A DNA stretch of 64,000 nt from Streptomyces sp. Tue 6430 (lineage in GTDB: Bacteria > Actinomycetota > Actinomycetes > Streptomycetales > Streptomycetaceae), in contig JAKGSH010000010.1 in the NCBI GenBank assembly GCA_021568835.1, positions 3,720,001-3,784,000 of the forward strand, in the 5' to 3' direction. How positions within the stretch are numbered: the stretch's first letter is position 1; each line of letters starts with the position of its first letter. The notes below the pieces were generated by a model. That model made no database searches. It saw only the letters and a program-made list of their open reading frames with translations, and was not told where the DNA came from. This document shows positions 1 through 64,000 of this stretch, piece by piece. The position numbers and the translations under genes were made by a program.

Positions 1-380
1 GCAAGATCCGCAACCGCCTCCAGGCCCGCACCCAGATGGCGACGGGCGCGGAGGCCCTCAAGACCTTCGCGGTCTCCCGCCTCCTCTTCGACAACGTCCC
101 GCACGTCAAGGTCTTCTGGGTCATGCACGGCGTCCAGACCGCCCAGCTGGCCCTCCAGCACGGCGCGGACGACATGGACGGCTCGGTCGTCGAGTACAAG
201 ATCACCCACGACGCCGACAACTACGGCACCCCCGGCAAGCTGACCCGCGAGGACCTCCTGGACCTCATCCGCGACGCGGGCTTCCGCCCGGTGGAGCGCA
301 ACACCCGCTACGAGATCATCCGCGAGTACGAAGCCCCGGACCCCGCCCGCAGGGACTCCCCCCAGCCGATGCGGGTCTGA
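1..380 (+). CDS. mqnE: Aminofutalosine synthase MqnE, 3' end only
   Basis: Only the last 125 or so codons are present; the gene enters from the left edge, reading from base 3. MqnE is a radical SAM enzyme that joins 3-enolpyruvylbenzoate to SAM to make aminofutalosine in the futalosine menaquinone pathway. The radical SAM cysteine motif lies outside the window. What is visible is the C-terminal part typical of the MqnE/MqnC family: an HGVQTAQLALQHGADDMDGS stretch (compare QLSLHYGADDLGS in MqnC further on), then a positively charged tail ending in a family-typical NTRYEIIREYE. Assignment rests on this similarity and on mqnA and mqnC lying within 16 kb. Confidence in the family is high. Confidence 0.9.
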   Translation, partial: KIRNRLQARTQMATGAEALKTFAVSRLLFDNVPHVKVFWVMHGVQTAQLALQHGADDMDGSVVEYKITHDADNYGTPGKLTREDLLDLIRDAGFRPVERNTRYEIIREYEAPDPARRDSPQPMRV

Positions 381-414
381 GGACCCGCGCCCGCCGCCGG
401 ACGGTCCCGTCCGG
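371..414 (+). terminator. Paired hairpins after mqnE
   Basis: Two inverted repeats follow one another. GCGGGT/ACCCGC overlaps the stop codon, and a perfect CCGGACGG-TC-CCGTCCGG lies at 397-414. GC-rich hairpins without a T tract are common at Streptomyces gene ends. Terminator function is inferred. Confidence 0.5.
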
Positions 415-525
415 GGCGCGGGGCGCGGGGCCCGGGGACCGCGCGGCCGGCTCCCGCCGGCCCGCACCCGGCACTCCTTCCCCCGCACCCGGCACTCCTT
501 CCGGGGTAAGGATTAGCATCCTTCC

Positions 526-1050
526 GTGTCCCTTACCTTCACTCTCGACCCCGCCGTCACCCCCGACCTGCGCGACGGCCTCCTGGACCTGTGGACGGAC
601 GTCTCCAACGCGGGCGGGGCCGTGGGTTTCGTACCGCCCGTGACCCGCGAACTCGTCCGCCCGGAGCTGGTCCGCCACCTCGTGCAGATGGCCGAGGGCC
701 GCACCCGCCTCCTCGTCGGACGGGACGGGGCGGGCGACGTGGCGGCGACCGCGTTCCTCACCGCCAACACGCACCGCCTGATGACCCACTGGCTGTGGCT
801 GTACACGGTGATGGTGCACCCCCGTCACCAGGGCAAGGGGTACGGCCGCGACCTGCTCGCCGCCGCCGCCGACGCGGCCCGCACCTTCGAGGGCGTGGAC
901 GCGATACGGCTCACCTGCCGGGGCGGCCTCGGCCTGGAACGCTTCTACGCGTCCTGCGGCTACAAGGAGGTCGGCCGCGTGCCGGGCGCGATCAGGGTGG
1001 CGCCGGGCGACGACCGGGACGACGTCACGATGCTGCTCCCGCTGGACTGA
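526..1050 (+). CDS. GNAT family N-acetyltransferase
   Basis: A 174-residue single-domain GNAT protein. The acetyl-CoA pyrophosphate-binding motif A is visible at about residues 94-108 (VMVHPRHQGKGYGRDL), matching the R/Q-x-x-G-x-G/A pattern. Downstream, GLGLERFYASCGYKEVGRV is the usual C-terminal beta strand and 'FY...GF/Y' signature. The acceptor substrate cannot be told from sequence. A GTG start was chosen: a TAGCAT hexamer at 514-519 ends six bases before it and no Shine-Dalgarno sequence is present, so the transcript is probably leaderless. The gene stands alone between mqnE and the DUF4229 gene. Confidence 0.85.
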   Translation: MSLTFTLDPAVTPDLRDGLLDLWTDVSNAGGAVGFVPPVTRELVRPELVRHLVQMAEGRTRLLVGRDGAGDVAATAFLTANTHRLMTHWLWLYTVMVHPRHQGKGYGRDLLAAAADAARTFEGVDAIRLTCRGGLGLERFYASCGYKEVGRVPGAIRVAPGDDRDDVTMLLPLD

Positions 1051-1177
1051 CCGCCCCGGGCCCGCCCCCGCTGCGGGGCCGGTAGCCGGGCGTGCTTCAC
1101 TGGACGGTGCCGGACGGGACCTTCGGGACCTTTTCACCTCCCCCGGTGGGGGTCCAGAGACGGAAGAGTGGGTTGAG

Positions 1178-1477
1178 ATGCTCCGCTACACGCTGATGCG
1201 CCTCGGTGTCTTCGTCGGCTGCTTCGCGGCCGTCTGGGGACTCGTCTACCTCGGCGTCCTCCCGCGTGGCCTGGGCGACTCCAACGGCATGTGGATCGTG
1301 CTGCTCGCGCTGGTGGTCTCCGCGCCGCTCAGCTTCGTCCTGCTGCGCAAGGAGCGCGACCGCGCCTCGGAGACGGTGGTGCGCCGCGTGGACCGGCTGA
1401 AGGCGGGCCTGGAGTCCAGCCGCTCCCAGGAGGACGAGCCGGCCGACTCCTCCCGCGCCCAGGGCCAGCCCTCGTAG
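1178..1477 (+). CDS. DUF4229 family small membrane protein
   Basis: This 99-residue protein matches actinobacterial DUF4229 proteins. It has two closely spaced transmembrane segments (about residues 9-28 and 37-57), then a basic/acidic cytoplasmic tail (LLRKERDRASETVVRRVDRL) and a disordered Ser/Glu-rich end. Members commonly sit beside menaquinone genes in Streptomyces, which fits mqnE just upstream, but no function is known. The start ATG is followed by a typical MLRYTLMRLGVF opening; the upstream GAGTGGG is a weak ribosome binding site. Confidence 0.8.
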   Translation: MLRYTLMRLGVFVGCFAAVWGLVYLGVLPRGLGDSNGMWIVLLALVVSAPLSFVLLRKERDRASETVVRRVDRLKAGLESSRSQEDEPADSSRAQGQPS

Positions 1478-1549
1478 GCGTCCGTCCCCGGCGGCGGGAC
1501 CGTACGGGCTGCGGTGAACGGCTGAGGCCGCGACCGCGGCCCGTTCGCA

Positions 1550-1815
1550 TGTTCCCGTGCGTTCCGCGTGCCCCGGTGTTCCCGTGCGTCCTGCGTGCCC
1601 CGGTGTTCCCGTGCGTCCCGTGGGCCTCGGCATTTCCGTATGTCCCGTGCGTCCTGCGCGTCCCGGTGTTCCCGTACGTCTCGCGTGCTCCGCTGTCCCT
1701 GTGTGTCTCATGCGTCCCGATGCTCCCGTGCGCCCTGGTGTTCCCGTACATCCCGCGTGCCCCACTGTCCCCGTGTGTCTCGCACGCCCTGCTGTCCCCG
1801 TAGGTATCCCGCACC
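1550..1815. repeat. Degenerate 27-bp minisatellite
   Basis: About ten imperfect copies of a unit beginning TGTTCCCGTGCGTCC and ending GCGTGCCCCGG. Successive unit lengths are 27, 27, 27, 36, 27, 27, 18, 27 and 27 bp, all multiples of nine, which suggests an underlying 9-bp step. Because nine is divisible by three, several frames stay open by chance on both strands. The apparent reading frames here (Pro/Val/Cys-rich on one strand, Gly/Thr-rich on the other) have no recognisable protein character and are not called. Confidence 0.85.
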
Positions 1816-2023
1816 CCGCTGCCCCCGCGCGTCTCACGGCCCCCTGTGTCTCACGCACCCCCGCGGTCGGCCCGCGCCCCCAGGGCGGCACCAGGTGTGC
1901 GGCCCGAGTGGCACCGTGGTGGCGCCATGGCGGCCCTCTTTGCCCTTCCGGTGCTTGGCGGCGGTGCTCCGACGCGCCGATTTTCGAGAGAAGTGCCAGC
2001 TCAGGCCCACCCGCGCCAAAGCT

Positions 2024-2077
2024 GTGCCAATTCAACTCGTCCATGGCGTCATTCATGTGCCATGATGGCGTCATGGA
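2024..2077 (+). promoter_or_regulatory. Repeated-motif operator candidate before the RHH gene
   Basis: The region just ahead of and across the start codon carries ATGGCGTCAT twice as a direct repeat (2043-2052 and 2065-2074). An inverted repeat CCATGA-N5-TCATGG lies over the start, and GTGCCA recurs upstream. This layout suits autoregulation by the ribbon-helix-helix protein encoded next. Binding is inferred. Confidence 0.4.
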
Positions 2078-2603
2078 CCTCGCTCCCTACGTCGACCATC
2101 TCCGGCGCGAACTGGCCGTCGCCGCGAACGCCGGCGGCGACGACGCCCGCGCCCTGGCCGAGCGGCTCACCGCCCCCCTGGAGTCCGCCGCCCGCCTGAC
2201 CCTGCTGAACGCGCTGTCCGCCGCCATGGGCGAGGTCACGCGGGAGCTGGCGCCGGGCTCGGTCGACGTGCGGCTGCGCGGATCCGACCCGGAGTTCGTG
2301 GTGACGGCACCGCCCGTCGCCGAACCGTTCCGGGAGGCGGGGGAGCCGCCCGCGGCCCCCGCCGCGCCCGCCCCCTCGCCGCCGGCGGCGGACGCCGACG
2401 ACGGCGCCATGGCGCGGATCAACTTCCGTCTCCCCGCCCACCTCAAGGTCCGCGCCGAGGACGCCGCGGCGGCGGAGGGCCTGTCGGTCAACGCCTGGCT
2501 GGGGCGGGCCGTGTCCACCGCGCTGGACGGCGGCGAGCGCGCGGACCCGCCCGGCCGCGGCAAGGACACGGGCGGCCGGGGCTTCACCGGCTGGGTCCGC
2601 TAG
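2073..2603 (+). CDS. HicB-like ribbon-helix-helix protein
   Basis: This 176-residue protein has an N-terminal helical region (1-60), a Pro/Ala linker (about 80-110) and a C-terminal ribbon-helix-helix domain (about 113-152: ARINFRLPAHLKVRAEDAAA then LSVNAWLGRAVS). That domain is typical of HicB/CopG-type DNA-binding antitoxins. No HicA-type toxin gene is adjacent; instead it precedes a DUF4097 gene and an ABC exporter on the same strand. It is therefore more likely a local transcription regulator than half of a toxin-antitoxin pair. The ATG was chosen because coding character begins there; the open frame upstream runs through a minisatellite. Confidence 0.75.
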   Translation: MDLAPYVDHLRRELAVAANAGGDDARALAERLTAPLESAARLTLLNALSAAMGEVTRELAPGSVDVRLRGSDPEFVVTAPPVAEPFREAGEPPAAPAAPAPSPPAADADDGAMARINFRLPAHLKVRAEDAAAAEGLSVNAWLGRAVSTALDGGERADPPGRGKDTGGRGFTGWVR

Positions 2604-2755
2604 GACCCGTCCGGCCCGCGCCGACCCGCTCCACCCCTTCACCGGCGGACCGCCGACCAGCCGATCCGCCGAAGTCACCCACCACCCACCACCCACCACC
2701 CACCACCCGCCTCACCGGCGGGAACACCCAACCGAGCCAAGAGGACGGGACAGCC

Positions 2756-3592
2756 ATGCCTGCTTTCGAGACCCCCGAACCGATCTCCGTCACCCTCGAG
2801 CTGGAGGTCGGCACCGCCCGCATCACCGCGGGCAAGCGCACCGACACGGTCGTGGAGGTGCTGCCGCGCGACGGCTCCGACGACAACGACGTCCGCGCCG
2901 TGCAGCAGACCCAGGTCACCTGTTCGGGCGGCCGCCTGACGGTCAGGACCCCCAGGAAGCGGTCGCCGTTCGGCAAGCCGGGCGCCGTCGAGGTGAGCAT
3001 CGAACTGCCCGCCGGATCGGACGTCCGGGGCACCACGGCCATGGGCGGCCTCTTCTGCGAGGGCCGCCTCGGGGACGTCACGCTCAAGACCTCGCTCGGC
3101 GACCTCCAGGCCGACGACGTGGCCGGCGCCGACCTCAGGACCGACCTCGGCGACATCCGCCTGACCCGCGCGACCGGGGACGTCGAGGCCGTCGGCGCGG
3201 GCCGGATCGAGCTCGGCACGGTCGCCGGCGCGGCGACCGTGAAGAACGGCAACGGCGCCACCGGGATCGACGAGGTGACCGGCGCCCTGAAGGCCAACGC
3301 GGCCAACGGCGACATCGTCGTCGCCGTCGCGCACGGCGCCGTCACCGCCAAGTGCGCCAACGGCCGCATCCGCATCGGCGACGTGACCCGCGGCCGCGTC
3401 GACCTGCGCACCTCCGTCGGCGACGTCGAGGTCGGCATCCGCGAGGGCACCGCCGCCTGGCTCGACGTGACCAGCAAGTTCGGCACCGTGCGCAACGCGC
3501 TCGGCTCCTCCGACGGCCCCGCGGACTCCGACGAGACCGTCGAGGTGCACGCCCGCACCAGCGCCGGCGACATCCTGATCCGCCGCGCCTGA
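2756..3592 (+). CDS. DUF4097 beta-strand-repeat protein
   Basis: A 278-residue protein made largely of short beta-strand repeats (for example TSLGDLQADDV, TDLGDIRLTRATGDVEA, TSVGDVEVGI), matching the DUF4097/adhesin-like right-handed beta-helix family. It has no signal peptide or membrane segment, so it is probably cytoplasmic. The function of this family is not established. A good GAGG-type ribosome binding site precedes the ATG. It lies between the RHH protein and an ABC exporter on the same strand, 39 bp before the ATPase, so co-transcription is likely. The 150-bp gap upstream holds a CACCCAC simple repeat (about 2677-2708). Confidence 0.8.
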   Translation: MPAFETPEPISVTLELEVGTARITAGKRTDTVVEVLPRDGSDDNDVRAVQQTQVTCSGGRLTVRTPRKRSPFGKPGAVEVSIELPAGSDVRGTTAMGGLFCEGRLGDVTLKTSLGDLQADDVAGADLRTDLGDIRLTRATGDVEAVGAGRIELGTVAGAATVKNGNGATGIDEVTGALKANAANGDIVVAVAHGAVTAKCANGRIRIGDVTRGRVDLRTSVGDVEVGIREGTAAWLDVTSKFGTVRNALGSSDGPADSDETVEVHARTSAGDILIRRA

Positions 3593-3631
3593 CCCCCACA
3601 CCCCGACCCACCGCCCCGAAAGGAAAGCGGC

Positions 3632-4684
3632 ATGACCTCCACCCGGACGTCCGCGCCGGCCGTCACGCACGGAACGGCGCCGGCGATCACCGCCACCGGA
3701 CTGCGCAAGTCCTACGGCGAGAAGCTCGTGCTCGACGGCATCGATCTGAGCATCGCCGAAGGCACCGTCTTCGCCCTGCTCGGGCCCAACGGCGCCGGCA
3801 AGACCACCACGGTGGAGATCCTCTCCACGCTCATCGAGGCCGACGCGGGCGAGGCCCGGGTCGCGGGCCGCCACCTGACCCGGGACGCCGACGCGGTGCG
3901 CACCGTGATCGGCGTCACCGGCCAGTTCTCGGCGGTCGACAACCTGCTGACCGCCCAGGAGAACCTGCTCCTCATGGCCGACCTGCACCACCTGGACCGG
4001 AGCGAGGGCAGGCAGCGGGCCGCCGACCTGCTGCGCCGCTTCGACCTGTCCGAGGCGGCGGACAGGACGACCGTCACCTTCTCCGGCGGCATGCGGCGCA
4101 AACTGGACCTGGCGATGACCCTGATGGGCAAGCCGCGGATCATCTTCCTCGACGAGCCCACCACGGGACTCGACCCGCGCAGCCGGCGCACCATGTGGGA
4201 GATCATCCGCGGCCTCGTCGCCGACGACGGCGTGACCATCTTCCTGACCACCCAGTACCTCGAGGAGGCCGACCAGCTCGCCGACCGGATCGCCGTACTG
4301 GACCACGGCCGGCTGATCGCCGAGGGCACCCCCGACGAGCTGAAGCGGCGCATCCCCGGCGGGCACGTCCGGGTGCGCTTCGCCGACGTCGGGGGCCTGG
4401 ACACCGCCGCGGCCGTCTTCGGCGTCGGCACCCGCGACGAGGACTCCCTCACCCTCCAGATCCCCAGTGACGGCTCCGTCGCCGACCTGCGGGCCGTCCT
4501 CGACACCCTGGAGTCCACCGCGGTCCGGGCCGAGTCGCTCACCGTGCACACCCCCGACCTCGACGACGTCTTCCTGACCCTCACCGGCCGGCCCCGCCCC
4601 GCCGGCCCCGCCGACGGCACCACCCGCCCCGCCGGCACCACCCGCCCCGCCGAAACCGTCGCGACACCGAGGGAGAACGTCTGA
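3632..4684 (+). CDS. ABC transporter ATP-binding protein (DrrA type)
   Basis: This is a 350-residue nucleotide-binding subunit of an ABC-2 exporter. Walker A is GPNGAGKTTT (51-60), the signature is FSGGMRRKL (150-158) and Walker B is IIFLDEP (170-176), followed by a D-loop TTGLDP. The C-terminal 100 residues form the DUF4162-type extension seen in daunorubicin-resistance DrrA proteins, then a repetitive Pro/Thr/Arg tail. It is energised by ATP and pairs with the permease encoded next, whose start overlaps this stop by one base. An AAAGGAAAG-type ribosome binding site precedes the ATG. The substrate is unknown; drug or lipid export is typical of the family. Confidence 0.92.
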   Translation: MTSTRTSAPAVTHGTAPAITATGLRKSYGEKLVLDGIDLSIAEGTVFALLGPNGAGKTTTVEILSTLIEADAGEARVAGRHLTRDADAVRTVIGVTGQFSAVDNLLTAQENLLLMADLHHLDRSEGRQRAADLLRRFDLSEAADRTTVTFSGGMRRKLDLAMTLMGKPRIIFLDEPTTGLDPRSRRTMWEIIRGLVADDGVTIFLTTQYLEEADQLADRIAVLDHGRLIAEGTPDELKRRIPGGHVRVRFADVGGLDTAAAVFGVGTRDEDSLTLQIPSDGSVADLRAVLDTLESTAVRAESLTVHTPDLDDVFLTLTGRPRPAGPADGTTRPAGTTRPAETVATPRENV

Positions 4685-5490
4685 TGGCCACCGTGTCCTA
4701 CGCCGCCCGGTCCTACGCCGTCCGGGACTCCAGGACGATGCTGCGGCGCAACCTCAAGAAGGCGCTGCGCTACCCGTCCCTGACGCTCACCGTCGTCATC
4801 ATGCCCCTGATGATGCTGCTGCTGTTCACCTACGTCTTCGGCAACGCGCTGGGCGCCGGCATCAGCGGCCTGCCCACCGGCGGCGGCGACTACATCGACT
4901 ACGTCGCGCCCGGCATCATCCTGATGGCCGCCACCTCCGGCGCCCTGACCACGGCGATCAGCGTGTGCGTCGACAAGACCGAGGGCATCGTCAACCGCTT
5001 CCGCACGATGCCGGTCTCCCGGGCCGCGTTCCTGACCGGCCATGTCGTCGCGGGCGTGATCCAGACGATGACCAGCGTCGCGCTCGTCGTCGGGGCCGCC
5101 CTGCTGATGGGCTTCCGCCCCGACGCGACGCCCGTGGAGTGGGCCGCCGCGCTCGGCCTGCTCACCCTGCTCACGTTCGGGCTCACCTGGCTCTCCGCCG
5201 GCATCGGCCTGGTCGCCAAGAACCCGGAGACCGCCAGCAACATCCCGATGCCGCTGACCTTCCTGCCGTTCGTGGGCAGCGCCATCGTGCCGGCCGACTC
5301 CATGCCGGCGGGCCTGCGCTGGTTCGCCGAGTACCAGCCGTTCACGCCGGTCATCGAGACCCTGCGCGGCCTGTGGCTCGGTACCGCGATCGGCTCCCAG
5401 GCGGTCGTCGCGCTCGCCTGGTGCGCGGGGCTCGCGCTGGTCGGCTACGTGTGGGCGCGCCGTACCTTCAAGGCCGGCGTCAAGCGCTGA
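4684..5490 (+). CDS. ABC-2 type transporter permease (DrrB type)
   Basis: A 268-residue integral membrane protein with about six predicted transmembrane helices and the ABC-2 permease pattern. A cytoplasmic N-terminus (DSRTMLRRNLKKALRYPSL) precedes the first helix, and PLTFLPFVGSAIVPADSMP with AEYQPFTPVIETLRGL is the conserved C-terminal loop. It starts inside the stop codon of the ATPase gene (TGATG), so the two are translationally coupled. Together they form an exporter at the plasma membrane. The TetR-family gene immediately downstream on the same strand is a likely regulator. Confidence 0.92.
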   Translation: MATVSYAARSYAVRDSRTMLRRNLKKALRYPSLTLTVVIMPLMMLLLFTYVFGNALGAGISGLPTGGGDYIDYVAPGIILMAATSGALTTAISVCVDKTEGIVNRFRTMPVSRAAFLTGHVVAGVIQTMTSVALVVGAALLMGFRPDATPVEWAAALGLLTLLTFGLTWLSAGIGLVAKNPETASNIPMPLTFLPFVGSAIVPADSMPAGLRWFAEYQPFTPVIETLRGLWLGTAIGSQAVVALAWCAGLALVGYVWARRTFKAGVKR

Positions 5491-5523
5491 CCGCCGCTCC
5501 GCGGCCCCACTACTCTTCCTCCC

Positions 5524-6168
5524 ATGGGTGCCGTGAAGACCAAGCGGATGCCGCGTGCGGTCCGTGAGCAGCAGATGCTGGACGCCGCCGTGGAGACCTT
5601 CGGGCGACGCGGGTACATGGTCGCCTCGATGGACGAGATCGCCGAACTGGCGGGTGTGTCGAAGCCGTTGGTCTACCTGTACCTGAACTCCAAGGAAGAC
5701 CTGTTCACCGCGTGCATCCGGCGCGAGGCCACGGCGCTCGTCGAGGCGGTGCGCGCGGGGGTGGACACGGAGCTGACGGCCGACCGCCAGCTCTGGGACG
5801 GCCTGCTGGCGTTCTTCGCGCACACCGGCCGTCATCCGCACGCCTGGTCCGTCCTGCACATCCAGGCCCGCACCCACGGCGAGACGTTCGCCGCCGAGGT
5901 CACGGCGATGCGCGCGGAGATCGTGGCGTTCGTGACCCAGCTGATCGCGGTCGCCGCCCGCGAGGCGCACCGCGACCCGGACCTCCCGGAGCGGGAGGTG
6001 GCGGGCCTGGCCGAGGCCCTGGTGGGCGCCGCCGAGTCCCTGGCCACCTGGGCCAACACCACCGAGTCGGTCACCCCCCGCCAGGCGGCGGCCACCTTGA
6101 TGAACTTCGCCTGGGCGGGCCTGAGCAACCTGATGACCGGCCGGCCCTGGTCCCCGCCGGAGTCCTGA
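5524..6168 (+). CDS. TetR/AcrR family transcriptional regulator
   Basis: A 214-residue repressor-type protein. The N-terminal helix-turn-helix domain spans about residues 10-57 (DAAVETFGRRGYMVASMDEI, then AGVSKPLVYLYLNSKEDLF), the canonical TetR pattern. The remainder is an all-helical ligand-binding domain. It follows the ABC-2 exporter genes by 33 bp on the same strand, so it probably regulates them in response to the exported compound. A downstream 13-bp tandem repeat begins inside its stop codon. Confidence 0.9.
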   Translation: MGAVKTKRMPRAVREQQMLDAAVETFGRRGYMVASMDEIAELAGVSKPLVYLYLNSKEDLFTACIRREATALVEAVRAGVDTELTADRQLWDGLLAFFAHTGRHPHAWSVLHIQARTHGETFAAEVTAMRAEIVAFVTQLIAVAAREAHRDPDLPEREVAGLAEALVGAAESLATWANTTESVTPRQAAATLMNFAWAGLSNLMTGRPWSPPES

Positions 6169-6266
6169 ACCGAAGTCCTGGACCGGGGGCCTGAACCGGA
6201 GTCCCGGACCAGATTCCCGAACCGGATTTTCGGACCGGATCCCTGAACGGGGTTCCCGGACCGGCC
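6164..6266. repeat. 13-bp tandem repeat, about eight copies
   Basis: Consecutive 13-mers fit the pattern CCTGAACCGGAGT, with variants such as CCTGGACCGGGGG and CCCGGACCAGATT. They run without gaps from the TetR stop codon to just before the stop of the convergent maoC-like gene. Units alternate GAACC and GGACC cores. No hairpin typical of a terminator dominates. The function is unknown. Confidence 0.8.
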
Positions 6267-6269
6267 CGT

Positions 6270-7346
6270 TCAGCCAGCCGGTGTCACCGGCTCCACCCGC
6301 CCCCGCACGTGCACGCGCCCCTCCTCGCCCGTCCCGCGCAGCTCGAACCGCCCTCCGTCCGCCGCGAAGGCCACCGTGCCCGGCAGCAGGACGGGGGCGC
6401 GGAAGTCGGCGTGGACGCGCGCGGCGTCCGGGGCGCCGTGGGCGGCGAGGCAGCGGGCCGCGGTCCACATGCCGTGGGCGATGGCGCGGGGGAAGCCGAA
6501 GAGGCGGGCGGTGAGCGGGGAGAGGTGGATGGGGTTGCGGTCCCCGGAGACGCTTCCGTACCGCCGTCCGACGTCGGCGCCGAGCCGCCACTCGTCCACC
6601 ACGGGCAGGGGGCCCGCCGTGCCCGACGCGACCTGCCCGGCCTCCTGCTCCTTCTCCTGCCCGGCGTCCCGCCCGGCATCCTGCCCGGCCTCCTGCTCCT
6701 TCTCCCGCCCGGCGTCCCGCCCGGCGTCCCGCCCGGCATCCTGCCCGGCCTCCTGCTCCTTCTCCCGCCCGGCATCCCGCCCGGCATCCTGCCCGGCCTC
6801 CTGCTCCTTCTCCCGCCCGGCATCCCGCCCGGCATCCCGCCCGGCATCCTGCCCGGTCTCCCGCCCCGGCGTCCGGTGCCGGGCGAGGTAGGTGCTCTCC
6901 GACTCCCACACCGTCTCCCCGTCCTGCCGCAGCTCGGTGACGACGACCGCCTCCGTGCCGCGCCGGTGCGGTGCCAACCGGTCGACGTGGACGAGGAGTT
7001 CGTACGTCCCCGTGACCGGGAGGGACCGGTGCCGGGTGAGGGTGATCGACGTGTGGACCAGGCCGAGCAGCGGGAGCGGGAAGGCGCGGCCGCCCATGAT
7101 CCGCACGGCCAGGGGGAAGCCCAGGACGTGCGGGTAGGTGACCGGCAGGGCGTCGTCGCCGGTCGGGAAGCCGCACACCCGCTCGTAGGCGGCCAGCCGG
7201 GCCGGGTCGACGCGCAGCCGGGGCAGGGTGAGCCGGCCGCCGGAGAAGACGGCACCGGGGCGGGGCCGCTTGAAGGGCGACAGCAGCGCGCCGCGCGCGA
7301 GGAGCGGGCCGAGGGCCGGGGGAGCGGAGGGCGCCGGGGTGGTCAC
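6270..7346 (-). CDS. MaoC-like (R)-hydratase with an internal repeat insertion
   Basis: A two-part hot-dog-fold dehydratase. The N-terminal half occupies residues 1-160. The C-terminal half carries the hydratase motif [13 protein letters not shown] (265-277) followed by [10 protein letters not shown], the catalytic Asp/His pattern of enoyl-CoA hydratase 2/MaoC proteins. Residues 161-240, between the halves, are a low-complexity array of [12 protein letters not shown] and DAGRDAG units, encoded at about 6627-6866. The GTG given is the start of the open frame. A better ribosome binding site (AGAGAGGG) and ATG lie upstream at 7390 in another frame; one missing base in the G run at 7347-7350 would join them. 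It is divergent from an acyl-CoA synthetase, suggesting fatty-acid or lipid metabolism. Confidence 0.8.
6627..6866 (-). repeat. In-frame repeat array inside the maoC-like gene
   Basis: Near-identical 48- to 60-bp blocks encode the peptide [16 protein letters not shown] with small length changes. The DNA copies are almost perfect, which points to recent expansion by slippage or recombination. All unit lengths preserve the reading frame. Copy number may be misassembled. Confidence 0.9.
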
Positions 7347-7390
7347 GGGGTCCGACTCCCGTCGGCGGGAAGCGCGTTCCGGTCCGTCAT
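7343..7390 (-). other. Likely true 5' end of the maoC-like gene (or a 15-residue leader)
   Basis: An ATG preceded by GAGAGAGGGAC opens a 15-codon frame, [15 protein letters not shown], whose TGA overlaps the GTG of the maoC-like frame. Either this is a coupled leader peptide, or one C has been lost from the CCCC run and the residues simply continue into [10 protein letters not shown]. The second reading matches the many other one-base losses in this window. Confidence 0.5.
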
Positions 7391-7430
7391 GTCCCTCTCT
7401 CCTGTCCCTCGACTACTCGTGTCCATATGC

Positions 7431-7459
7431 TTACTCTGAAGTAAGGTTACCGTCGGTAA
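7431..7459. promoter_or_regulatory. Twin palindromes between maoC-like gene and acyl-CoA synthetase
   Basis: Two adjacent inverted repeats, TTACTCTGAAGTAA (7431-7444) and TTACCGTCGGTAA (7447-7459), stand in an otherwise GC-rich 390-bp divergent intergenic region. Their centres are about 15-16 bp apart. They look like tandem operators for a dimeric repressor, perhaps of the TetR class common in actinobacterial fatty-acid genes. The regulator is not identified. Nothing else was recognised in this gap. Confidence 0.55.
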
Positions 7460-7737
7460 AGGGAACGGCAACCCCGTCGGCAACCCCGTCGACCCTCCCC
7501 CGGCCGCGCCCGTCACCACCGGACCCGAGGGCCCCTCGCCCGCCCCTGGAGGTTGCACAGCCCCGGCCCACGAACACCCCCGAACCCGCACGATCCCCAC
7601 ACGTCAGCCTCGTACGATCCCCTTCCCGACCCGTGAGCGCCCCTTCCGCGGGTCCGTCCCGGTTGAACGCCTCGACGCACGAGGCACGTACCTCATGCAG
7701 TCGGCAGTTCGGTCGCTGCACGCCCAGGGAGCCGCCC

Positions 7738-9660
7738 GTGTCCACCCCGTACTCGTCCTCCACGCCGGCCTTCGCCGGTTACGACGCTCCCCCCGCCCTC
7801 GTGGAACCCGAGACCCGCAGGCTGGACGGCGTCGTGCGGGAGGCGGCGATGCCGGTGTTCGCGCGCCCCGTGACGCACGGCTCGCTCGCCGAGCTGCCGT
7901 TCGACAACGCGGCGGCGGCCCCCGACACGGTGGTCCTCAGTCGCAGGGACGCCGAGGGCCGGTGGACGGACGTGACGGCACGGCAGTTCGCCGCCGAAGT
8001 CCTCGCCGTGGCCAAGGGGTTGATCGGGGAAGGGCTGATGCCGGGCGACCGGATCGCCGTCATGGCCCGTACGAGGTACGAGTGGACGCTGCTCGACTTC
8101 GCCGCCTGGGCGGCCGGACTGGTCACCGTCCCCGTCTACCCGACCTCCTCCGTCTTCCAGACCCGGTGGATCCTCCAGGACTCCGGCGCGGTCGCCCTCG
8201 TCACCGAGACGGTCGGGCAGGCGGCGGCCATCGGCCCCGAACGCGACCGGCTGCCCGACCTGCACCACATCTGGATCATCGAGAAGGGCCACGTCGACCG
8301 CCTCGCCGAACTGGGCGAGCAGCACATCCCGGAGGCCGAGGTCGACGTCCGCCGGGGCATGCTGGTCCCCGACACCCTCGCCACCCTCATCTACACCTCG
8401 GGCACCACCGGCCGCCCCAAGGGCTGCGCGCTCACCCACGGGAACTTCTTCGCCGAGGTCGACAACGCGATCGAACTGCTCTACCCGGTCTTCAAGTCGA
8501 CCACCGACGACCTGTCCGTCCTCCTCTTCCTCCCGATGTCCCACGTCTTCGGCCGGATGGTCGCCATCGCCTGCGTCCGCGCCCGCGTCCGCCTCGGCCA
8601 CGCCCCGAGCCTCAAGGCCGACGAACTCCTCCCGGACCTGGCCGCGTTCAGACCCACGTGCCTGCTCGCCATCCCGTACATGCTGGAGAAGATCTTCAAC
8701 ACGGCCCGCGCGAAGGCGGAGGCGGGCGGCCGGGTGTCCACCTTCGACCGCGCCGTGAACACCGCCGTCCGCCACGGCGAGGCCGTCGAGGCCCGCAACG
8801 CGGGCGGCAGCGGCCCCGGCGCGGCCCTGCGCGCGGCCCGCGCCCTCTACGACCCGCTGGTCTACCGCCGCATCCGCAACGCGATGGGCGGCCGGGTCCG
8901 GCACGCCATCTGCGGCGGCTCCCCGCTGGGCCGCCGCCTCGCCGCGTTCTACACCGGCGCGGGCATCGAGATCTACGAGGGCTACGGCCTCACCGAGACG
9001 ACCGGCGCCTCCACGGTCACCCCGCCGCTCAAGCCCCGCCTGGGCACCGTCGGCTGGCCGCTGCCCGGCACGAGGATCCGGATAGCGGCCGACGGCGAGG
9101 TGCTCATCGCCGGCGACCACGTCCTGCGCGGCTACTGGGACCCGGCGGCCGGCGGAGTCGTCCCCGCCGCCCCCGACGGCTGGCTGGCCACCGGCGACAT
9201 CGGCGAACTCGACGACGAGGGCTACCTCACGATCACCGGCCGCAAGAAGGAGCTGATCATCACCTCCGGCGGCAAGAGCGTCGCCCCCGCCCCGCTGGAG
9301 AACTGGCTGCGCTCGCACCCCCTGATCTCCCAGGCCATGGTCCTCGGCGACGGCCGCCCCTACGTCTCCGCCCTGCTCACCCTCGACCCCGACGGCCTGA
9401 CCCACTGGCGCCAGATGAACGGCAAGCACCCGGTGCCGGCCGAACTCCTCACCGACGACGAGGAGTTGCACGGCATCCTCCAGCGCGCGGTCGACGAGGC
9501 CAACAAGCTGGTCTCCCGCCCCGAGTCGATCCGCCGTTTCGCCGTCCTGCCCCGCGACTTCACCGAGGCCGAGGGCCACCTCACCCCCTCGATGAAACTG
9601 CGCCGCGACGCGGTCCTGCGGGACTTCGCCGACGCGGTGGAGGGCCTGTACCGGCAGTAA
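7738..9660 (+). CDS. Long-chain fatty acid-CoA ligase (FadD-like)
   Basis: A 640-residue AMP-forming acyl-CoA synthetase that activates fatty acids with ATP and CoA. The AMP/ATP-binding loop YTSGTTGRPKG is at 219-229, and the adenylate motif YEGYGLTETTG and the hinge/C-terminal motif TITGRKKELIITSGGK are also present. The GTG was chosen because AGGGAG lies five bases upstream and coding character begins there; the frame is open for another 510 bases upstream, but that stretch reads as intergenic sequence. It is divergent from the MaoC-like dehydratase, with twin palindromes in the shared promoter region. Confidence 0.93.
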   Translation: MSTPYSSSTPAFAGYDAPPALVEPETRRLDGVVREAAMPVFARPVTHGSLAELPFDNAAAAPDTVVLSRRDAEGRWTDVTARQFAAEVLAVAKGLIGEGLMPGDRIAVMARTRYEWTLLDFAAWAAGLVTVPVYPTSSVFQTRWILQDSGAVALVTETVGQAAAIGPERDRLPDLHHIWIIEKGHVDRLAELGEQHIPEAEVDVRRGMLVPDTLATLIYTSGTTGRPKGCALTHGNFFAEVDNAIELLYPVFKSTTDDLSVLLFLPMSHVFGRMVAIACVRARVRLGHAPSLKADELLPDLAAFRPTCLLAIPYMLEKIFNTARAKAEAGGRVSTFDRAVNTAVRHGEAVEARNAGGSGPGAALRAARALYDPLVYRRIRNAMGGRVRHAICGGSPLGRRLAAFYTGAGIEIYEGYGLTETTGASTVTPPLKPRLGTVGWPLPGTRIRIAADGEVLIAGDHVLRGYWDPAAGGVVPAAPDGWLATGDIGELDDEGYLTITGRKKELIITSGGKSVAPAPLENWLRSHPLISQAMVLGDGRPYVSALLTLDPDGLTHWRQMNGKHPVPAELLTDDEELHGILQRAVDEANKLVSRPESIRRFAVLPRDFTEAEGHLTPSMKLRRDAVLRDFADAVEGLYRQ

Positions 9661-9701
9661 AGGGTTCGCGGCGCGGCGCCACGGCCGGGAGGATGCCGGT
9701 C

Positions 9702-10181
9702 GTGAACGCCATTGAGTTCTTCCACCACCCGCCGGCCGACAGCCCGGACCGTCCGGACCACCGGGTGTGGGGCGTCCGGATCGACGGGACGGACCTGCGC
9801 ACGCTCGTCGGAGAGGCCACGTACCCGCTGTGGCGGGCCGAACTGGCGGGGGAGTTCGACGACGAGGCCGAGGACGAGAAGGAGACCGCCGAACAGGTCC
9901 GCGTTCAGCACGACGGCCTGGCCGTGACGGAGTTCGAGGACCACTTCCGCACAGCGGGGGACACCGTGCCGCTGCTCGGCTGCTCCTGCGGCATCTGGGG
10001 CTGCTGGCCCCTCATGGCGAAGGTCACCGTCACCCCCACGACGGTGACCTGGTCGTCCTTCCGCCAGCCGTACCGCGAGCAGTGGGGGGAACTGGCCATG
10101 GGCCCGTACGAGTTCCCCCGCGACGCCTACGAGGCCGCGCTGGCCGCTCCGCCGGTGCTGGACGAGGACCCGCTGCCGTAG
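9702..10181 (+). CDS. Hypothetical protein with a CxCGxxGC motif
   Basis: This 159-residue soluble protein is not recognised as a named family. Notable features are an acidic stretch (FDDEAEDEKETAEQ, about 50-64) and a cysteine cluster LLGCSCGIWGCWPL (about 92-105) that could bind a metal. It is followed by TVTPTTVTWSSFRQPYR. The GTG was preferred over the ATG nine bases upstream because GGGAGG abuts that ATG but is well spaced for the GTG. It begins 41 bp after the acyl-CoA synthetase and may be co-transcribed. Its 3' end may overlap the convergent DUF397 gene by about 55 bp. Confidence 0.7.
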   Translation: MNAIEFFHHPPADSPDRPDHRVWGVRIDGTDLRTLVGEATYPLWRAELAGEFDDEAEDEKETAEQVRVQHDGLAVTEFEDHFRTAGDTVPLLGCSCGIWGCWPLMAKVTVTPTTVTWSSFRQPYREQWGELAMGPYEFPRDAYEAALAAPPVLDEDPLP

Positions 10182-10468
10182 GGGAGGAAACGGGCCCAGG
10201 CGGCGGGGGAGAGGTCCAGGACGGGGCCACCGGGATTCTTGGAGTCACGGACGTGGACGGCGGCGGGGCAGACGGCGGCTTCGAGGCATTCGCCGCCGCC
10301 TCCGTCGCTGTAGGTCGACTTGCGCCAGGTGTAGGCGGCTTCGACGCAATCGCCGCCCTCACCGCCGCTGTAGCTGGACTTGAACCAGACGTAGGCGGCT
10401 TCGACGCAATCGCCGCCCTCGCCGTCGCTGTAGCTGGACTTGAACCAGGTGAGGTTCTCGCTGTTCAT
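10127..10468 (-). CDS. DUF397 protein with a triplicated N-terminal motif
   Basis: DUF397 proteins are short (about 60-80 residues) partners of Scr1-type HTH regulators in Streptomyces. This one has 113 residues because the diagnostic WxKSSYSxGEGGDCVEAA block occurs three times in tandem (about residues 8-25, 28-45 and 48-65), followed once by the usual VHVRDSKNPGGPVLDLSPAAW ending. The tail after WARFLPYG is Ser/Gly-rich, atypical and runs into the convergent gene, so the true stop may be earlier if a base is missing. Its ATG overlaps the upstream HTH gene's stop (ATGA). Confidence 0.88.
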   Translation of the reverse strand: MNSENLTWFKSSYSDGEGGDCVEAAYVWFKSSYSGGEGGDCVEAAYTWRKSTYSDGGGGECLEAAVCPAAVHVRDSKNPGGPVLDLSPAAWARFLPYGSGSSSSTGGAASAAS

Positions 10469-11328
10469 AGCTCCTCCAGCTTCTTCGCGATCAACGTGCG
10501 GGTCTCCTCGGGCGGGAGAGCCATCGCCCGCATGATTCCATAGCGGTCGGCAATCTTCCGTACCTCTTCAGGGTCAGTGATCAGCCGCGGGTATCCCTGG
10601 ACTTCTGTATATGCCACCTGGGGGTGCTTCTTGGGCGTCAGCAAGTTGAACGCACCGTCCATGTTGGGGTGTTCCTGTACTCGCGTCGGCATCACCTGAA
10701 TCTCGACGTTCCGCATGCTGCTGACGCTCAGGAGGTGGCGCAATTGCTCCGTGTGGACGTCTCGTCCGCCGATCGGGCGGTCGAGTACCACTTCCTCGAT
10801 CACGTAGCTCACGACGGGCGCAGGCCACCGTGCGAACACTTGTTGGCGGGACAGCCGGTCGGCAACCCGCTGCTCGATTGTTTCCTCGCTGAGGAAGGGG
10901 CGGCGCTTGGCAAAGACTGAGCGTGCGTGAGCTTCGGTCTGGAGGAGCCCGTGCACCGCGTGGTTGGAGTACTGGTGCAACTCGACGGCTTCCGCCTCCA
11001 GCGCTGCATACCCTCGATACCACTCGGGGTGCCGTGTCCGGGCCCTGCTCATCGCCTCCCGGACCTCGGGGATCGTCTGCGCGAACACCCCTCCGGCGTC
11101 CAGCAGTTCATCGGCCTTCTCCAATACCTCCGGCCGGATGATTCGTACCCCTCGTTCCATCGAAGAGATGGCGTCCGGCCCGTAACCGACGAGCACGCCG
11201 AACTCCTTCTGGGTCAGCCCTTTCCGCTCCCGGAACAGCTTCAGCATCTTGCCCAGCGCCGTGAACAGCCCCGTCGTCCCGTCGGACTCCGCCGGTGTCT
11301 CCGGCCTCCGCTCGCGGTCCTCCTGCAT
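10465..11328 (-). CDS. Scr1-type XRE regulator (HTH plus DUF5753)
   Basis: A 287-residue regulator. The N-terminal XRE helix-turn-helix (about residues 24-75: LGKMLKLFRERKGLTQKEFG, then GYGPDAISSMERG) is followed by a C-terminal DUF5753 domain, including YRGYAALEAEAVELHQYSNH and GLLQTEAHAR. Such proteins are encoded with DUF397 partners and often with an anti-sigma-like ATPase; all three are here. Family members influence development and antibiotic production in Streptomyces. The ATG gives the expected family N-terminus; GGGGTGG upstream is the ribosome binding site. Confidence 0.9.
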   Translation of the reverse strand: MQEDRERRPETPAESDGTTGLFTALGKMLKLFRERKGLTQKEFGVLVGYGPDAISSMERGVRIIRPEVLEKADELLDAGGVFAQTIPEVREAMSRARTRHPEWYRGYAALEAEAVELHQYSNHAVHGLLQTEAHARSVFAKRRPFLSEETIEQRVADRLSRQQVFARWPAPVVSYVIEEVVLDRPIGGRDVHTEQLRHLLSVSSMRNVEIQVMPTRVQEHPNMDGAFNLLTPKKHPQVAYTEVQGYPRLITDPEEVRKIADRYGIMRAMALPPEETRTLIAKKLEEL

Positions 11329-11463
11329 GCCACCCCGCCCCTTTCGCACGTGCCCGTGGTCGCACCGACGCTCCGTACGCGCCTCTCTGCGCACACGTAC
11401 AGCTACGGAGAGTCGCGAATGCGCCCTTGGCCAGGGTAGGGACAACGGGTCAGGCTGAGTCGT

Positions 11464-11913
11464 GTGAATTCCGAAATCTCCACCCAGATCTCCACCCCCC
11501 TCGGCGAACTCACCCTCCGCCTCAGCTCCACACCGAGGGGCGCCCGGCTGGCCCGGCGGCTGACGGCGCAGCAGCTCGACGCCTGGGGGCACCCGCACGG
11601 CGGGGACGCCAACGACACCGCGCAGCACGTCGTCGCGGAGCTGGCGGCGAACGCCGTGACGCACGGCCGCGTGCCGGGGCGGGACTTCGAACTCCGGCTG
11701 CTGCTCCTCCCCGAGGACACGCTCCGTGTCGAGGTGAGCGACGCGCGGGGCGACCGGCGGCTGCGGATCGTGACGGACCCGGAGGCGGAGGGCGGCCGGG
11801 GTCTGGTGCTGGTCGCCGTGCTCGCGAGGACGTGGGGCGTCGACGAGCGGGAGGTGGGCAAGACGGTGTGGGCGGAGATCCCGCTCACCGCCCGGGGGAA
11901 GGCCGCCCGCTAG
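11464..11913 (+). CDS. RsbW-like ATP-binding protein
   Basis: A 149-residue GHKL-fold protein of the anti-sigma-factor kinase type (HATPase_c_2). The N box is ELAANAVTHG (about residues 60-69) and the G box is EGGRGLVLV (about 107-115). A catalytic phosphotransfer partner cannot be inferred. It is divergent from the Scr1-type regulator, completing the usual HTH/DUF397/ATPase triad. The GTG was chosen for a family-like N-terminus. The stop codon shares the four bases CTAG (11910-11913) with the stop of the convergent methyltransferase. Confidence 0.85.
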   Translation: MNSEISTQISTPLGELTLRLSSTPRGARLARRLTAQQLDAWGHPHGGDANDTAQHVVAELAANAVTHGRVPGRDFELRLLLLPEDTLRVEVSDARGDRRLRIVTDPEAEGGRGLVLVAVLARTWGVDEREVGKTVWAEIPLTARGKAAR

Positions 11914-12554
11914 GCGCGGGCGATCAGGTAGGCCTGGGGCACCTTCTCGTCGAGGTCGGGCTCCGGGGCGCGGACCGTGCGGGACCGTACGGAGAAACCG
12001 GCGTCGGCGAGCAGTTCGGCCATGGCCTCCGGCCGGCGGCGGTGGAAGTCCAGGGACACCGGGTGGCCCCAGGGCCGGTCGTGGTGCTTGGGCTCGTCGC
12101 CGACCTGGAAGGCGAGGAGGGCGTGGCCGCCGGACCGCAGGACGCGCCGGAACTCGGCGAAGAGGCAGGGGAGTTCCTCCACAGGCGTGTGGATCGACGA
12201 GTACCAGGAGACGAGCCCGTCCAGCGAGCCGTCCTCGTGGGGCAGCTCCAGCATCGAGCCCCGCTCGAACCGGATTACCGGGTTCTCCCGCCGCGCCACC
12301 GTCAGCATCGACTCCGACAGGTCCAGCCCGGACATGGCGAGCCCCAGCGACGCGAGGTGGCCGGTCACCCGCCCCGGTCCGCAGCCGAGATCGGCCACCT
12401 CCCCGCCGGGGCCGACGAGTTCGGCGTACACCGCGAACACGGCCCGGTCCCAGGGGAGCCTCGCGTGCAGGTCGCGGAAGCGGTCGGCGTAGTCCTCGGC
12501 GACGGCGTCGTAGAAGGTGCGGGTTGCGGTGAGGAAATCGGGGGCTTCGGTCAT
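11910..12554 (-). CDS. Class I SAM-dependent methyltransferase
   Basis: A 214-residue methyltransferase-11-type protein. Motif I, VADLGCGPGRVTGHL (about residues 48-62), binds SAM. The acidic residue of motif II is in SGLDLSESML and motif IV is LDGLVSWYSSIHT. The N-terminal FLTATRTFYDAVAEDYADRF is typical of small-molecule methyltransferases. The substrate is unknown. An upstream in-frame GTG at 12584 would add ten residues; GGAGGGA lies between the two, too far from the ATG, so the start is uncertain. Confidence 0.82.
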   Translation of the reverse strand: MTEAPDFLTATRTFYDAVAEDYADRFRDLHARLPWDRAVFAVYAELVGPGGEVADLGCGPGRVTGHLASLGLAMSGLDLSESMLTVARRENPVIRFERGSMLELPHEDGSLDGLVSWYSSIHTPVEELPCLFAEFRRVLRSGGHALLAFQVGDEPKHHDRPWGHPVSLDFHRRRPEAMAELLADAGFSVRSRTVRAPEPDLDEKVPQAYLIARA

Positions 12555-12610
12555 GCGCGGGACCGTAGCCGGTCCCTCCGACACCGGTCCCGGACGGCGA
12601 CCGACGCACG

Positions 12611-12659
12611 CGTACGGCCCCCGCCCCCACCCGTACGGCCCCCGCCCCCACCCGTACGG
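12611..12659. repeat. 21-bp direct repeat, 2.3 copies
   Basis: The unit begins CGTACGGCCCCCGCC and ends CCCACC. Copies start at 12611 and 12632, and a third CGTACGG starts at 12653. It lies in the short gap between the methyltransferase and the cold-shock terminator. Confidence 0.8.
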
Positions 12660-12717
12660 AAACAGTCCGGCGGGTGCCGCGGCGGCCGGCGCGGACGCCC
12701 GCCGTCGCGGAAAGGCA

Positions 12718-12748
12718 GGAGCCCCGTCGCCTTGCGGCGCGGGGCTCC
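12718..12748 (-). terminator. Rho-independent-type hairpin after the cold-shock gene
   Basis: A long inverted repeat with arms GGAGCCCCG(T)CGCC and GGCGCGGGGCTCC around a TTGC-like loop. On the minus strand it lies about 40 bases past the cold-shock stop codon and is followed by TGCCTTTCC. Confidence 0.8.
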
Positions 12749-12790
12749 TTGGGTACTGCTCTCAGAGACTTGCGTCAGGGAGTGGTGCGA

Positions 12791-12994
12791 TCAGACGGGG
12801 GTGACGTTCTCCGCCTGCGGGCCCTTCGGGCCCTGGGTCACGTCGAAGGAGACCGCTTGGTTCTCCTCGAGCGAACGGAAACCCTGCGCGTTGATCGCGG
12901 AGTAGTGGACGAAGACGTCGGGGCCGCCGCCCTCCTGGGCGATGAAGCCAAAGCCCTTTTCGGCGTTGAACCACTTCACGGTTCCGGTAGCCAT
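12791..12994 (-). CDS. Cold-shock domain protein
   Basis: A 67-residue single-domain CspA-family RNA/DNA chaperone. The RNP1 motif KGFGFI and RNP2 motif VFVHYS are intact, with [14 protein letters not shown] at the N-terminus and [11 protein letters not shown] at the C-terminus. It binds single-stranded nucleic acid and destabilises mRNA structure. AAGGAGGGC is a near-perfect ribosome binding site seven bases before the ATG. A leader of about 100 bases with a strong inverted repeat suggests control at the RNA level. The length is exactly that of the family. Confidence 0.95.
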
Positions 12995-13047
12995 AAGCCC
13001 TCCTTGGGCCCAAAGGGTTGCCCTGCTCCAGAACCCTGCAAGCGTGA

Positions 13048-14142
<1,095 letters not shown>

Positions 14143-14246
14143 GGGCAGGCCCCGGCCGTGCCGACCGGAACCGGCCCGCGACGCCGTCCGGCGCGGGTCG
14201 GGCGGCGGGCGGCGGGCGGCTCGAAGAGACAGGGGGGTGGAGTTCC

Positions 14247-15046
14247 TTGACCGGCGTACCGATCGACGCCCTGCTGATCGCCTTCGCCGTGGTGTGGGGC
14301 GCGGCGGCGGGAGCGGTGCTGCCGCGGGCGGCGTACCGGTTCTCGGTGGAACTGCAAGAGCCGGAAGAACAAGAGGAGGCGGAGGAGGGGGAGACGGAGG
14401 GCGCCGTCGCTCCCGGCTGGCGCCGTACCTGCCCCGGCGGCCACCCCTGCGCGGCTGGCTCGGGCCCGCCCGCTGTCCGCGCTGCCCCGGCACGAACCCG
14501 CCGTACGGTACCGGCGCCCTCCGCCTCCCCCTCGTCACCGCGCTGCTCTGCGCCGGCCTGGCGCTCGCCACCGGCATCCGGCCCGAGCTGGCCGTGTGGC
14601 TGGCGCTGACGCCCGCCGGGGTGCTGCTCGCGGCCGTCGACCTGCGGGTGCGGCGGCTGCCCGACCCCCTCACCCTGCCGCTCGCGGCCGCCGCCCTCGC
14701 CCTGCTCGGCGTGGCCGCGCCGCTGCCCGAACACGCCGGTGACTGGACGACGGCCCTGCTGGGGTCCCTCGCGCTCGGCGCCGGCTACCTCGTGCTGCAC
14801 CTGATCAACCCCGGCGGCATGGCGTTCGGCGACGTGAAACTCGCCCTCGGCGCGGGCGCCGCCCTCGGCTGGTACGGCTGGGCCACGGTCATGCTGGGCA
14901 CCTTCGCCGGGTTCCTGTCCGGCGCGCTGTACGGCGGGGCGCTCCTGCTCGCGGGCCGGGCCGGGCGCCGTACGGCGATCCCGTTCGGGCCGTTCCTGCT
15001 CGCCGGTGCCTACGCCGGAGTGCTGGCGGGGGCGTACGCGGCCTGA
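14247..15046 (+). CDS. A24 prepilin peptidase-like protein (frame broken once)
   Basis: A polytopic membrane aspartic peptidase of the type IV prepilin peptidase family. The two catalytic aspartates lie in AAVDLRVRRLPDPLTL and FGDVKLALG. The N-terminus (LTGVPIDALLIAFAVVWGAA) is in one frame from a TTG with ribosome binding site GGGGGGTGGAG. The rest (LRGWLGPARCPRC onward) is in the frame one base earlier. One extra C in the CCCC run at 14444-14447 joins them as GGHPLRGWLGPARC. Length modulo three agrees with one missing base. Between mqnA and mqnC it may be co-transcribed; its substrate pilin is not here. Confidence 0.8.
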
Positions 15047-15119
15047 GGCGAGCCGGTCACAGGCGCTGGCGTAGGCTGGCCGGGTCCGTCCACAACCCTT
15101 GACGAAAGGGACGCTCCCG

Positions 15120-16319
15120 GTGACCGAGAAGGCCGACCTCCAGTCCGTCCTCGACCGTGCCGCCGAGGGCGGGCGGATCACCCCCGAGGAGGCGCTCGCC
15201 CTCTACCGCGACGCGCCCCTGCACGCGCTGGGCGCCGCCGCCGATGCCGTGCGCCGCCGTCAGTACGCCGGCATCGAGCACATCGCGACGTACATCATCG
15301 AGCGGAACATCAACTACACGAACGTGTGCGTCACGGCGTGCAAGTTCTGCGCCTTCTACGCGGCGCCCAAGGACACGGCCAAGGGCTGGACGCGCGACCT
15401 GGACGACATCCTGCGCCGGTGCGCGGAGACCGTCGAACTCGGCGGCACCCAGATCATGTTCCAGGGCGGGCACCACCCGGACTACGGCGTGGAGTACTAC
15501 GAGAAGCACTTCTCCGCCATCAAGAAGGACTTCCCGCAGCTCGTCATCCACAGCCTGGGGGCGAGCGAGGTCGAGCACATGGCGCGGATCTCGAAGGTGT
15601 CCGTCGAGGAGGCGATCCGGCGCATCCACGCCGCCGGGCTCGACTCCTTCGCCGGCGCCGGCGCCGAGCTGCTCCCCGCCCGCCCGCGCAAGGCGATCGC
15701 CCCGCTGAAGGAGTCCGGCGAGCGCTGGCTGGAGATCATGGAGATCGCGCACGGCCTCGGCGTGGAGTCCACGTCGACCATGCTGATGGGCACCGGCGAG
15801 ACCAACGCCGAGCGCATCGAGCACCTGCGGATGATCCGTGACGTCCAGGACCGGACGGGCGGCTTCCGGGCCTTCATCCCGTACACCTACCAGCCCGAGA
15901 ACAACCACCTGAAGGGCCGCACCCAGGCGACCCTCTTCGAGTACCTGCGGATGATCGCGATCGCCCGCCTCTTCCTCGACAACGTCCGCCACATCCAGGG
16001 CTCCTGGCTGACCACGGGCAAGGAGGTCGGCCAGCTGTCGCTGCACTACGGCGCGGACGACCTCGGCTCCATCATGCTGGAGGAGAACGTCGTCTCCTCC
16101 GCCGGCGCCAGGCACCGCTCCAACCGCCTGGAGATCATCGACCTGATCCGCAAGGCGGGCCGCGTCCCGGCGCAGCGCGCGACGACGTACGAGCACCTCG
16201 TGGTGCACGACGACCCGGCGAACGACCCCGTCGACGAGCGGGTCGTCTCCCACATCTCGTCCACCGCGATCGAGGGCGGCACCGCGCACCCCGAGCTGAA
16301 GCTGCTGGCCTCCAACTGA
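15120..16319 (+). CDS. mqnC: Cyclic dehypoxanthine futalosine synthase MqnC
   Basis: A radical SAM enzyme that cyclises dehypoxanthine futalosine in the futalosine menaquinone pathway. The 399-residue protein has the Fe-S motif CVTACKFCAFYA (CxxxCxxC, about residues 75-83), then GGTQIMFQGGHHPD, and the C-terminal QLSLHYGADDLGSIMLEENV also seen in MqnE. A GTG was chosen with AAAGG ten bases upstream and the expected family length; an upstream in-frame codon seven codons earlier is less likely. The next gene starts eight bases after the stop, so the two form a unit. Confidence 0.96.
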   Translation: MTEKADLQSVLDRAAEGGRITPEEALALYRDAPLHALGAAADAVRRRQYAGIEHIATYIIERNINYTNVCVTACKFCAFYAAPKDTAKGWTRDLDDILRRCAETVELGGTQIMFQGGHHPDYGVEYYEKHFSAIKKDFPQLVIHSLGASEVEHMARISKVSVEEAIRRIHAAGLDSFAGAGAELLPARPRKAIAPLKESGERWLEIMEIAHGLGVESTSTMLMGTGETNAERIEHLRMIRDVQDRTGGFRAFIPYTYQPENNHLKGRTQATLFEYLRMIAIARLFLDNVRHIQGSWLTTGKEVGQLSLHYGADDLGSIMLEENVVSSAGARHRSNRLEIIDLIRKAGRVPAQRATTYEHLVVHDDPANDPVDERVVSHISSTAIEGGTAHPELKLLASN

Positions 16320-16326
16320 CCGGCCC

Positions 16327-16779
16327 GTGCTGACGATCCACACGGCGGACGAGGTCCGTCACGTCTGGGACGACGACCCGGAGCCGATCAAGGGCGGCGC
16401 CGTCGCCGTCCAGGGCGTCCGGGTCGCGGGCGTGGGGCCCCTCGCGGAGCTGGAGCAGCGGTTCCCCGGCGCGCGCGTCCGGCGCTGGCCCGGCGTGCTC
16501 GGCCCCGCGCTCCTCCACGAGGGTCCCATGCCGGACGCCCCGAGCCCCCGCGAGCGCATCCACGCGGTGCTGAAACTCGGCGCGGTGGCCGTCCTCGCGG
16601 AACACGTCGGCTCACCCGGACTCCGGGCCGCCGCCGAGCGCAACGACGTCGTCGTGCTGTCGCGGGCCCGGCCGACCGCGATCATCGAGACCGGCCGCGC
16701 CGACCTCGCCGTCTTCGACGCGGACGGCGCGTGCCTCGCCACCGTGTGCGCGGGACGGCTCGTGCACCGGCGACGCTAG
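16327..16779 (+). CDS. Imidazolonepropionase-like small protein
   Basis: A 150-residue protein resembling the composite N-terminal beta domain of amidohydrolases (MLTIHTADEVRHVW at the start, IKGGAVAVQGVRVAGVG). It lacks the metal-binding HxH and later catalytic histidines, so it is too short for an active imidazolonepropionase. It is regularly annotated next to mqnC in Streptomyces, but its job is unknown. It starts with GTG eight bases after the mqnC stop, so it is probably co-translated. The stop TAG lies inside the first copy of an 18-bp duplication. Confidence 0.7.
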   Translation: MLTIHTADEVRHVWDDDPEPIKGGAVAVQGVRVAGVGPLAELEQRFPGARVRRWPGVLGPALLHEGPMPDAPSPRERIHAVLKLGAVAVLAEHVGSPGLRAAAERNDVVVLSRARPTAIIETGRADLAVFDADGACLATVCAGRLVHRRR

Positions 16780-16811
16780 GGTCTGTCGTACGGCTAGGGT
16801 CTGTCGTACGG
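16776..16811. repeat. Perfect 18-bp tandem duplication
   Basis: CTAGGGTCTGTCGTACGG occurs twice in direct succession (16776-16793 and 16794-16811). The first copy includes the stop codon of the preceding gene. It marks the boundary between the menaquinone operon and the convergent lipoprotein gene. Confidence 0.9.
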
Positions 16812-16850
16812 CGGGAGTCCGACGGCAGGTCCGGCCGACCAGGCGTCACG

Positions 16851-17909
16851 TCACCCGGAGAAGGCCTCCGCGAACGCCCCCGAACTCTGCTCCACCCCGC
16901 TGCAGTCGGTCAGCGCGTCGTCCGCGTCGGTGCCCTCCTCGCACTGCCGGTCCCGGAACGTCGACCACATCGACACCCAGGAGACGCCCTTCTCCTCGGC
17001 GAACGCCCGCACCCGCGCCGCGTCCGCGAGCGTGAACGTCTCGCCCGCGACGTCGTTGACGCCGATCATCGAGGTGAGCGCCATGCCCTTCCAGGCGGCG
17101 GCGTCCGTCGTGCCGAAGACCTCCTCGAGCTGGGCGTGCGCGGCGGTGGCCGAGGTGACGGCGTACCCGCCCATGTCCCCGGCGTACGACTCCCCGTAGT
17201 TCATCGTCATCAGGTTGACGGCGGACACCTGGACGTCGTACTTGTTCGCCGAGGTCAGCAGCGCGAGGCCGTCGGAGTCCAGGCCCGACGGCATCACCGG
17301 GAGGGTGAACGAGACCTCCAGGTCCGGGCGTTCCTCCTGGAGCGCGGCTATCGCCCGGGAGCGCAGGGCGACCGAGTCGGCGTCGGTCAGCTCCTCGCCC
17401 TCGATGTCGAAGTCGGCCCGGGTGGAACCGGCCGCGTCGAGCGCCGCGCCGTAGGCCTCGGCCAGCTCCGCCACGCTGTCGCAGGTGGCCGCCAGTTCCT
17501 TGCCGGACGCGCCGCCGAAGGAGACCCGCACCGGGGCGCCCGTCGCGGTGAGCGCGGAGACGCGCGCGGCCACGGTCGCGTCGTCGACCGCGCGGGTGCC
17601 GTTCCACTCCGGGGTGCAGCCGCTGCCGTCGGAGATGACGAAGGCCAGGTTGTACGCCGAGGGGGAGCCCGCGGCGTCGTTGGCGGAGGCCTCCGCGGCG
17701 TTGACGTAGGGGGCGTACGACGTGCCGGACGTGGCGCCGGAACCGGTACCGGAACCGGCGCTGGGGCCGGCGCCGCCGTCGGTCCCGGCGCTCTGCCGCG
17801 GTGTCGCGGGTGCCGCGTCCGACGTGCCGCCGGACCCCGCGGAGCATCCCGCCGTGGCCAAGGCGAACAGGCAGGTGAGCCCGGCCGCCGGCCTCAGGAA
17901 ACTCCTCAT
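16851..17909 (-). CDS. GH18-like (chitinase-family) lipoprotein
   Basis: A 352-residue secreted protein. The N-terminus is a lipoprotein signal (MRSFLRPAAGLTCLFALATAGC, cut before the lipobox Cys in ATAGC), followed by a Ser/Gly/Ala linker to about residue 65. The rest is a GH18-type domain: the catalytic DxDxE motif appears as ADFDIEGEE, with VNLMTMNYGES and WVSMWSTFRD matching chitinase barrel strands. It probably cleaves or binds N-acetylglucosamine polymers at the cell surface. It is divergent from the deacetylase/glycosyltransferase genes, so a role in trimming that polymer is plausible. Confidence 0.85.
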   Translation of the reverse strand: MRSFLRPAAGLTCLFALATAGCSAGSGGTSDAAPATPRQSAGTDGGAGPSAGSGTGSGATSGTSYAPYVNAAEASANDAAGSPSAYNLAFVISDGSGCTPEWNGTRAVDDATVAARVSALTATGAPVRVSFGGASGKELAATCDSVAELAEAYGAALDAAGSTRADFDIEGEELTDADSVALRSRAIAALQEERPDLEVSFTLPVMPSGLDSDGLALLTSANKYDVQVSAVNLMTMNYGESYAGDMGGYAVTSATAAHAQLEEVFGTTDAAAWKGMALTSMIGVNDVAGETFTLADAARVRAFAEEKGVSWVSMWSTFRDRQCEEGTDADDALTDCSGVEQSSGAFAEAFSG

Positions 17910-18216
17910 TGCGCATGCACCCGCTCTCGTGATTTCTGTCTCAGGACGGAGACAAAGGCCGTTCCCGAACTCGAAATGTCTCACATGCGGGCCGCTCGCA
18001 CCGAGACAGCGAACACGCAGCCATTTCATGGACAAATATGGTCGAAGATGGAAAATTTGGCGCCCAAAAGGGGCGATCGGCCCGGTCCTTCCGCAGGTCG
18101 GCCGCGCGGGCATTCGCCCTTTCTCTCAGGCAAGGGACAGGTTCGGCCGTTCCTCACGGCCCACTCACAAGAAGACCAGAGTTCAGGGCACATAAAGGCT
18201 CCCTAATATCCGGGGA
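17910..18216. promoter_or_regulatory. Divergent promoter region of the PNAG-type locus
   Basis: This 307-bp region is AT-richer than its surroundings. A TAATAT hexamer at 18204-18209 ends seven bases before the ATG at 18217, implying a leaderless transcript for the small membrane protein. ATTTGGCGCCCAAAAGG (about 18056-18072) contains the perfect palindrome TTGGCGCCCAA-like core (GGCGCC). No other operator is assigned. Confidence 0.45.
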
Positions 18217-18630
18217 ATGCATTCCGAGCCTGCCGTCGAAAGCCGTGCCGCCGCTCGCGGTCGCCGTCGCAAACGTGACGACGACTCCGCCGCCGAGGGC
18301 CCCGTGTTCGTTGACAACTCCGGACGCCGGTCCAGACTGCTGCGCCGGATCGGCCTCCTCATGGGCGCCGGCTGCCTCGTCTACGCGGCCGTCCTCGGCG
18401 CCGCCTTCATGGGCTGGGGCACCTCGCTCGCCCCGTCCTCGCTGCTGCCGTTCGGCGGCACCGCCCAGGAGGGCCGGGGTCCCGGCGGGATGCGCCCGGA
18501 CGGCGGCCTCGGCAACCAGATCGGCCTGCCGGGCGGCACCCCGCCCACCGGCGCCGCCTCCCCGTCCCCGTCCGTCCCCGCCTCTCCGTCCGCCTCCCCG
18601 TCCGTCCCCGCCTCCGCGGCCGCCCACTGA
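18217..18630 (+). CDS. Small membrane protein (MatA-like)
   Basis: A 137-residue protein with a charged N-terminus (ESRAAARGRRRKRDDDS), one clear transmembrane helix (about residues 48-68: LLRRIGLLMGAGCLVYAAVL) and a Pro/Ser/Gly-rich external tail ending in PSPSVPASPSASPSVPASAA. It lies 19 bp before a deacetylase/glycosyltransferase fusion. In Streptomyces a small membrane protein, MatA, is encoded with the PNAG synthase MatB; this position and topology suggest the same accessory role, comparable to IcaD. The assignment is by context and topology, not catalytic motifs. Confidence 0.6.
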   Translation: MHSEPAVESRAAARGRRRKRDDDSAAEGPVFVDNSGRRSRLLRRIGLLMGAGCLVYAAVLGAAFMGWGTSLAPSSLLPFGGTAQEGRGPGGMRPDGGLGNQIGLPGGTPPTGAASPSPSVPASPSASPSVPASAAAH

Positions 18631-18649
18631 CCGGAACGCAGCCACCCCC

Positions 18650-20983
18650 ATGACGACGACTCCCTCCCGCGGCCGGCGCCGCGCCCCCTCCCGTATCGAA
18701 CGGGCGGCGGGCAAGGCCGCGGCCCTCCAGAAACCCCGCGTCATCCTGGCGGGGCTGCTGCTGCTCGCCCTCACCAGCGTGATGCTGCTCGACGGCTACC
18801 TGCGCGCCGAGGTCGGCGGCGACCAGCGGGTCCGCACCGGGGCCGGCGCGAGCAAGGTGCCCGACGACATCCTCGAGGGCGGCCCGATCCTCACCTTCCG
18901 CGGCGGCCAGGCCACCACCGTCTCGGTCCCGGACAAGACGATCGTGCTCACCTTCGACGACGGCCCCGACCCCACCTGGACCCCCCAGGTCCTGGAGATC
19001 CTCGAGAAGTACGACGTGCCCGGGACCTTCTTCCTGGTCGGGGCGATGGTCTCGCGCTACCCGGGCATCGTGAAGGACATGGTCGAGCAGGGCGACGAGG
19101 TGGGCATCCACACCTTCACCCACGTCGACCTCTCCTACCAGAGCGACGCCCGTGTCGACCGCGAGATGGAGCAGACCCAGCTCGCGCTCGCGGGCGCGGC
19201 GGGCATCACCACCACGCTGTTCCGCGCGCCCTACTCCTCCAAGACGGACGCCATCGACAACTACAGCTGGCCCGTCTACCAGCGGCTCGGCGAGGACGGC
19301 TACACCAGCGTCTTCGTCGACACCGACAGCGACGACTGGAAGAGGCCGGGCGTCTCCAAGATCATCGAGTGGGCCACGCCGGAGGACGGCGAGGGGGCGT
19401 CGGTCCTCTTCCACGACGCGGGCGGCGAGCGCTCCCAGACGATCGCCGCGCTGCCGGCGTACATCAAGAAGATGAAGGCGGCCGGCTACACCTTCACCAC
19501 CATCAGCGGCGCGATGCAGGAGGAGAGCGCGGCGGCCCGCGAGGCTTCCGGGCAGCAACAGCAGGCGGGTGCGGGTGCGGGTGCCGGGGACGAGGCTGCG
19601 GCTGGTGCGGCTGGTGCGGCTGGTGCGGCTGGTGCGGCTGGTGCGGCCGGCGGGGCCGGTGTGGCCGGGGGCGGGCTCCAGGCCGCCCACCGTGAGGCCA
19701 CCGGTGTGCCCCTGTACGAGGGCAAGGCGCTCGTCGCGGCGGTCGCCGTCGCCGAGTGGACGGTGCCGACGCTCTCCGTCGGACTGGCCGTCGTGGGCGT
19801 GGCCGTCATGGGCCGCTTCGGGATGATGCTGATCCTCGCCCGCCGCCACCACCGCAAGCGCAACAAGCGCCGCTTCAGCTGGGGACCGACCGTCACCCGG
19901 CCGGTCAGCGTGATCGTCCCGGCGTACAACGAGAAGGAGTGCATCGCCAACACCCTGGAATCACTGGCGCGGAGCACCCATCCGATCGAGATCATCATCG
20001 TGGACGACGGATCGACGGACGGCACGTCCGAGATCTCCCGCGAGGCGGCGAAGGCCCTGGGCATGACCAACGTCCGCGTCATCCGCCAGGAGAACGCGGG
20101 CAAGCCGGCCGCCCTCAACAACGGTGTCCGCAACGCCGGTTGCGACATCGTCGTGATGATGGACGGCGACACCGTCTTCGAGCCCGACACCGTGCGCCAC
20201 CTGGTCCAGCCGTTCGCCGACCCGAAGGTCGGCGCGGTCGCCGGCAACGCCAAGGTCGGCAACCGCGACACGGTCATCGGCGCCTGGCAGCACATCGAGT
20301 ACGTCATGGGCTTCAACCTCGACCGCCGCATGTACGACCTGCTGCGCTGCATGCCGACCATCCCCGGCGCGATCGGCGCCTTCCGCCGGGACGCCGTCCT
20401 GGAGGTCGGCGGCATGAGCGAGGACACCCTCGCCGAGGACACCGACATCACCATCGCCATGCACCGCGCCGGCTGGAACGTCGTCTACCAGGAGCACGCC
20501 CGCGCCTGGACCGAGGCCCCCGGCTCCCTCAAACAGCTGTGGTCCCAGCGCTACCGCTGGTCCTACGGCACCATGCAGGCCCTGTGGAAGCACCGCAAGT
20601 CCCTCACGGACAAGGGGCCCGCGGGGCGCTTCGGACGTGTCGGCATGCCGCTGGTCGTCCTCTTCCAGGTCGTCACGCCGGTCTTCGCGCCGCTGATCGA
20701 CGTGTTCACCGCCTACTCGATGATCTTCATCGACTTCCGGGCGGCCCTGCTGGCCTGGCTCGCGGTCCTGGGCGTGCAGCTCGTCTGCGCCGCGTACGCC
20801 TTCCGTCTCGACCGTGAGAAGTACCGCTACCTGCTGATGATGCCGCTCCAGCAGCTCGCCTACCGCCAGATGATGTACCTCGTCCTCATCCACTCCTGCG
20901 TCACCGCCCTCACCGGCGGCCGCCTGCGCTGGCAGAAGCTCAAGAGGACCGGCGAGGTCGGGACCCCGGCCGGGGTGAGCTGA
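18650..20983 (+). CDS. Polysaccharide deacetylase/GT2 synthase fusion (MatB-like)
   Basis: A 777-residue membrane protein combining two activities. After one N-terminal helix (about 30-48) comes an extracellular NodB deacetylase domain (TFDDGPD at 101-107, metal histidines in HTFTH at 154-158). Next are a Gly/Ala linker with AAGAAG repeats (about 303-342), a helix (about 370-397) and a cytoplasmic GT2 domain (VIVPAYNEKE, DGD at 505-507, EDTD at 596-599, QRYRW at 633-637, the processive-synthase signature). More helices follow. This is the architecture of Streptomyces MatB, which makes poly-beta-1,6-N-acetylglucosamine. Cellulose- or chitin-like products cannot be excluded. Confidence 0.88.
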   Translation: MTTTPSRGRRRAPSRIERAAGKAAALQKPRVILAGLLLLALTSVMLLDGYLRAEVGGDQRVRTGAGASKVPDDILEGGPILTFRGGQATTVSVPDKTIVLTFDDGPDPTWTPQVLEILEKYDVPGTFFLVGAMVSRYPGIVKDMVEQGDEVGIHTFTHVDLSYQSDARVDREMEQTQLALAGAAGITTTLFRAPYSSKTDAIDNYSWPVYQRLGEDGYTSVFVDTDSDDWKRPGVSKIIEWATPEDGEGASVLFHDAGGERSQTIAALPAYIKKMKAAGYTFTTISGAMQEESAAAREASGQQQQAGAGAGAGDEAAAGAAGAAGAAGAAGAAGGAGVAGGGLQAAHREATGVPLYEGKALVAAVAVAEWTVPTLSVGLAVVGVAVMGRFGMMLILARRHHRKRNKRRFSWGPTVTRPVSVIVPAYNEKECIANTLESLARSTHPIEIIIVDDGSTDGTSEISREAAKALGMTNVRVIRQENAGKPAALNNGVRNAGCDIVVMMDGDTVFEPDTVRHLVQPFADPKVGAVAGNAKVGNRDTVIGAWQHIEYVMGFNLDRRMYDLLRCMPTIPGAIGAFRRDAVLEVGGMSEDTLAEDTDITIAMHRAGWNVVYQEHARAWTEAPGSLKQLWSQRYRWSYGTMQALWKHRKSLTDKGPAGRFGRVGMPLVVLFQVVTPVFAPLIDVFTAYSMIFIDFRAALLAWLAVLGVQLVCAAYAFRLDREKYRYLLMMPLQQLAYRQMMYLVLIHSCVTALTGGRLRWQKLKRTGEVGTPAGVS
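19567..19672 (+). repeat. Gly/Ala-coding repeat in the synthase linker
   Basis: Iterated GGTGCGGCT and GCGGGTGCGGGT units encode Gly/Ala-rich linker residues between the deacetylase and glycosyltransferase parts. It is a flexible spacer that is probably variable in length. Confidence 0.8.
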
Positions 20984-22251
20984 GTGGGCGCGCACAGCAA
21001 GGGCGCGGCCCGCGGGCCGGCCCGCGGCACGGCCCGGCGGACCGCCGTCACGGACGACCTGCCCGGCTCCGGCCCCGGTTCTGGCCCCGCCCTCGGCCCC
21101 ACCCCCGGCTCCCCTCTCGGCCCTACCCCCGGCCCCGGTCCCGGTCCCGTCACGGACACGGCTCCCCTGCCCGCGGTGGGGAGCGTCCGGCGGGGCCGCC
21201 GGCCGCGGGGCCGCGGGCGCCCGGCCGTGACCGCTACTTCGACAGCCTCCGGGCCCTCGCCCTCGTCCGGGTCGTGGCGTACCACACCTTCGGCTGGGCC
21301 TGGGCGGGCCTGGTCTTCCCCTCCATGGGCGTCATGTTCGGCCTGGCCGGCACCCTGATGGCGAAGTCCCTGGAACGCCCGGCGCTCACCGTGGTGCGCG
21401 GCCGCCTCCGCAGACTCCTGCCGCCTTTCTGGTTCTGGGGCGCCTTCGTGGTCGCGGCGATGCTCGTCCACGGCTGGATGCCGGGTCGGCAGATCGTCTA
21501 CTGGATCGTGCCGCTGGGCGATCCGCCGGGCAACGCCTGGGGCGAGCAGGCCTGGGAGATCCTCTGGTACCTGCGCACCTACCTGTGGTTCGTGCTGCTC
21601 TCCCCGCTCCTGCTCCGGCTGTTCCGCCTCGCCCCGGTCCCCGTCCTGGCCGCGTCCCTCGCCCCGGTCCTGGTGCTGAACTTCGCCTGGGCCGGCCCGG
21701 ACGGCCGCGTCGGCACCGCCCTGTGGGACCTGTCGACGTACCTCTTCTGCTGGCTGCTCGGCTTCGCCCACCGCGACGGCGTGCTCCAGCGTGCGAAACC
21801 GGCCCCGGTGGTCGCGCTCTCCCTGGCGGCCATGGCGTACGGCGGCTGGTACGCCTTCACGCACCGGGCCGAGTACGGCACCTACGACCTGGACGAGAAC
21901 CCCCTCGCGCAGGCCTTCTGGTCGGCCGGCTTCGTGATGCTGCTGATGTGGGCTAAGGCGTACTTCCGGATCGACTTCGCCGGGCTCACCCGGCGCAGGC
22001 GCCTGAACCGGCTGGTCTCCGTCTTCAACGCGCGCGCGGTGACGATCTACCTCTGGCACGAGATCGCCCTGGTGCTGGCGGTCCCGCTGATCGACCGGTT
22101 CTGGGACGTGCCCGCCTTCGAGGCGTACCTGCCGCTGGAGAGCCAGTGGTTCCTGTTCGCCGTCGGCTGGCTGCTGATCGTGGTGTTCGTGCTGCTGTGC
22201 GGCTGGGTCGAGGACGTGGCCGCCCGGAAGAAGCCGAGGCTGCTGCCGTGA
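20984..22251 (+). CDS. Acyltransferase family 3 membrane protein (frame broken once)
   Basis: A multi-pass acyltransferase-3 protein. It opens with a long Gly/Pro-rich cytoplasmic segment from a GTG directly abutting the preceding TGA. The family start RDRYFDSLRALALVRVVAYH then appears in the frame one base back, at about 21233, and continues through roughly ten helices to the end. One base is missing somewhere at about 21190-21235, within several GC runs. Length modulo three agrees. Members transfer acetyl or succinyl groups to surface glycans; IcaC in staphylococcal PNAG operons is a family relative. Placement after the MatB-like synthase suggests polymer modification. Confidence 0.8.
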
Positions 22252-22281
22252 GGGCCGGACCCCTGCTGCCACAATGGCCGG

Positions 22282-22977
22282 GTGACCCGTGCTTCCCTGA
22301 ACAAGCAGCCCCACGAAGTCGCCTCGATGTTCGACCGCGTGGCGGAACGGTACGACCTCACCAACGACGTCCTCTCGCTCGGCCAGGACCGCAGATGGCG
22401 CAAGGAGGTCGCGCGCGCCGTCGACGCCCGCCCCGCGCAGAAGGTCCTCGACCTGGCGGCGGGCACGGCCACCTCCTCGCTGCCCTTCGCCAGGACCGGC
22501 GCCTACGTCGTCCCCTGCGACTTCTCCCTCGGCATGCTCCAGGTGGGCAAGCAGAAGCACCCCTGGCTGCCGCTCACCGCGGGCGACGCGACGAGGCTGC
22601 CGTTCAAGGACGACACCTTCGACGCCGTCACCATCTCCTTCGGGCTGCGCAACGTGCAGGACTTCGACGCGGCCCTGCGGGAGATGCACCGGGTGACGCG
22701 GCCCGGCGGACGGGTCGTGATCTGCGAGTTCTCGCACCCGACCTGGGCGCCCTTCCGCCAGGTCTACACCGAGTACCTGATGCGCGCCCTGCCCCCGGTC
22801 GCCCGCGCGGTGTCCTCGAACCCCGACGCGTACGTCTACCTCGCCGAGTCCATCCGCGCCTGGCCCGACCAGCCCGCCCTCGCCGGGCACCTGCGCAGGG
22901 CCGGCTGGTCGAAGGTCGCCTGGCGCAACCTCACCGGCGGGGTGGTCACCCTGCACCGGGGCTTCAAGGAGGACTGA
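22282..22977 (+). CDS. menG: Demethylmenaquinone methyltransferase MenG/UbiE
   Basis: A 231-residue SAM-dependent methyltransferase that makes the last methyl transfer to give menaquinone. Family marks are [20 protein letters not shown] near the N-terminus, SAM motif [13 protein letters not shown] (about 50-61), CDFSLGML, and [17 protein letters not shown], the UbiE signature. GTG start; CACAAT (22269-22274) seven bases upstream could be a -10 for a leaderless mRNA. With mqnA, mqnC and mqnE in the window, it completes much of the menaquinone route. Confidence 0.94.
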
Positions 22978-22985
22978 CCGGCGGG

Positions 22986-23030
22986 CCGGCCGGGGGACCT
23001 GCCGGCCGGCGGACCTGCCTGCCGGCAGGC
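22986..23030. terminator. Hairpin cluster between menG and the PASTA gene
   Basis: CCGGCCGG at 22986-22993 pairs with the copy at 23002-23009, and the perfect palindrome GCCTGCCGGCAGGC lies at 23017-23030. It sits between convergent genes, so it may terminate both. The function is inferred. Confidence 0.6.
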
Positions 23031-23047
23031 GGCTGCCGGACAGGCCC

Positions 23048-23389
23048 TCAGCCCGTGACCGGCGCGAAGGGATCTCCCGACGGGGCCAGTTCGCGCCGCA
23101 TCCCGCCGCCGCCCGGCGCCGGCAGCCGTGGTTCGCGGACGCCCGCGCCGCCACCGCCCTCTCCCTCCGCGAAGTCGAACCACACGGTGACGACCGCCCC
23201 GCGCGGCACCTCCGCACCGGGAGGCGGGTACTGCCGTACGACGTGGTCGACGACGGTCCGCTGGAAATCGGGCCGGTCGGGCGCGGTCAGCAGCACTCCG
23301 TGCGCGGTGGCCGCTTCGCGCGCGTCCACGGCCGTCAGCCCGACGAGCCGCGGTACGCGCACTTCGGTTGTTTTGGGATGTGTGAGCAC
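23048..23389 (-). CDS. PASTA-domain small protein
   Basis: About 113 residues forming one PASTA-type motif (VRVPRLVGLTAVDAREAATA, then RTVVDHVVRQYPPPGAEVPR and GAVVTVWFDF) and a Gly/Pro tail. PASTA modules usually bind muropeptides or beta-lactams on kinases and penicillin-binding proteins, but this protein has no membrane anchor, so its role is unclear. GTG at 23389 was preferred because AGGGGG lies eight bases upstream; another GTG at 23398 overlaps that site and would add three residues. Confidence 0.7.
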   Translation of the reverse strand: MLTHPKTTEVRVPRLVGLTAVDAREAATAHGVLLTAPDRPDFQRTVVDHVVRQYPPPGAEVPRGAVVTVWFDFAEGEGGGGAGVREPRLPAPGGGGMRRELAPSGDPFAPVTG

Positions 23390-23508
23390 GAATGTCACCC
23401 CCTGCGGTACGGGAAGGGTAACCGCGGGGAGGGGTCTTCCGGAAGCTTTCGGTGCCTTACCGTAACGATTGACTACTCAAGGTCACTGAAGGGGAGTTGA
23501 GTCCTCCG

Positions 23509-24015
23509 CTACAGGTCCAGCCGGTAGCAGTGCGCCTCTCGCCGTGACTCGGGAGTGGTGAACACGTCGGCGAGCCGCATGCCGAGCCGTTGGGTGACGG
23601 CGATGGACCGGGCGTTGCTTGCGACGACCATGGCGACCACGCTCGGCACCCCCGCGTCCCGCACCCGTTCCAGCGTCATCCGCGCCGCCGCCGTGGCGTA
23701 CCCCTGGCCCCAGTGCTCGCGGCCGAGCCGCCAGCCGATCTCGATCTCACCCGTCGGGCCCCACTCCCGGTCCCAGGGCTGGGCGCCGGTGAAGCCGATG
23801 ACCCGCTCGGACTCGTCGAGCATCGTCCACAGGCAGAACCCGCGCTCGGCGTCGTGCCGGCGCTGGCGGGCGGTGAGTTCCTCGTAGACCGAGAGCCCCG
23901 CGGAACGGCCGCCGTGGAACTCCATGACCTCCGGGTGGTCGAAGACCCGGTGCCACGCCACCGCGTCCTCGTCCGTGGGGACGCGCAGCCGTACTACGGG
24001 CGGAACTCGGTTCAC
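23509..24015 (-). CDS. GNAT acetyltransferase (RimJ/RimL type)
   Basis: A 168-residue GNAT-3 family protein like ribosomal-protein or small-molecule acetyltransferases. It has RLRVPTDEDAVAWHRVFDHP at the N-terminus, EIEIGWRLGREHWGQGYATA as motif A (pattern x-WGQGYAT), and AMVVASNARSIAVTQRLGMR as motif B, the usual 'N..S..v..k.GF' block. GTG start with AAGGG seven bases upstream. It is divergent from the reductase gene. The substrate is unknown. Confidence 0.87.
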   Translation of the reverse strand: MNRVPPVVRLRVPTDEDAVAWHRVFDHPEVMEFHGGRSAGLSVYEELTARQRRHDAERGFCLWTMLDESERVIGFTGAQPWDREWGPTGEIEIGWRLGREHWGQGYATAAARMTLERVRDAGVPSVVAMVVASNARSIAVTQRLGMRLADVFTTPESRREAHCYRLDL

Positions 24016-24112
24016 GGGGCAGCCCTTCAGCAGGTTGATCAATTCTCCTGAATAGACTGCCCGTGTCCAGTGCCGGTCGGCACGCGATTCCGAACCTTGG
24101 GGAGAACCCGCC

Positions 24113-25399
24113 GTGACCGAGCCCCTCTCCGAAAACACCGCCGATGTGATCGTGGTCGGCGCGGGGCCGGCCGGCTCCACGACCGCGTACCACCTCGCCA
24201 AGGCCGGCCTCGACGTACTCCTGTTGGAGAAGACCGAGTTCCCGCGCGAGAAGGTCTGCGGCGACGGCCTCACCCCGCGCGCCGTCAAGCAGCTCGTCGC
24301 CATGGGGATCGACGTCTCCGAGGAGGCCGGCTGGCTGCGCAACAAGGGTCTGCGCATCATCGGCGGCGGCGTCCGCCTCCAGCTGGACTGGCCGGATCTC
24401 GCCTCCTTCCCGGACTACGGCCTCGTCCGCAAGCGCGACGACTTCGACGAGCAGCTCGCCCGCCAGGCCCAGAAGGCGGGCGCCCGGCTCTACGAGCGCT
24501 GCAACGTCGGCGCCCCCGTCGTCGACGAGCGCACCGGCCGGATCACCGGCGTGCACGCCAAGCTCGGCGAGGAGAAGCGCGAGGTCACCTTCCGCGCCCC
24601 GCTCGTCGTCGCCGCCGACGGCAACTCCACCCGCCTCTCCCTGGCGATGGGCCTGCACCGCCGCGAGGACCGCCCCATGGGCGTCGCGGTGCGCACCTAC
24701 TTCACCAGCCCCCGCCACGAGGACGACTACCTCGAGTCCTGGCTCGAGCTCTGGGACCGGCGCGGGCCGGGCGAGGACCGCCTGCTGCCGGGCTACGGCT
24801 GGATCTTCGGCATGGGCGACGGCACCTCCAACGTGGGCCTGGGCGTCCTCAACACCTCCGACTCCTTCAAGGAGCTGGACTGGCGCGAGGTCCTCAAGGC
24901 CTGGTGCGCCTCCATGCCCGAGGACTGGGGCTACACGCCGGACAACATGACCGGCCCCATCCGCGGGGCCGCGCTGCCGATGGCCTTCAACCGCCAGCCG
25001 CACTACACGCGCGGACTGCTGCTCGTCGGCGACGCCGGCGGCCTGGTGAACCCCTTCAACGGCGAGGGCATCGCCTACGCGATGGAGTCCGGTCAGCTCG
25101 CCGCCGACGTCATCGTCCAGGCGCACGCCCGCTCCACCCCCGCGGGCCGCGAACTCGCCCTCCAGCGCTACCCCCGCGTCCTCAAGGACACCTACGGCGG
25201 CTACTACACGCTGGGCCGCGCCTTCGTGAAGCTCATCGGCAACCCCAAGGTCATGAAGATCGCGACCCAGCGCGGCCTGACCCACCCGCTGCTGATGAAG
25301 TTCACCCTCAAGATGCTCGCCAACCTCACCGACCCCACCGGCGGCGACGCGATGGACCGCATCATCAACGGCCTGAGCAAGGTGGCCCCCAAGGCCTGA
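24113..25399 (+). CDS. Geranylgeranyl reductase-family FAD oxidoreductase (MenJ-like candidate)
   Basis: A 428-residue flavoprotein. The FAD Rossmann motif is VIVVGAGPAGSTTAYHLAKA (11-30), with PREKVCGDGLTPRAVKQL and the second FAD-contact motif GDAGGLVNPFNGEGI at about 306-320. The family saturates isoprenoid double bonds; mycobacterial MenJ reduces the menaquinone side chain. Streptomyces menaquinones are partly hydrogenated. Given menG just upstream, complex I downstream and a prenyl synthase nearby, reduction of the menaquinone tail is the best guess. Archaeal-lipid-type or chlorophyll functions do not fit the organism. Confidence 0.85.
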   Translation: MTEPLSENTADVIVVGAGPAGSTTAYHLAKAGLDVLLLEKTEFPREKVCGDGLTPRAVKQLVAMGIDVSEEAGWLRNKGLRIIGGGVRLQLDWPDLASFPDYGLVRKRDDFDEQLARQAQKAGARLYERCNVGAPVVDERTGRITGVHAKLGEEKREVTFRAPLVVAADGNSTRLSLAMGLHRREDRPMGVAVRTYFTSPRHEDDYLESWLELWDRRGPGEDRLLPGYGWIFGMGDGTSNVGLGVLNTSDSFKELDWREVLKAWCASMPEDWGYTPDNMTGPIRGAALPMAFNRQPHYTRGLLLVGDAGGLVNPFNGEGIAYAMESGQLAADVIVQAHARSTPAGRELALQRYPRVLKDTYGGYYTLGRAFVKLIGNPKVMKIATQRGLTHPLLMKFTLKMLANLTDPTGGDAMDRIINGLSKVAPKA

Positions 25400-25438
25400 C
25401 CGGACGCACGGGGCGCGTCCTCGCGCCCCGGAAAGCCC

Positions 25439-25473
25439 GAAGGGCCGCAGCCCCCGAGCGGCTGCGGCCCTTC
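25439..25473. terminator. Bidirectional terminator hairpin
   Basis: Perfect arms GAAGGGCCGCAGCC and GGCTGCGGCCCTTC surround a short loop between the convergent reductase and NlpC/P60 genes. The 3' flank of each strand carries a few T residues inside the stem end. It is a strong candidate terminator for both. Confidence 0.85.
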
Positions 25474-25511
25474 CGGTGGATCCGTGCGTCGCGGATCCGT
25501 ACGTCCCTGTC

Positions 25512-26312
25512 TCAGAGCACCCGCACCGCGCCCGACGCCGGGTAGCCGGAGAGGTCCTGGATCACCACGCCCTTGGAGGGGTTGGCCGCGTCGAGGTACT
25601 GGCCGCCCCCGATGTAGACGCCCACGTGGTACGCGGAGCCCTTCCCGCCCCAGTACAGGATGTCGCCCACCTGGAGATCGGACAGCGACACGTCCGTGCC
25701 GGCCATCGACTGGTCCTGCGAGACCCGCGGGAGGTCCACGCCGACCTGACGGAACGCGGCCTGCACCAGGCTCGAGCAGTCCCAGGCGTTGGGGCCGGTG
25801 GCGCCCATGACGTACGCGTCGCCCACCTGGGCCCTGAGGAAGGAGACGACCGTCGCGACGCTGCCGCTGGCCGGAGCGGAGGCGGTCGTCGAGGTGGTCG
25901 TCGCGGTGGCGAGGGCGGTCCGCTCCGAGGAACGGGACGCGGCGGCCTCGGCGGCCGCCTTGCGGGCCTCCTCGGCCTTCTTCTTCGCCTCGGCCTTCTT
26001 GGCGGCGGCGAGGTCCTTCGCGGCCTCCTTGGCGGCTGCCGCCGCGGCCGCGTCGCGCTCGGCCTCGAGCTGGTAGTTCGCGGCCGCCTGCTGCGTGGCG
26101 TTCGCGGACTGCGCGATCTGCGCGGCCACGTCGCCCGTCAGCACGGGCAGTTCGAGCGTCTGCGTCACCGGCTCGGCGGCGTTGGCCGATCCGGCCGCGG
26201 TGGCCACGGCCAGCGAGCCGAGTACACCACTGGCGACTCCGGCCCGCATCGCGATCGTCGACGCGTTGCGGCGGGGCTTCCGGTGGCTGCGTATGTGAGC
26301 GGTGTGGGACAT
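25512..26312 (-). CDS. Secreted NlpC/P60 peptidoglycan endopeptidase
   Basis: A 266-residue exported cell-wall hydrolase. The basic N-terminus (MSHTAHIRSHRKPRRN) and hydrophobic segment end near GSANA, giving a signal peptide of about 45 residues. A long Ala/Lys/Glu coiled coil (about 65-130) leads to a Ser/Thr/Ala linker and the C-terminal NlpC/P60 domain. Its catalytic Cys is in NAWDCSSLVQAAF and the His in AYHVGVYIGG. It cuts D-Glu-meso-DAP-type stem-peptide bonds. ATG at 26312 gives the typical family start; another in-frame ATG at 26342 would add ten residues. No clear ribosome binding site distinguishes them. Confidence 0.9.
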   Translation of the reverse strand: MSHTAHIRSHRKPRRNASTIAMRAGVASGVLGSLAVATAAGSANAAEPVTQTLELPVLTGDVAAQIAQSANATQQAAANYQLEAERDAAAAAAAKEAAKDLAAAKKAEAKKKAEEARKAAAEAAASRSSERTALATATTTSTTASAPASGSVATVVSFLRAQVGDAYVMGATGPNAWDCSSLVQAAFRQVGVDLPRVSQDQSMAGTDVSLSDLQVGDILYWGGKGSAYHVGVYIGGGQYLDAANPSKGVVIQDLSGYPASGAVRVL

Positions 26313-26342
26313 GGGTACAAGCGGTATCAGGGGCTCCTCCAT

Positions 26343-27051
26343 ACCTTCAAGAAACGTGTGCTGCGCCACAATTGTTCAACGGGGGCCCCGAACACCTGCC
26401 GCAGCACTCTTTATTGACGCCGTAACGGACATTGCGGACGCAGGTGATCAAGCCTGTGATCATGGATTTTCGTCGTAACGTCCGGATTGCGCCGCGCCTA
26501 CCACCGGTGGGGATCATTGGCCAAGCCCGGTTCCTGGCGGCGCCCCTCGAGTGTGGCGGAGGTCACGGAACGATTAACGGAGGGCCCGCGTCCGACGCGA
26601 GCGGCGCGACCGGTTCCGCTCGTGAACGCGTGCACACGTCCACATCGGCCCCCGCGACTCCCCCGACGTGTGAACGACCCCTCTATCAAGGCACCCCGTC
26701 CAACACCAATTTGCATGCACGGGAACCCTCTTGATATAGGCGCGACCTTCGTGACCTGCGGCGACGAGCGCAAATGTCACTTCTTGTGATCACTCTGACG
26801 CTTCGCGTACGAAGATCACCGCTGATATGACTTCATGATCCTTCGTCAGGTGGTGGAGATCACAAAGCTTGTGCAATACCCCGTGTCGCAGATCACAGAG
26901 CCACAGGCATAGGATGCGAGGCAGTTGGGCTTGTGACCTGCTTCACATGTTCGCGATCTTCGTCGGTGACGGTGGAGTTCGCGGGACCGGTGAGGCGGCG
27001 CGAGCCCCGACATCGCCAGCAGTCAGTGCCGACTGAGAGGAGCGAGGAGCG
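26343..27051. promoter_or_regulatory. Long regulatory gap between the NlpC/P60 gene and nuoA
   Basis: About 700 bp of AT-richer sequence without a convincing gene. Features seen are: GTGATCA repeated at 26444 and 26456; the palindrome GTGATCAC at 26786-26793; AGATCAC at 26813, 26857 and 26890; the inverted repeat CACAA-AGC-TTGTG at 26861-26873; a TAGGAT -10 candidate at 26910-26915; and a Rex-type site just after it. The short open frames here lack codon bias and are not called. Confidence 0.6.
26931..26948 (+). promoter_or_regulatory. Rex-type operator (ROP) upstream of nuoA
   Basis: TTGTGACCTGCTTCACAT fits the Streptomyces Rex operator shape TTGTGA-N6-TCACAA with only the last base off. 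Rex is the NADH/NAD+-sensing repressor whose targets in S. coelicolor include respiratory operons such as nuo. The site lies about 15 bp after the TAGGAT -10 candidate, a good position for repression. Crp-type sites share the TGTGA-N6-TCACA form, so Crp is an alternative. Confidence 0.7.
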
Positions 27052-27411
27052 GTGAACGCGTATGCGCCCATCCTCGTACTGGGAGCCCTCGGGGCAGGCT
27101 TTGCGATCTTCTCCGTGGTCATGGCCACGCTGATCGGGCCGAAGCGGTACAACCGCGCCAAGCTCGAGGCCTACGAGTGCGGTATCGAGCCGACCCCCAC
27201 GCCGGCCGGCGGCGGGCGCTTCCCCATCAAGTACTACCTGACGGCGATGCTCTTCATCGTCTTCGACATCGAGATCGTCTTCCTCTACCCCTGGGCCGTC
27301 ACCTTCGACGCCCTGGGGGTCTTCGGGCTCGTGGAGATGCTGCTCTTCGTGCTCACCGTCTTCGTCGCCTACGCCTACGTGTGGCGGCGCGGCGGCCTGG
27401 AATGGGACTGA
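27052..27411 (+). CDS. nuoA: NADH-quinone oxidoreductase subunit A
   Basis: A 119-residue membrane subunit of complex I with three transmembrane helices and the conserved YECGIEPTP loop (about 42-50) that lines the quinone site with NuoD and NuoH. GTG start with GAGGAG six bases upstream. It is the first gene of the nuoA-N operon and is preceded by the Rex-type operator. Complex I here passes electrons from NADH to menaquinone and pumps protons. Confidence 0.96.
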   Translation: MNAYAPILVLGALGAGFAIFSVVMATLIGPKRYNRAKLEAYECGIEPTPTPAGGGRFPIKYYLTAMLFIVFDIEIVFLYPWAVTFDALGVFGLVEMLLFVLTVFVAYAYVWRRGGLEWD

Positions 27412-27425
27412 GGGGCCTTTAAGCC

Positions 27426-27976
<551 letters not shown>

Positions 27977-27980
<4 letters not shown>

Positions 27981-28730
27981 GCGACGCCAACGGCACCGGC
28001 ACGGGGGCCGGGGGACCAACCCCGAGAAGGACCTCTCCGCCTCCAACCTCCCCGGACAGCGCGGCCAGGGCGGTGAGGAGATCCGCGTCCAGCGCGGCAT
28101 GTTCGGCGCCCGCAACGGCGGTGACACCTCCGGTTACGGCGGCCTGGTCCGCTCGGTGCGCCTGCCCGGTGCGACCGCCCGCCCCTACGGCGGCTGGTTC
28201 GACGAGGTCGCCGACGAGCTCGAGGGCGCGCTGGAGGAGCAGGGTCTCCTGCCCGAGAACGCGATCGAGAAGACGGTCGTCGACCGCGACGAACTCACCT
28301 TCCACATCGAGCGCGAACACCTCGTCCGCGTCGCCCGCACCCTGCGCGACGACCCGGCCCTGCGCTTCGAACTCTGCACGGGGGTGAGCGGCGTCCACTA
28401 CCCGAACGACAAGGGCCGCGAGCTGCACGCCGTCTACCACCTGCGCTCGATCACCCACAACCGGCTGATCCGGCTCGAGGTGAGCACCCCGGACTCCGAC
28501 CGGCACGTCCCGTCCCTGGTCTCCGTCTACCCGACCAACGACTGGCACGAGCGCGAGACCTACGACTTCTTCGGGATCGTCTTCGACGGTCACCCGGCCC
28601 TGACGCGGATCATGATGCCGGACGACTGGCAGGGCCACCCCAGCGCAAGGACTACCCCCTCGGCGGCATCCCCGTCGAGTACAAGGGCGCCCAGATCCCG
28701 GCTCCGGACCAGCGGAGGTCCTACTCGTGA
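27977..28730 (+). CDS. nuoC: NADH-quinone oxidoreductase subunit C (frame broken twice)
   Basis: This 30-kDa peripheral-arm subunit sits beside NuoD at the quinone site. The coding sequence occupies three pieces. It starts GTG-AGC-GAC in one frame, then [19 protein letters not shown] and the main domain (including [19 protein letters not shown]) run in the frame one base back. The last part [16 protein letters not shown] to RRSYS-stop is shifted once more. Missing bases fit the G run at 28010-28014 and the C run at 28638-28641. Total length is short of a multiple of three by two. Both ends keep the coupled overlaps with nuoB and nuoD. Restored length is about 251 residues. Confidence 0.9.
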
Positions 28731-30103
28731 GCACTCCCAACCCGTCGCCCGGCCACCACCCCTCATCGAGTCCCTCCGGGACCACCTCCTCGATGGCTTC
28801 AGCACGCGAGACCACCGAGGGCACCGTCTACACGGTCACCGGTGGCGACTGGGACGAGGTCGTCCGGTCCGCGGCCCGCGCCGACGACGAACGCATCGTC
28901 GTCAACATGGGGCCCCAGCACCCCTCCACCCACGGCGTGCTCCGCCTGATCCTGGAGATCGACGGCGAGACGGTCACCGAGGCCCGCTGCGGCATCGGCT
29001 ACCTGCACACCGGCATCGAGAAGAACCTCGAGTTCCGTACGTGGACACAGGGCACCACCTTCGTGACGCGCATGGACTACCTGACGTCCTTCTTCAACGA
29101 GACCGCCTACTGCCTCGCCGTCGAGAAGCTCCTCGGCGTCGAGGACCAGATCACCGACCGGGCCAAGATCATCCGGGTGCTCCTGATGGAGCTGAACCGG
29201 ATGTCCTCCCACCTGGTGTGCATCGCCACCGGCGGCATGGAACTCGGCGCCACCACGATCATGATCTACGGATTCCGCGATCGTGAACTGATTCTCGACA
29301 TCTACGAGCTCATCACCGGCCTGCGGATGAACCACGCGTACATCCGTCCCGGCGGACTCGCCCAGGACCTGCCGCCCGGCGCGGTGGACCAGATCCGCGA
29401 GTTCGTGAAGAAGATGAAGAAGAACCTCCCGGAGTACGACAAGCTCGCCACCGGGAACCCCATCTTCAAGGCCCGCATGCAGGACATCGGCTACCTCGAC
29501 CTGGCCGGCTGCACGGCCCTCGGCGCCACCGGCCCGATCCTGCGCGCCACCGGTCTGCCGCACGACCTGCGCAAGAGCCAGCCCTACTGCGACTACGAGA
29601 CGTACGACTTCGACGTCCCGACCGCCGACTCCTGCGACGCCTACGGCCGCTTCCTGATCCGCCTGGAGGAGATGCGCCAGTCGCTCAGGATCGTCGAGCA
29701 GTGCCTGGACCGGCTCCAGCCCGGCCCGGTCATGGTCCCCGACAAGAAGATCGCCTGGCCCGCCCAGCTCGCCCTGGGCCCGGACGGCCTCGGCAACTCC
29801 CTCGACCACATCAAGAAGATCATGGGCACCTCCATGGAGGCCCTGATCCACCACTTCAAGCTGGTCACCGAGGGCTTCCGCGTCCCGCCGGGACAGGCGT
29901 ACGCGGCCGTCGAGTCCCCCAAGGGCGAACTCGGGGTGCACGCCGTGTCCGACGGCGGCACCCGCCCCTACCGGGTCCACTTCCGTGACCCGTCCTTCAC
30001 CAATCTCCAGGCCATGGCGGCGATGTGCGAGGGCGGCCAGGTCGCCGACGTGATCGTCGCCGTGGCGTCCATCGACCCCGTGATGGGAGGCGTCGACCGG
30101 TGA
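28727..30103 (+). CDS. nuoD: NADH-quinone oxidoreductase subunit D
   Basis: A 458-residue 49-kDa subunit forming the quinone cavity with NuoB. It is hydrogenase-like: [36 protein letters not shown], and the C-terminal [20 protein letters not shown] with [13 protein letters not shown]. The N-terminal 30 residues are a low-complexity Ser/Pro extension before [21 protein letters not shown] start overlapping the presumed nuoC stop. The stop overlaps the nuoE GTG. Confidence 0.97.
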
Positions 30104-30972
30104 CCACCTCTTCTTCGGAGCGGGGCGTCAGCCTGGGCATGCCCGAGCTGCCCGCGCCCGCCTACCCGGACGACGTCCGCGCCCGGCTGGAGGCCGACGC
30201 GCGCGAGATCGTCGCCCGCTACCCCGACTCCCGCTCCGCGCTCCTGCCCCTGCTGCACCTCGTGCAGTCGGAGGAGGGGCACGTCACGCGCACCGGGATG
30301 CGGTTCTGCGCGGACGTCCTCGGCCTGACCACCGCCGAGGTCACCGCGGTCGCGACCTTCTACACCATGTACCGGCGCCGGCCGAGCGGTGACTACCAGG
30401 TGGGCGTGTGCACCAACACCCTCTGCGCGGTGATGGGCGGGGACGCCATCTACGAGGCACTCCAGGACCACCTCGGCGTCGGCAACGGCGAGACCACCGA
30501 CGACGGCAAGGTCACCCTGGAGCACATCGAGTGCAACGCGGCCTGCGACTACGCGCCGGTCGTGATGGTCAACTGGGAGTTCTTCGACAACCAGACCGTG
30601 CAGAGCGCGAAGCGGCTGGTGGACGACCTGCGGGGCGGCCGTACCGTCTCGCCCACGCGCGGGGCGCCGCTGTGCACCTTCAAGGAGACCGCCCGGATCC
30701 TGGCGGGATTCCCCGACGAGCGCGAGGGCGCCGTCGACGCGAGCGGCGGCGCGGGGCCCGCGTCGCTGGTGGGTCTTCGCCTGGCGAAGGGGGAGACCGC
30801 ACCCGCACGCGTGGTCCACCCGCGCGACGGCGGACCGCACGACGCGCCGCAGGACGGGGCCGTGCACGACCCGTCGCCGACGCGGCACCTCAGCTCGCAC
30901 GACGCGCCGCAGGACACGTCGGCCTCCGACCCCGCCCACCCGGCAGGGCCCACCGCCGAGGAGGGGGAGTGA
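30100..30972 (+). CDS. nuoE: NADH-quinone oxidoreductase subunit E
   Basis: A 290-residue 24-kDa-type thioredoxin-like subunit binding a [2Fe-2S] cluster (N1a). The ligands are two cysteines in VCTNTLC and two in [11 protein letters not shown]. The C-terminal 80 residues (after [10 protein letters not shown]) are a His/Asp/Pro-rich extension containing HDAPQD repeats not found in short NuoE proteins. GTG start inside the nuoD stop; the stop overlaps the start of nuoF. Confidence 0.96.
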
Positions 30973-32318
30973 TGACCTTGGCACCCGAACTGAAGGACAC
31001 CGGCCCCGAGAAGCTGCTGGCACCCGTGCTGTCGGCCTTCTGGGACGAGGACAGGTCCTGGACGCTGGACGTGTACCGAAGGCACGAGGGGTACGAGGGA
31101 CTCCGCAAGGCGCTCGCCATGTCGCCGGACGACCTGATCGCGTACGTCAAGGAATCCGGTCTGCGCGGCCGCGGCGGCGCGGGATTCCCCACGGGAATGA
31201 AGTGGCAGTTCATTCCCCAGGGGGACGGGAAACCGCACTACCTGGTCGTCAACGCCGACGAGTCGGAGCCGGGCACCTGCAAGGACATCCCGCTCCTCTT
31301 CGCGAACCCGCACAGCCTCATCGAGGGCATCGTGATCGCGTGCTACGCCATCAGGTCGTCCCACGCCTTCATCTATCTGCGGGGCGAGGTCGTCCCCGTG
31401 CTGCGGCGGTTGCACGAGGCCGTGCGCGAGGCCTACGCGGCGGGCTACCTCGGCGAGAACATCCTGGGCAGCGGACTCGACCTCGAACTCACCGTGCACG
31501 CCGGCGCCGGCGCGTACATCTGCGGTGAGGAGACCGCGCTGCTGGACTCGCTCGAAGGCCGCCGCGGACAACCGCGGCTGCGTCCCCCCTTCCCCGCCGT
31601 CGCGGGCCTCTACGCGTGCCCGACCGTGGTGAACAACGTCGAGTCGATCGCGTCGGTTCCCGCGATCCTGCAGAACGGCAAGGAATGGTTCCGGTCGATG
31701 GGCAGCGAGAAGTCCCCGGGCTTCACGCTCTACTCGCTCAGCGGCCACGTCGCCAGTCCCGGCCAGTACGAGGCACCCCTCGGCATCACCCTCCGCCAGC
31801 TCCTCGAGATGAGCGGCGGCATGCGACCGGGCCACCGCCTCAAGTTCTGGACGCCGGGCGGCTCCTCCACGCCGATGTTCACCGACGAGCACCTCGACGT
31901 CCCTCTTGATTACGAAGGAGTGGGCGCCGCGGGTTCCATGCTCGGCACGAAGGCACTCCAGTGCTTCGACGAGACGACCTGCGTGGTGCGCGCCGTGACC
32001 CGCTGGACCGAGTTCTACGCCCACGAGTCCTGCGGCAAGTGCACACCCTGCCGGGAGGGCACCTACTGGCTGGTGCAGCTGATGCGGGACATCGAGGCCG
32101 GCAAGGGCGCCATGTCCGACCTCGACAAGCTCAACGACATCGCCGACAACATCAACGGCAAGTCCTTCTGTGCCCTCGGCGACGGGGCCGCCTCGCCGAT
32201 CTTCTCCTCGCTCAAGTACTTCCGCGAGGAGTACGAGCAGCACATCACGGGCCGCGGCTGCCCCTTCGACCCGGCCAAGTCGACGGCCTGGGCCGACCGT
32301 ACGGAGGTGAACGCATGA
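30969..32318 (+). CDS. nuoF: NADH-quinone oxidoreductase subunit F
   Basis: A 449-residue NADH-binding 51-kDa subunit. The NADH/FMN glycine-rich loop is [16 protein letters not shown] and the FMN region is [14 protein letters not shown]. The N3 [4Fe-4S] ligands are in [15 protein letters not shown], plus a Cys in [11 protein letters not shown]. It accepts hydride from NADH in the cytoplasmic arm. The start is either GTG at 30969 or the adjacent ATG at 30972; GAGGAGGGGG lies just upstream of both. Confidence 0.97.
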
Positions 32319-34822
32319 CGGTGACCACCAGCGCTCCCTCCGGGGGCGGAGAGGCGGCTCTCCCGCCGGAGGACCTCGTGACGCTGACCATCGACGGCGC
32401 GGAGATCAGCGTGCCCAAGGGCACGCTGGTCATCCGGGCCGCCGAACAACTCGGCGTCGAGATCCCGCGCTTCTGCGACCACCCGCTCCTCGACCCGGTC
32501 GGCGCCTGCCGGCAGTGCATCGTCGAGGTCGAGGGCCAGCGCAAGCCGATGGCGTCCTGCACCATCACGTGCACGGACGGGATGGTGGTGAAGACCCAGC
32601 TCACCTCCCCGGTGGCCGAGAAGGCGCAGCACGGGGTGATGGAGCTGCTCCTCATCAACCACCCGCTGGACTGCCCGGTCTGCGACAAGGGCGGCGAGTG
32701 CCCCCTGCAGAACCAGGCCATGTCGCACGGCAACGCCGAGTCCCGCTTCGAGGGCCGCAAGCGGACCTACGAGAAGCCCGTCCCGATCTCCACGCAGGTG
32801 CTGCTCGACCGCGAGCGCTGCGTGCTGTGCGCCCGCTGCACCCGGTTCTCGAAGCAGGTCGCGGGCGACCCGATGATCGAACTGATCGAGCGGGGCGCGC
32901 TCCAGCAGGTCGGTACCGGCGAGGGCGACCCCTTCGAGTCGTACTTCTCCGGCAACACCATCCAGATCTGCCCGGTGGGCGCGCTCACCTCGGCGGCCTA
33001 CCGGTTCCGCTCGCGGCCCTTCGACCTGATCTCCACGCCGTCCGTCTGCGAGCACTGCTCGGGCGGCTGCGCGACGCGCACGGACCACCGGCGCGGCAAG
33101 GTCATGCGACGGCTCGCCGCCGACGACCCCGAGGTCAACGAGGAGTGGATCTGCGACAAGGGGCGGTTCGGGTTCCGGTACGCCCAGCAGCGCGACCGGC
33201 TCGCCACCCCGCTCGTGCGCAACGCCGAGGGCGACCTCCAGCCGGCCTCCTGGCCGGAGGCGTTGCAGATCGCGGCCCAGGGGCTGCTCGCCTCGCGCGG
33301 CCGGACCGGCGTCCTGACCGGCGGCCGGCTGACCGTCGAGGACGCCTACGCGTACAGCAAGTTCGCGCGCGTGGCGCTCGACACCAACGACATCGACTTC
33401 CGCGCGCGCGTGCACAGCGGCGAGGAGGCCGACTTCCTGGCGTCCAGGGTGGCGGGCCGCGGCCGTGACCTCGACGGCAGCGGCATCACGTACACGACGC
33501 TGGAGAAGGCGCCCGCGGTCCTGCTCGTCGGGTTCGAGTCCGAGGAGGAGGCGCCCGGCGTCTTCCTGCGGCTGCGCAAGGCCTGGCGCAAGCACGGGCA
33601 GAAGGTGTTCTCGCTGGCCACCCATGCCACCCGCGGCCTGGAGAAGGCCGGCGGCACGCTGCTGCCGGCCGCCCCGGGCACCGAGACCGAGTGGCTGGAC
33701 GCGCTGTCCAGTGGCGTCGGTCTGGAGGACGAGCCGGGGAGCCGGGCCGCGGAGGCGCTGCGCGCCGGCGGCGCGGTGATCGTCGTCGGTGAGCGGCTCG
33801 CCGCCGTCGCGGGCGGCCTCACCGCCGTCGTACGGGCGGCCGCCGCGACCGGGGCGGACCTGGTGTGGATCCCGCGCCGGGCGGGGGAGCGGGGTGCCGT
33901 CGAGGCGGGCGCGCTGCCGTCGCTGCTGCCGGGCGGGCGCCCGGCCACCGACCCGCGCGCGCGGGAGGAGGTCGCCGCCGCCTGGGGCGTCGCCGAACTC
34001 CCGGTGCGCTACGGCCGGGACACCGGGCAGATCATCGAGGCCGCCGCGCGCGGCGAGCTGCAGGCACTGCTCGTCGCCGGGGTGGAGGTGGCCGACCTGC
34101 CCGATCCGGCGCGCGCGCGCGAGGCGCTCGCCGAGGCCGGCTTCGTGGTGTCGCTGGAGCTGCGCCCCGGCGAGGTCACCGACCGTGCCGACGTCGTCCT
34201 GCCCGTCGCCGCGGTCGCCGAGAAGGCGGGGGCCTTCCTCAACTGGGAGGGCCGGGTGCGCTCCTTCGAGGCCGCGCTCAAGCCCGAACAGATGACGCGC
34301 CGTCCGGCACCGACCGACGCGCGCGCACTGCAGATGCTCGCCGACGCCATGGACGTCCACCTGGGCCTGCCGGACCTGCACACCACGCGCGCGGAGCTGG
34401 ACCGGCTCGGCGCCTGGGACGGGCCGCGGGCCACCGCACCGCTGGACACCGCCGGCGTCCTGCCGCGGCCCGCCGCCGGCGAGGCCGTCCTCGCCGGGCA
34501 CCGGCTGCTGCTCGACCAGGGCCTCCTCCAGCAGGGCGACGAGGCGCTCGCCGGCACCCGGCACGCCGCCCGCGCGCGCGTGTCCGCCGCCACGGCCGCC
34601 GAGGCCGGCGTCGAGGACGGCGACACGCTCGCCGTGACCGGCACCGCCGGAACGGTCGAACTCCCCCTGGAGATCACGGAGATGCCCGACCGGGTGGTGT
34701 GGCTCCCGCTGAACTCCACGGGCGGGGGAGTCGCCTCCGACACCGGCGCCCGACCCGGCTCCCTCGTCCGCATCGGCCCGGCGGCGTCCGCCGCCGAGGC
34801 CCCCAAGGAGGTGGAGGCATGA
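32315..34822 (+). CDS. nuoG: NADH-quinone oxidoreductase subunit G
   Basis: An 835-residue 75-kDa subunit conducting electrons through several Fe-S clusters. The N-terminal ferredoxin domain has cysteines in [16 protein letters not shown]. Next come the His/Cys N5 motif region [20 protein letters not shown], a pair of [4Fe-4S] motifs ([11 protein letters not shown] and ICPVGALT), and a molybdopterin-oxidoreductase-like domain with the extra N7-type motif [12 protein letters not shown] through WICDKGRF. The large C-terminal domain is degenerate. ATG overlaps the nuoF stop; the stop overlaps nuoH (ATGA). Confidence 0.96.
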
Positions 34823-36186
34823 GCCCGTACCTCGCCGCTGAAGACCTCTCGATGTTCGGCCGCGACCCCTGGTGGCTGGTCGTGGTCAAGGCGGTGTTCT
34901 GCTTCGCCTTCCTGATGCTGACCGTGCTGTTCTCCATCGTCTGGGAACGCAAGGTCGTCGCCTGGATGCAGCTGCGCATCGGCCCCAACCGGCACGGCCC
35001 CTGGGGCATGCTCCAGTCGCTCGCCGACGGCATCAAGCTGATGCTCAAGGAAGACCTGATCGTCAAACGCGCCGACAAGGTGGTGTACGTCCTCGCGCCG
35101 GTCGTCGCGGCCATCCCGGCCTTCATGGCGATCGCCGTGATCCCCTTCGGCCCGGCCGGCAACGAGATCTCGATCTTCGGGCAGCGCACCACGATGCAGC
35201 TCACCGACCTGCCGATCGCGATGCTCTACATCCTCGCGGTCGCCTCGATCGGCATCTACGGCATCGTCCTCGCCGGCTGGAGCTCCGGATCCACCTACCC
35301 GCTCCTGGGCGGCCTGCGTTCCTGCGCGCAGATGATCTCGTACGAGATCGCGATGGGCGCCGCGTTCGCCTCGGTGTTCCTCTACTCCGGGTCGATGTCG
35401 ACGTCGACCATCGTCGAGCAGCAGCAGGACCGCTGGTACATCCTCCTGCTGCCGGTCTCCTTCATCCTCTACATCGTCACGATGGTCGGCGAGACCAACC
35501 GCGCCCCGTTCGACATGCCGGAGTCCGAGGGCGACCTGGTCGGCGGCTTCAACACCGAGTACTCGTCGATCAAGTTCGCGATGTTCATGCTCGCCGAGTA
35601 CGTGAACATGGTGACGGTCTCGGCCGTGGCGACCACGCTCTTCCTCGGCGGCTGGCGGGCCCCCTGGCCGGTCAGCACCTTCTGGGAGGGCGCGAACCAC
35701 GGCTGGTGGCCGATGCTCTGGTTCGTCGTCAAGGTGCAGCTGCTGCTGTTCTTCTTCATCTGGCTGCGCGGCACGCTGCCCCGGGTCCGCTACGACCAGC
35801 TCATGAAGCTCGGCTGGAAGGTCCTCATCCCGGTCTCGGTGGTCTGGCTGATGCTCGTCGCGACCGTGCGGACCCTGCGCAACGAGAACTACGACTTCGC
35901 CGACATCGCCCTCTACGTCGGCGGCGGCGTCCTGGTCCTGCTGCTGCTCTCCTTCATCGCGGACATGTTCCGCGACCGCGGCAGGGACAAGGAGGAGCCG
36001 GCCCCGGCCGAGCCCGCCGCCTTCGACCCGATGGCGGGCGGGTTCCCCGTACCGCCGCTGCCGGGACAGGAGCTGCCGCCGGTGCCCAGGCGCCGTCCGC
36101 GCCGGGAGCGGGAGCTGATTGTCAGTGGTGGGTCCGATACTCAGAGTGACGGATCTCTGGAGGGAAAGGAGGCGTCCGATGGCTGA
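34819..36186 (+). CDS. nuoH: NADH-quinone oxidoreductase subunit H
   Basis: A 455-residue membrane subunit with about eight helices, linking the Fe-S arm to the pump modules. Signature stretches are [20 protein letters not shown], the quinone-site loop [20 protein letters not shown] with FNTEYSS, and [20 protein letters not shown] hydrophilic C-terminal extension of about 60 residues (Pro/Glu/Arg-rich) is longer than in enterobacterial NuoH. Its 3' end overlaps nuoI by eight bases. Confidence 0.97.
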
Positions 36187-36829
36187 GGAGCCCAAGGAGG
36201 CCGGGCAGCCGAAGCCCGGCTTCCAGAACCCGGTAGCCGGTTTCGGCGTGACCTTCAAGGCCATGTTCAAGAAGCGGCTCACCGAGCAGTACCCCGAGCA
36301 GGAGAAGACCACCGCTCCCCGGTTCCACGGACGGCACCAGCTCAACCGCCATCCGGACGGTCTGGAGAAGTGCGTCGGCTGCGAGCTGTGCGCCTGGGCC
36401 TGCCCCGCCGACGCCATCTACGTCGAGGGCGCCGACAACACCGAGGAGGAGCGCTACTCCCCGGGCGAGCGGTACGGGCGCGTCTACCAGATCAACTACG
36501 CCCGCTGCATCCTGTGCGGCCTGTGCATCGAGGCGTGCCCCACCCGCGCGCTGACGATGACCAACGAGTTCGAACTGGCCGACAGCAGCCGCGCCAACCT
36601 GATCTACACCAAGGAGCAGCTGCTGGCCGGCCTGGACGAGGGCATGGTCGACAGCCCGCACGCCATCTACCCCGGCATGGACGAAAAGGACTACTACCGG
36701 GGCCTGGTGACGGAGGCCGCGCCCGGCACCGAGCGGCAGGTCGCGCTCTCCCAGGGCGAGGTCCCGCAGGAGGCCGCCGCCACGTCCGGCGAGAACGAGC
36801 CCGCCTCCGGGGAGGTGATCGGCCGATGA
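36179..36829 (+). CDS. nuoI: NADH-quinone oxidoreductase subunit I
   Basis: A 216-residue ferredoxin-type subunit with clusters N6a and N6b. The two motifs are [12 protein letters not shown] and [12 protein letters not shown], about 40 residues apart. It passes electrons from NuoG to NuoB. ATG chosen with AAAGGAGG seven bases upstream; an upstream in-frame GTG is less likely. The C-terminal 50 residues are a variable acidic tail. The stop overlaps nuoJ (ATGA). Confidence 0.97.
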
Positions 36830-37667
36830 GCGCACAGCTCGCCGCCTACTCCACCTCCACCGGCGAGGCGGTCCAGTTCTGGGCGCTGGGCACCGTCGCC
36901 GTGATCGGCGCCCTGGGCACCGTCTTCATGCGCAGGGCCGTGCACAGCGCGCTCTGCCTCGCCGGAACCATGATCGTCCTGGCGGTGTTCTACCTCGCCA
37001 ACGGCGCCTATTTCCTGGGCGTCGTGCAGATCGTCGTCTACACCGGCGCGATCATGATGCTGTTCCTGTTCGTGGTGATGCTCGTCGGCGTCACCGCCGC
37101 GGACTCCCTGAAGGAGACCATCAAGGGCCAGCGCTGGCTGGCCCTCGTCTGCGGCCTCGGCTTCGGCATCCTGCTGGTCGCCGGCATCGGCAACGCCTCC
37201 CTGACGGAGTTCGGCGGCCTCACGGAGGCCAACGCGGGCGGCAACGTGGAGGGCCTCGCGGCCCTGATCTTCACCAAGTACGTCTTCGCCTTCGAGATCA
37301 CCGGCGCCCTGCTCATCACGGCCGCCGTCGGCGCCATGGTGCTCACCCACCGCGAGCGCACCGAGCGGGCGAAGACCCAGCGCGAGCTGTCCGAACAGCG
37401 CGTCCGCGAGGGCGTCCACCTGCCGCCGCTGCCCGCGCCCGGTGTGTACGCGCGGCACAACGCCGTGGACATCGCCGGCCTGCTGCCCGACGGCACCCCT
37501 CCGACCTCACCGTCAGCAAGACGCTGCGGGAGCGCGGCCAGGTCCGGGACGTGTCCGCCGAGGCGCTCAACAGCCTCAAGGCGATCGAGCAGCGCGCCAC
37601 GGAGCGCCTGGAACGCACCCCGATCGAGCCGCCGACCTTCAAGCGGGCCGAGGAGGCGTCGAAGTGA
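36826..37667 (+). CDS. nuoJ: NADH-quinone oxidoreductase subunit J (frame broken once)
   Basis: A membrane subunit with five helices. The intact part contains [20 protein letters not shown], with the conserved YTGAI segment of the hydrophilic axis. After [20 protein letters not shown] the frame shifts: the expected tail ([20 protein letters not shown], then [17 protein letters not shown] and FKRAEEASK) is one base back. One C is missing at the run 37496-37499. The corrected stop overlaps the nuoK GTG, exactly as elsewhere in the operon, and length modulo three agrees. Restored length is about 280 residues. Confidence 0.92.
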
Positions 37668-37963
37668 ACCCCGTCAACTATCTGTACCTCGCCGCCCTGT
37701 TGTTCACGATCGGCGCGACGGGTGTCCTGATCAGGCGCAACGCGATCGTCGTGTTCATGTGCATCGAGCTGATGCTCAACGCCTGCAACCTCGCGTTCGT
37801 CGCCTTCTCCCGCATGCACGGCAACCTCGACGGCCAGATCATCGCCTTCTTCACGATGGTCGTCGCCGCGGCGGAGGTCGTGGTGGGACTCGCGATCATC
37901 GTGTCGCTGTTCCGTTCCCGCCACTCGGCCTCGGTCGACGACGCCAGCCTGATGAAGCTGTAA
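37664..37963 (+). CDS. nuoK: NADH-quinone oxidoreductase subunit K
   Basis: A 99-residue, three-helix antiporter-like membrane subunit (MrpC relative). The two conserved membrane glutamates are in [16 protein letters not shown] and [15 protein letters not shown] start inside the corrected nuoJ stop; the length is typical of the family. It helps form the proton path next to NuoJ and NuoN. Confidence 0.97.
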
Positions 37964-37978
37964 GGGGTCGGAAGAATC

Positions 37979-39970
37979 GTGGAGAACCTGATTGCGCTGC
38001 TGATCGCGGCGCCCCTGCTCGGAGCGGCCGTCCTCCTGGTCGGCGGCCGGCGGCTCGACGCCGTCGGCCACTGGCTCGGCACACTGCTGGCGGCCGTCTC
38101 CTTCGTGATCGGCCTCGTCCTCTTCGCCGGCCTGCTCGGCAGGGACGCCGAGGACCGGACGCTCACGCAACACCTGTTCAGCTGGATCCCGGTCGAGGGC
38201 TTCCAGGCGGACGCCGCCTTCCGCGTCGACCAGCTGTCGATGACGTTCGTCCTGCTGATCACGGGCGTCGGCTCGCTGATCCACCTGTACTCGATCGGGT
38301 ACATGGAGCACGACGAGCGCCGCCGCCGCTTCTTCGGCTACCTGAACCTGTTCCTGGCGGCGATGCTCCTCCTGGTCCTCGCCGACAACTACCTGCTGCT
38401 GTACGTCGGCTGGGAGGGCGTCGGCCTCGCCTCCTACCTGCTGATCGGCTTCTGGCAGCACAAGCCCAGCGCCGCCACCGCGGCGAAGAAGGCCTTCCTG
38501 GTCAACCGTGTCGGTGACGTGGGCCTGTCGATCGCCATCATGCTGATGTTCACCACCTTCGGCACCTTCGCCTTCGGCCCCCTGCTCGGCACGCCCGAGG
38601 AGGCCGGGCTCGCCGGCGGGGCGAGCGAGGGCACGCTCACCGCGATCGCCCTGATGCTGCTGCTCGCGGCCTGCGGCAAGTCCGCCCAGGTGCCGTTGCA
38701 GTCCTGGCTCGGGGACGCCATGGAGGGCCCGACGCCCGTCTCGGCCCTCATCCACGCGGCCACGATGGTGACCGCCGGCGTCTACCTGATCGTCCGCTCC
38801 GCGGCGATCTTCAACCTGGCGCCCGACGCCCAGCTCGTCGTCACGATCGTCGGCGCCGTCACGCTCCTGTTCGGTGCGATCGTCGGTTGCGCGAAGGACG
38901 ACATCAAGAAGGCCCTGGCCGGCTCGACCATGTCGCAGATCGGCTACATGGTGCTGGCGGCCGGCCTCGGCCCCATCGGCTACGTCTTCGCGATCATGCA
39001 CCTCGTGACGCACGGCTTCTTCAAGGCCGGCCTGTTCCTCGGCGCCGGTTCGGTCATGCACGGCATGAACGACGAGGTCGACATGCGCAAGTACGGCGGC
39101 CTGCGCAGGTACATGCCGGTCACCTTCATCACGTTCGGCCTCGGCTACCTCGCCATCATCGGCTTCCCGGGGCTGTCCGGCTTCTTCTCCAAGGACAAGA
39201 TCATCGAGGCCGCCTTCGCCAAGGGCGGCACCGAGGGCTGGGTCCTCGGCGGCTGCGCGCTGCTGGGCGCGGCCATCACGGCGTACTACATGACGCGCGT
39301 GATGCTGATGACGTTCTTCGGCGAGGAGCGCTGGAAGAACCGGCCCACCCGCTCGCCCGAGGCGCCCGGCGCCGAGCCCGCCGCCGCGCACGACGGCGGG
39401 GCCGCGTCCGGTCACGCCGCCGCCGCGACGGCGGAGCCGCACCCGCACGAGTCCCCGAGGTCCATGACGATCCCGATGATCGTGCTGGCCTTCGGATCGG
39501 TGTTCGCCGGCGCCTTCTTCAGCATCGGCGACCGCTTCCTGCACTGGCTGGAGCCCATTACGGGCCACAGCCACGGCGACGCGCCGGTCAGCGCGCTCAC
39601 GGTCACCCTCGCCACCATGGTGGTGCTGGTGATCGGTGTCGCGGTCGCCTACCTCCAGTACGGCCGCCGCCCCGTCCCGGTCGTCGCCCCGCGCGGCTCC
39701 CTGCTCACCCGGGCCGCCCGGCGCGACCTCCTCCAGGACGACTTCAACCACGTCGTCCTGGTCCGCGGCGGCGAGCACCTCACCCGGTCCCTGGTGTACG
39801 TCGACCACACCCTGGTCGACGGCGTCGTCAACGGCACGGCGGCCTCGGTCGGCGGCCTCTCCGGACGCATGCGCAAGCTCCAGAACGGCTTCGCGCGGTC
39901 GTACGCGGTCTCGATGTTCGGCGGTGCGGCGGTCCTCGTCGCCGCGACCCTGCTGATGAGGGCGGTCTGA
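37979..39970 (+). CDS. nuoL: NADH-quinone oxidoreductase subunit L
   Basis: A 663-residue distal proton-pumping subunit of the Mrp antiporter type, with about 16 helices and the long lateral helix at the C-terminus. Conserved parts are [19 protein letters not shown] (with the pump Glu), [20 protein letters not shown] and [16 protein letters not shown] His/Ala-rich loop (about 465-495, including [20 protein letters not shown]) is a lineage-specific insertion. GTG start with AAGGGG eleven bases upstream. Confidence 0.97.
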
Positions 39971-39975
39971 TACCG

Positions 39976-41547
39976 ATGTCCTTTCCTCTGCTGACAGCGA
40001 CGGCGGCGCTCCCCGCGATCGGGGCGGTCGCCACGGCCGCCGTCCCGGCCGCGCGGCGCAACGCCGCCAAGACACTGGCGCTGCTGTTCTCCCTCGCCAC
40101 GCTCGTCCTCGCGATCGTCGTCCTGGTCCGCTTCGACCCGGACGGCGACCGCTACCAGCTCACCGAGTCCCACTCCTGGATCGCCGAGTTCGGCGTCCGG
40201 TACGAACTCGGCGTGGACGGCATCGCGGTGGCGCTCATCGCGCTCACGGCGCTGCTGATCCCGTTCATCGTCCTCGCGAGCTGGCACGACGCCGACCCGC
40301 TGGAGACCGGCAGCCGGCGGTGGCGGCCGACGCAGGGATTCTTCGCCCTGGTCCTCGCCGTCGAGGCGATGGTGATCATCTCCTTCGAGGCCACCGACGT
40401 CTTCCTGTTCTACATCTTCTTCGAAGCCATGCTGATCCCGATGTACTTCCTCATCGGCGGCTTCGGGGACCGGGCCCACGAGCACGGCGAGGAGGTGGCG
40501 TCCACCCAACGGTCGTACGCGGCCGTGAAGTTCCTCCTCTACAACCTGGCCGGCGGACTGATCATGCTGGCCGCGGTGATCGGGCTGTACGTGGCCGCCG
40601 GGAACTTCTCGCTGACGGAGATCGCCGAGGCCCGGGCCAACGGCTCGCTCGACATGGCGACGAACACCGAACGCTGGCTGTTCCTCGGCTTCTTCTTCGC
40701 CTTCGCCGTGAAGGCACCCCTGTGGCCGCTCCACACCTGGCTGCCCAACGCCATGGGGGAGGCCACCACCCCGGTCGCCGTCCTCATCACGGCGGTCGTC
40801 GACAAGGTCGGCACCTTCGCGATGCTGCGCTTCTGCCTCCAGCTCTTCCCGGAGGCCAGCAAGTGGGCCACACCCGTGGTCCTCGTCCTCGCCGTGATCA
40901 GCATCATCTACGGCGCGCTGCTCGCCGTCGGGCAGCGGGACATCAAGCGGCTGGTGGCGTACGCGTCGATCTCGCACTTCGGCTTCATCATCCTGGGCAT
41001 CTTCGCGATGACCAGCCAGGGCCAGTCGGGCGCGACGCTCTACATGGTCAACCACGGCATCTCGACGGCCGCCCTGATGCTGGTCGCCGGCTTCCTCATC
41101 TCGCGGCGCGGCTCGCGGCTCATCGCCGACTACGGCGGTGTGCAGAAGGTCGCCCCCGTGCTGGCCGGCACCTTCCTGATCGGCGGCCTCGCGACCCTGT
41201 CGCTGCCGGGACTGGCGCCGTTCGTGAGCGAGTTCCTGGTCCTGGTGGGGACGTTCTCGCGCTATCCGGTGATCGGCATCGTCGCCACGTTCGGCATCGT
41301 CCTCGCCGCGCTCTACACCCTCGTCCTCTACCAGAGGACGATGACCGGTCCCGTCAGGCCCGAGGTCGCCGCGATGCCGGACCTCCGCCCGCGTGAGCTG
41401 ATGGTCGTCGCCCCGCTGATCGTCCTGCTGATCTTCCTGGGCGTCTACCCGAAGCCCGTCACGGACATCGTCGACCCGGCGGTCAAGCAGACGCTGTCCG
41501 ACGTACACAAGAAGGACCCCCGGCCCGAGGTGGAGGCGGCCAAGTGA
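39976..41547 (+). CDS. nuoM: NADH-quinone oxidoreductase subunit M
   Basis: A 523-residue antiporter-like proton-pumping subunit with about 14 helices. Marks are FYIFFEAMLIPMYFLIGGFG (pump Glu in FFEAML), KAPLWPLHTWLPNAMGEATT and YASISHFGFIILGI. It starts five bases after the nuoL stop, and its stop overlaps the nuoN GTG. Confidence 0.97.
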   Translation: MSFPLLTATAALPAIGAVATAAVPAARRNAAKTLALLFSLATLVLAIVVLVRFDPDGDRYQLTESHSWIAEFGVRYELGVDGIAVALIALTALLIPFIVLASWHDADPLETGSRRWRPTQGFFALVLAVEAMVIISFEATDVFLFYIFFEAMLIPMYFLIGGFGDRAHEHGEEVASTQRSYAAVKFLLYNLAGGLIMLAAVIGLYVAAGNFSLTEIAEARANGSLDMATNTERWLFLGFFFAFAVKAPLWPLHTWLPNAMGEATTPVAVLITAVVDKVGTFAMLRFCLQLFPEASKWATPVVLVLAVISIIYGALLAVGQRDIKRLVAYASISHFGFIILGIFAMTSQGQSGATLYMVNHGISTAALMLVAGFLISRRGSRLIADYGGVQKVAPVLAGTFLIGGLATLSLPGLAPFVSEFLVLVGTFSRYPVIGIVATFGIVLAALYTLVLYQRTMTGPVRPEVAAMPDLRPRELMVVAPLIVLLIFLGVYPKPVTDIVDPAVKQTLSDVHKKDPRPEVEAAK

Positions 41548-43193
41548 GCACAGCAGTCGTCCACAGTCTGTGGACAACCGCGGCCGACCCGATCTCGAAG
41601 ATCGACGCGCCGAAGATCGAATACGCACAGCTGTCGCCCACCCTGATCGTCGTGGGCGCGGCCGTCGTCGGGATCCTGGTCGAGGCGTTCGTGCCGCGCA
41701 GGTCCCGCTACCACGCCCAACTGTTCGTCTCCGTCGTCGCGTTGATCGCCGCGTTCGCCGCGGTGGTGGCACTGGCGGCGGACGGATACGGCACCACCAA
41801 GGCGCACATCGCGGCGATGGGCGCGATCGCGGTCGACGGACCGGCCCTGTTCCTCCAGGGCACGATCCTGCTGGCCGCCCTGGTGGGACTGTTCACCTTC
41901 GCCGAACGGCGGCTCGACCCCGAGGCGCACGGCAACCGCGTCGACTCCTTCGCCGCCCAGGCCGCCTCCGTGCCGGGCAGCGACAGCGAGAAGGCGGCGG
42001 TCAGGGCGGGCTTCACCACCACCGAGGTCTTCCCGCTGCTGCTGTTCGCCGTCGCGGGCATGCTGGTCTTCCCGGCGGCCAACGACCTGCTGACCCTCTT
42101 CATCGCCCTGGAGGTCTTCTCGCTGCCGCTGTACCTGCTGTGCGCGCTGGCCCGCCGCAAGCGGCTGCTGTCCCAGGAGGCGGCGGTCAAGTACTTCCTG
42201 CTCGGCTCCTTCGCCTCCGCGTTCACCCTGTTCGGCATCGCCCTGCTGTACGGGTACGCCGGCTCGGTGTCGTACGCGACGATCGCGCAGGTCGTCGACG
42301 GCACGGTCGCCGACGTCAGCCCGGCCCTCGCCGACACCATGGGCAATGACGTGCTGCTGCTCATCGGCGCCGCGATGATCGTCATGGGGCTGCTGTTCAA
42401 GGTGGGCGCCGTGCCGTTCCACATGTGGACGCCGGACGTCTACCAGGGCGCGCCGACCCCGGTCACCGGCTTCATGGCCGCCGCCACCAAGGTGGCCGCC
42501 TTCGGCGCGCTGCTGCGGATCCTCTACGTGGTGCTGCCGGGCCTGCGCTGGGACTGGCGGCCGGTCATGTGGGGCGTCGCCGTCGTCACCATGCTGGGCG
42601 GCGCGATCGTCGCGATCACCCAGACCGACATCAAGCGGCTGCTGGCGTACTCGTCGATCGCGCACGCCGGGTTCATCCTCGCGGGTGTCATCGCGACCAC
42701 GCCGGACGGCGTCTCGTCGGTCCTGTTCTACCTGGCCGCGTACTCGTTCGTGACGATCGGCGCGTTCGCCGTGGTGACGCTGGTGCGGGACGCCGGCGGC
42801 GAGGCGACGCACCTGTCCAAGTGGGCCGGGCTGGGACGTCGGTCGCCGCTGGTGGCGGCCGTGTTCGCGGTGTTCCTGCTGGCCTTCGCCGGCATTCCGC
42901 TGACCTCCGGGTTCGCGGGCAAGTTCGCCGTGTTCAAGGCGGCGGCGGAGGGCGGTGCGGCGCCGCTCGTCGTGGTCGGTGTGATCTCGTCGGCGATCGC
43001 CGCGTTCTTCTACATCCGCGTCATCGTCCTGATGTTCTTCAGCGAGCCGCGGCCCGAGGGCCCCACCGTCGCCGTGCCGTCACCCCTGACGATGACGACG
43101 ATCGGGGTGGGCGTGGCGGTCACCCTGGTGCTCGGCGTGGCACCGCAGTACTTCCTGGACCTGGCGAGCCAGGCGGGGGTGTTCGTGCGCTGA
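41544..43193 (+). CDS. nuoN: NADH-quinone oxidoreductase subunit N
   Basis: A 549-residue antiporter-like proton-pumping subunit. Marks are [20 protein letters not shown] (pump Glu), [20 protein letters not shown] and [15 protein letters not shown]. It has an N-terminal extension compared with E. coli NuoN, with a loop [20 protein letters not shown]. It is the last gene of the operon and is followed by a strong hairpin. Confidence 0.97.
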
Positions 43194-43208
43194 CCCGCGG
43201 AGCGTGTG

Positions 43209-43250
43209 CGACGGGCCCCGGCTCCCCGCGGAGGGAGCCGGGGCCCGTCG
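43209..43250 (+). terminator. Terminator of the nuo operon
   Basis: A 17-bp perfect stem, CGACGGGCCCCGGCTCC with GGAGCCGGGGCCCGTCG, closes a loop of eight bases just 16 bases after the nuoN stop. It is one of the strongest hairpins in the window. Confidence 0.9.
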
Positions 43251-43410
43251 TATGTGCCGGAGGGGGTGCGGCGGGCACATCCGGCGGGCCGGTCCGGCGG
43301 GCGGCCGGCCTCCGGTGGCCGGCCGCCCGGACCGTGCGGAAGCGGCACCGCGCGGCCGGCGGATCACCGCGGGCCTGTGGACAACTCCGACGGTGTCGGT
43401 CCCGCCCCCT

Positions 43411-43416
43411 ATCGTG
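43411..43416 (+). promoter_or_regulatory. -10 hexamer of recQ
   Basis: TATCGT, identical to the -10 ahead of mqnA, would place transcription start near 43423, giving a leader of about 33 bases before the ATG or a leaderless GTG. Confidence 0.5.
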
Positions 43417-43455
43417 GACGCAGTGGTCGAGGGACGACGTACGGGGGACGGGACG

Positions 43456-45552
<2,097 letters not shown>

Positions 45553-45670
45553 GCGACCGGAGACCGTGTGCGGAGAACGGGGAGGGGACCGCGGACCGTG
45601 TGCGGGAGAACGGAGCCGGGACCGCGGGCCGGGACCGGGGTGCTGGGCTCCGGTCGTCCCCGGTCGGGGC

Positions 45671-46609
45671 TCAGCTCAGTGCGGTCAGTCCCGGGGCGAA
45701 GGTGATCAGCAGCGGGAGCAGGGGGACCAGCGCCGCCACGGCCGTCGTCAGGGCCCGGTGTCTGCGCAGCAGCCGCGGGGGCGGCTGGAGGAGACGGTCC
45801 ACGCGTTCGCCCAGCAGGCGGTGGGAGGACGCGCAGGACAGGACGCCCCGGTGCTGGTTCAGCTCGATCAGCGCGAGGGCCGTCGTGAGGTGGCCGCAGC
45901 GGCGGGACGCCGTGTCGTCGGCGGAGAGTTCGACCAGGCGGTGGGTCTGGTCGCAGAAGTGGGCGAACAGCGGGACGCGCGGGAATCCGGTGGCCAGGGC
46001 CGTCGACAGGTGCAGCAGCCAGTCGTGGTGGGCGCGGGCGTGACCCCGTTCATGGGCGAGGACCGCGTCGATCTGGTGGGAGGTGAGGCGGTGCAGGGCA
46101 CCGGTGGTCACGACCAGTTGGGACGGACTGCCGGGCATCCACCAGGCGTCCGGGTAGTCGTCCTCGAGCACCAGCAGGGGACCCCGGGCGGGAGGCAGTC
46201 CCGCGGGCAGGTCGGGCGCACGCTCCCGCAGGTGGGCGCGGGCCAGACCACGGCGCCGACGGGCCTCGACCAGCTCGCGGGCGAGCATCGCGGTGGTCCA
46301 GGCGGCGCCGCAGGCCAGCAGCAGCGTGAGCACCGTCGCCCACACCGGGGCGGCCGAGAGGTCGTAGGCCTCCGTCACGGCCGGTGGTGCCGGGGCGAAG
46401 AGCTGCGTGCGGACGGTGTGGAAGACGGCGGCCGCCCCCAGCACGAGCGCCGTCAGACAGCACAGCAGCACCGTGGCGACCAGGCACTGCCACACCCACA
46501 GCGCCACCACCGGCTCCCGCTCGGGCCACTCGGCCCGGGTCAGCGCGCGCGGGACCGGCACGGCGGCCGTCAGGGCGACGACGCTCAACAGGAGCAGGCA
46601 GAGGGTCAT
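45671..46609 (-). CDS. M56-family membrane metallopeptidase
   Basis: A 312-residue membrane protein of the BlaR1/M56 type. It has four or so helices and a zinc site HERGH within AVLAHERGHARAHHDWL (HExxH form), with the third ligand probably Glu in RLVELSADDTASRRCG. M56 proteins often pair with BlaI/MecI repressors in beta-lactam signalling; no such gene is adjacent and there is no sensor penicillin-binding domain, so its target is unknown. The preceding 120 bp on the recQ side carry two copies of a roughly 40-bp GC-rich repeat. Confidence 0.85.
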   Translation of the reverse strand: MTLCLLLLSVVALTAAVPVPRALTRAEWPEREPVVALWVWQCLVATVLLCCLTALVLGAAAVFHTVRTQLFAPAPPAVTEAYDLSAAPVWATVLTLLLACGAAWTTAMLARELVEARRRRGLARAHLRERAPDLPAGLPPARGPLLVLEDDYPDAWWMPGSPSQLVVTTGALHRLTSHQIDAVLAHERGHARAHHDWLLHLSTALATGFPRVPLFAHFCDQTHRLVELSADDTASRRCGHLTTALALIELNQHRGVLSCASSHRLLGERVDRLLQPPPRLLRRHRALTTAVAALVPLLPLLITFAPGLTALS

Positions 46610-46745
46610 TGCTGCGGGCTCCGGATCCTGGTCGGGGAGAACGGGTCGGTGGCGACGGGCGGTTCCGCGCTCCGGGACGGTGGGTGCGGCAGGCCCGGTG
46701 CGGGAACCGCTCCCGCCGTCAGTATGACGGCGGGAACGGCCGGAG

Positions 46746-48037
46746 TCAGCCCGTGCGGACCCGCCCGCTCACCTCGCCCAGACCGACCCGCAGCCCGCCC
46801 GGACCGGGAGCCCAGGCCGACAGGGTCACCACGTCCCCGTCCTCCAGGTACGTCCGCTTGCCGTCGGGGAGTTCCAGGGGATCGCGGCCGTTCCAGGTCA
46901 GTTCCAGGAGGCAGCCGCGCTGGTTCTCGGCCGGGCCGCTCACCGTGCCGGAGCCGTAGAGGTCGCCGGTGCGCAGGGAGGCCCCGTTGACCGTCATGTG
47001 GGCGAGTTGCTGGGCGGCCGTCCAGTACATGGCGGAGAAGGGGGGCTCGGAGACGACGTGGCCGTTGACGGCGACCGAGATGCGCAGGTCGTACCCGGCG
47101 GGCTCGGTGGCGGAGTCGTCGAGGTAGGGCAGCAGGGGGTGGGTGCGTTCGGGGGGTGACAGCCGCGCCTCCTCCAGCGCCTCCAGCGGGGTGATCCACG
47201 CCGACACCGAGGTGGCGAAGGACTTCCCGAGGAAGGGGCCGAGGGGGGCGTACTCCCAGCCCTGGATGTCGCGGGCGGACCAGTCGTTGAGGAGGCACAG
47301 GCCGAAGACGTGCTCGCGGAAGTCGGTCAGCGGCACCGGGTGTCCCTGCCGCGACGGCGTGCCCACCACGAAGCCGACCTCGGCCTCGATGTCGAGCCGC
47401 CGGGTGGGGCCGAAGACGGGGGCCGGATCGGTGGGCGCCTTGCGCTGGCCCGACGGGCGGACGACGTCCGTGCCCGAGACCACGACCGTGCCGGCGCGGC
47501 CGTGGTAGCCGATCGGCAGGTGCTTCCAGTTCGGCGGGAGGGGGTCCGGCGCGTCCGGCCGGAAGACGGCGCCCGCGTTCCGGGCGTGGTGCTCGGAGGC
47601 GTAGAAGTCGACGTAGTCGGCCACCTCGAACGGCAGGTGCAGGGTCACCGAGGAGAGGGGGTGCAGGAAGGGGAGCAGCGTCTGCCGGTGGGAGGGGTCC
47701 GTGACCCACTCGGTCAGGGTGCCGCGCACCTGGGACCAGACCGTACGGCCCGCCGCCAGCAGCGGGTTGAGGGTCGGCCGGCCGAGCAGGGCGGCGTGCG
47801 GGGAGCCGAGGGCCCGGGCCGCCGCACCGGCGTCGAGCACGTGGTCGCCGAGCCGGACGCCGACGGTCCGCTGCCCGGATTCGGAGCCGGAGCCGGGGTC
47901 GGAGCCCGATCGGGGCTCGGCATGCGGGTCGGAGCCGGGGCCGGAGTCGGGGTCGGACAGGGAGAAGACGCCGTACGGGAGGTTGTGCGGACCGAAGGGG
48001 TCGCCCTCGGGGAGGTCGAAGGGGCCAAGGGGGGCAT
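46746..48037 (-). CDS. Fumarylacetoacetase (frame broken near the start)
   Basis: The last enzyme of tyrosine/homogentisate breakdown, cutting fumarylacetoacetate into fumarate and acetoacetate. The C-terminal catalytic part contains GYHGRAGTVVVSGTDV, metal-binding residues in DIEAEVGFVVG and LLNDWSARDIQGWEY. In the main frame no start exists upstream of GTG 47840, yet family N-terminal sequence (FDLPEGDPFGPHNLPYGVFS) continues to about 48027. ATG at 48037, spaced nine bases after GAGG, joins it if one base is restored in the G6 run at 48029-48034. Length modulo three agrees. A Ser/Gly/Asp/Pro-rich repeat (about residues 25-60) interrupts the N-domain. Confidence 0.87.
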
Positions 48038-48383
48038 CGGGTGCTGCCTCACTTTCGTGCTCGCCATCTGTTCGCCAGGTCTGCGCCTGCGTTCGCCATG
48101 GCCGGGTCGGTCATGCGCAGGTGCTCCGCGGGTGCTCTGCGGGTGCGCCGAGCCGCGGCACACGTTACGGCCGACCTCGCGGAAGGGACACCGCGGCGGC
48201 ACGGGAGTGACACCGGAGGCCGCGGGCCGGGCGGCCCGGTCGGAGCGCTCCGCGTCCGTCCGGACACGGCAGGTCGTCCACGGCCCGGCCCGCAATCTTG
48301 ACGGAGCGGTGCGAAAAGGGAGACTCTGGGCGGGTGCCGGAAGGCCTCGGGGAGGAGGCGTTCCCACGGCACATGGGGGGCGG
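48038..48383. other. Intergenic gap between divergent genes
   Basis: This 346-bp divergent region separates fumarylacetoacetase from the glycan locus. GGGTGCTC/TGCGGGTG short repeats occur near 48122-48145. No clear promoter hexamer, operator or small gene was recognised. Confidence 0.4.
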
Positions 48384-49610
48384 ATGGCCACAGGGGAGGC
48401 CGGACTCGCGTCGGCGCGGCATGTTCCACGGCCGGAACGGCTGGAAGAGACCATGCGCGGCAGACTCGGCCGGGAATGCGTGTACGTGCCGTCGTGCCGG
48501 TTCGGGCTGTTCGTGGCCTTGCGCCACTGGTGCCCGCCGGGCGGACGGGTGCTGATGTCGCCGGTGAACGACGACGTGATCTTCTTCGTCGTGCTCGCGG
48601 CCGGGCTCAGGCCCGTGCAGGCGCCGTTGAACCCGCTGGACGCGTCGATCGACGTCGACGCGGTACCGGACGACCTGTGGGGTTCGCTGTCCGCGGTGCT
48701 GACGACGAATCTGTACGGCAATCCGGACGACACGCCGCGGCTGCGCGCGAAGTGCGACGCGTCGGGGATCCCGCTGTTCGAGGACGGGGCGCACGCCATC
48801 GGCAGCGAGGTGGGCGGGCGGCCGGTCGGGGCCTGGGGCGACGCCTCCGTCTTCAGTCTGTCCAAGCACGTCGGCGCCCAGGCGGGCGGTTTCCTGTCCT
48901 GCGCCGACCCGGGCCTGCGCGGGGCCCTGGAGGAGACCTGCGAGGACCTGCTGCTGCCCGGCCGGCTCACGGCCGAACTGGCCTACGCCGTACGGCCGTA
49001 CGCGGAGGCGGCGGTGCGCGGGCTGCGGCTGCGGCGGGCCGCGTGGGCCACGATGCGGCTGCTCGGGCTGACGGAGCGCGAGGGGATCCGGATGCCGTTG
49101 CGGCCCGAGGCACTGGCCGGGGCGGTCGGTGCGGCGCCGGACCTCGCCGCGAGCGACCCCTGGGTCCGGGTCGACATGCACGACTACCGGTTGCGTTCCG
49201 GAAGGCTGCGCCTGGGCCGGATCGGGCGCAGGCTCGACCGCCTCGACGAGGTCCTGGCCGCCTGCCGGGCAGGCACGGAGCACCTGCTGTCCACGCCGTG
49301 GGCACGACCGGTCCGGCGCGACCCCCAACCCCTTTTCAGGGTCCCCCTGTTCGTCGCCGACCGGGACGCCGCGATCGCGGCCCTCGCGCGACGGGGCATC
49401 GTCGTCGGGTACCTCTACGACCCGCCGCTCGACGACTACGCGGGCGTCGGCTTCACCGACCTCTCGCCGGATCCGACGGGGGCCCGGTGGTTCGCCCGGC
49501 ACGCGCTGCCGGTCGATCCGCTGCGGGCACGCCAGGTCGTCGACGTACTGGAGGAGTCCGGCGCGCGGCCGGCCGGGGCGCCGGGAGGGCTGGAGCCCAC
49601 CCGTGGCTGA
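48384..49610 (+). CDS. DegT/DnrJ-type PLP aminotransferase
   Basis: A 408-residue fold-type I PLP enzyme. The family usually aminates keto-sugars in surface-glycan pathways. The PLP-lysine lies in SVFSLSKHVGAQAGGFLSC and the phosphate-binding Asp in PLFEDGAHAIGSEVGG, matching DegT patterns, with NPLDASIDVDAVPDDLWGSL. ATG chosen by the GGGGGG upstream and the family-like start (MATGEAGLASARHVPRPERL). It is the first gene of a same-direction set; its stop overlaps the flippase GTG by eight bases. The substrate is inferred only from the family. Confidence 0.85.
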   Translation: MATGEAGLASARHVPRPERLEETMRGRLGRECVYVPSCRFGLFVALRHWCPPGGRVLMSPVNDDVIFFVVLAAGLRPVQAPLNPLDASIDVDAVPDDLWGSLSAVLTTNLYGNPDDTPRLRAKCDASGIPLFEDGAHAIGSEVGGRPVGAWGDASVFSLSKHVGAQAGGFLSCADPGLRGALEETCEDLLLPGRLTAELAYAVRPYAEAAVRGLRLRRAAWATMRLLGLTEREGIRMPLRPEALAGAVGAAPDLAASDPWVRVDMHDYRLRSGRLRLGRIGRRLDRLDEVLAACRAGTEHLLSTPWARPVRRDPQPLFRVPLFVADRDAAIAALARRGIVVGYLYDPPLDDYAGVGFTDLSPDPTGARWFARHALPVDPLRARQVVDVLEESGARPAGAPGGLEPTRG

Positions 49611-52365
49611 CACCCAGGCCGGAACACCCGCAGCGGCCTCGGCCGGAGGGCGGGCCGGCGCCGAAGTCGTGACGTCCGCCGGAGCAGGGGCGTCCACGGC
49701 AGCCGGGGCGTCCACTGGAACCGGGGCGTCCGCTGGAGCCGGAGCATCCACGGGAGCCGGAGCGTCCACGGAAGTCGGGGTGTCCGTCGGAGCCGGGGTG
49801 GTCGCCGGGACCGGGGCCGGGGGGCGCGCCGGGGCCGGTCCCGAGGCGCAGGCGGGTGGTTCCGGTGGCGGGCGGGGCTCCGACTCGCTGTTCCGGAACG
49901 CCTACTTCCTGATGCTCAGCACCGGCGTCTCCGCCGTGCTCGGCCTCGGCTTCTGGCTCGTGGCCGCCCGCTACTACACCGAGGAGGCCGTCGGGCAGGG
50001 CTCCGCGGCGATCGCCGCGATGCGTCTGCTGGCCGGCATCACGGCGACGACGATGATCGGCGCGGTCGTCCGCTTCGTCCCGCGCGCGGGGCGGGCGACC
50101 GGGTCCCTGGTGTGGCGGGCGTACGCGGCGAGTTCGGTGGTGGTCGCCGTCGCCGCCGTCGTCTTCCTGCTCACGCTCGACACGTGGGGGGCGTCGTACG
50201 CGCCGCTCGGCACGCCGGTCGCCGGGGCGGCGTTCGTCGTCGCGTGCGTGGCCTGGGCGCTGCTCACCCTCCAGGACGGGGTGCTGACCGGACTGCGCAG
50301 GTCCGGATGGGTCCCGGTCGGCAACGCGGTGTTCTCGGTCGGCAAGCTGGTCCTGCTGGCCGTCTTCGCCACCGCACTGCCGGCGCTCGGGATCTTCGTG
50401 TCCTGGGCCGCCGCCATCGCCCTGTCGACGGTGCCGCTGGGCTGGCTGATCTTCCGCAGGCTCATCCCGCGCCAGGCCGCGGCCGACCGTGACGTGGAAC
50501 CGCCCGGGGCCCGTGAGATGGGCCGGTTCCTGGCCGGGGACTCGCTCGGCGCGCTGTTCAGCCTGGCGATGATCAACCTGCTGCCGGTGATGGTCGCCGT
50601 CCGCTTCAGCGCGGCGGAGAACGGCTACTTCTACGTGGCGTACACCGTCGGCGGCACGATGGAGTTCATGGCCATCAACATGGCCTCCTCCCTCACCGCC
50701 CACGCCGCGCACGACCCGCGCCGGCTCGCCGACGGCGTCCGCGGGGCGCTGCGCCGGATGACGCTGCTGCTGGTGCCGGTGGTGCTGGTGCTGGTGGTGT
50801 TCGCGCCGCAGATCCTGCTGCCGTTCGACGAGGACTACGCCGAACACGGCACCACCGTGCTGCGGTTGCTGGCCGCCGGGGCGCTGCCGCGGGTCGTGGT
50901 GGAGCTGTACATCGGGGTGCTGCGCGTGCAGGGCCGCACCGGCGTGCTCGCCGCGCTCCAGGGCGCCATGTGCACGCTGGTCCTGGGCAGCGCGGCCGTG
51001 CTGTTCACCCCGGCCGGGATCGCGGGCGCGGGCTGGGCGGTGCTGCTGAGCATGTCGCTGATCGCCGTCGTGTCGGTCGCCGGGCTGCGGGCGGCGCTCC
51101 GTGAGGGCGACCGGCCGCCCGTCGACCGTCCCGTCCTGGCCGACGCCTCGCCTGCCGACCGTCCCGTCCTGGCCGACGTCTCGCTCGTCGACCGCTCCGT
51201 CCCGGCCGCCGCGACCTCGCCCGTCGACCGCTCCGTCCTGGCCGACGCCTCGCCCGTCACCGAGACCCTCACTGTGTCCGCGCCCGCACCCGGGACCGCG
51301 CCTGCGGCCGACGGCACGCCGGCCGCGGGCGGCGCGCGTGGGGCCCGGCTGAACGCCGCCGCCGGGTACGGCACGAGCTGGGCGCGCCGGACGGCGTACG
51401 AGCACGGAGCCCGCGACGAGGACACCGTCGCGCTGTTCATGGGCCGCCCCGGATACGAACGGGAGGCCCTCCAGGCGGACACCCTCGCGGTGATCGTCCG
51501 CCCGCACCGGGGCGCACCACCGGCCGAGCGCGGCGGGCGGGCGAGCGGGCCGGCGCCCGGCCCGGGGGGCGACGGCCTCTGGTCCGAGCGCGGGCAGCGC
51601 CGGCTGCGCGCCGGGCTGTGGGGCCTCCTCGGCGTCGCCACGGTGTCCTACGCCGTGGCGCTGCGGAACCTGCCGTGGCTCGGCGGCCGGCTCACGGGCG
51701 GTCTCGCCGAGCCGTTGAGCGGGCGCGGGATGCTGGGCCTGCTTCCCGGTCCCGCGCTGCTCGCCGGGGGAGCGCTGCTCCTGCTGTTCGTCGCCGCCGT
51801 GACGCTGGGGGTGCGGCGCGAGGCAGGGCTGCCGGGCACGGCACTGGGAGCCGTCGTCCTCGCGCTGTACGCCGTGCCCGTGGCCCTCGGGCGGGAACCA
51901 CGGGCACTGGACGGGACGTTCTCCACGCATACGGCGGATTTCTTCGCGCGGACCCTGGGTCTTCCCGGCCCCGACCCGCTGCTGCGCTGGGTGCCGCCGG
52001 CCTGTCAACTGCTCTGCCTCGTGCTGCTGTGGCTGCTGCTCGACCGCTTCGGTCAGCGCTTCGGTGACCGGCCGGTCTTCGGCGGGCCGGTCGGGCGGCT
52101 GCCGTGGGAGGCGCGCTGGGGGATCGTCTATCTCGCCGCCGTGGGGGGCTGGGCGGGGAGAGAGGCGCTCGCGCCCGCCGCGCCGCCGACGCTCGGCCTG
52201 CTGTTCCTGCTCCTCCTGCTCCTGTCGCTCCGCCGTGCCGAGCCGCCCTCTGAGCCGTTCCCGGAGCCACCGCCGGAAGCCGTGCCGGATCCGCACCCGG
52301 CACGGGCGGACGACGGCAGCGGCCGAGCCGCCCCGAACACACCCACCGACCCGTCCCGCGACTGA
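49603..52365 (+). CDS. Wzx-like polysaccharide flippase with long C-terminal membrane extension
   Basis: A 920-residue protein. The N-terminal 85 residues are a Gly/Ala/Ser/Thr repeat (GASTGTGASAGAGASTGAGA). Then a MATE/Wzx-type polysaccharide exporter of about 12-14 helices (about 90-500) begins with LFRNAYFLMLSTGVSAVLGL. Residues about 505-560 hold a tandem repeat of (V)DRPVLADASP, followed by a disordered stretch. A second group of helices (about 660-900) ends in a Pro/Glu-rich tail. The first half should flip lipid-linked glycans; the second half is unrecognised. GTG start inside the aminotransferase gene. Confidence 0.8.
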   Translation: MADTQAGTPAAASAGGRAGAEVVTSAGAGASTAAGASTGTGASAGAGASTGAGASTEVGVSVGAGVVAGTGAGGRAGAGPEAQAGGSGGGRGSDSLFRNAYFLMLSTGVSAVLGLGFWLVAARYYTEEAVGQGSAAIAAMRLLAGITATTMIGAVVRFVPRAGRATGSLVWRAYAASSVVVAVAAVVFLLTLDTWGASYAPLGTPVAGAAFVVACVAWALLTLQDGVLTGLRRSGWVPVGNAVFSVGKLVLLAVFATALPALGIFVSWAAAIALSTVPLGWLIFRRLIPRQAAADRDVEPPGAREMGRFLAGDSLGALFSLAMINLLPVMVAVRFSAAENGYFYVAYTVGGTMEFMAINMASSLTAHAAHDPRRLADGVRGALRRMTLLLVPVVLVLVVFAPQILLPFDEDYAEHGTTVLRLLAAGALPRVVVELYIGVLRVQGRTGVLAALQGAMCTLVLGSAAVLFTPAGIAGAGWAVLLSMSLIAVVSVAGLRAALREGDRPPVDRPVLADASPADRPVLADVSLVDRSVPAAATSPVDRSVLADASPVTETLTVSAPAPGTAPAADGTPAAGGARGARLNAAAGYGTSWARRTAYEHGARDEDTVALFMGRPGYEREALQADTLAVIVRPHRGAPPAERGGRASGPAPGPGGDGLWSERGQRRLRAGLWGLLGVATVSYAVALRNLPWLGGRLTGGLAEPLSGRGMLGLLPGPALLAGGALLLLFVAAVTLGVRREAGLPGTALGAVVLALYAVPVALGREPRALDGTFSTHTADFFARTLGLPGPDPLLRWVPPACQLLCLVLLWLLLDRFGQRFGDRPVFGGPVGRLPWEARWGIVYLAAVGGWAGREALAPAAPPTLGLLFLLLLLLSLRRAEPPSEPFPEPPPEAVPDPHPARADDGSGRAAPNTPTDPSRD
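51115..51260 (+). repeat. DRPVLADAS-coding repeat within the flippase gene
   Basis: Four imperfect copies of a unit of roughly 36 bp beginning GTCGACCGTCCCGTCCTGG encode the linker between the exporter domain and the C-terminal extension. It is probably variable among strains. Confidence 0.75.
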
Positions 52366-52401
52366 TCGAGATCAGAGCCGAACCGCCAGGGGGGAACCGT
52401 C

Positions 52402-54314
52402 GTGCGTCCGCCAACCACTCCACGGGAGAGATCCGAACCGGAGCCCACGACCGCCGCGGACGCATCGACCGCCGCGGACGTGCCGGCCGCCACGCATACG
52501 CGGACCGTCGCGGATACGCCGGGTCCGGCGGGCGGTGAGCCCGTGACCGATCTCTCCGACCTGCCGCCGGGACGCCCCTGGTGGCACGCCGCGCTGCACC
52601 CCGCGTCCGTGCTGCTCGTCGCGCTCGCCCTGTGGGTCTGGGCGATGGCCCGCACCGACGTCTCCGACCTCGACGACTTCGGTCTCGTCACCGCCGTGCA
52701 TCCCGCCTTCTGGGCGGGACTGACGCTGCTCACCGTCGGCTTCTGGGTCACGCTGCGCGGCCCGCGCCGCCACCCCCTCTGGGCGCTGGCGTACGTCGTG
52801 GCCCTGCTGGTGATGGAGCGCGCCACCCAGGCGGTGCTGTACCCGACGCCCCTGTACGCCTGGGCGTGGAAGCACGACGCGGTCGTCGACCACCTGCTGA
52901 CGGCGGGCCGGCTGGAGAACGCGGACGCGATCGGCGACATGGCCGTCTACGACCAGTGGCCGGGCTTCTTCGCCGCCCAGGCCACGCTGGTGCGGCTGCT
53001 GGGCGCGGACTCCGCCGCGCACGTCATGGCGTGGTGGCCGCTGGTGTCCGGCCTGCTGCTGCTGCTCCCGCTGCTGCTGCTCTACCGCACCTTCACCGAG
53101 GACCGGCGGCTGATCTGGACCGGGGTCTGGATCTTCTGCGTCGCCAACTGGGTCGGCCAGGACTACTTCTCCCCCAGTCCGTGGCCTTCGCCCTGCACCT
53201 CGGCGTGCTGGCCGTCGTCCTGCGCCGCTACGGCCGCCCCGGCGGGTCCGCCGCGCTGCAGCGGCAGACCGTGTGGACGGTGCTGCTCACCCTGCTGATC
53301 ACGGCCGTCGTCATCTCGCACCAGCTCACCCCCGGCATGCTGATCGTCTCGCTGGCCGCCCTCTTCCTCACGCACCGCTACCGCGACAAGGTTCCGCTGG
53401 TCACGGCCTCCGTGATCTTCCTGGCCTGGTGCCTCACGGCCGCTCTGCCCTTCCTCTCCGCGACGATGCCCGACATGATCCGCTCGATCGGCGACATCGG
53501 CGGCAACGTCTCCACGGGCTACGGCGCCACCCCGACCGGCACCGGCGCGGTGGCCGGCTCCTGGGCGGCCCGGCTGCTGTCGGCCTCGGTGCTGCTGCTC
53601 GCGGTGGTGGGCGCGCTGCGCCGGCCGGTGCTGCGCCACCGCGCGATGCCGCTGCTGCTGATCGCGGCGGCCCCCCTGCCGATGCTCGGGGCGAGCAGCT
53701 ACGGCAGCGAGATGATCTTCCGGGTGCTGATGTTCATGCTGCCCGGCGCGGCCTTCTTCGCCGCGGCGGCCCTGCTGCCTCAGGTGCGCACACTGACGGC
53801 GAGGGAGAAGTCCGCTCCGACCGAGCCCCGCCGGTACCTGTGGCTGCCGCCGCTGGCCCTCCTCGCCGGCACGCTCGCCTTCGTGCCGAGCTACTCCGGC
53901 AAGGACCGCATCAGCTACTTCCCGCCGGCCGAGGTGGACCTGGTGCGGCAGGTCGTCGACCGGGCGCCGGACGACTCCCTCGTCGTCGCGGCCGACCGCA
54001 ACTACCCGCTGGCGTTCGCCGACTACTGGAGGGTGGACCACTACTGGTTCCTCGACGACGACCGCGAGCACGTCGACGCGATCGTGCGTGACCCGGTGGC
54101 CGCACTGGCCCGCGACATGTCCGTCGTGGAGTCACCGGGCCGGGCCTACCTGCTGTTCACCCGCGGCCAGTTCGCCGACGCCGAGATGAACGGGCTTCTC
54201 GAAAAAGGCCAGTTGGACCGCATCCGACGGTCCGTCGACGCCTCGCCCCTGTTCGAACGGGTGGCGGGGAACGACGCCGGGGTCGCCTACGTTCTGAAGG
54301 AGACGGGCCGATGA
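52402..54314 (+). CDS. Large membrane protein of the glycan locus (frame broken once)
   Basis: About 637 residues once corrected, with ten or more transmembrane helices and a C-terminal soluble domain (DRAPDDSLVVAADRNYPLAF onward). The topology resembles GT39/GT-C-type or O-antigen-ligase-like proteins, but no signature motif was identified, so no enzyme activity is claimed. The frame breaks in QDYFSP|QSVAFALHLG at the C5 run 53171-53175; adding one C restores it, and length modulo three agrees. A Thr/Ala/Pro-rich N-terminus precedes the first helix. GTG start. The stop overlaps the next gene (ATGA). Confidence 0.75.
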
Positions 54315-54735
54315 CACCGCGGGAACTGGCCGTACGGACCCTGCCACCGCTCGGCGGCTGGCTGGCGCTGTCCGCGCTCGCGCTGCCCGACGGCTCCGCG
54401 CTGCGGGGCGCGGCCATGGTCGTCTTCCTGGCGGCGGGGCCGGGCGCCGCCGTGCTGAGAATCTGCGGTCCCGCGCTGGCCGTGGTGCCCGCCGCGGGGC
54501 CGGTGGAGCGCCGGGACCCGGCCTTCGAGCGCCACTCCGACCTGCTCGAACGGCTGATGCTGGCCGTCTTCGTCAGCGTGGCCCTCGTGCTGCTCGCCGG
54601 GACGGTGTTCATCGCCACGCACGCCTTCAGCGCGCAGCGCGTCCTGCTGACGCTCACGCTGCTCACCACGGCCGCCGCGTTCTGCCCGCGGCTGCGTGCC
54701 TCCCACCGAGGACTGCGAAGGGTTCTGCTCCGTGA
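54311..54735 (+). CDS. Small membrane protein (frame broken near the end)
   Basis: About 141 residues with two or three hydrophobic segments (LPPLGGWLALSALALP; AAMVVFLAAGPGAAVL; LMLAVFVSVALVLLAGTVFI). It starts inside the preceding stop codon. In its own frame there is no stop until far into the next gene. If one base is missing between about 54640 and 54710, it ends at TGA 54733-54735, overlapping a GTG at 54732 that fits the next gene. The family is not recognised. Confidence 0.65.
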
Positions 54736-55941
54736 GGCTGCTCCACCCCGGCGGCGACGGCCGCCCGTCCCACGGCGGCCGCCGCGCTCAGCGGCACCGG
54801 CGCCCGCGCGACCCGGCCCCGCTCCCCGCCCCTTCACGCTCCGCTCCGTGGGCCCCGGCCCCGGCCCCGGCCCGGGCCCCGACCCGCTTCCTCACCGTCG
54901 CCGCCGTCGCCTGCGCCGTCCTGACCGTCGTCCTCCTCCTGCGCGGCGGCACCGGCCTGGACGACTCCGTTTCCGAGCCGGGGCCGGGCGGGTCGCGGCC
55001 CCCGGCCCTGGGTGGCAGGTGCGCGCCGACCGCGCTGCTCGAACCGCCCTGCGGGGCCTGGTTCGGCGCGTTCGTGCCGCACGGCAAGGACGACCTCGCG
55101 GAGAAGGCCCGCGGCTACGAGCGGCGCATCGGCCGCAAGCTCGACATCGTGTACACGTACCACGACATGTCCCTGGTCCAGGGGACCGCCTGGAAGGACA
55201 GTTGCTCACTCCGGAGGAGCGGCGCGTCGCCGGCGAGGAACACCTGCTGCTGCTGTCCTGGGAGAGCAAGTGGTGGGGCGGCACGAAGGCGCAGCAGCCC
55301 ACCTGGAAGCAGATCGCGGACGGTGACCTGGACGCCTCGGTCATCGACGTCCAGGCCGCGCGGATCAGGGAGTTCGGGGAGAAGGTCTTCCTCTCCTTCG
55401 ACCTCGAGATGGACACCCGCACGCCCGCCAGCGGCACCCCGAGGACTACGTGCGCGCCTACCGTCACCTCCACGACCGGTTCCGGGAGCTGGGCGTGACC
55501 AACGTGGTGTGGACGTGGATCACCACCGGCTACCTCGAGCACGCCGACCTGATCGAGCGGATGTACCCGGGCGACGACTACGTCGACTGGGTGGCCTACA
55601 ACCAGTACAACTACTACCGGTGCCACGACACGGGCTGGCTCTCCTTCGCCGAGACCCAGCGGGCCACGCACGAGTGGATCCGCGAGAACATCTCGGACGA
55701 CAAACCGCTGATGCTCTCCGAGTTCGGTACGGCCGACGACCCGTCCCGGCCGAACCGGCAGGCGCAGTGGTACGCGCAGGTGCCGGCGGTCCTGAAGGGC
55801 CTGACGGGCGTCAAGGCCGCGCTGCAGTGGAACTACCGCGACCCCGGCCCGCACTGCGACCTCGCGCTGGCCCGCGACGAGACCTGGGCCGGCCTGCGCA
55901 AGGCGGTCTCCGACCCCTATCTCAACCAGCCGTTCGGATAG
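54732..55941 (+). CDS. Exported GH26-like glycoside hydrolase (frame broken twice)
   Basis: About 403 residues after correction: a Pro/Arg-rich cytoplasmic start, one signal-anchor helix (RFLTVAAVACAVLTVVLLLR) and an extracellular barrel like GH26 endo-mannanases or related hydrolases. Candidate catalytic glutamates lie in FLSFDLEMDT and LMLSEFGTADDP; WVAYNQYNYYRC is another barrel strand. Frame breaks fit a lost G at 55196-55197 (WK|GQLLTPEERR) and a lost C at 55437-55440 (GTP|EDYVRAYRHL). Length is short of a multiple of three by two, as predicted. It probably trims the glycan made by this locus. Confidence 0.8.
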
Positions 55942-56033
55942 CCCGGACGACGCACGGACCGGGTGGGGCCGCGAGTGGGGAGGCACGGGCGTGGGCACGG
56001 GTGGGGAAGGCACGGGTGGGGCCGCGGGTGCGG

Positions 56034-56838
56034 CTAGCCCGCGAACACGGGCCCGCGCAGCACCGCGCGGGCCCGCCGGTACCAGCGCCACCCCACCGTC
56101 CTCGGACCGTCCCGGTACGGCGCGACGCGTGCTCCCCGCCCGCCAGCCAGCTCTCCACGTCGGCGACGGTGTGGGAGCGCCGCACGATGAGCCGGGCGAT
56201 GCGGTACGCCTCGTCCCGTTCCGAACTCAGCGCGTGCCGCACGGCGGTGGCCGTCTCGTACCCGGCGGCGGCCGCCATGCGCCGCACCCGCCCGCTGTTG
56301 TAGCCGTGCGGATAGGCGAGATGGCGCACGGGATGCCCGAGTGCGTCCTCCAGCACGGCCCGCGAATCGCGCAGTTCGCGGGCGAGGTCACGGGACGGCA
56401 GGGTGTCGAGCTGGGCGTGCGTGACGGTGTGGCTGCCGACCTCCGTGCCGGACTGTTCCAGCCCGGCGGCCTGGGCCAGCGTCATCATCGGGGCGGGCGG
56501 CAGCAGACTGCGCCCGCCGGGGCTGATCGCGCCGGTGGTGAGGTAGGCGGTGGCAGCCAGGTTCCGCGCGGCCAGTGCCTCGGCGGTCGGTCCGGGCAGG
56601 TCGGCGAACCCGTCGTCGAAGGTCAGCAGCACGGGCCGGTCGGGCAGCGGAGCCCGCCCCGCGAGGTGGTCGGCGAACGCGCTCACCGTCACGGGCGTAC
56701 GGCCGCTGGCGACGACGGCGTCGAGATGCGCCGCGAACTCCTTCGGGGTGACGGTGAACTCCGCGATCCAGGAGGGCGGTTCGTCCATCACGGCGTGGTA
56801 GAGGAAGACCGGCACGGCCTCGCCGCCCGCCCCGTCAT
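56034..56838 (-). CDS. NodB-type polysaccharide deacetylase (frame broken twice)
   Basis: About 268 residues after correction. The core contains VPVFLYHAVMDEPPSWIAEF, the NodB metal motif LTFDDGFAD, and HTVTHAQLD with the second metal histidines. It removes acyl groups from polysaccharides. The ATG at 56838 overlaps the stop of the glycosyltransferase upstream (ATGA) but is out of frame with the domain; one G restored in the run at 56830-56833 gives MTGAGGEAVPVF. At the other end, a base restored at 56134-56137 gives VAPYRDGPRTVGWRWYRRAR and a stop at 56034. Length modulo three agrees with two losses. No signal peptide is visible. Confidence 0.82.
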
Positions 56839-58340
56839 CGCGACCTCCCGGCCGCCTTGGCCGCTCCGGCCGCTCCGGCCGCCCCGGCCGTCCCGGACAG
56901 CACGGACGCCTGCGCGGCGCGCAGCGCACGCCGGGCGCGCAGATAGCCGACCGGCCCGTACACCATCCCCTTCCGTTGCAGCCGGGACAGCCGCCGCGGC
57001 CACGGATGACCACGGTCGTCGTGTCCGCCCGGAACACTCGGAACACCCGGCACACCCGGAGTGCTCGGCAGGCCCGAAGCGCCCGGCGCGCCCGCCGTGC
57101 TCCGGGCGTCCGTGTCCCGGGCCGCCGTCAGCGTGCGGGCGTGCGCGAGTCCGCGGGGGAGCCGGGCGAGGAACGCCGGCAGCAGCGCGGGCCGGTTGAC
57201 CAGGAGGGCGGTGAGGCAGGCGGTGAGGCCGACGCCGTAGCCGTACGCCTGCGTCTCCAGGTCCTGCCAGGTCTCGCGGTGGTGGTGCCAGACCAGGGCC
57301 TGCGGGGTGTAGCGCAGGCGGTGTCCCTGGGCGAGCACGCGGACGAAGCCGTAGAGGTCGTCGCCGCCGCGCGCGAGCGTGCCCGCCCCCGTCGCGGGGT
57401 CGAAGCCGCCGACCGCACGCAGCACGCCGGTCCGGAACGCCATGTTGGCGCCCGACCCGAACCGGCCCGCCGTGAACGGGAACAGCGGCTCGTCGGCGGG
57501 CGGGTCCGCGGGGTCGTACGTCCGTGGTGCGAAGCCCTTCGCGAAGCCGCCGTGGCTCTCCAGCAGCACCTGGGCGGGGGTGCGCAGCCGGGCCGGCAGG
57601 ATCAGCCCGGTGGCGCAGCCGAGGCCGGGGTCGGCCGCGAAGGGTGCGGTGAGTTCGGTCAGCCAGCGCGGGTCGGCGACCACGTCGTCGTCGGTGAAGG
57701 CGACCACGTCGCCGCGCGCGGCCGCGAGGCCGGTGTTGTGGGCGACGGCGAGGCCGGGCACGGGCTCGGTCACGTACCGCACGCGCTCGGCGTACTCGCG
57801 TCCGACCAGGTCACGGGTCGCGTCCGTCACCGGGGCGTTGTCGACGACGACGATCTCGAAGTCGGGGTGGTCCTGGACGAGCATCGAGTCGAGCGCGTGG
57901 GCGAGCCGGTCGGCGCGCTCACGGGTGGCGATGACGACGGTGGTGAACGGGACGGTGCGCCCGGTGGCGGCCGGAGCCGGAGCCGGAGCCGGTGCTTGTG
58001 CCGGTGCCGGTGCCGGTGCGGGTGCGGGTGCCGATGCCGGTCCGCTGTCCGCGTGCCGCCGGGCGAGTTCGGTGAGGACCGCTCTCGGGTCGGCACCCTC
58101 GGGCACCCGTCCGAGCAGTGCGGCGACCGGCCGGCCGGCCCTGCGGACCAGGAGGAACACCTCGCCGTGCGTCACGGGCGGGCTCCCCGGACCGGGCCTC
58201 AGCACACCGCCGCCGTCCGGCCCCGGCCCCGGCCCCTGCCCCGGCCCCCGGCCTGGTTCCAGTTCCAGTTCGGCGACCTGCACCGGCTCGATGGCGAGGT
58301 ACCTCCGGATCTCCCGCCGTACACGTGTCACGTGGGACAC
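56835..58340 (-). CDS. Family 2 glycosyltransferase
   Basis: About 501 residues. The N-terminal 100 residues are a small domain of unknown type (EIRRYLAIEPVQVAELELEP; VFLLVRRAGRPVAALLG), followed by an Ala-Pro repeat linker (103-125). The GT2 catalytic domain (about 132-360) has VVIATRERADRLAHALDSML, the nucleotide-sugar and metal motif AFTDDDVVAD, and GGDDLYGFVRV with a catalytic acidic pair. A basic Pro/Gly-rich tail follows. GTG at 58340 was chosen with GGGGAGG just upstream. Its stop is coupled to the deacetylase. The sugar and acceptor are unknown. Confidence 0.87.
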   Translation of the reverse strand: MSHVTRVRREIRRYLAIEPVQVAELELEPGRGPGQGPGPGPDGGGVLRPGPGSPPVTHGEVFLLVRRAGRPVAALLGRVPEGADPRAVLTELARRHADSGPASAPAPAPAPAPAQAPAPAPAPAATGRTVPFTTVVIATRERADRLAHALDSMLVQDHPDFEIVVVDNAPVTDATRDLVGREYAERVRYVTEPVPGLAVAHNTGLAAARGDVVAFTDDDVVADPRWLTELTAPFAADPGLGCATGLILPARLRTPAQVLLESHGGFAKGFAPRTYDPADPPADEPLFPFTAGRFGSGANMAFRTGVLRAVGGFDPATGAGTLARGGDDLYGFVRVLAQGHRLRYTPQALVWHHHRETWQDLETQAYGYGVGLTACLTALLVNRPALLPAFLARLPRGLAHARTLTAARDTDARSTAGAPGASGLPSTPGVPGVPSVPGGHDDRGHPWPRRLSRLQRKGMVYGPVGYLRARRALRAAQASVLSGTAGAAGAAGAAKAAGRSR

Positions 58341-58442
58341 GAATCCTCCCCCTCCACTTTCATGGACCGTCGGAACCCGCCGGGACTTGTCGGCACCCGT
58401 CGGAGCACGTCGCGCACGCCTCACGAACGCCTCAGAAACGCC

Positions 58443-59529
58443 TCAGGGCCGGCGCAGCCGTCCGACACCCTTCAGCGCCCGTGCGGCCGTCGCCGCGAGC
58501 CGCGGCCGGTTGCGCACGAAGTGGTGCGCCCGGCGCGAGGGCTCCCGGCTGAGCCAGTGGAGCGCGGCGCCCGCCCCGGACGCGTCCACGCCCCCTCGTA
58601 GACGGGCAGTTCGCCCGTCTTCAGCGAGTCCTTGTACTCGGCGGCCCCCGGCCGAGGTCGAGCAGGCCGATGCCCTCGGCGGCGGCGGCCTCGGCCATCC
58701 GCAGGTGCAGCACCAGACCGGGCGAGTACTTCGCGAACTCCGGGTCGTAGGCGGGGAACCAGCAGGCCAGCACGGTCGTCGAGCGCAGCCCGAAGTGCGC
58801 GGCGACCGGCTGCCCGCCCGCGTAGAGGACGGACAGGGTGCCGGAGCAGTCCGTGCCACGCGTCTCCCGGGCGAGCAGGTGCACGAGCCGGGTGATCCAC
58901 TCCTGCGCGAACCGGTCCCGGCGGCCGGTCCTGCGGTACTGCGCGGACTTCCACGCCATCAGCGTGCGCAGCGCGGCCGGGTCCCGCTCGTCGAACACGA
59001 ACCGCAGGTCACCGACCTGGCGGCCGAGCCTGCGCTCCTTGGCGAGCGTCGTCTTGAGGAACTTCGGGGACTGCGCGCGCAGGACGGACTCGTAGGTTTC
59101 GTACCCCTTCTCCACGTCGATGACGTAGGAGGTGTACTCGGCCGCCGCGTGCGGGACGAACAGCTCCTGCTCCGCCTCCAGGTTGTCGAAGGCGAAGCTC
59201 GACAGGGAGCAGGCCCGCAGGAGTTCGTCCGCGCTCAGCCAGGGAACCGGGCCGAGGACGGCTCCCTGGGAGTCCGAGACGCCGTGGGCGAGGGCCTGGC
59301 CCCGGCCGAACCGGCCCCGCTCGTGGGGCAGGAAGCCGACCGGCTCGCGCCCCTCGTACACCACCGCCACGCGCGTGCGGGGCCGCACGCGGCCCACGGC
59401 CTCGGTGAACTCCGGTTCCATGAAAGGGTTGCGCGCAGCCGTCGACGCGGCGCGCAGCGCGCGCCACCGCTCCCGTTCCCCCTCGCCGAGATCCTCCGGA
59501 CTCAGCACACGAATGCGTCCGCCGCTCAA
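58443..59529 (-). CDS. CelD/FemX-type GNAT protein (frame broken twice)
   Basis: About 362 residues after correction. It resembles the GNAT_CelD (BioF2-like) proteins encoded in exopolysaccharide loci: FMEPEFTEAVGRVRPRTRVA, then AHFGLRSTTVLACWFPAYDP and KYSPGLVLHLRMAEAAAAEG. The frame breaks at LDLGRG|AAEYKDSLKTGELP (C5 run 58645-58649) and PVYEG|GVDASGAGAALHW (C5 run 58591-58595). Length is short of a multiple of three by two, as expected. TTG at 59529 with GGGGGT upstream is the likely start; GTG at 59508 is an alternative. The substrate is unknown. Confidence 0.8.
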
Positions 59530-59914
59530 CCTGACCCCCGATCAAGTCCCCCTGGACTGTCTGGACGGTACCGCTCCAGGTGCCCGGGGCGGTAGGTAGC
59601 GGACCATGTTGTTGCCAACCGGTGCATAGGCCTTCAACGTCCCGGTACCCGGCGTTGCGGCGGAAAGCCGTTTCCCGCATGAACGCTGCCTAACGGTACG
59701 GAGTCGCACCGGAACGGTACGGACCGGCACCGGAGGGCGACGGACCGGGAGGGACCGGCGCCGGGCGGGAAGGGCCTGGACCGGACGGGGAAGGGCCTGG
59801 ACCGGACCGGGAGGGACCGGCGCCGGAGCGGGCGGGACCGGGGCCCGGACGGGAAGGGAGCGGGCGTCGAACTGGAGGTGAGCCGCAGCCCGTTGCGGTC
59901 CGTATTCTCTGATC
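59530..59914. other. Intergenic region between the glycan locus and the HAD gene
   Basis: A divergent 385-bp gap. Its centre (about 59695-59870) is repetitive: GGGAAGGGCCTGGACCGGAC occurs at 59767 and again 21 bp later, and GAGGGACCGGCGCCGG occurs at about 59750 and 59811. The part next to the GNAT gene is less GC-rich and probably carries its promoter. No gene is seen. Confidence 0.6.
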
Positions 59915-60738
59915 ATGGCCGCACCCACCGCACCCGCCGCGCGCTGCGCGTACTCCCTCGTCGCCACCGACCTGGACGGAACGCTGCTGCGCGGCGACGA
60001 CACCTTCTCCGACCGGTCGCTCGACGCGCTCGCGAGGGTGACGGCCGCAGGCGCCCGTCACCTGGTGGTGACCGGCCGGCCGGCCCCCGCGTACGGCCGC
60101 TGCTGGATGCCCTGCGCGGACAGGGGCTCGCGGTGTGCGGGCAGGGCGCGCAGCTCTACGACGCCGGAGCGGACCGTCTGCTGTGGTCGGTCACCCTGGA
60201 CCGGGAGCTGGCCGAGACGGCGCTCGGCAAGATCGAGGCCGAGGTGGGCGAGGTGTACGCGGCGGTCGACCAGGACGGCGTCGACGGGCTCACGCTCATC
60301 GAACCGGGCTACCTGATGCCGCACCCGACGCTGCCGGCCCTGCGCGTCGGAGCGCGCGACGACCTGTGGTGCGAGCCGATCAGCAAGGTCCTGCTGCGCC
60401 ACCCCGCCCTGTCCGACGACGAGTTGGCGGCGACGGCCCGTTCGGTGGTCGGCTCGCTGGCCACCGTCACGATGTCCGGGCCGGGCACGGTGGAGCTCCA
60501 GCCGTGCGGCGTCACCAAGGCGACCGGACTGGCCCTGGCGGCCGAGCACCTCGGGCTGCGGCCGCAGGACACGATCGCCTTCGGTGACATGCCCAACGAC
60601 CTCCCGATGTTCGACTGGGCGGCGCACGGCGTGGCGATGGCCAACGCCCATCCGGAACTCAAGGCGGTGGCGGACGAGGTGACGGCGTCGAACGAGGACG
60701 ACGGCGTGGCCGTCGTCCTCGAGAGACTGTTTCCCTAG
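59915..60738 (+). CDS. Cof-type HAD-IIB phosphatase (frame broken once)
   Basis: About 274 residues after correction. HAD motif I is ATDLDGTLLRGDD, motif II includes LVVTGRPAP, and motif IV is FGDMPNDLPMFDWA, with the IIB cap domain between. It dephosphorylates small sugar or nucleotide phosphates; the specific substrate is unknown. The frame breaks after TGRPAP at the C5 run 60084-60088; one added C gives RVRPLLDALRGQGLAVCGQG. Length modulo three agrees. The ATG follows CTCTGATC without a clear ribosome binding site. Confidence 0.85.
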
Positions 60739-60772
60739 TCCGACGGGGCCCGTCACCGGGGCCCCTGTCTTT

Positions 60773-60806
60773 CCCGTGTCCCCCGGTGGACCGGCGGGGA
60801 CACGGG
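60773..60806. terminator. Hairpin between convergent HAD and SLT genes
   Basis: Arms CCCGTGTCCCC and GGGGACACGGG enclose a short GC-rich loop. It sits just after both stop codons, so it may serve both transcripts. Confidence 0.8.
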
Positions 60807-60814
60807 GGCGGCCG

Positions 60815-61296
60815 TCAGTAGGCGCCGAAGACGTTGTCGATCGAGCCGTACCGGTGGGCCGCGTAGTTGCAGGCGGCGGTGATGTTGGCGACCGGGTCGT
60901 ACGGGTCGAAGGCGGTGCCGGCGACGTGGTACGCGGCGAAGGTCGGGTCGATGACCTGGAGCAGGCCCTTGGACGGGATGCCGGCGGCCGCGTTGGAGTC
61001 CCACAGGTTGATGGCGTTCGGGTTGCCGGACGACTCGCGCATGACGTTGCGGTAGATGCCGTCGTAGGTACCCGGAATGCCCTTTTCGGCCATGATCGCG
61101 AGGGACTCGCGGATCCAGCCGTCGAGGTTGTTGGTGTACCCGGCCGTGGTGGTGGCGGCCGTGGCGGCCGACGTCGTGGTGGCCGCGGAGGCGCTGGTCG
61201 AGCCGATGAGCGGAGGGCCAGCACGGCGGCGCCGGTGGCGGCGACGGCGAGGGTGCGGGCGAGGCGGGTGCGGCGGTGCTGAACGGCGGCAGGCAT
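60815..61296 (-). CDS. Secreted SLT-type (lysozyme-fold) transglycosylase (frame broken once)
   Basis: About 160 residues after correction. The signal peptide is MPAAVQHRRTRLARTLAVAA then TGAAVLAL, continuing as PLIGSTSASAATTT in the frame one base back; the loss lies at the G runs 61212-61217. The mature part is a lysozyme-like domain: DGWIRESLAIMAEKGIPGTY, the catalytic Glu in NVMRESSGNPNAINLWDSNA, GIPSKGLLQVIDPTF, and ACNYAAHRYGSIDNVFGAY. It cleaves peptidoglycan glycan strands outside the cell. A c-di-AMP riboswitch precedes it, as for many Streptomyces cell-wall hydrolases. Length modulo three agrees with one lost base. Confidence 0.87.
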
Positions 61297-61315
61297 GACG
61301 AAAGGTTCCTCTCCG

Positions 61316-61505
61316 GCGCCTGCGAGGTGAGCTGTCGGGTTCGGGCTGGAAAGTGCCCGGCCGGCCGCCGCGGGGACGCGGCGACACGACTTCACCCCGA
61401 GCCGGTCCGGTACGTGCGTGACGTACGGCCCGGCGACTTACCTGGGTCCCCCGCTCCTGCCGTGCGTGAGTGTCGGTCGATGGGTGCCGGGCGGCGGCAG
61501 GATTA
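61316..61505 (-). ncRNA. ydaO/yuaA-type c-di-AMP riboswitch
   Basis: On the minus strand the leader reads CGGCAGGAGCGGGGGACCCA near its 5' side, then CTCGGGGTGAAG, and closes with AACCCGACAGCTCACCTCGC before AGGCGCC and the start region of the SLT gene. These are the conserved blocks of the Streptomyces ydaO motif found before rpfA and other cell-wall hydrolase genes. Binding of c-di-AMP normally turns expression off through transcription termination. The exact 5' boundary is uncertain. Confidence 0.88.
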
Positions 61506-61559
61506 GGCGTCTGCCCGACAGGCCGGGAACGTATGCGAGAGCACATGTCCGGAACAAGT

Positions 61560-62435
61560 GGCGGATTCACAGATCACCCCTATTGACCTTGATCAGGGGT
61601 TTATGCCTGCTTGATCCTTTGCATTCGTCAAGCGTCAACTCGCCGATGAGCAAAGCGGAATGGAAATTTCCGTGAAGGGGTGGCCGCGTGTGCGCGCAGT
61701 GAGCCAACTCACCAGCGTCCACAAGAAGGGTGAAACGGACATTGAGCGTCAAGTCCCTTTTAAAGGGGCGTGCGTGGGCGTGCGAGGGGTGGTGCCTCCA
61801 CCGGGCCCGGTGGAGGCACCACCTTGCCGCCCTTCCGGGAGCGCCGGCACGGGCTCGTCCGTCGGTGGGCGCCGCGCGCGGGCGTCAGAAGTGTTCCGTC
61901 GGGCAGACGGATGCGGAGCCCCTCGTGACCCGTGCCGTGGGGTGAGCCGTCTCGTGGGCGAGCCCTCTCGTGGGGCGAGGCGTCTCATGGGCGAGCCCTC
62001 TCGTGGGGCGAGGCGTCTCATGGAGAGGGTGAGCGGATGTGCGGGTGCGTGGCCCCCGCGCGCTCGGCGGGGAGGACGGGCCCGGCGGCTGATGGGGCCG
62101 GGAGGGTGACGCGCGAGTCCGGAGGGCGACGAGGGTGACAGGGGCGACGGGGGTCCGGAGGGTGACGGGAGAGGCCGGGCGGACGGCGGCTGCGGCCGTG
62201 CCGACCGGCCGGCCGTGCCGACCGTTCGTACCGGCCGCTCGGCGACACGCCGGGCATGATCCGGCACCGCCCCGCCGCGCGGGGGACGCCTCCCGGGCGA
62301 GCGAAGTTCGAGACGGGGGGACGTGGGGCCTGTCGGTGATCGAAACGTGACCGGATACGCTGACTTGAGTGAGGGCAGCGACCTATCGACAAACCGCGTA
62401 ATCGCCAGAAGACACCAGCAGACAGGAGACCCCTC
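61560..62435. other. Intergenic region before the prenyl synthase
   Basis: Nearly 900 bp without a convincing gene. The left part (about 61560-61760) is AT-rich and likely holds the promoter of the riboswitch-SLT unit. The middle holds a 33-bp tandem repeat and GGGTGACG-type short repeats (about 62103-62170). The right end (62345-62420) contains a probable promoter for the prenyl synthase. Open frames here show repeat-driven composition only. Confidence 0.5.
61939..62028. repeat. 33-bp tandem repeat, 2.7 copies
   Basis: Units start at 61939, 61972 and 62005. Each begins GGGGYGAGSCGTCTC and ends GCCCTCTCGT; the second and third are almost identical. The function is unknown. Confidence 0.9.
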
Positions 62436-63446
62436 GTGACCGTCGTCGGGCCGTTCGGGCTGAGCGTGCGGGACCAGGCTCTGGAAGCCGATGTCCAGGC
62501 CGGATTGGCGGCTGTCGAGGAAGGCTTGCTCGAGGCCACCAAGAGCGAGGTCCCGTTCATCACGGAAGCCGCGCAGCACCTGGTCAGGGCGGGCGGGAAG
62601 CGGTTCCGGCCGCTGCTCGTGATGCTCGCCGCGCAGTTCGGCGACCCGTACGCGCCCGGCATCGTGCCCTCCGCCGTGGTGGTGGAGCTGACCCACCTGG
62701 CCACGCTGTACCACGACGACGTGATGGACGAGGCCGACGTGCGGCGCGGAGTCCCCAGCGCGAACACCCGCTGGGGGAACTCGGTCGCCGTCCTCACCGG
62801 CGACTTCCTGTTCGCCCGTGCCTCGCACATCCTCGCCGACCTCGGGCCCGAGGCGGTGCGGGTGCAGGCGGAGGCCTTCGAGCGGCTCGTCACCGGACAG
62901 ATCCTGGAGACGGCCGGGCCGGCCGACGACCGGGACCCCGTCGACCACTACCTCGACGTGCTCGGCGGCAAGACCGGGTCGCTGGTCGCGGTGGCGTGCC
63001 GGTTCGGCGCGATGATGTCGGGCGCCGACGAGACGGTCGTGCACGTGCTCACCCAGTACGGCGAGCGGCTGGGCGTCGCCTTCCAGCTCGCCGACGACGT
63101 GCTCGACATCGCGTCGGACTCGCACGAGTCGGGGAAGACGCCGGGGACGGACCTGCGCGAGGGCATCCCCACGCTGCCGGTGCTGCGGCTGCGCGAGCGG
63201 GCCGCCCGGCTGGCCCTGCCCGAGGACATCGCGCTGTGCGAGCTGCTCGACTCCGACCTGAGCGACGACGCCCGGCTCGCCGAGGCGCTGACCGCGCTGC
63301 GCGGCCACCCCGCGCTGGAGCAGGCCCGACGGGACACCGTGCGGTACGCCGAGGAGGCCCGGGCGGCGCTGGTGCCGTTGCGGGAGTGCGACGCGAAGGT
63401 GGCCCTGATGGAGCTGTGCGACGCGGTGGTCCACCGGGCGGGATGA
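62436..63446 (+). CDS. Long-chain polyprenyl diphosphate synthase
   Basis: A 336-residue trans-prenyltransferase adding isopentenyl diphosphate units to an allylic primer. The first Asp-rich motif is in LYHDDVMDEADVRRG (DDxxD) and the second in FQLADDVLDIASD. GGKRFRPLLVML and the KTGSLVAVA segment are also conserved. The residues before the first motif are small or aliphatic (VELTHLATLYHDD), typical of long-chain products. It probably makes the menaquinone side chain, in keeping with the mqn/men genes in the window. GTG start with AGGAGA nine bases upstream. Confidence 0.92.
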   Translation: MTVVGPFGLSVRDQALEADVQAGLAAVEEGLLEATKSEVPFITEAAQHLVRAGGKRFRPLLVMLAAQFGDPYAPGIVPSAVVVELTHLATLYHDDVMDEADVRRGVPSANTRWGNSVAVLTGDFLFARASHILADLGPEAVRVQAEAFERLVTGQILETAGPADDRDPVDHYLDVLGGKTGSLVAVACRFGAMMSGADETVVHVLTQYGERLGVAFQLADDVLDIASDSHESGKTPGTDLREGIPTLPVLRLRERAARLALPEDIALCELLDSDLSDDARLAEALTALRGHPALEQARRDTVRYAEEARAALVPLRECDAKVALMELCDAVVHRAG

Positions 63447-63672
63447 CACGTACGGGGCCGGGCCTGCCCGCTTCGCCGGGCCCTCCGCCCCTTGCGGCCC
63501 TCCGCCCGATGCGGCCCACCCCGGTCTCCGCCCCACCCCGGTCTCCGACCCCCACCCCACCCTGACGCCCCCGCCCCCGCGTCATACCCCAGGCGTACGC
63601 CGACTTGGGTCCTCGGGCTGACGTAAGCGGGTGGCCGATTTGGTCAGATGGGAGCTACGGAAAACACCACTC

Positions 63673-63690
63673 CTCACCGATTCGGGTGAG
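63673..63690 (+). promoter_or_regulatory. Inverted repeat ahead of the LolA-like gene
   Basis: CTCACC-GATTCG-GGTGAG lies about 73 bases before the start codon in the promoter region. It could be an operator. There is no other evidence. Confidence 0.4.
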
Positions 63691-63762
63691 AATGGCGGCT
63701 CGGGTGGGGGACGCTGACCCGCGCGACGACCGGCCGCCGCCGACGACGGAGGTAAGGCACAC

Positions 63763-64000
63763 ATGGCACCGTACGCATCCGACGACAGCACGCACGCCGG
63801 GGAGGCCGACGATCTGCGGGTCGGGCGGCGCAGGGCGGTGCGGTACATCGTTCCGGTCACCGTGGTGGGTGTCGCGGCGGCGACGATCGGGCTGGTCCCG
63901 GCGCTCGCCGACTCGGGGGACCCCGACCTGCCGAAGATCACCGCACAGCAGCTCATCGAGAAGATCGCCGCGTCGGACGTACAGCAGCTGTCCGGCACGG
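63763..64000 (+). CDS. LolA-like/DUF2092 exported protein, 5' end only
   Basis: The first 79 codons are present; the gene runs off the right edge. A charged N-terminus with GRRRAVRYIVP leads into a hydrophobic segment (VTVVGVAAATIGLVPALAD), a signal peptide or anchor. The following DPDLPKITAQQLIEKIAASD resembles the start of actinobacterial LolA-like outer-membrane-carrier-fold proteins, where the role is unclear. GGAGGTAAGG, about ten bases upstream, supports the ATG. Confidence 0.75.
   Translation, partial: MAPYASDDSTHAGEADDLRVGRRRAVRYIVPVTVVGVAAATIGLVPALADSGDPDLPKITAQQLIEKIAASDVQQLSGT

Follow-up and report, generated by a model that had tools for sequence, protein, structure and literature searches.

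A paralogous Mat-type polysaccharide locus with a divergent GH18-fold lipoprotein gene in Streptomyces

The four-gene set and its products

The window analysed here, a stretch of 64,000 nucleotides from Streptomyces sp. Tue 6430, carries between mqnC and menG a set of four genes (16851-22251), in which a gene for a GH18-fold lipoprotein stands divergently from genes for a small membrane protein, a NodB-GT2 fusion and an acyltransferase-3 (AT3) protein. Pfam and PDB searches together with ORF comparison recovered all four parts that a sequence-only reading had placed in this interval, with the start of the acyltransferase gene corrected to 20984. Since the same gene set was found again across Streptomyces, a chance assembly is ruled out. 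The features are the following.

15099..16319, plus strand: mqnC (TIGR03699, 460 bits against a cut-off of 428), flanking gene outside the system
16851..17909, minus strand: GH18-fold lipoprotein, 352 aa, with signal peptide, lipobox LATAGC and a chitinase-like domain from about residue 65
17199..17201, minus strand: Asn237 (in MTMNY), an Asp in homologues
17400..17414, minus strand: DFDIE catalytic motif, residues 166-170 (Glu170 codon at 17400-17402)
17910..18216: divergent intergenic region, conserved (57 loci) over the 60-95 nt that adjoin the small gene
18217..18630, plus strand: MatA-like small membrane protein, 137 aa, with GPVFVDxSGRRxRLLRRxG, one hydrophobic stretch (judged by eye) and a Pro/Ser-rich tail
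18650..20983, plus strand: MatB-type fusion synthase, 777 aa (N-terminal helix, NodB/CE4, long helix, GT2, C-terminal long helices; putative membrane topology)
18923..19258, plus strand: NodB/CE4 deacetylase domain (Pfam extent), residues 92-203 (Polysacc_deac_1, E 3e-34)
19901..20569, plus strand: GT2 polysaccharide synthase domain (Pfam extent), residues 418-640 (PF13641, E 1.4e-39)
20984..22251, plus strand: acyltransferase-3 gene, with a GTG start (20984) at the synthase stop and an apparent frameshift between 20984 and 21274
22282..22977, plus strand: demethylmenaquinone methyltransferase (417 bits against a cut-off of 327), flanking gene outside the system

The lipoprotein matched no Pfam family at E ≤ 0.001, PF00704 included. 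Its nature became clear from the PDB, where it matched 9buf (S. venezuelae chitinase 1, E 3.8e-78) and 2dsk (P. furiosus chitinase, E 2.6e-24), and from its predicted model (pLDDT 94), which gave TM scores of 0.92 and 0.85 to these two structures and chitinases at ranks 1-34 of its PDB fold matches, pointing to a GH18 TIM-barrel. A viral fold library ranked GH18 proteins first, those of chloroviruses among them, and was uninformative. A divergent GH18-like lipoprotein had been expected and is what the minus strand encodes. With 9buf and the 2dsk domain it shares the GH18 fold and the DxDxE, GVND and WS motifs; DxDxE aligns to both structures, and its D, D and E are invariant in 69/69 cassette or orphan GH18 proteins. 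These proteins differ, however, from both chitinases in the MxM(D/N)Y strand, where the position of Asn237 is Asn in 69/69 and Asp in 20 of 21 other homologues as well as in 9buf and 2dsk. A second tally gave Asn in 70/70 window-side proteins against Asp in 19/19 homologues, the 19 omitting L109 (Ser; the G010 orphan) and L119, both of which are among the 21. The Asp presumably corresponds to D215 of ChiB and forms part of the active-site lining. A pattern search found a lipobox-like start in 62 of 69 orthologues; most proteins of the cassette are lipoproteins some 350 aa long, whereas the open frames of many other Streptomyces homologues run to about 500 aa. The parallel that had been drawn with the hydrolase domain of PgaB did not survive, since that domain is described, in the available parts of the source, as having neither GH18 nor GH20 motifs and as founding GH153 (PMC5933820). 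A PgaB-type (GH153) hydrolase was likewise rejected on similarity to the PgaB C-terminal domain, the best match reaching E 8.5 over 11 residues.

In the fusion synthase the catalytic residues of both the NodB and the GT2 domain are conserved, the latter keeping QRYRW, DxD and TLAED. Compared with a set of 12 sequences, the GT2 half was closest to PgaC (35%, E 2e-45) and IcaA (1e-37), ahead of NodC (2e-23) and BcsA (6e-20), while the deacetylase half was closest to rhizobial NodB (E 1e-35), far from PgaB (2e-5) and IcaB (0.001). The best NCBIfam model for the GT2 half was PgaC_IcaA (TIGR03937) at 193.2 bits, below its cut-off of 422.3, with NodC at 84. The roles of IcaA and IcaB had been assigned to this protein; the first agrees with these values, whereas descent of the deacetylase from IcaB is not supported by them. 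The proposed MatB architecture, an N-terminal NodB and a C-terminal PgaC-like GT2 in one protein, is present, as is a MatAB-like pair.

The second member of that pair had been cast in the role of IcaD. A profile of the window-type small proteins instead matched a protein, probably MatA, in 14/14 of the mat-type loci given (E 2e-7 in L007, 1e-5 in L084), and had no match in the loci fetched for IcaD and PgaD, so that an IcaD/PgaD identity was dropped. The conserved end of the intergenic region holds a TAATAT (18204-18209) 7 nt ahead of the small-gene ATG; no Rfam family was found within 17800-18700.

Downstream of the synthase, ORF 21274-22251 encodes an Acyl_transf_3 protein (PF01757, E 6.5e-27), and the GTG at 20984 opens a different frame. 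In 16 relatives an uninterrupted acyltransferase frame begins where the synthase gene stops, and several of the proteins start with MGAHSKG or similar; ORFs 20984-21358 and 21274-22251 therefore appear to belong to a single gene, frameshifted in its GC-rich linker, and on the same grounds a separate 124-aa gene at 20984-21358 was rejected. The frameshift fits an indel error in this assembly (completeness 85.5%), although a genuine break is also possible. As for the role of IcaC suggested for this protein, the Pfam family is the same but pairwise similarity is absent (E 0.13).

Relation to mat and other polysaccharide systems

The Mat-type locus is defined here from matA-matB-SCO2961 (SCO2963-SCO2961; PMC4391728, available parts), with which the window locus shares a MatA-like protein, a fusion with N-terminal NodB and C-terminal GT2 and an AT3 protein (about 42-45% identical to the mat type), in the same order. 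It differs from mat in having a separate GT2 clade, a GH18 neighbour and another genomic site. On this comparison of sequences it is a paralogue of the published Streptomyces locus and not ica/pga by descent, and a likely matA-matB-SCO2961 copy sits elsewhere in the same genome. The content of locus L007 is the same minus the GH18 gene (GT2 65%, NodB 56%, AT3 45%), and its gene order, rather than the S. coelicolor sequence, suggests that it is mat; against this, L007 carries a LysR-type regulator, whereas an IclR-family regulator is described beside matA in the available parts of the 2015 report (PMC4391728).

In the GT2 tree, made like the GH18 tree by a quick method with long branches flagged, window-type and mat-type synthases form sister clades (SH-aLRT 97 each, joined at 96), and the mat-class copy of L120 (row L120_T, the mat-class copy of G039) falls in the mat clade. 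A single clade of GH18 proteins goes with a single clade of synthases. Orthology to SCO2962, for which the mat-type clade is the stand-in, was rejected because the two types form separate clades and co-occur in 22 genomes. A literature search, mostly without subscription journals, found no published account of this locus and no paper on SCO4551-SCO4555, which we take to be its S. coelicolor counterparts. The new element here is the hydrolase partner, the likeness of mat to ica being already in print (PMC4391728, 2015; PMC5972031, 2018; available parts).

With icaADBC and pgaABCD the locus has in common a PgaC/IcaA-like GT2, a CE4 deacetylase and, as in ica, an AT3 protein. The deacetylase is, however, fused and NodB-like, there is no IcaD/PgaD-like protein, the AT3 protein is unlike IcaC pairwise and a GH18 enzyme takes the place of GH153; descent from ica/pga was rejected. 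A parallel to the GH18 coupling comes from another phylum, where two alphaproteobacterial proteins on plasmids of Sphingobium and Sulfitobacter (BDX69999.1, WP_007121072.1) join GH18-like, NodB and GT2 domains in one chain. The Sphingobium GT2 is 43% identical to that of the window, although these are single polypeptides with another GH18 subfamily and other neighbours.

Linkage of the GH18 gene to one synthase type

Across 101 Streptomyces genomes, synthases were classed by GT2 identity as window type (at least 75%), mat type (62-74%) or a third type (lower; n=21, with loci fetched for some). The window type occurs in 29 genomes, 22 of which hold both window and mat types; the count retains the partial matches in G095, a genome with a disrupted synthase frame. 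Every window-type synthase (29/29) has a divergent GH18 gene no more than 2.4 kb from its GT2 match, and none of the 62 mat-type synthases has one within 8 kb. In a second collection, where loci with an AT3 match of less than 50% identity were typed as mat and the others as window type, GH18 was present in 59/59 window-type loci with enough flank. In neither collection was a window-type synthase without GH18 seen among the resolved cases where the flank allows. Of the 65 window-type loci with flank, 58 have the AT3 gene directly downstream; the seven without it include L073, L075 and L085, which were typed by default and are of unsure type. Conservation of the neighbours beside the synthase, a test set beforehand, was thus found across Streptomyces.

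The embedding of the set among menaquinone genes is real in the window, with mqnC upstream and the demethylmenaquinone methyltransferase gene downstream, but incidental, because 10 of 55 full-flank window-type loci have neither mqnC nor menG and GH18 is kept in 10/10 of these, which also rules out a dependence on these genes. Six genomes have GH18 but no synthase between mqnC and menG, the catalytic residues being intact in the three aligned orphans (L090-L092). Sixteen related loci from outside Streptomyces (15 of 16 genomes, G167 excluded), some of them with less than 2.5 kb of upstream flank, gave no GH18 match.

Possible product and role of the hydrolase

The sister position of the mat clade, the PgaC_IcaA model and the published staining of the MatAB polymer by a PNAG antibody, negated by dispersin B (PMC5972031, available parts), are the grounds for proposing poly-N-acetylglucosamine (PNAG) as the product. 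The GH18 linkage in both collections, the GH18-like/NodB/GT2 fusions and the conserved catalytic residues are those for proposing a dedicated hydrolase. By a narrow balance we regard it as probable that this second, paralogous Mat-type exopolysaccharide locus both makes and trims PNAG. The GT2 half would polymerize UDP-GlcNAc, most likely with beta-1,6 linkages as in the MatAB polymer, beta-1,4 being also possible; the chain would be exported via the membrane helices of the fusion protein, with the MatA-like protein as partner. Outside the membrane the NodB half would strip some N-acetyl groups and the AT3 protein, where present, would add an O-acyl group, and the membrane-anchored GH18 lipoprotein might cleave the emerging or surface-bound chain, setting its length or releasing it. 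Counting against this scenario are the GT2 score well under the PgaC_IcaA cut-off and the six genomes with a lone GH18, which may have another job. The S. lividans matA, matB and matAB mutants gave a PNAG signal at background only, according to the available parts of the report (PMC5972031, 2018), so that, if that strain has a window-type locus, its product went unseen there as PNAG.

Rather unlikely, yet the most serious alternative, is a beta-1,4 polymer (bacterial chitin or chitosan), which would make the locus a chitin-type counterpart of mat, with the NodB half producing chitosan and the GH18 protein acting on it as an ordinary chitinase. The families of these two domains are known mainly from beta-1,4 GlcNAc substrates, which counts against a beta-1,6 product; the nearest relatives of the deacetylase half and of the lipoprotein (chitooligosaccharide deacetylase NodB and the two chitinases) also point this way, as does the pairing of GH18 with the window-type synthase and never the mat type. 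On the other hand, the GT2 half is nearer to PgaC/IcaA than to NodC, the fixed Asp-to-Asn change is absent from 20 other homologues, and the sister mat clade is reported to make PNAG despite the same chitin-type deacetylase half in MatB (PMC5972031, available parts). A more specific form of the PNAG proposal, which we hold only tentatively and consider unlikely, would have a secreted Streptomyces chitinase acquired on a single occasion next to a duplicated Mat synthase and adapted at its active site by that change to cut a beta-1,6, partly deacetylated polymer. Such an enzyme would be a PNAG-acting GH18 and would parallel, on the Gram-positive side, the hydrolases PgaB and dispersin B. We know of no GH18 enzyme acting on PNAG, and the same literature search found nothing linking a GH18-NodB-GT2-type fusion with PNAG.

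That the lipoprotein lies outside the polysaccharide system, as a cell-surface chitinase that serves chitin uptake or wall turnover and is a neighbour by chance, would account for the orphan genes with intact residues and for the related non-Streptomyces loci without GH18, but is improbable given a linkage that holds away from the menaquinone setting, the tracking of one synthase clade by one GH18 clade, the absence of window-type synthases without GH18 where the flank allows and the fusions in another phylum. Another polymer (cellulose-like, hyaluronan-like or mixed) is highly improbable: the GT2 fold leaves the sugar unfixed, and the solved folds nearest the synthase model are a mannosyltransferase and hyaluronan synthases, but PgaC and IcaA lead by sequence with BcsA well behind, and a CE4 deacetylase with a GH18 enzyme points to N-acetyl sugars.

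Pellet formation by Streptomyces is a problem in fermentation. If PNAG is made and trimmed here, deletion of matAB need not clear all such polymer, since a second Mat-type locus occurs in 29 of 101 genomes, and a built-in enzyme for dispersing it would be on offer. A hydrolase that cuts PNAG would represent a new lineage of antibiofilm enzymes, while a beta-1,4 product would reveal a bacterial chitin/chitosan pathway. Either outcome bears on why MatB-type proteins pair a PNAG-type synthase with a chitin-type deacetylase, and the question raised is of what the sugar coat consists and whether it is trimmed by this GH18, whose active site is altered. In the available parts of the literature, pellets have so far been attributed to two glycans, one made by MatAB and one by CslA (PMC5972031, PMC4391728). 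The window locus resembles cslA-glxA, set beside it by description, in encoding a synthase for a surface glycan, the cslA-glxA glycan being required for pellets (PMC5972031, PMC7300013; available parts) and beta-1,4-linked by calcofluor staining (PMC5972031).

Locus content and kinship with mat

The window corresponds to C2:3720001-3784000 of an 8.2-Mb genome that is 85.5% complete. Four genes form the locus, with mqnC upstream and a menaquinone methyltransferase gene downstream.

Features of the locus
Within 16851-22251, - strand: lipoprotein gene, divergent from the three + strand genes
Within 16851-22251, + strand: membrane protein, 137 aa
Within 16851-22251, + strand: NodB-GT2 fusion, 777 aa
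Body 21274-22251, start GTG 20984, + strand: acyltransferase-3 (AT3) gene

The sequence-only reading, which had assembled these genes into a MatAB-like, ica/pga-like system, identified both the parts and their relatives correctly. What is new is a paralogous Mat-type locus, here with GH18 lipoprotein, small membrane protein, NodB-GT2 fusion and AT3 protein, found in 29 of 101 Streptomyces genomes; no paper on such a locus with its GH18 gene was found in the literature searched.

One other close fusion is encoded in the same genome (C2:2212425-2214578; 65% identity for GT2, 56% for NodB). It is preceded by the gene for a MatA-like protein and followed by an AT3 gene (45%); a LysR-type regulator gene adjoins this locus, and an ECF sigma factor gene is close by. 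The published description of matB gives the same domain order, coupling to matA and a following acyltransferase gene, SCO2961 (PMC4391728), although the regulator named there beside matA is of the IclR family rather than LysR-type. About two thirds of Streptomyces genomes are said to have mat genes, and synthases of this second type are present in 57 of 101. From this shared domain order, gene order and genome share, we provisionally take the second locus to be mat, an assignment set by gene order. A GT2 tree with 68 rows places the 21 of the window type in one clade (SH-aLRT 97) and the mat-type rows in another (97), which holds the mat-class copy of L120; the two clades join (96). L120 itself (G039:C6:158000-176000) carries two differing NodB-GT2 fusion synthases about 4 kb apart, one with an adjoining AT3 gene.

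Common to the small proteins are the core PVFVDxxGRRxRxxRRxG and a single hydrophobic stretch. Searching with a profile built from the window-type proteins found homologues in 14/14 mat-type loci given, in 6/11 of loci L120-L130 and, at E <0.001, in 11 of 16 loci from other actinomycetes (two more at 0.01), with no match in two loci holding IcaD and PgaD. From these matches across loci, the pair of MatA-like protein and NodB-GT2 fusion seems to be an ancient core of actinobacteria. Before the small gene, a block at 18107-18216 is conserved (57 loci), in which TCTCA/CACA-like words recur; a TAATAT lies 7 nt ahead of the ATG in the window, which suggests a leaderless promoter.

In 16 relatives the AT3 start coincides with the synthase stop, several having an MGAHSKG-like sequence, and there is no stop within the frame. 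In the window, GTG 20984 and the AT3 body lie in different frames, reflecting either an indel in the assembly or a gene broken in this strain. The low completeness and low contamination of the assembly, together with this frameshift (20984-21274), suggest indel errors.

The GH18 lipoprotein and its synthase

The consistent partnership of a GH18 lipoprotein with the window-type synthase is a new element. In all 29 Streptomyces genomes with this synthase (29/29), the opposite strand carries a GH18 homologue no more than 2.4 kb from the GT2 match, versus 0/62 mat-type synthases with one within 8 kb (Fisher p 2e-24, a value that ignores kinship among genomes). Among 21 lower-identity synthases of a third type, one (in G026) has a GH18 homologue within 8 kb, from which mqnC and other genes separate it. 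A second set, made up of the 80 best loci of a longer list (68 counted as window type, 12 as mat type) and possibly overlapping the 101 genomes in species, gave GH18 in 59/59 window-type loci whose upstream flank reaches 2.7 kb, in two of nine others ending at contig edges, and in 0/12 mat-type loci (10 with a 2.7-kb flank). The gene goes with the synthase, not with the genomic site: of the 55 window-type loci whose flanks are complete, 44 have mqnC as well as menG and 10 lack both, yet all of the latter keep GH18 (10/10), while 8/10 keep AT3. A further three loci outside this setting (L097-L099) combine GH18 with small protein and synthase, with no AT3 match, and the AT3 gene is absent in 7/65 window-type loci, three of unsure type. 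It is thus the looser part of the locus.

Neither Pfam nor NCBIfam has a model that matches the lipoprotein at E<=0.001. Nevertheless, its similarity to S. venezuelae chitinase 1 (9buf; E 3.8e-78) and its predicted structure (pLDDT 94; TM 0.92 to 9buf, 0.85 to the P. furiosus chitinase 2dsk) place it plainly in GH18. In 69/69 proteins encoded beside the synthase or, in three cases, without it (orphans), both Asp and the Glu of DxDxE, the GVND Asp, the MxMxY Tyr and the Trp of the SMWS stretch are invariant. The bracketed residue of MxM(x)Y is Asn in 69/69; it is Asp in both solved relatives and in 20/21 other GH18 homologues of the genus, the remaining one, an orphan in G010, having Ser. In a comparison of 70 with 19 proteins, this was the only listed position fixed with different residues in both groups. 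Cassette and orphan proteins form one clade (98), G010 included. From where it sits in the strand, this residue should correspond to S. marcescens ChiB Asp215. This fixed active-site change is a new point; as it alters the charge close to the catalytic acid, specificity or pH response may differ.

GH18 homologues of at least 55% identity occur in 32 genomes, six of them without a window-type synthase nearby. In three (G013, G049 and G009), remnants of the small-protein, NodB or AT3 genes survive on the stretch from GH18 to menG and prove loss of the synthase; two (G026 and G027) have none there, and in G099 the locus stops at a contig edge. At this site a seventh genome, G010, encodes a long-branched GH18 protein (49%) and has no synthase. 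Resolved cases of GH18 without synthase are therefore six, three with remnants, and there is no resolved reverse case. Such one-sided loss fits a hydrolase that polymer producers require and that does no harm when the polymer is absent; that GH18 can persist alone counts against a strictly dedicated role. No GH18 profile match was found in 16 fetched loci of other actinomycetes, so the partnership probably arose within or near the genus.

Nature of the polymer

In a 12-sequence comparison, the fusion halves point in different directions, GT2 to PgaC/IcaA (PgaC E 2e-45, IcaA 1e-37, NodC 2e-23, BcsA 6e-20) and the deacetylase to rhizobial NodB (1e-35; PgaB 2e-5, IcaB 0.001). The mat-type protein of this genome is split likewise, and MatB has been described as a PgaC-like synthase with a chitin/peptidoglycan-type deacetylase, whereas tests with antibody, dispersin B and periodate still identified its polymer as PNAG (PMC5972031). 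According to the same account, S. lividans mat mutants gave only background PNAG signal (PMC5972031); should that strain carry the window type, the product of that locus did not show up as PNAG there. The nearest solved folds to the synthase model, a mannosyltransferase and hyaluronan synthases, do not decide the polymer. A beta-1,6 polymer is favoured for the window locus; given the chitinase-type partner, a beta-1,4 polymer is a plausible alternative. Likeness to ica is by function, not by descent, and for the mat type this comparison is not new.

Hydrolases beside related synthases

A plasmid search returned two alphaproteobacterial proteins (1099 and 1088 aa) with NodB, GT2 and a further N-terminal region. 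In the Sphingobium protein this region scores above the Glyco_hydro_18 cut-off (30.7 vs 29.6 bits); in the Sulfitobacter protein Pfam gave no match, yet the region resembles the GH18 cortex-lytic enzyme SleL (E 8.5e-7). Fusion of a GH18-like domain with a NodB-GT2 synthase has thus happened elsewhere too, offering independent support for hydrolase-synthase coupling; the 16 loci of other actinomycetes lacking a GH18 profile match speak against it. The genes downstream of these fusions (L139:5152-7689 and L138:5876-8476) encode a DUF3131 protein and an LPG_synthase_C protein, which may act as partners. On S. equorum plasmid pKS1030-3 (NZ_CP068579.1 7901-12368; L133, L160, L161), a family 20 glycosylhydrolase gene is convergent with icaADBC, a parallel case of a hydrolase adjoining a PNAG operon. 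A Deinococcus taeanensis plasmid (L137) has a related GT2; a GH16 gene lies two genes upstream of it, and the next gene downstream encodes a GH26-like glycosyl hydrolase. Finally, the - strand of the window holds another possible exopolysaccharide locus (55922-59529), in which genes for a stand-alone polysaccharide deacetylase (55922-57055), for a GT2 (56835-58424) and for an Acetyltransf_6 protein (58621-59529) are grouped.
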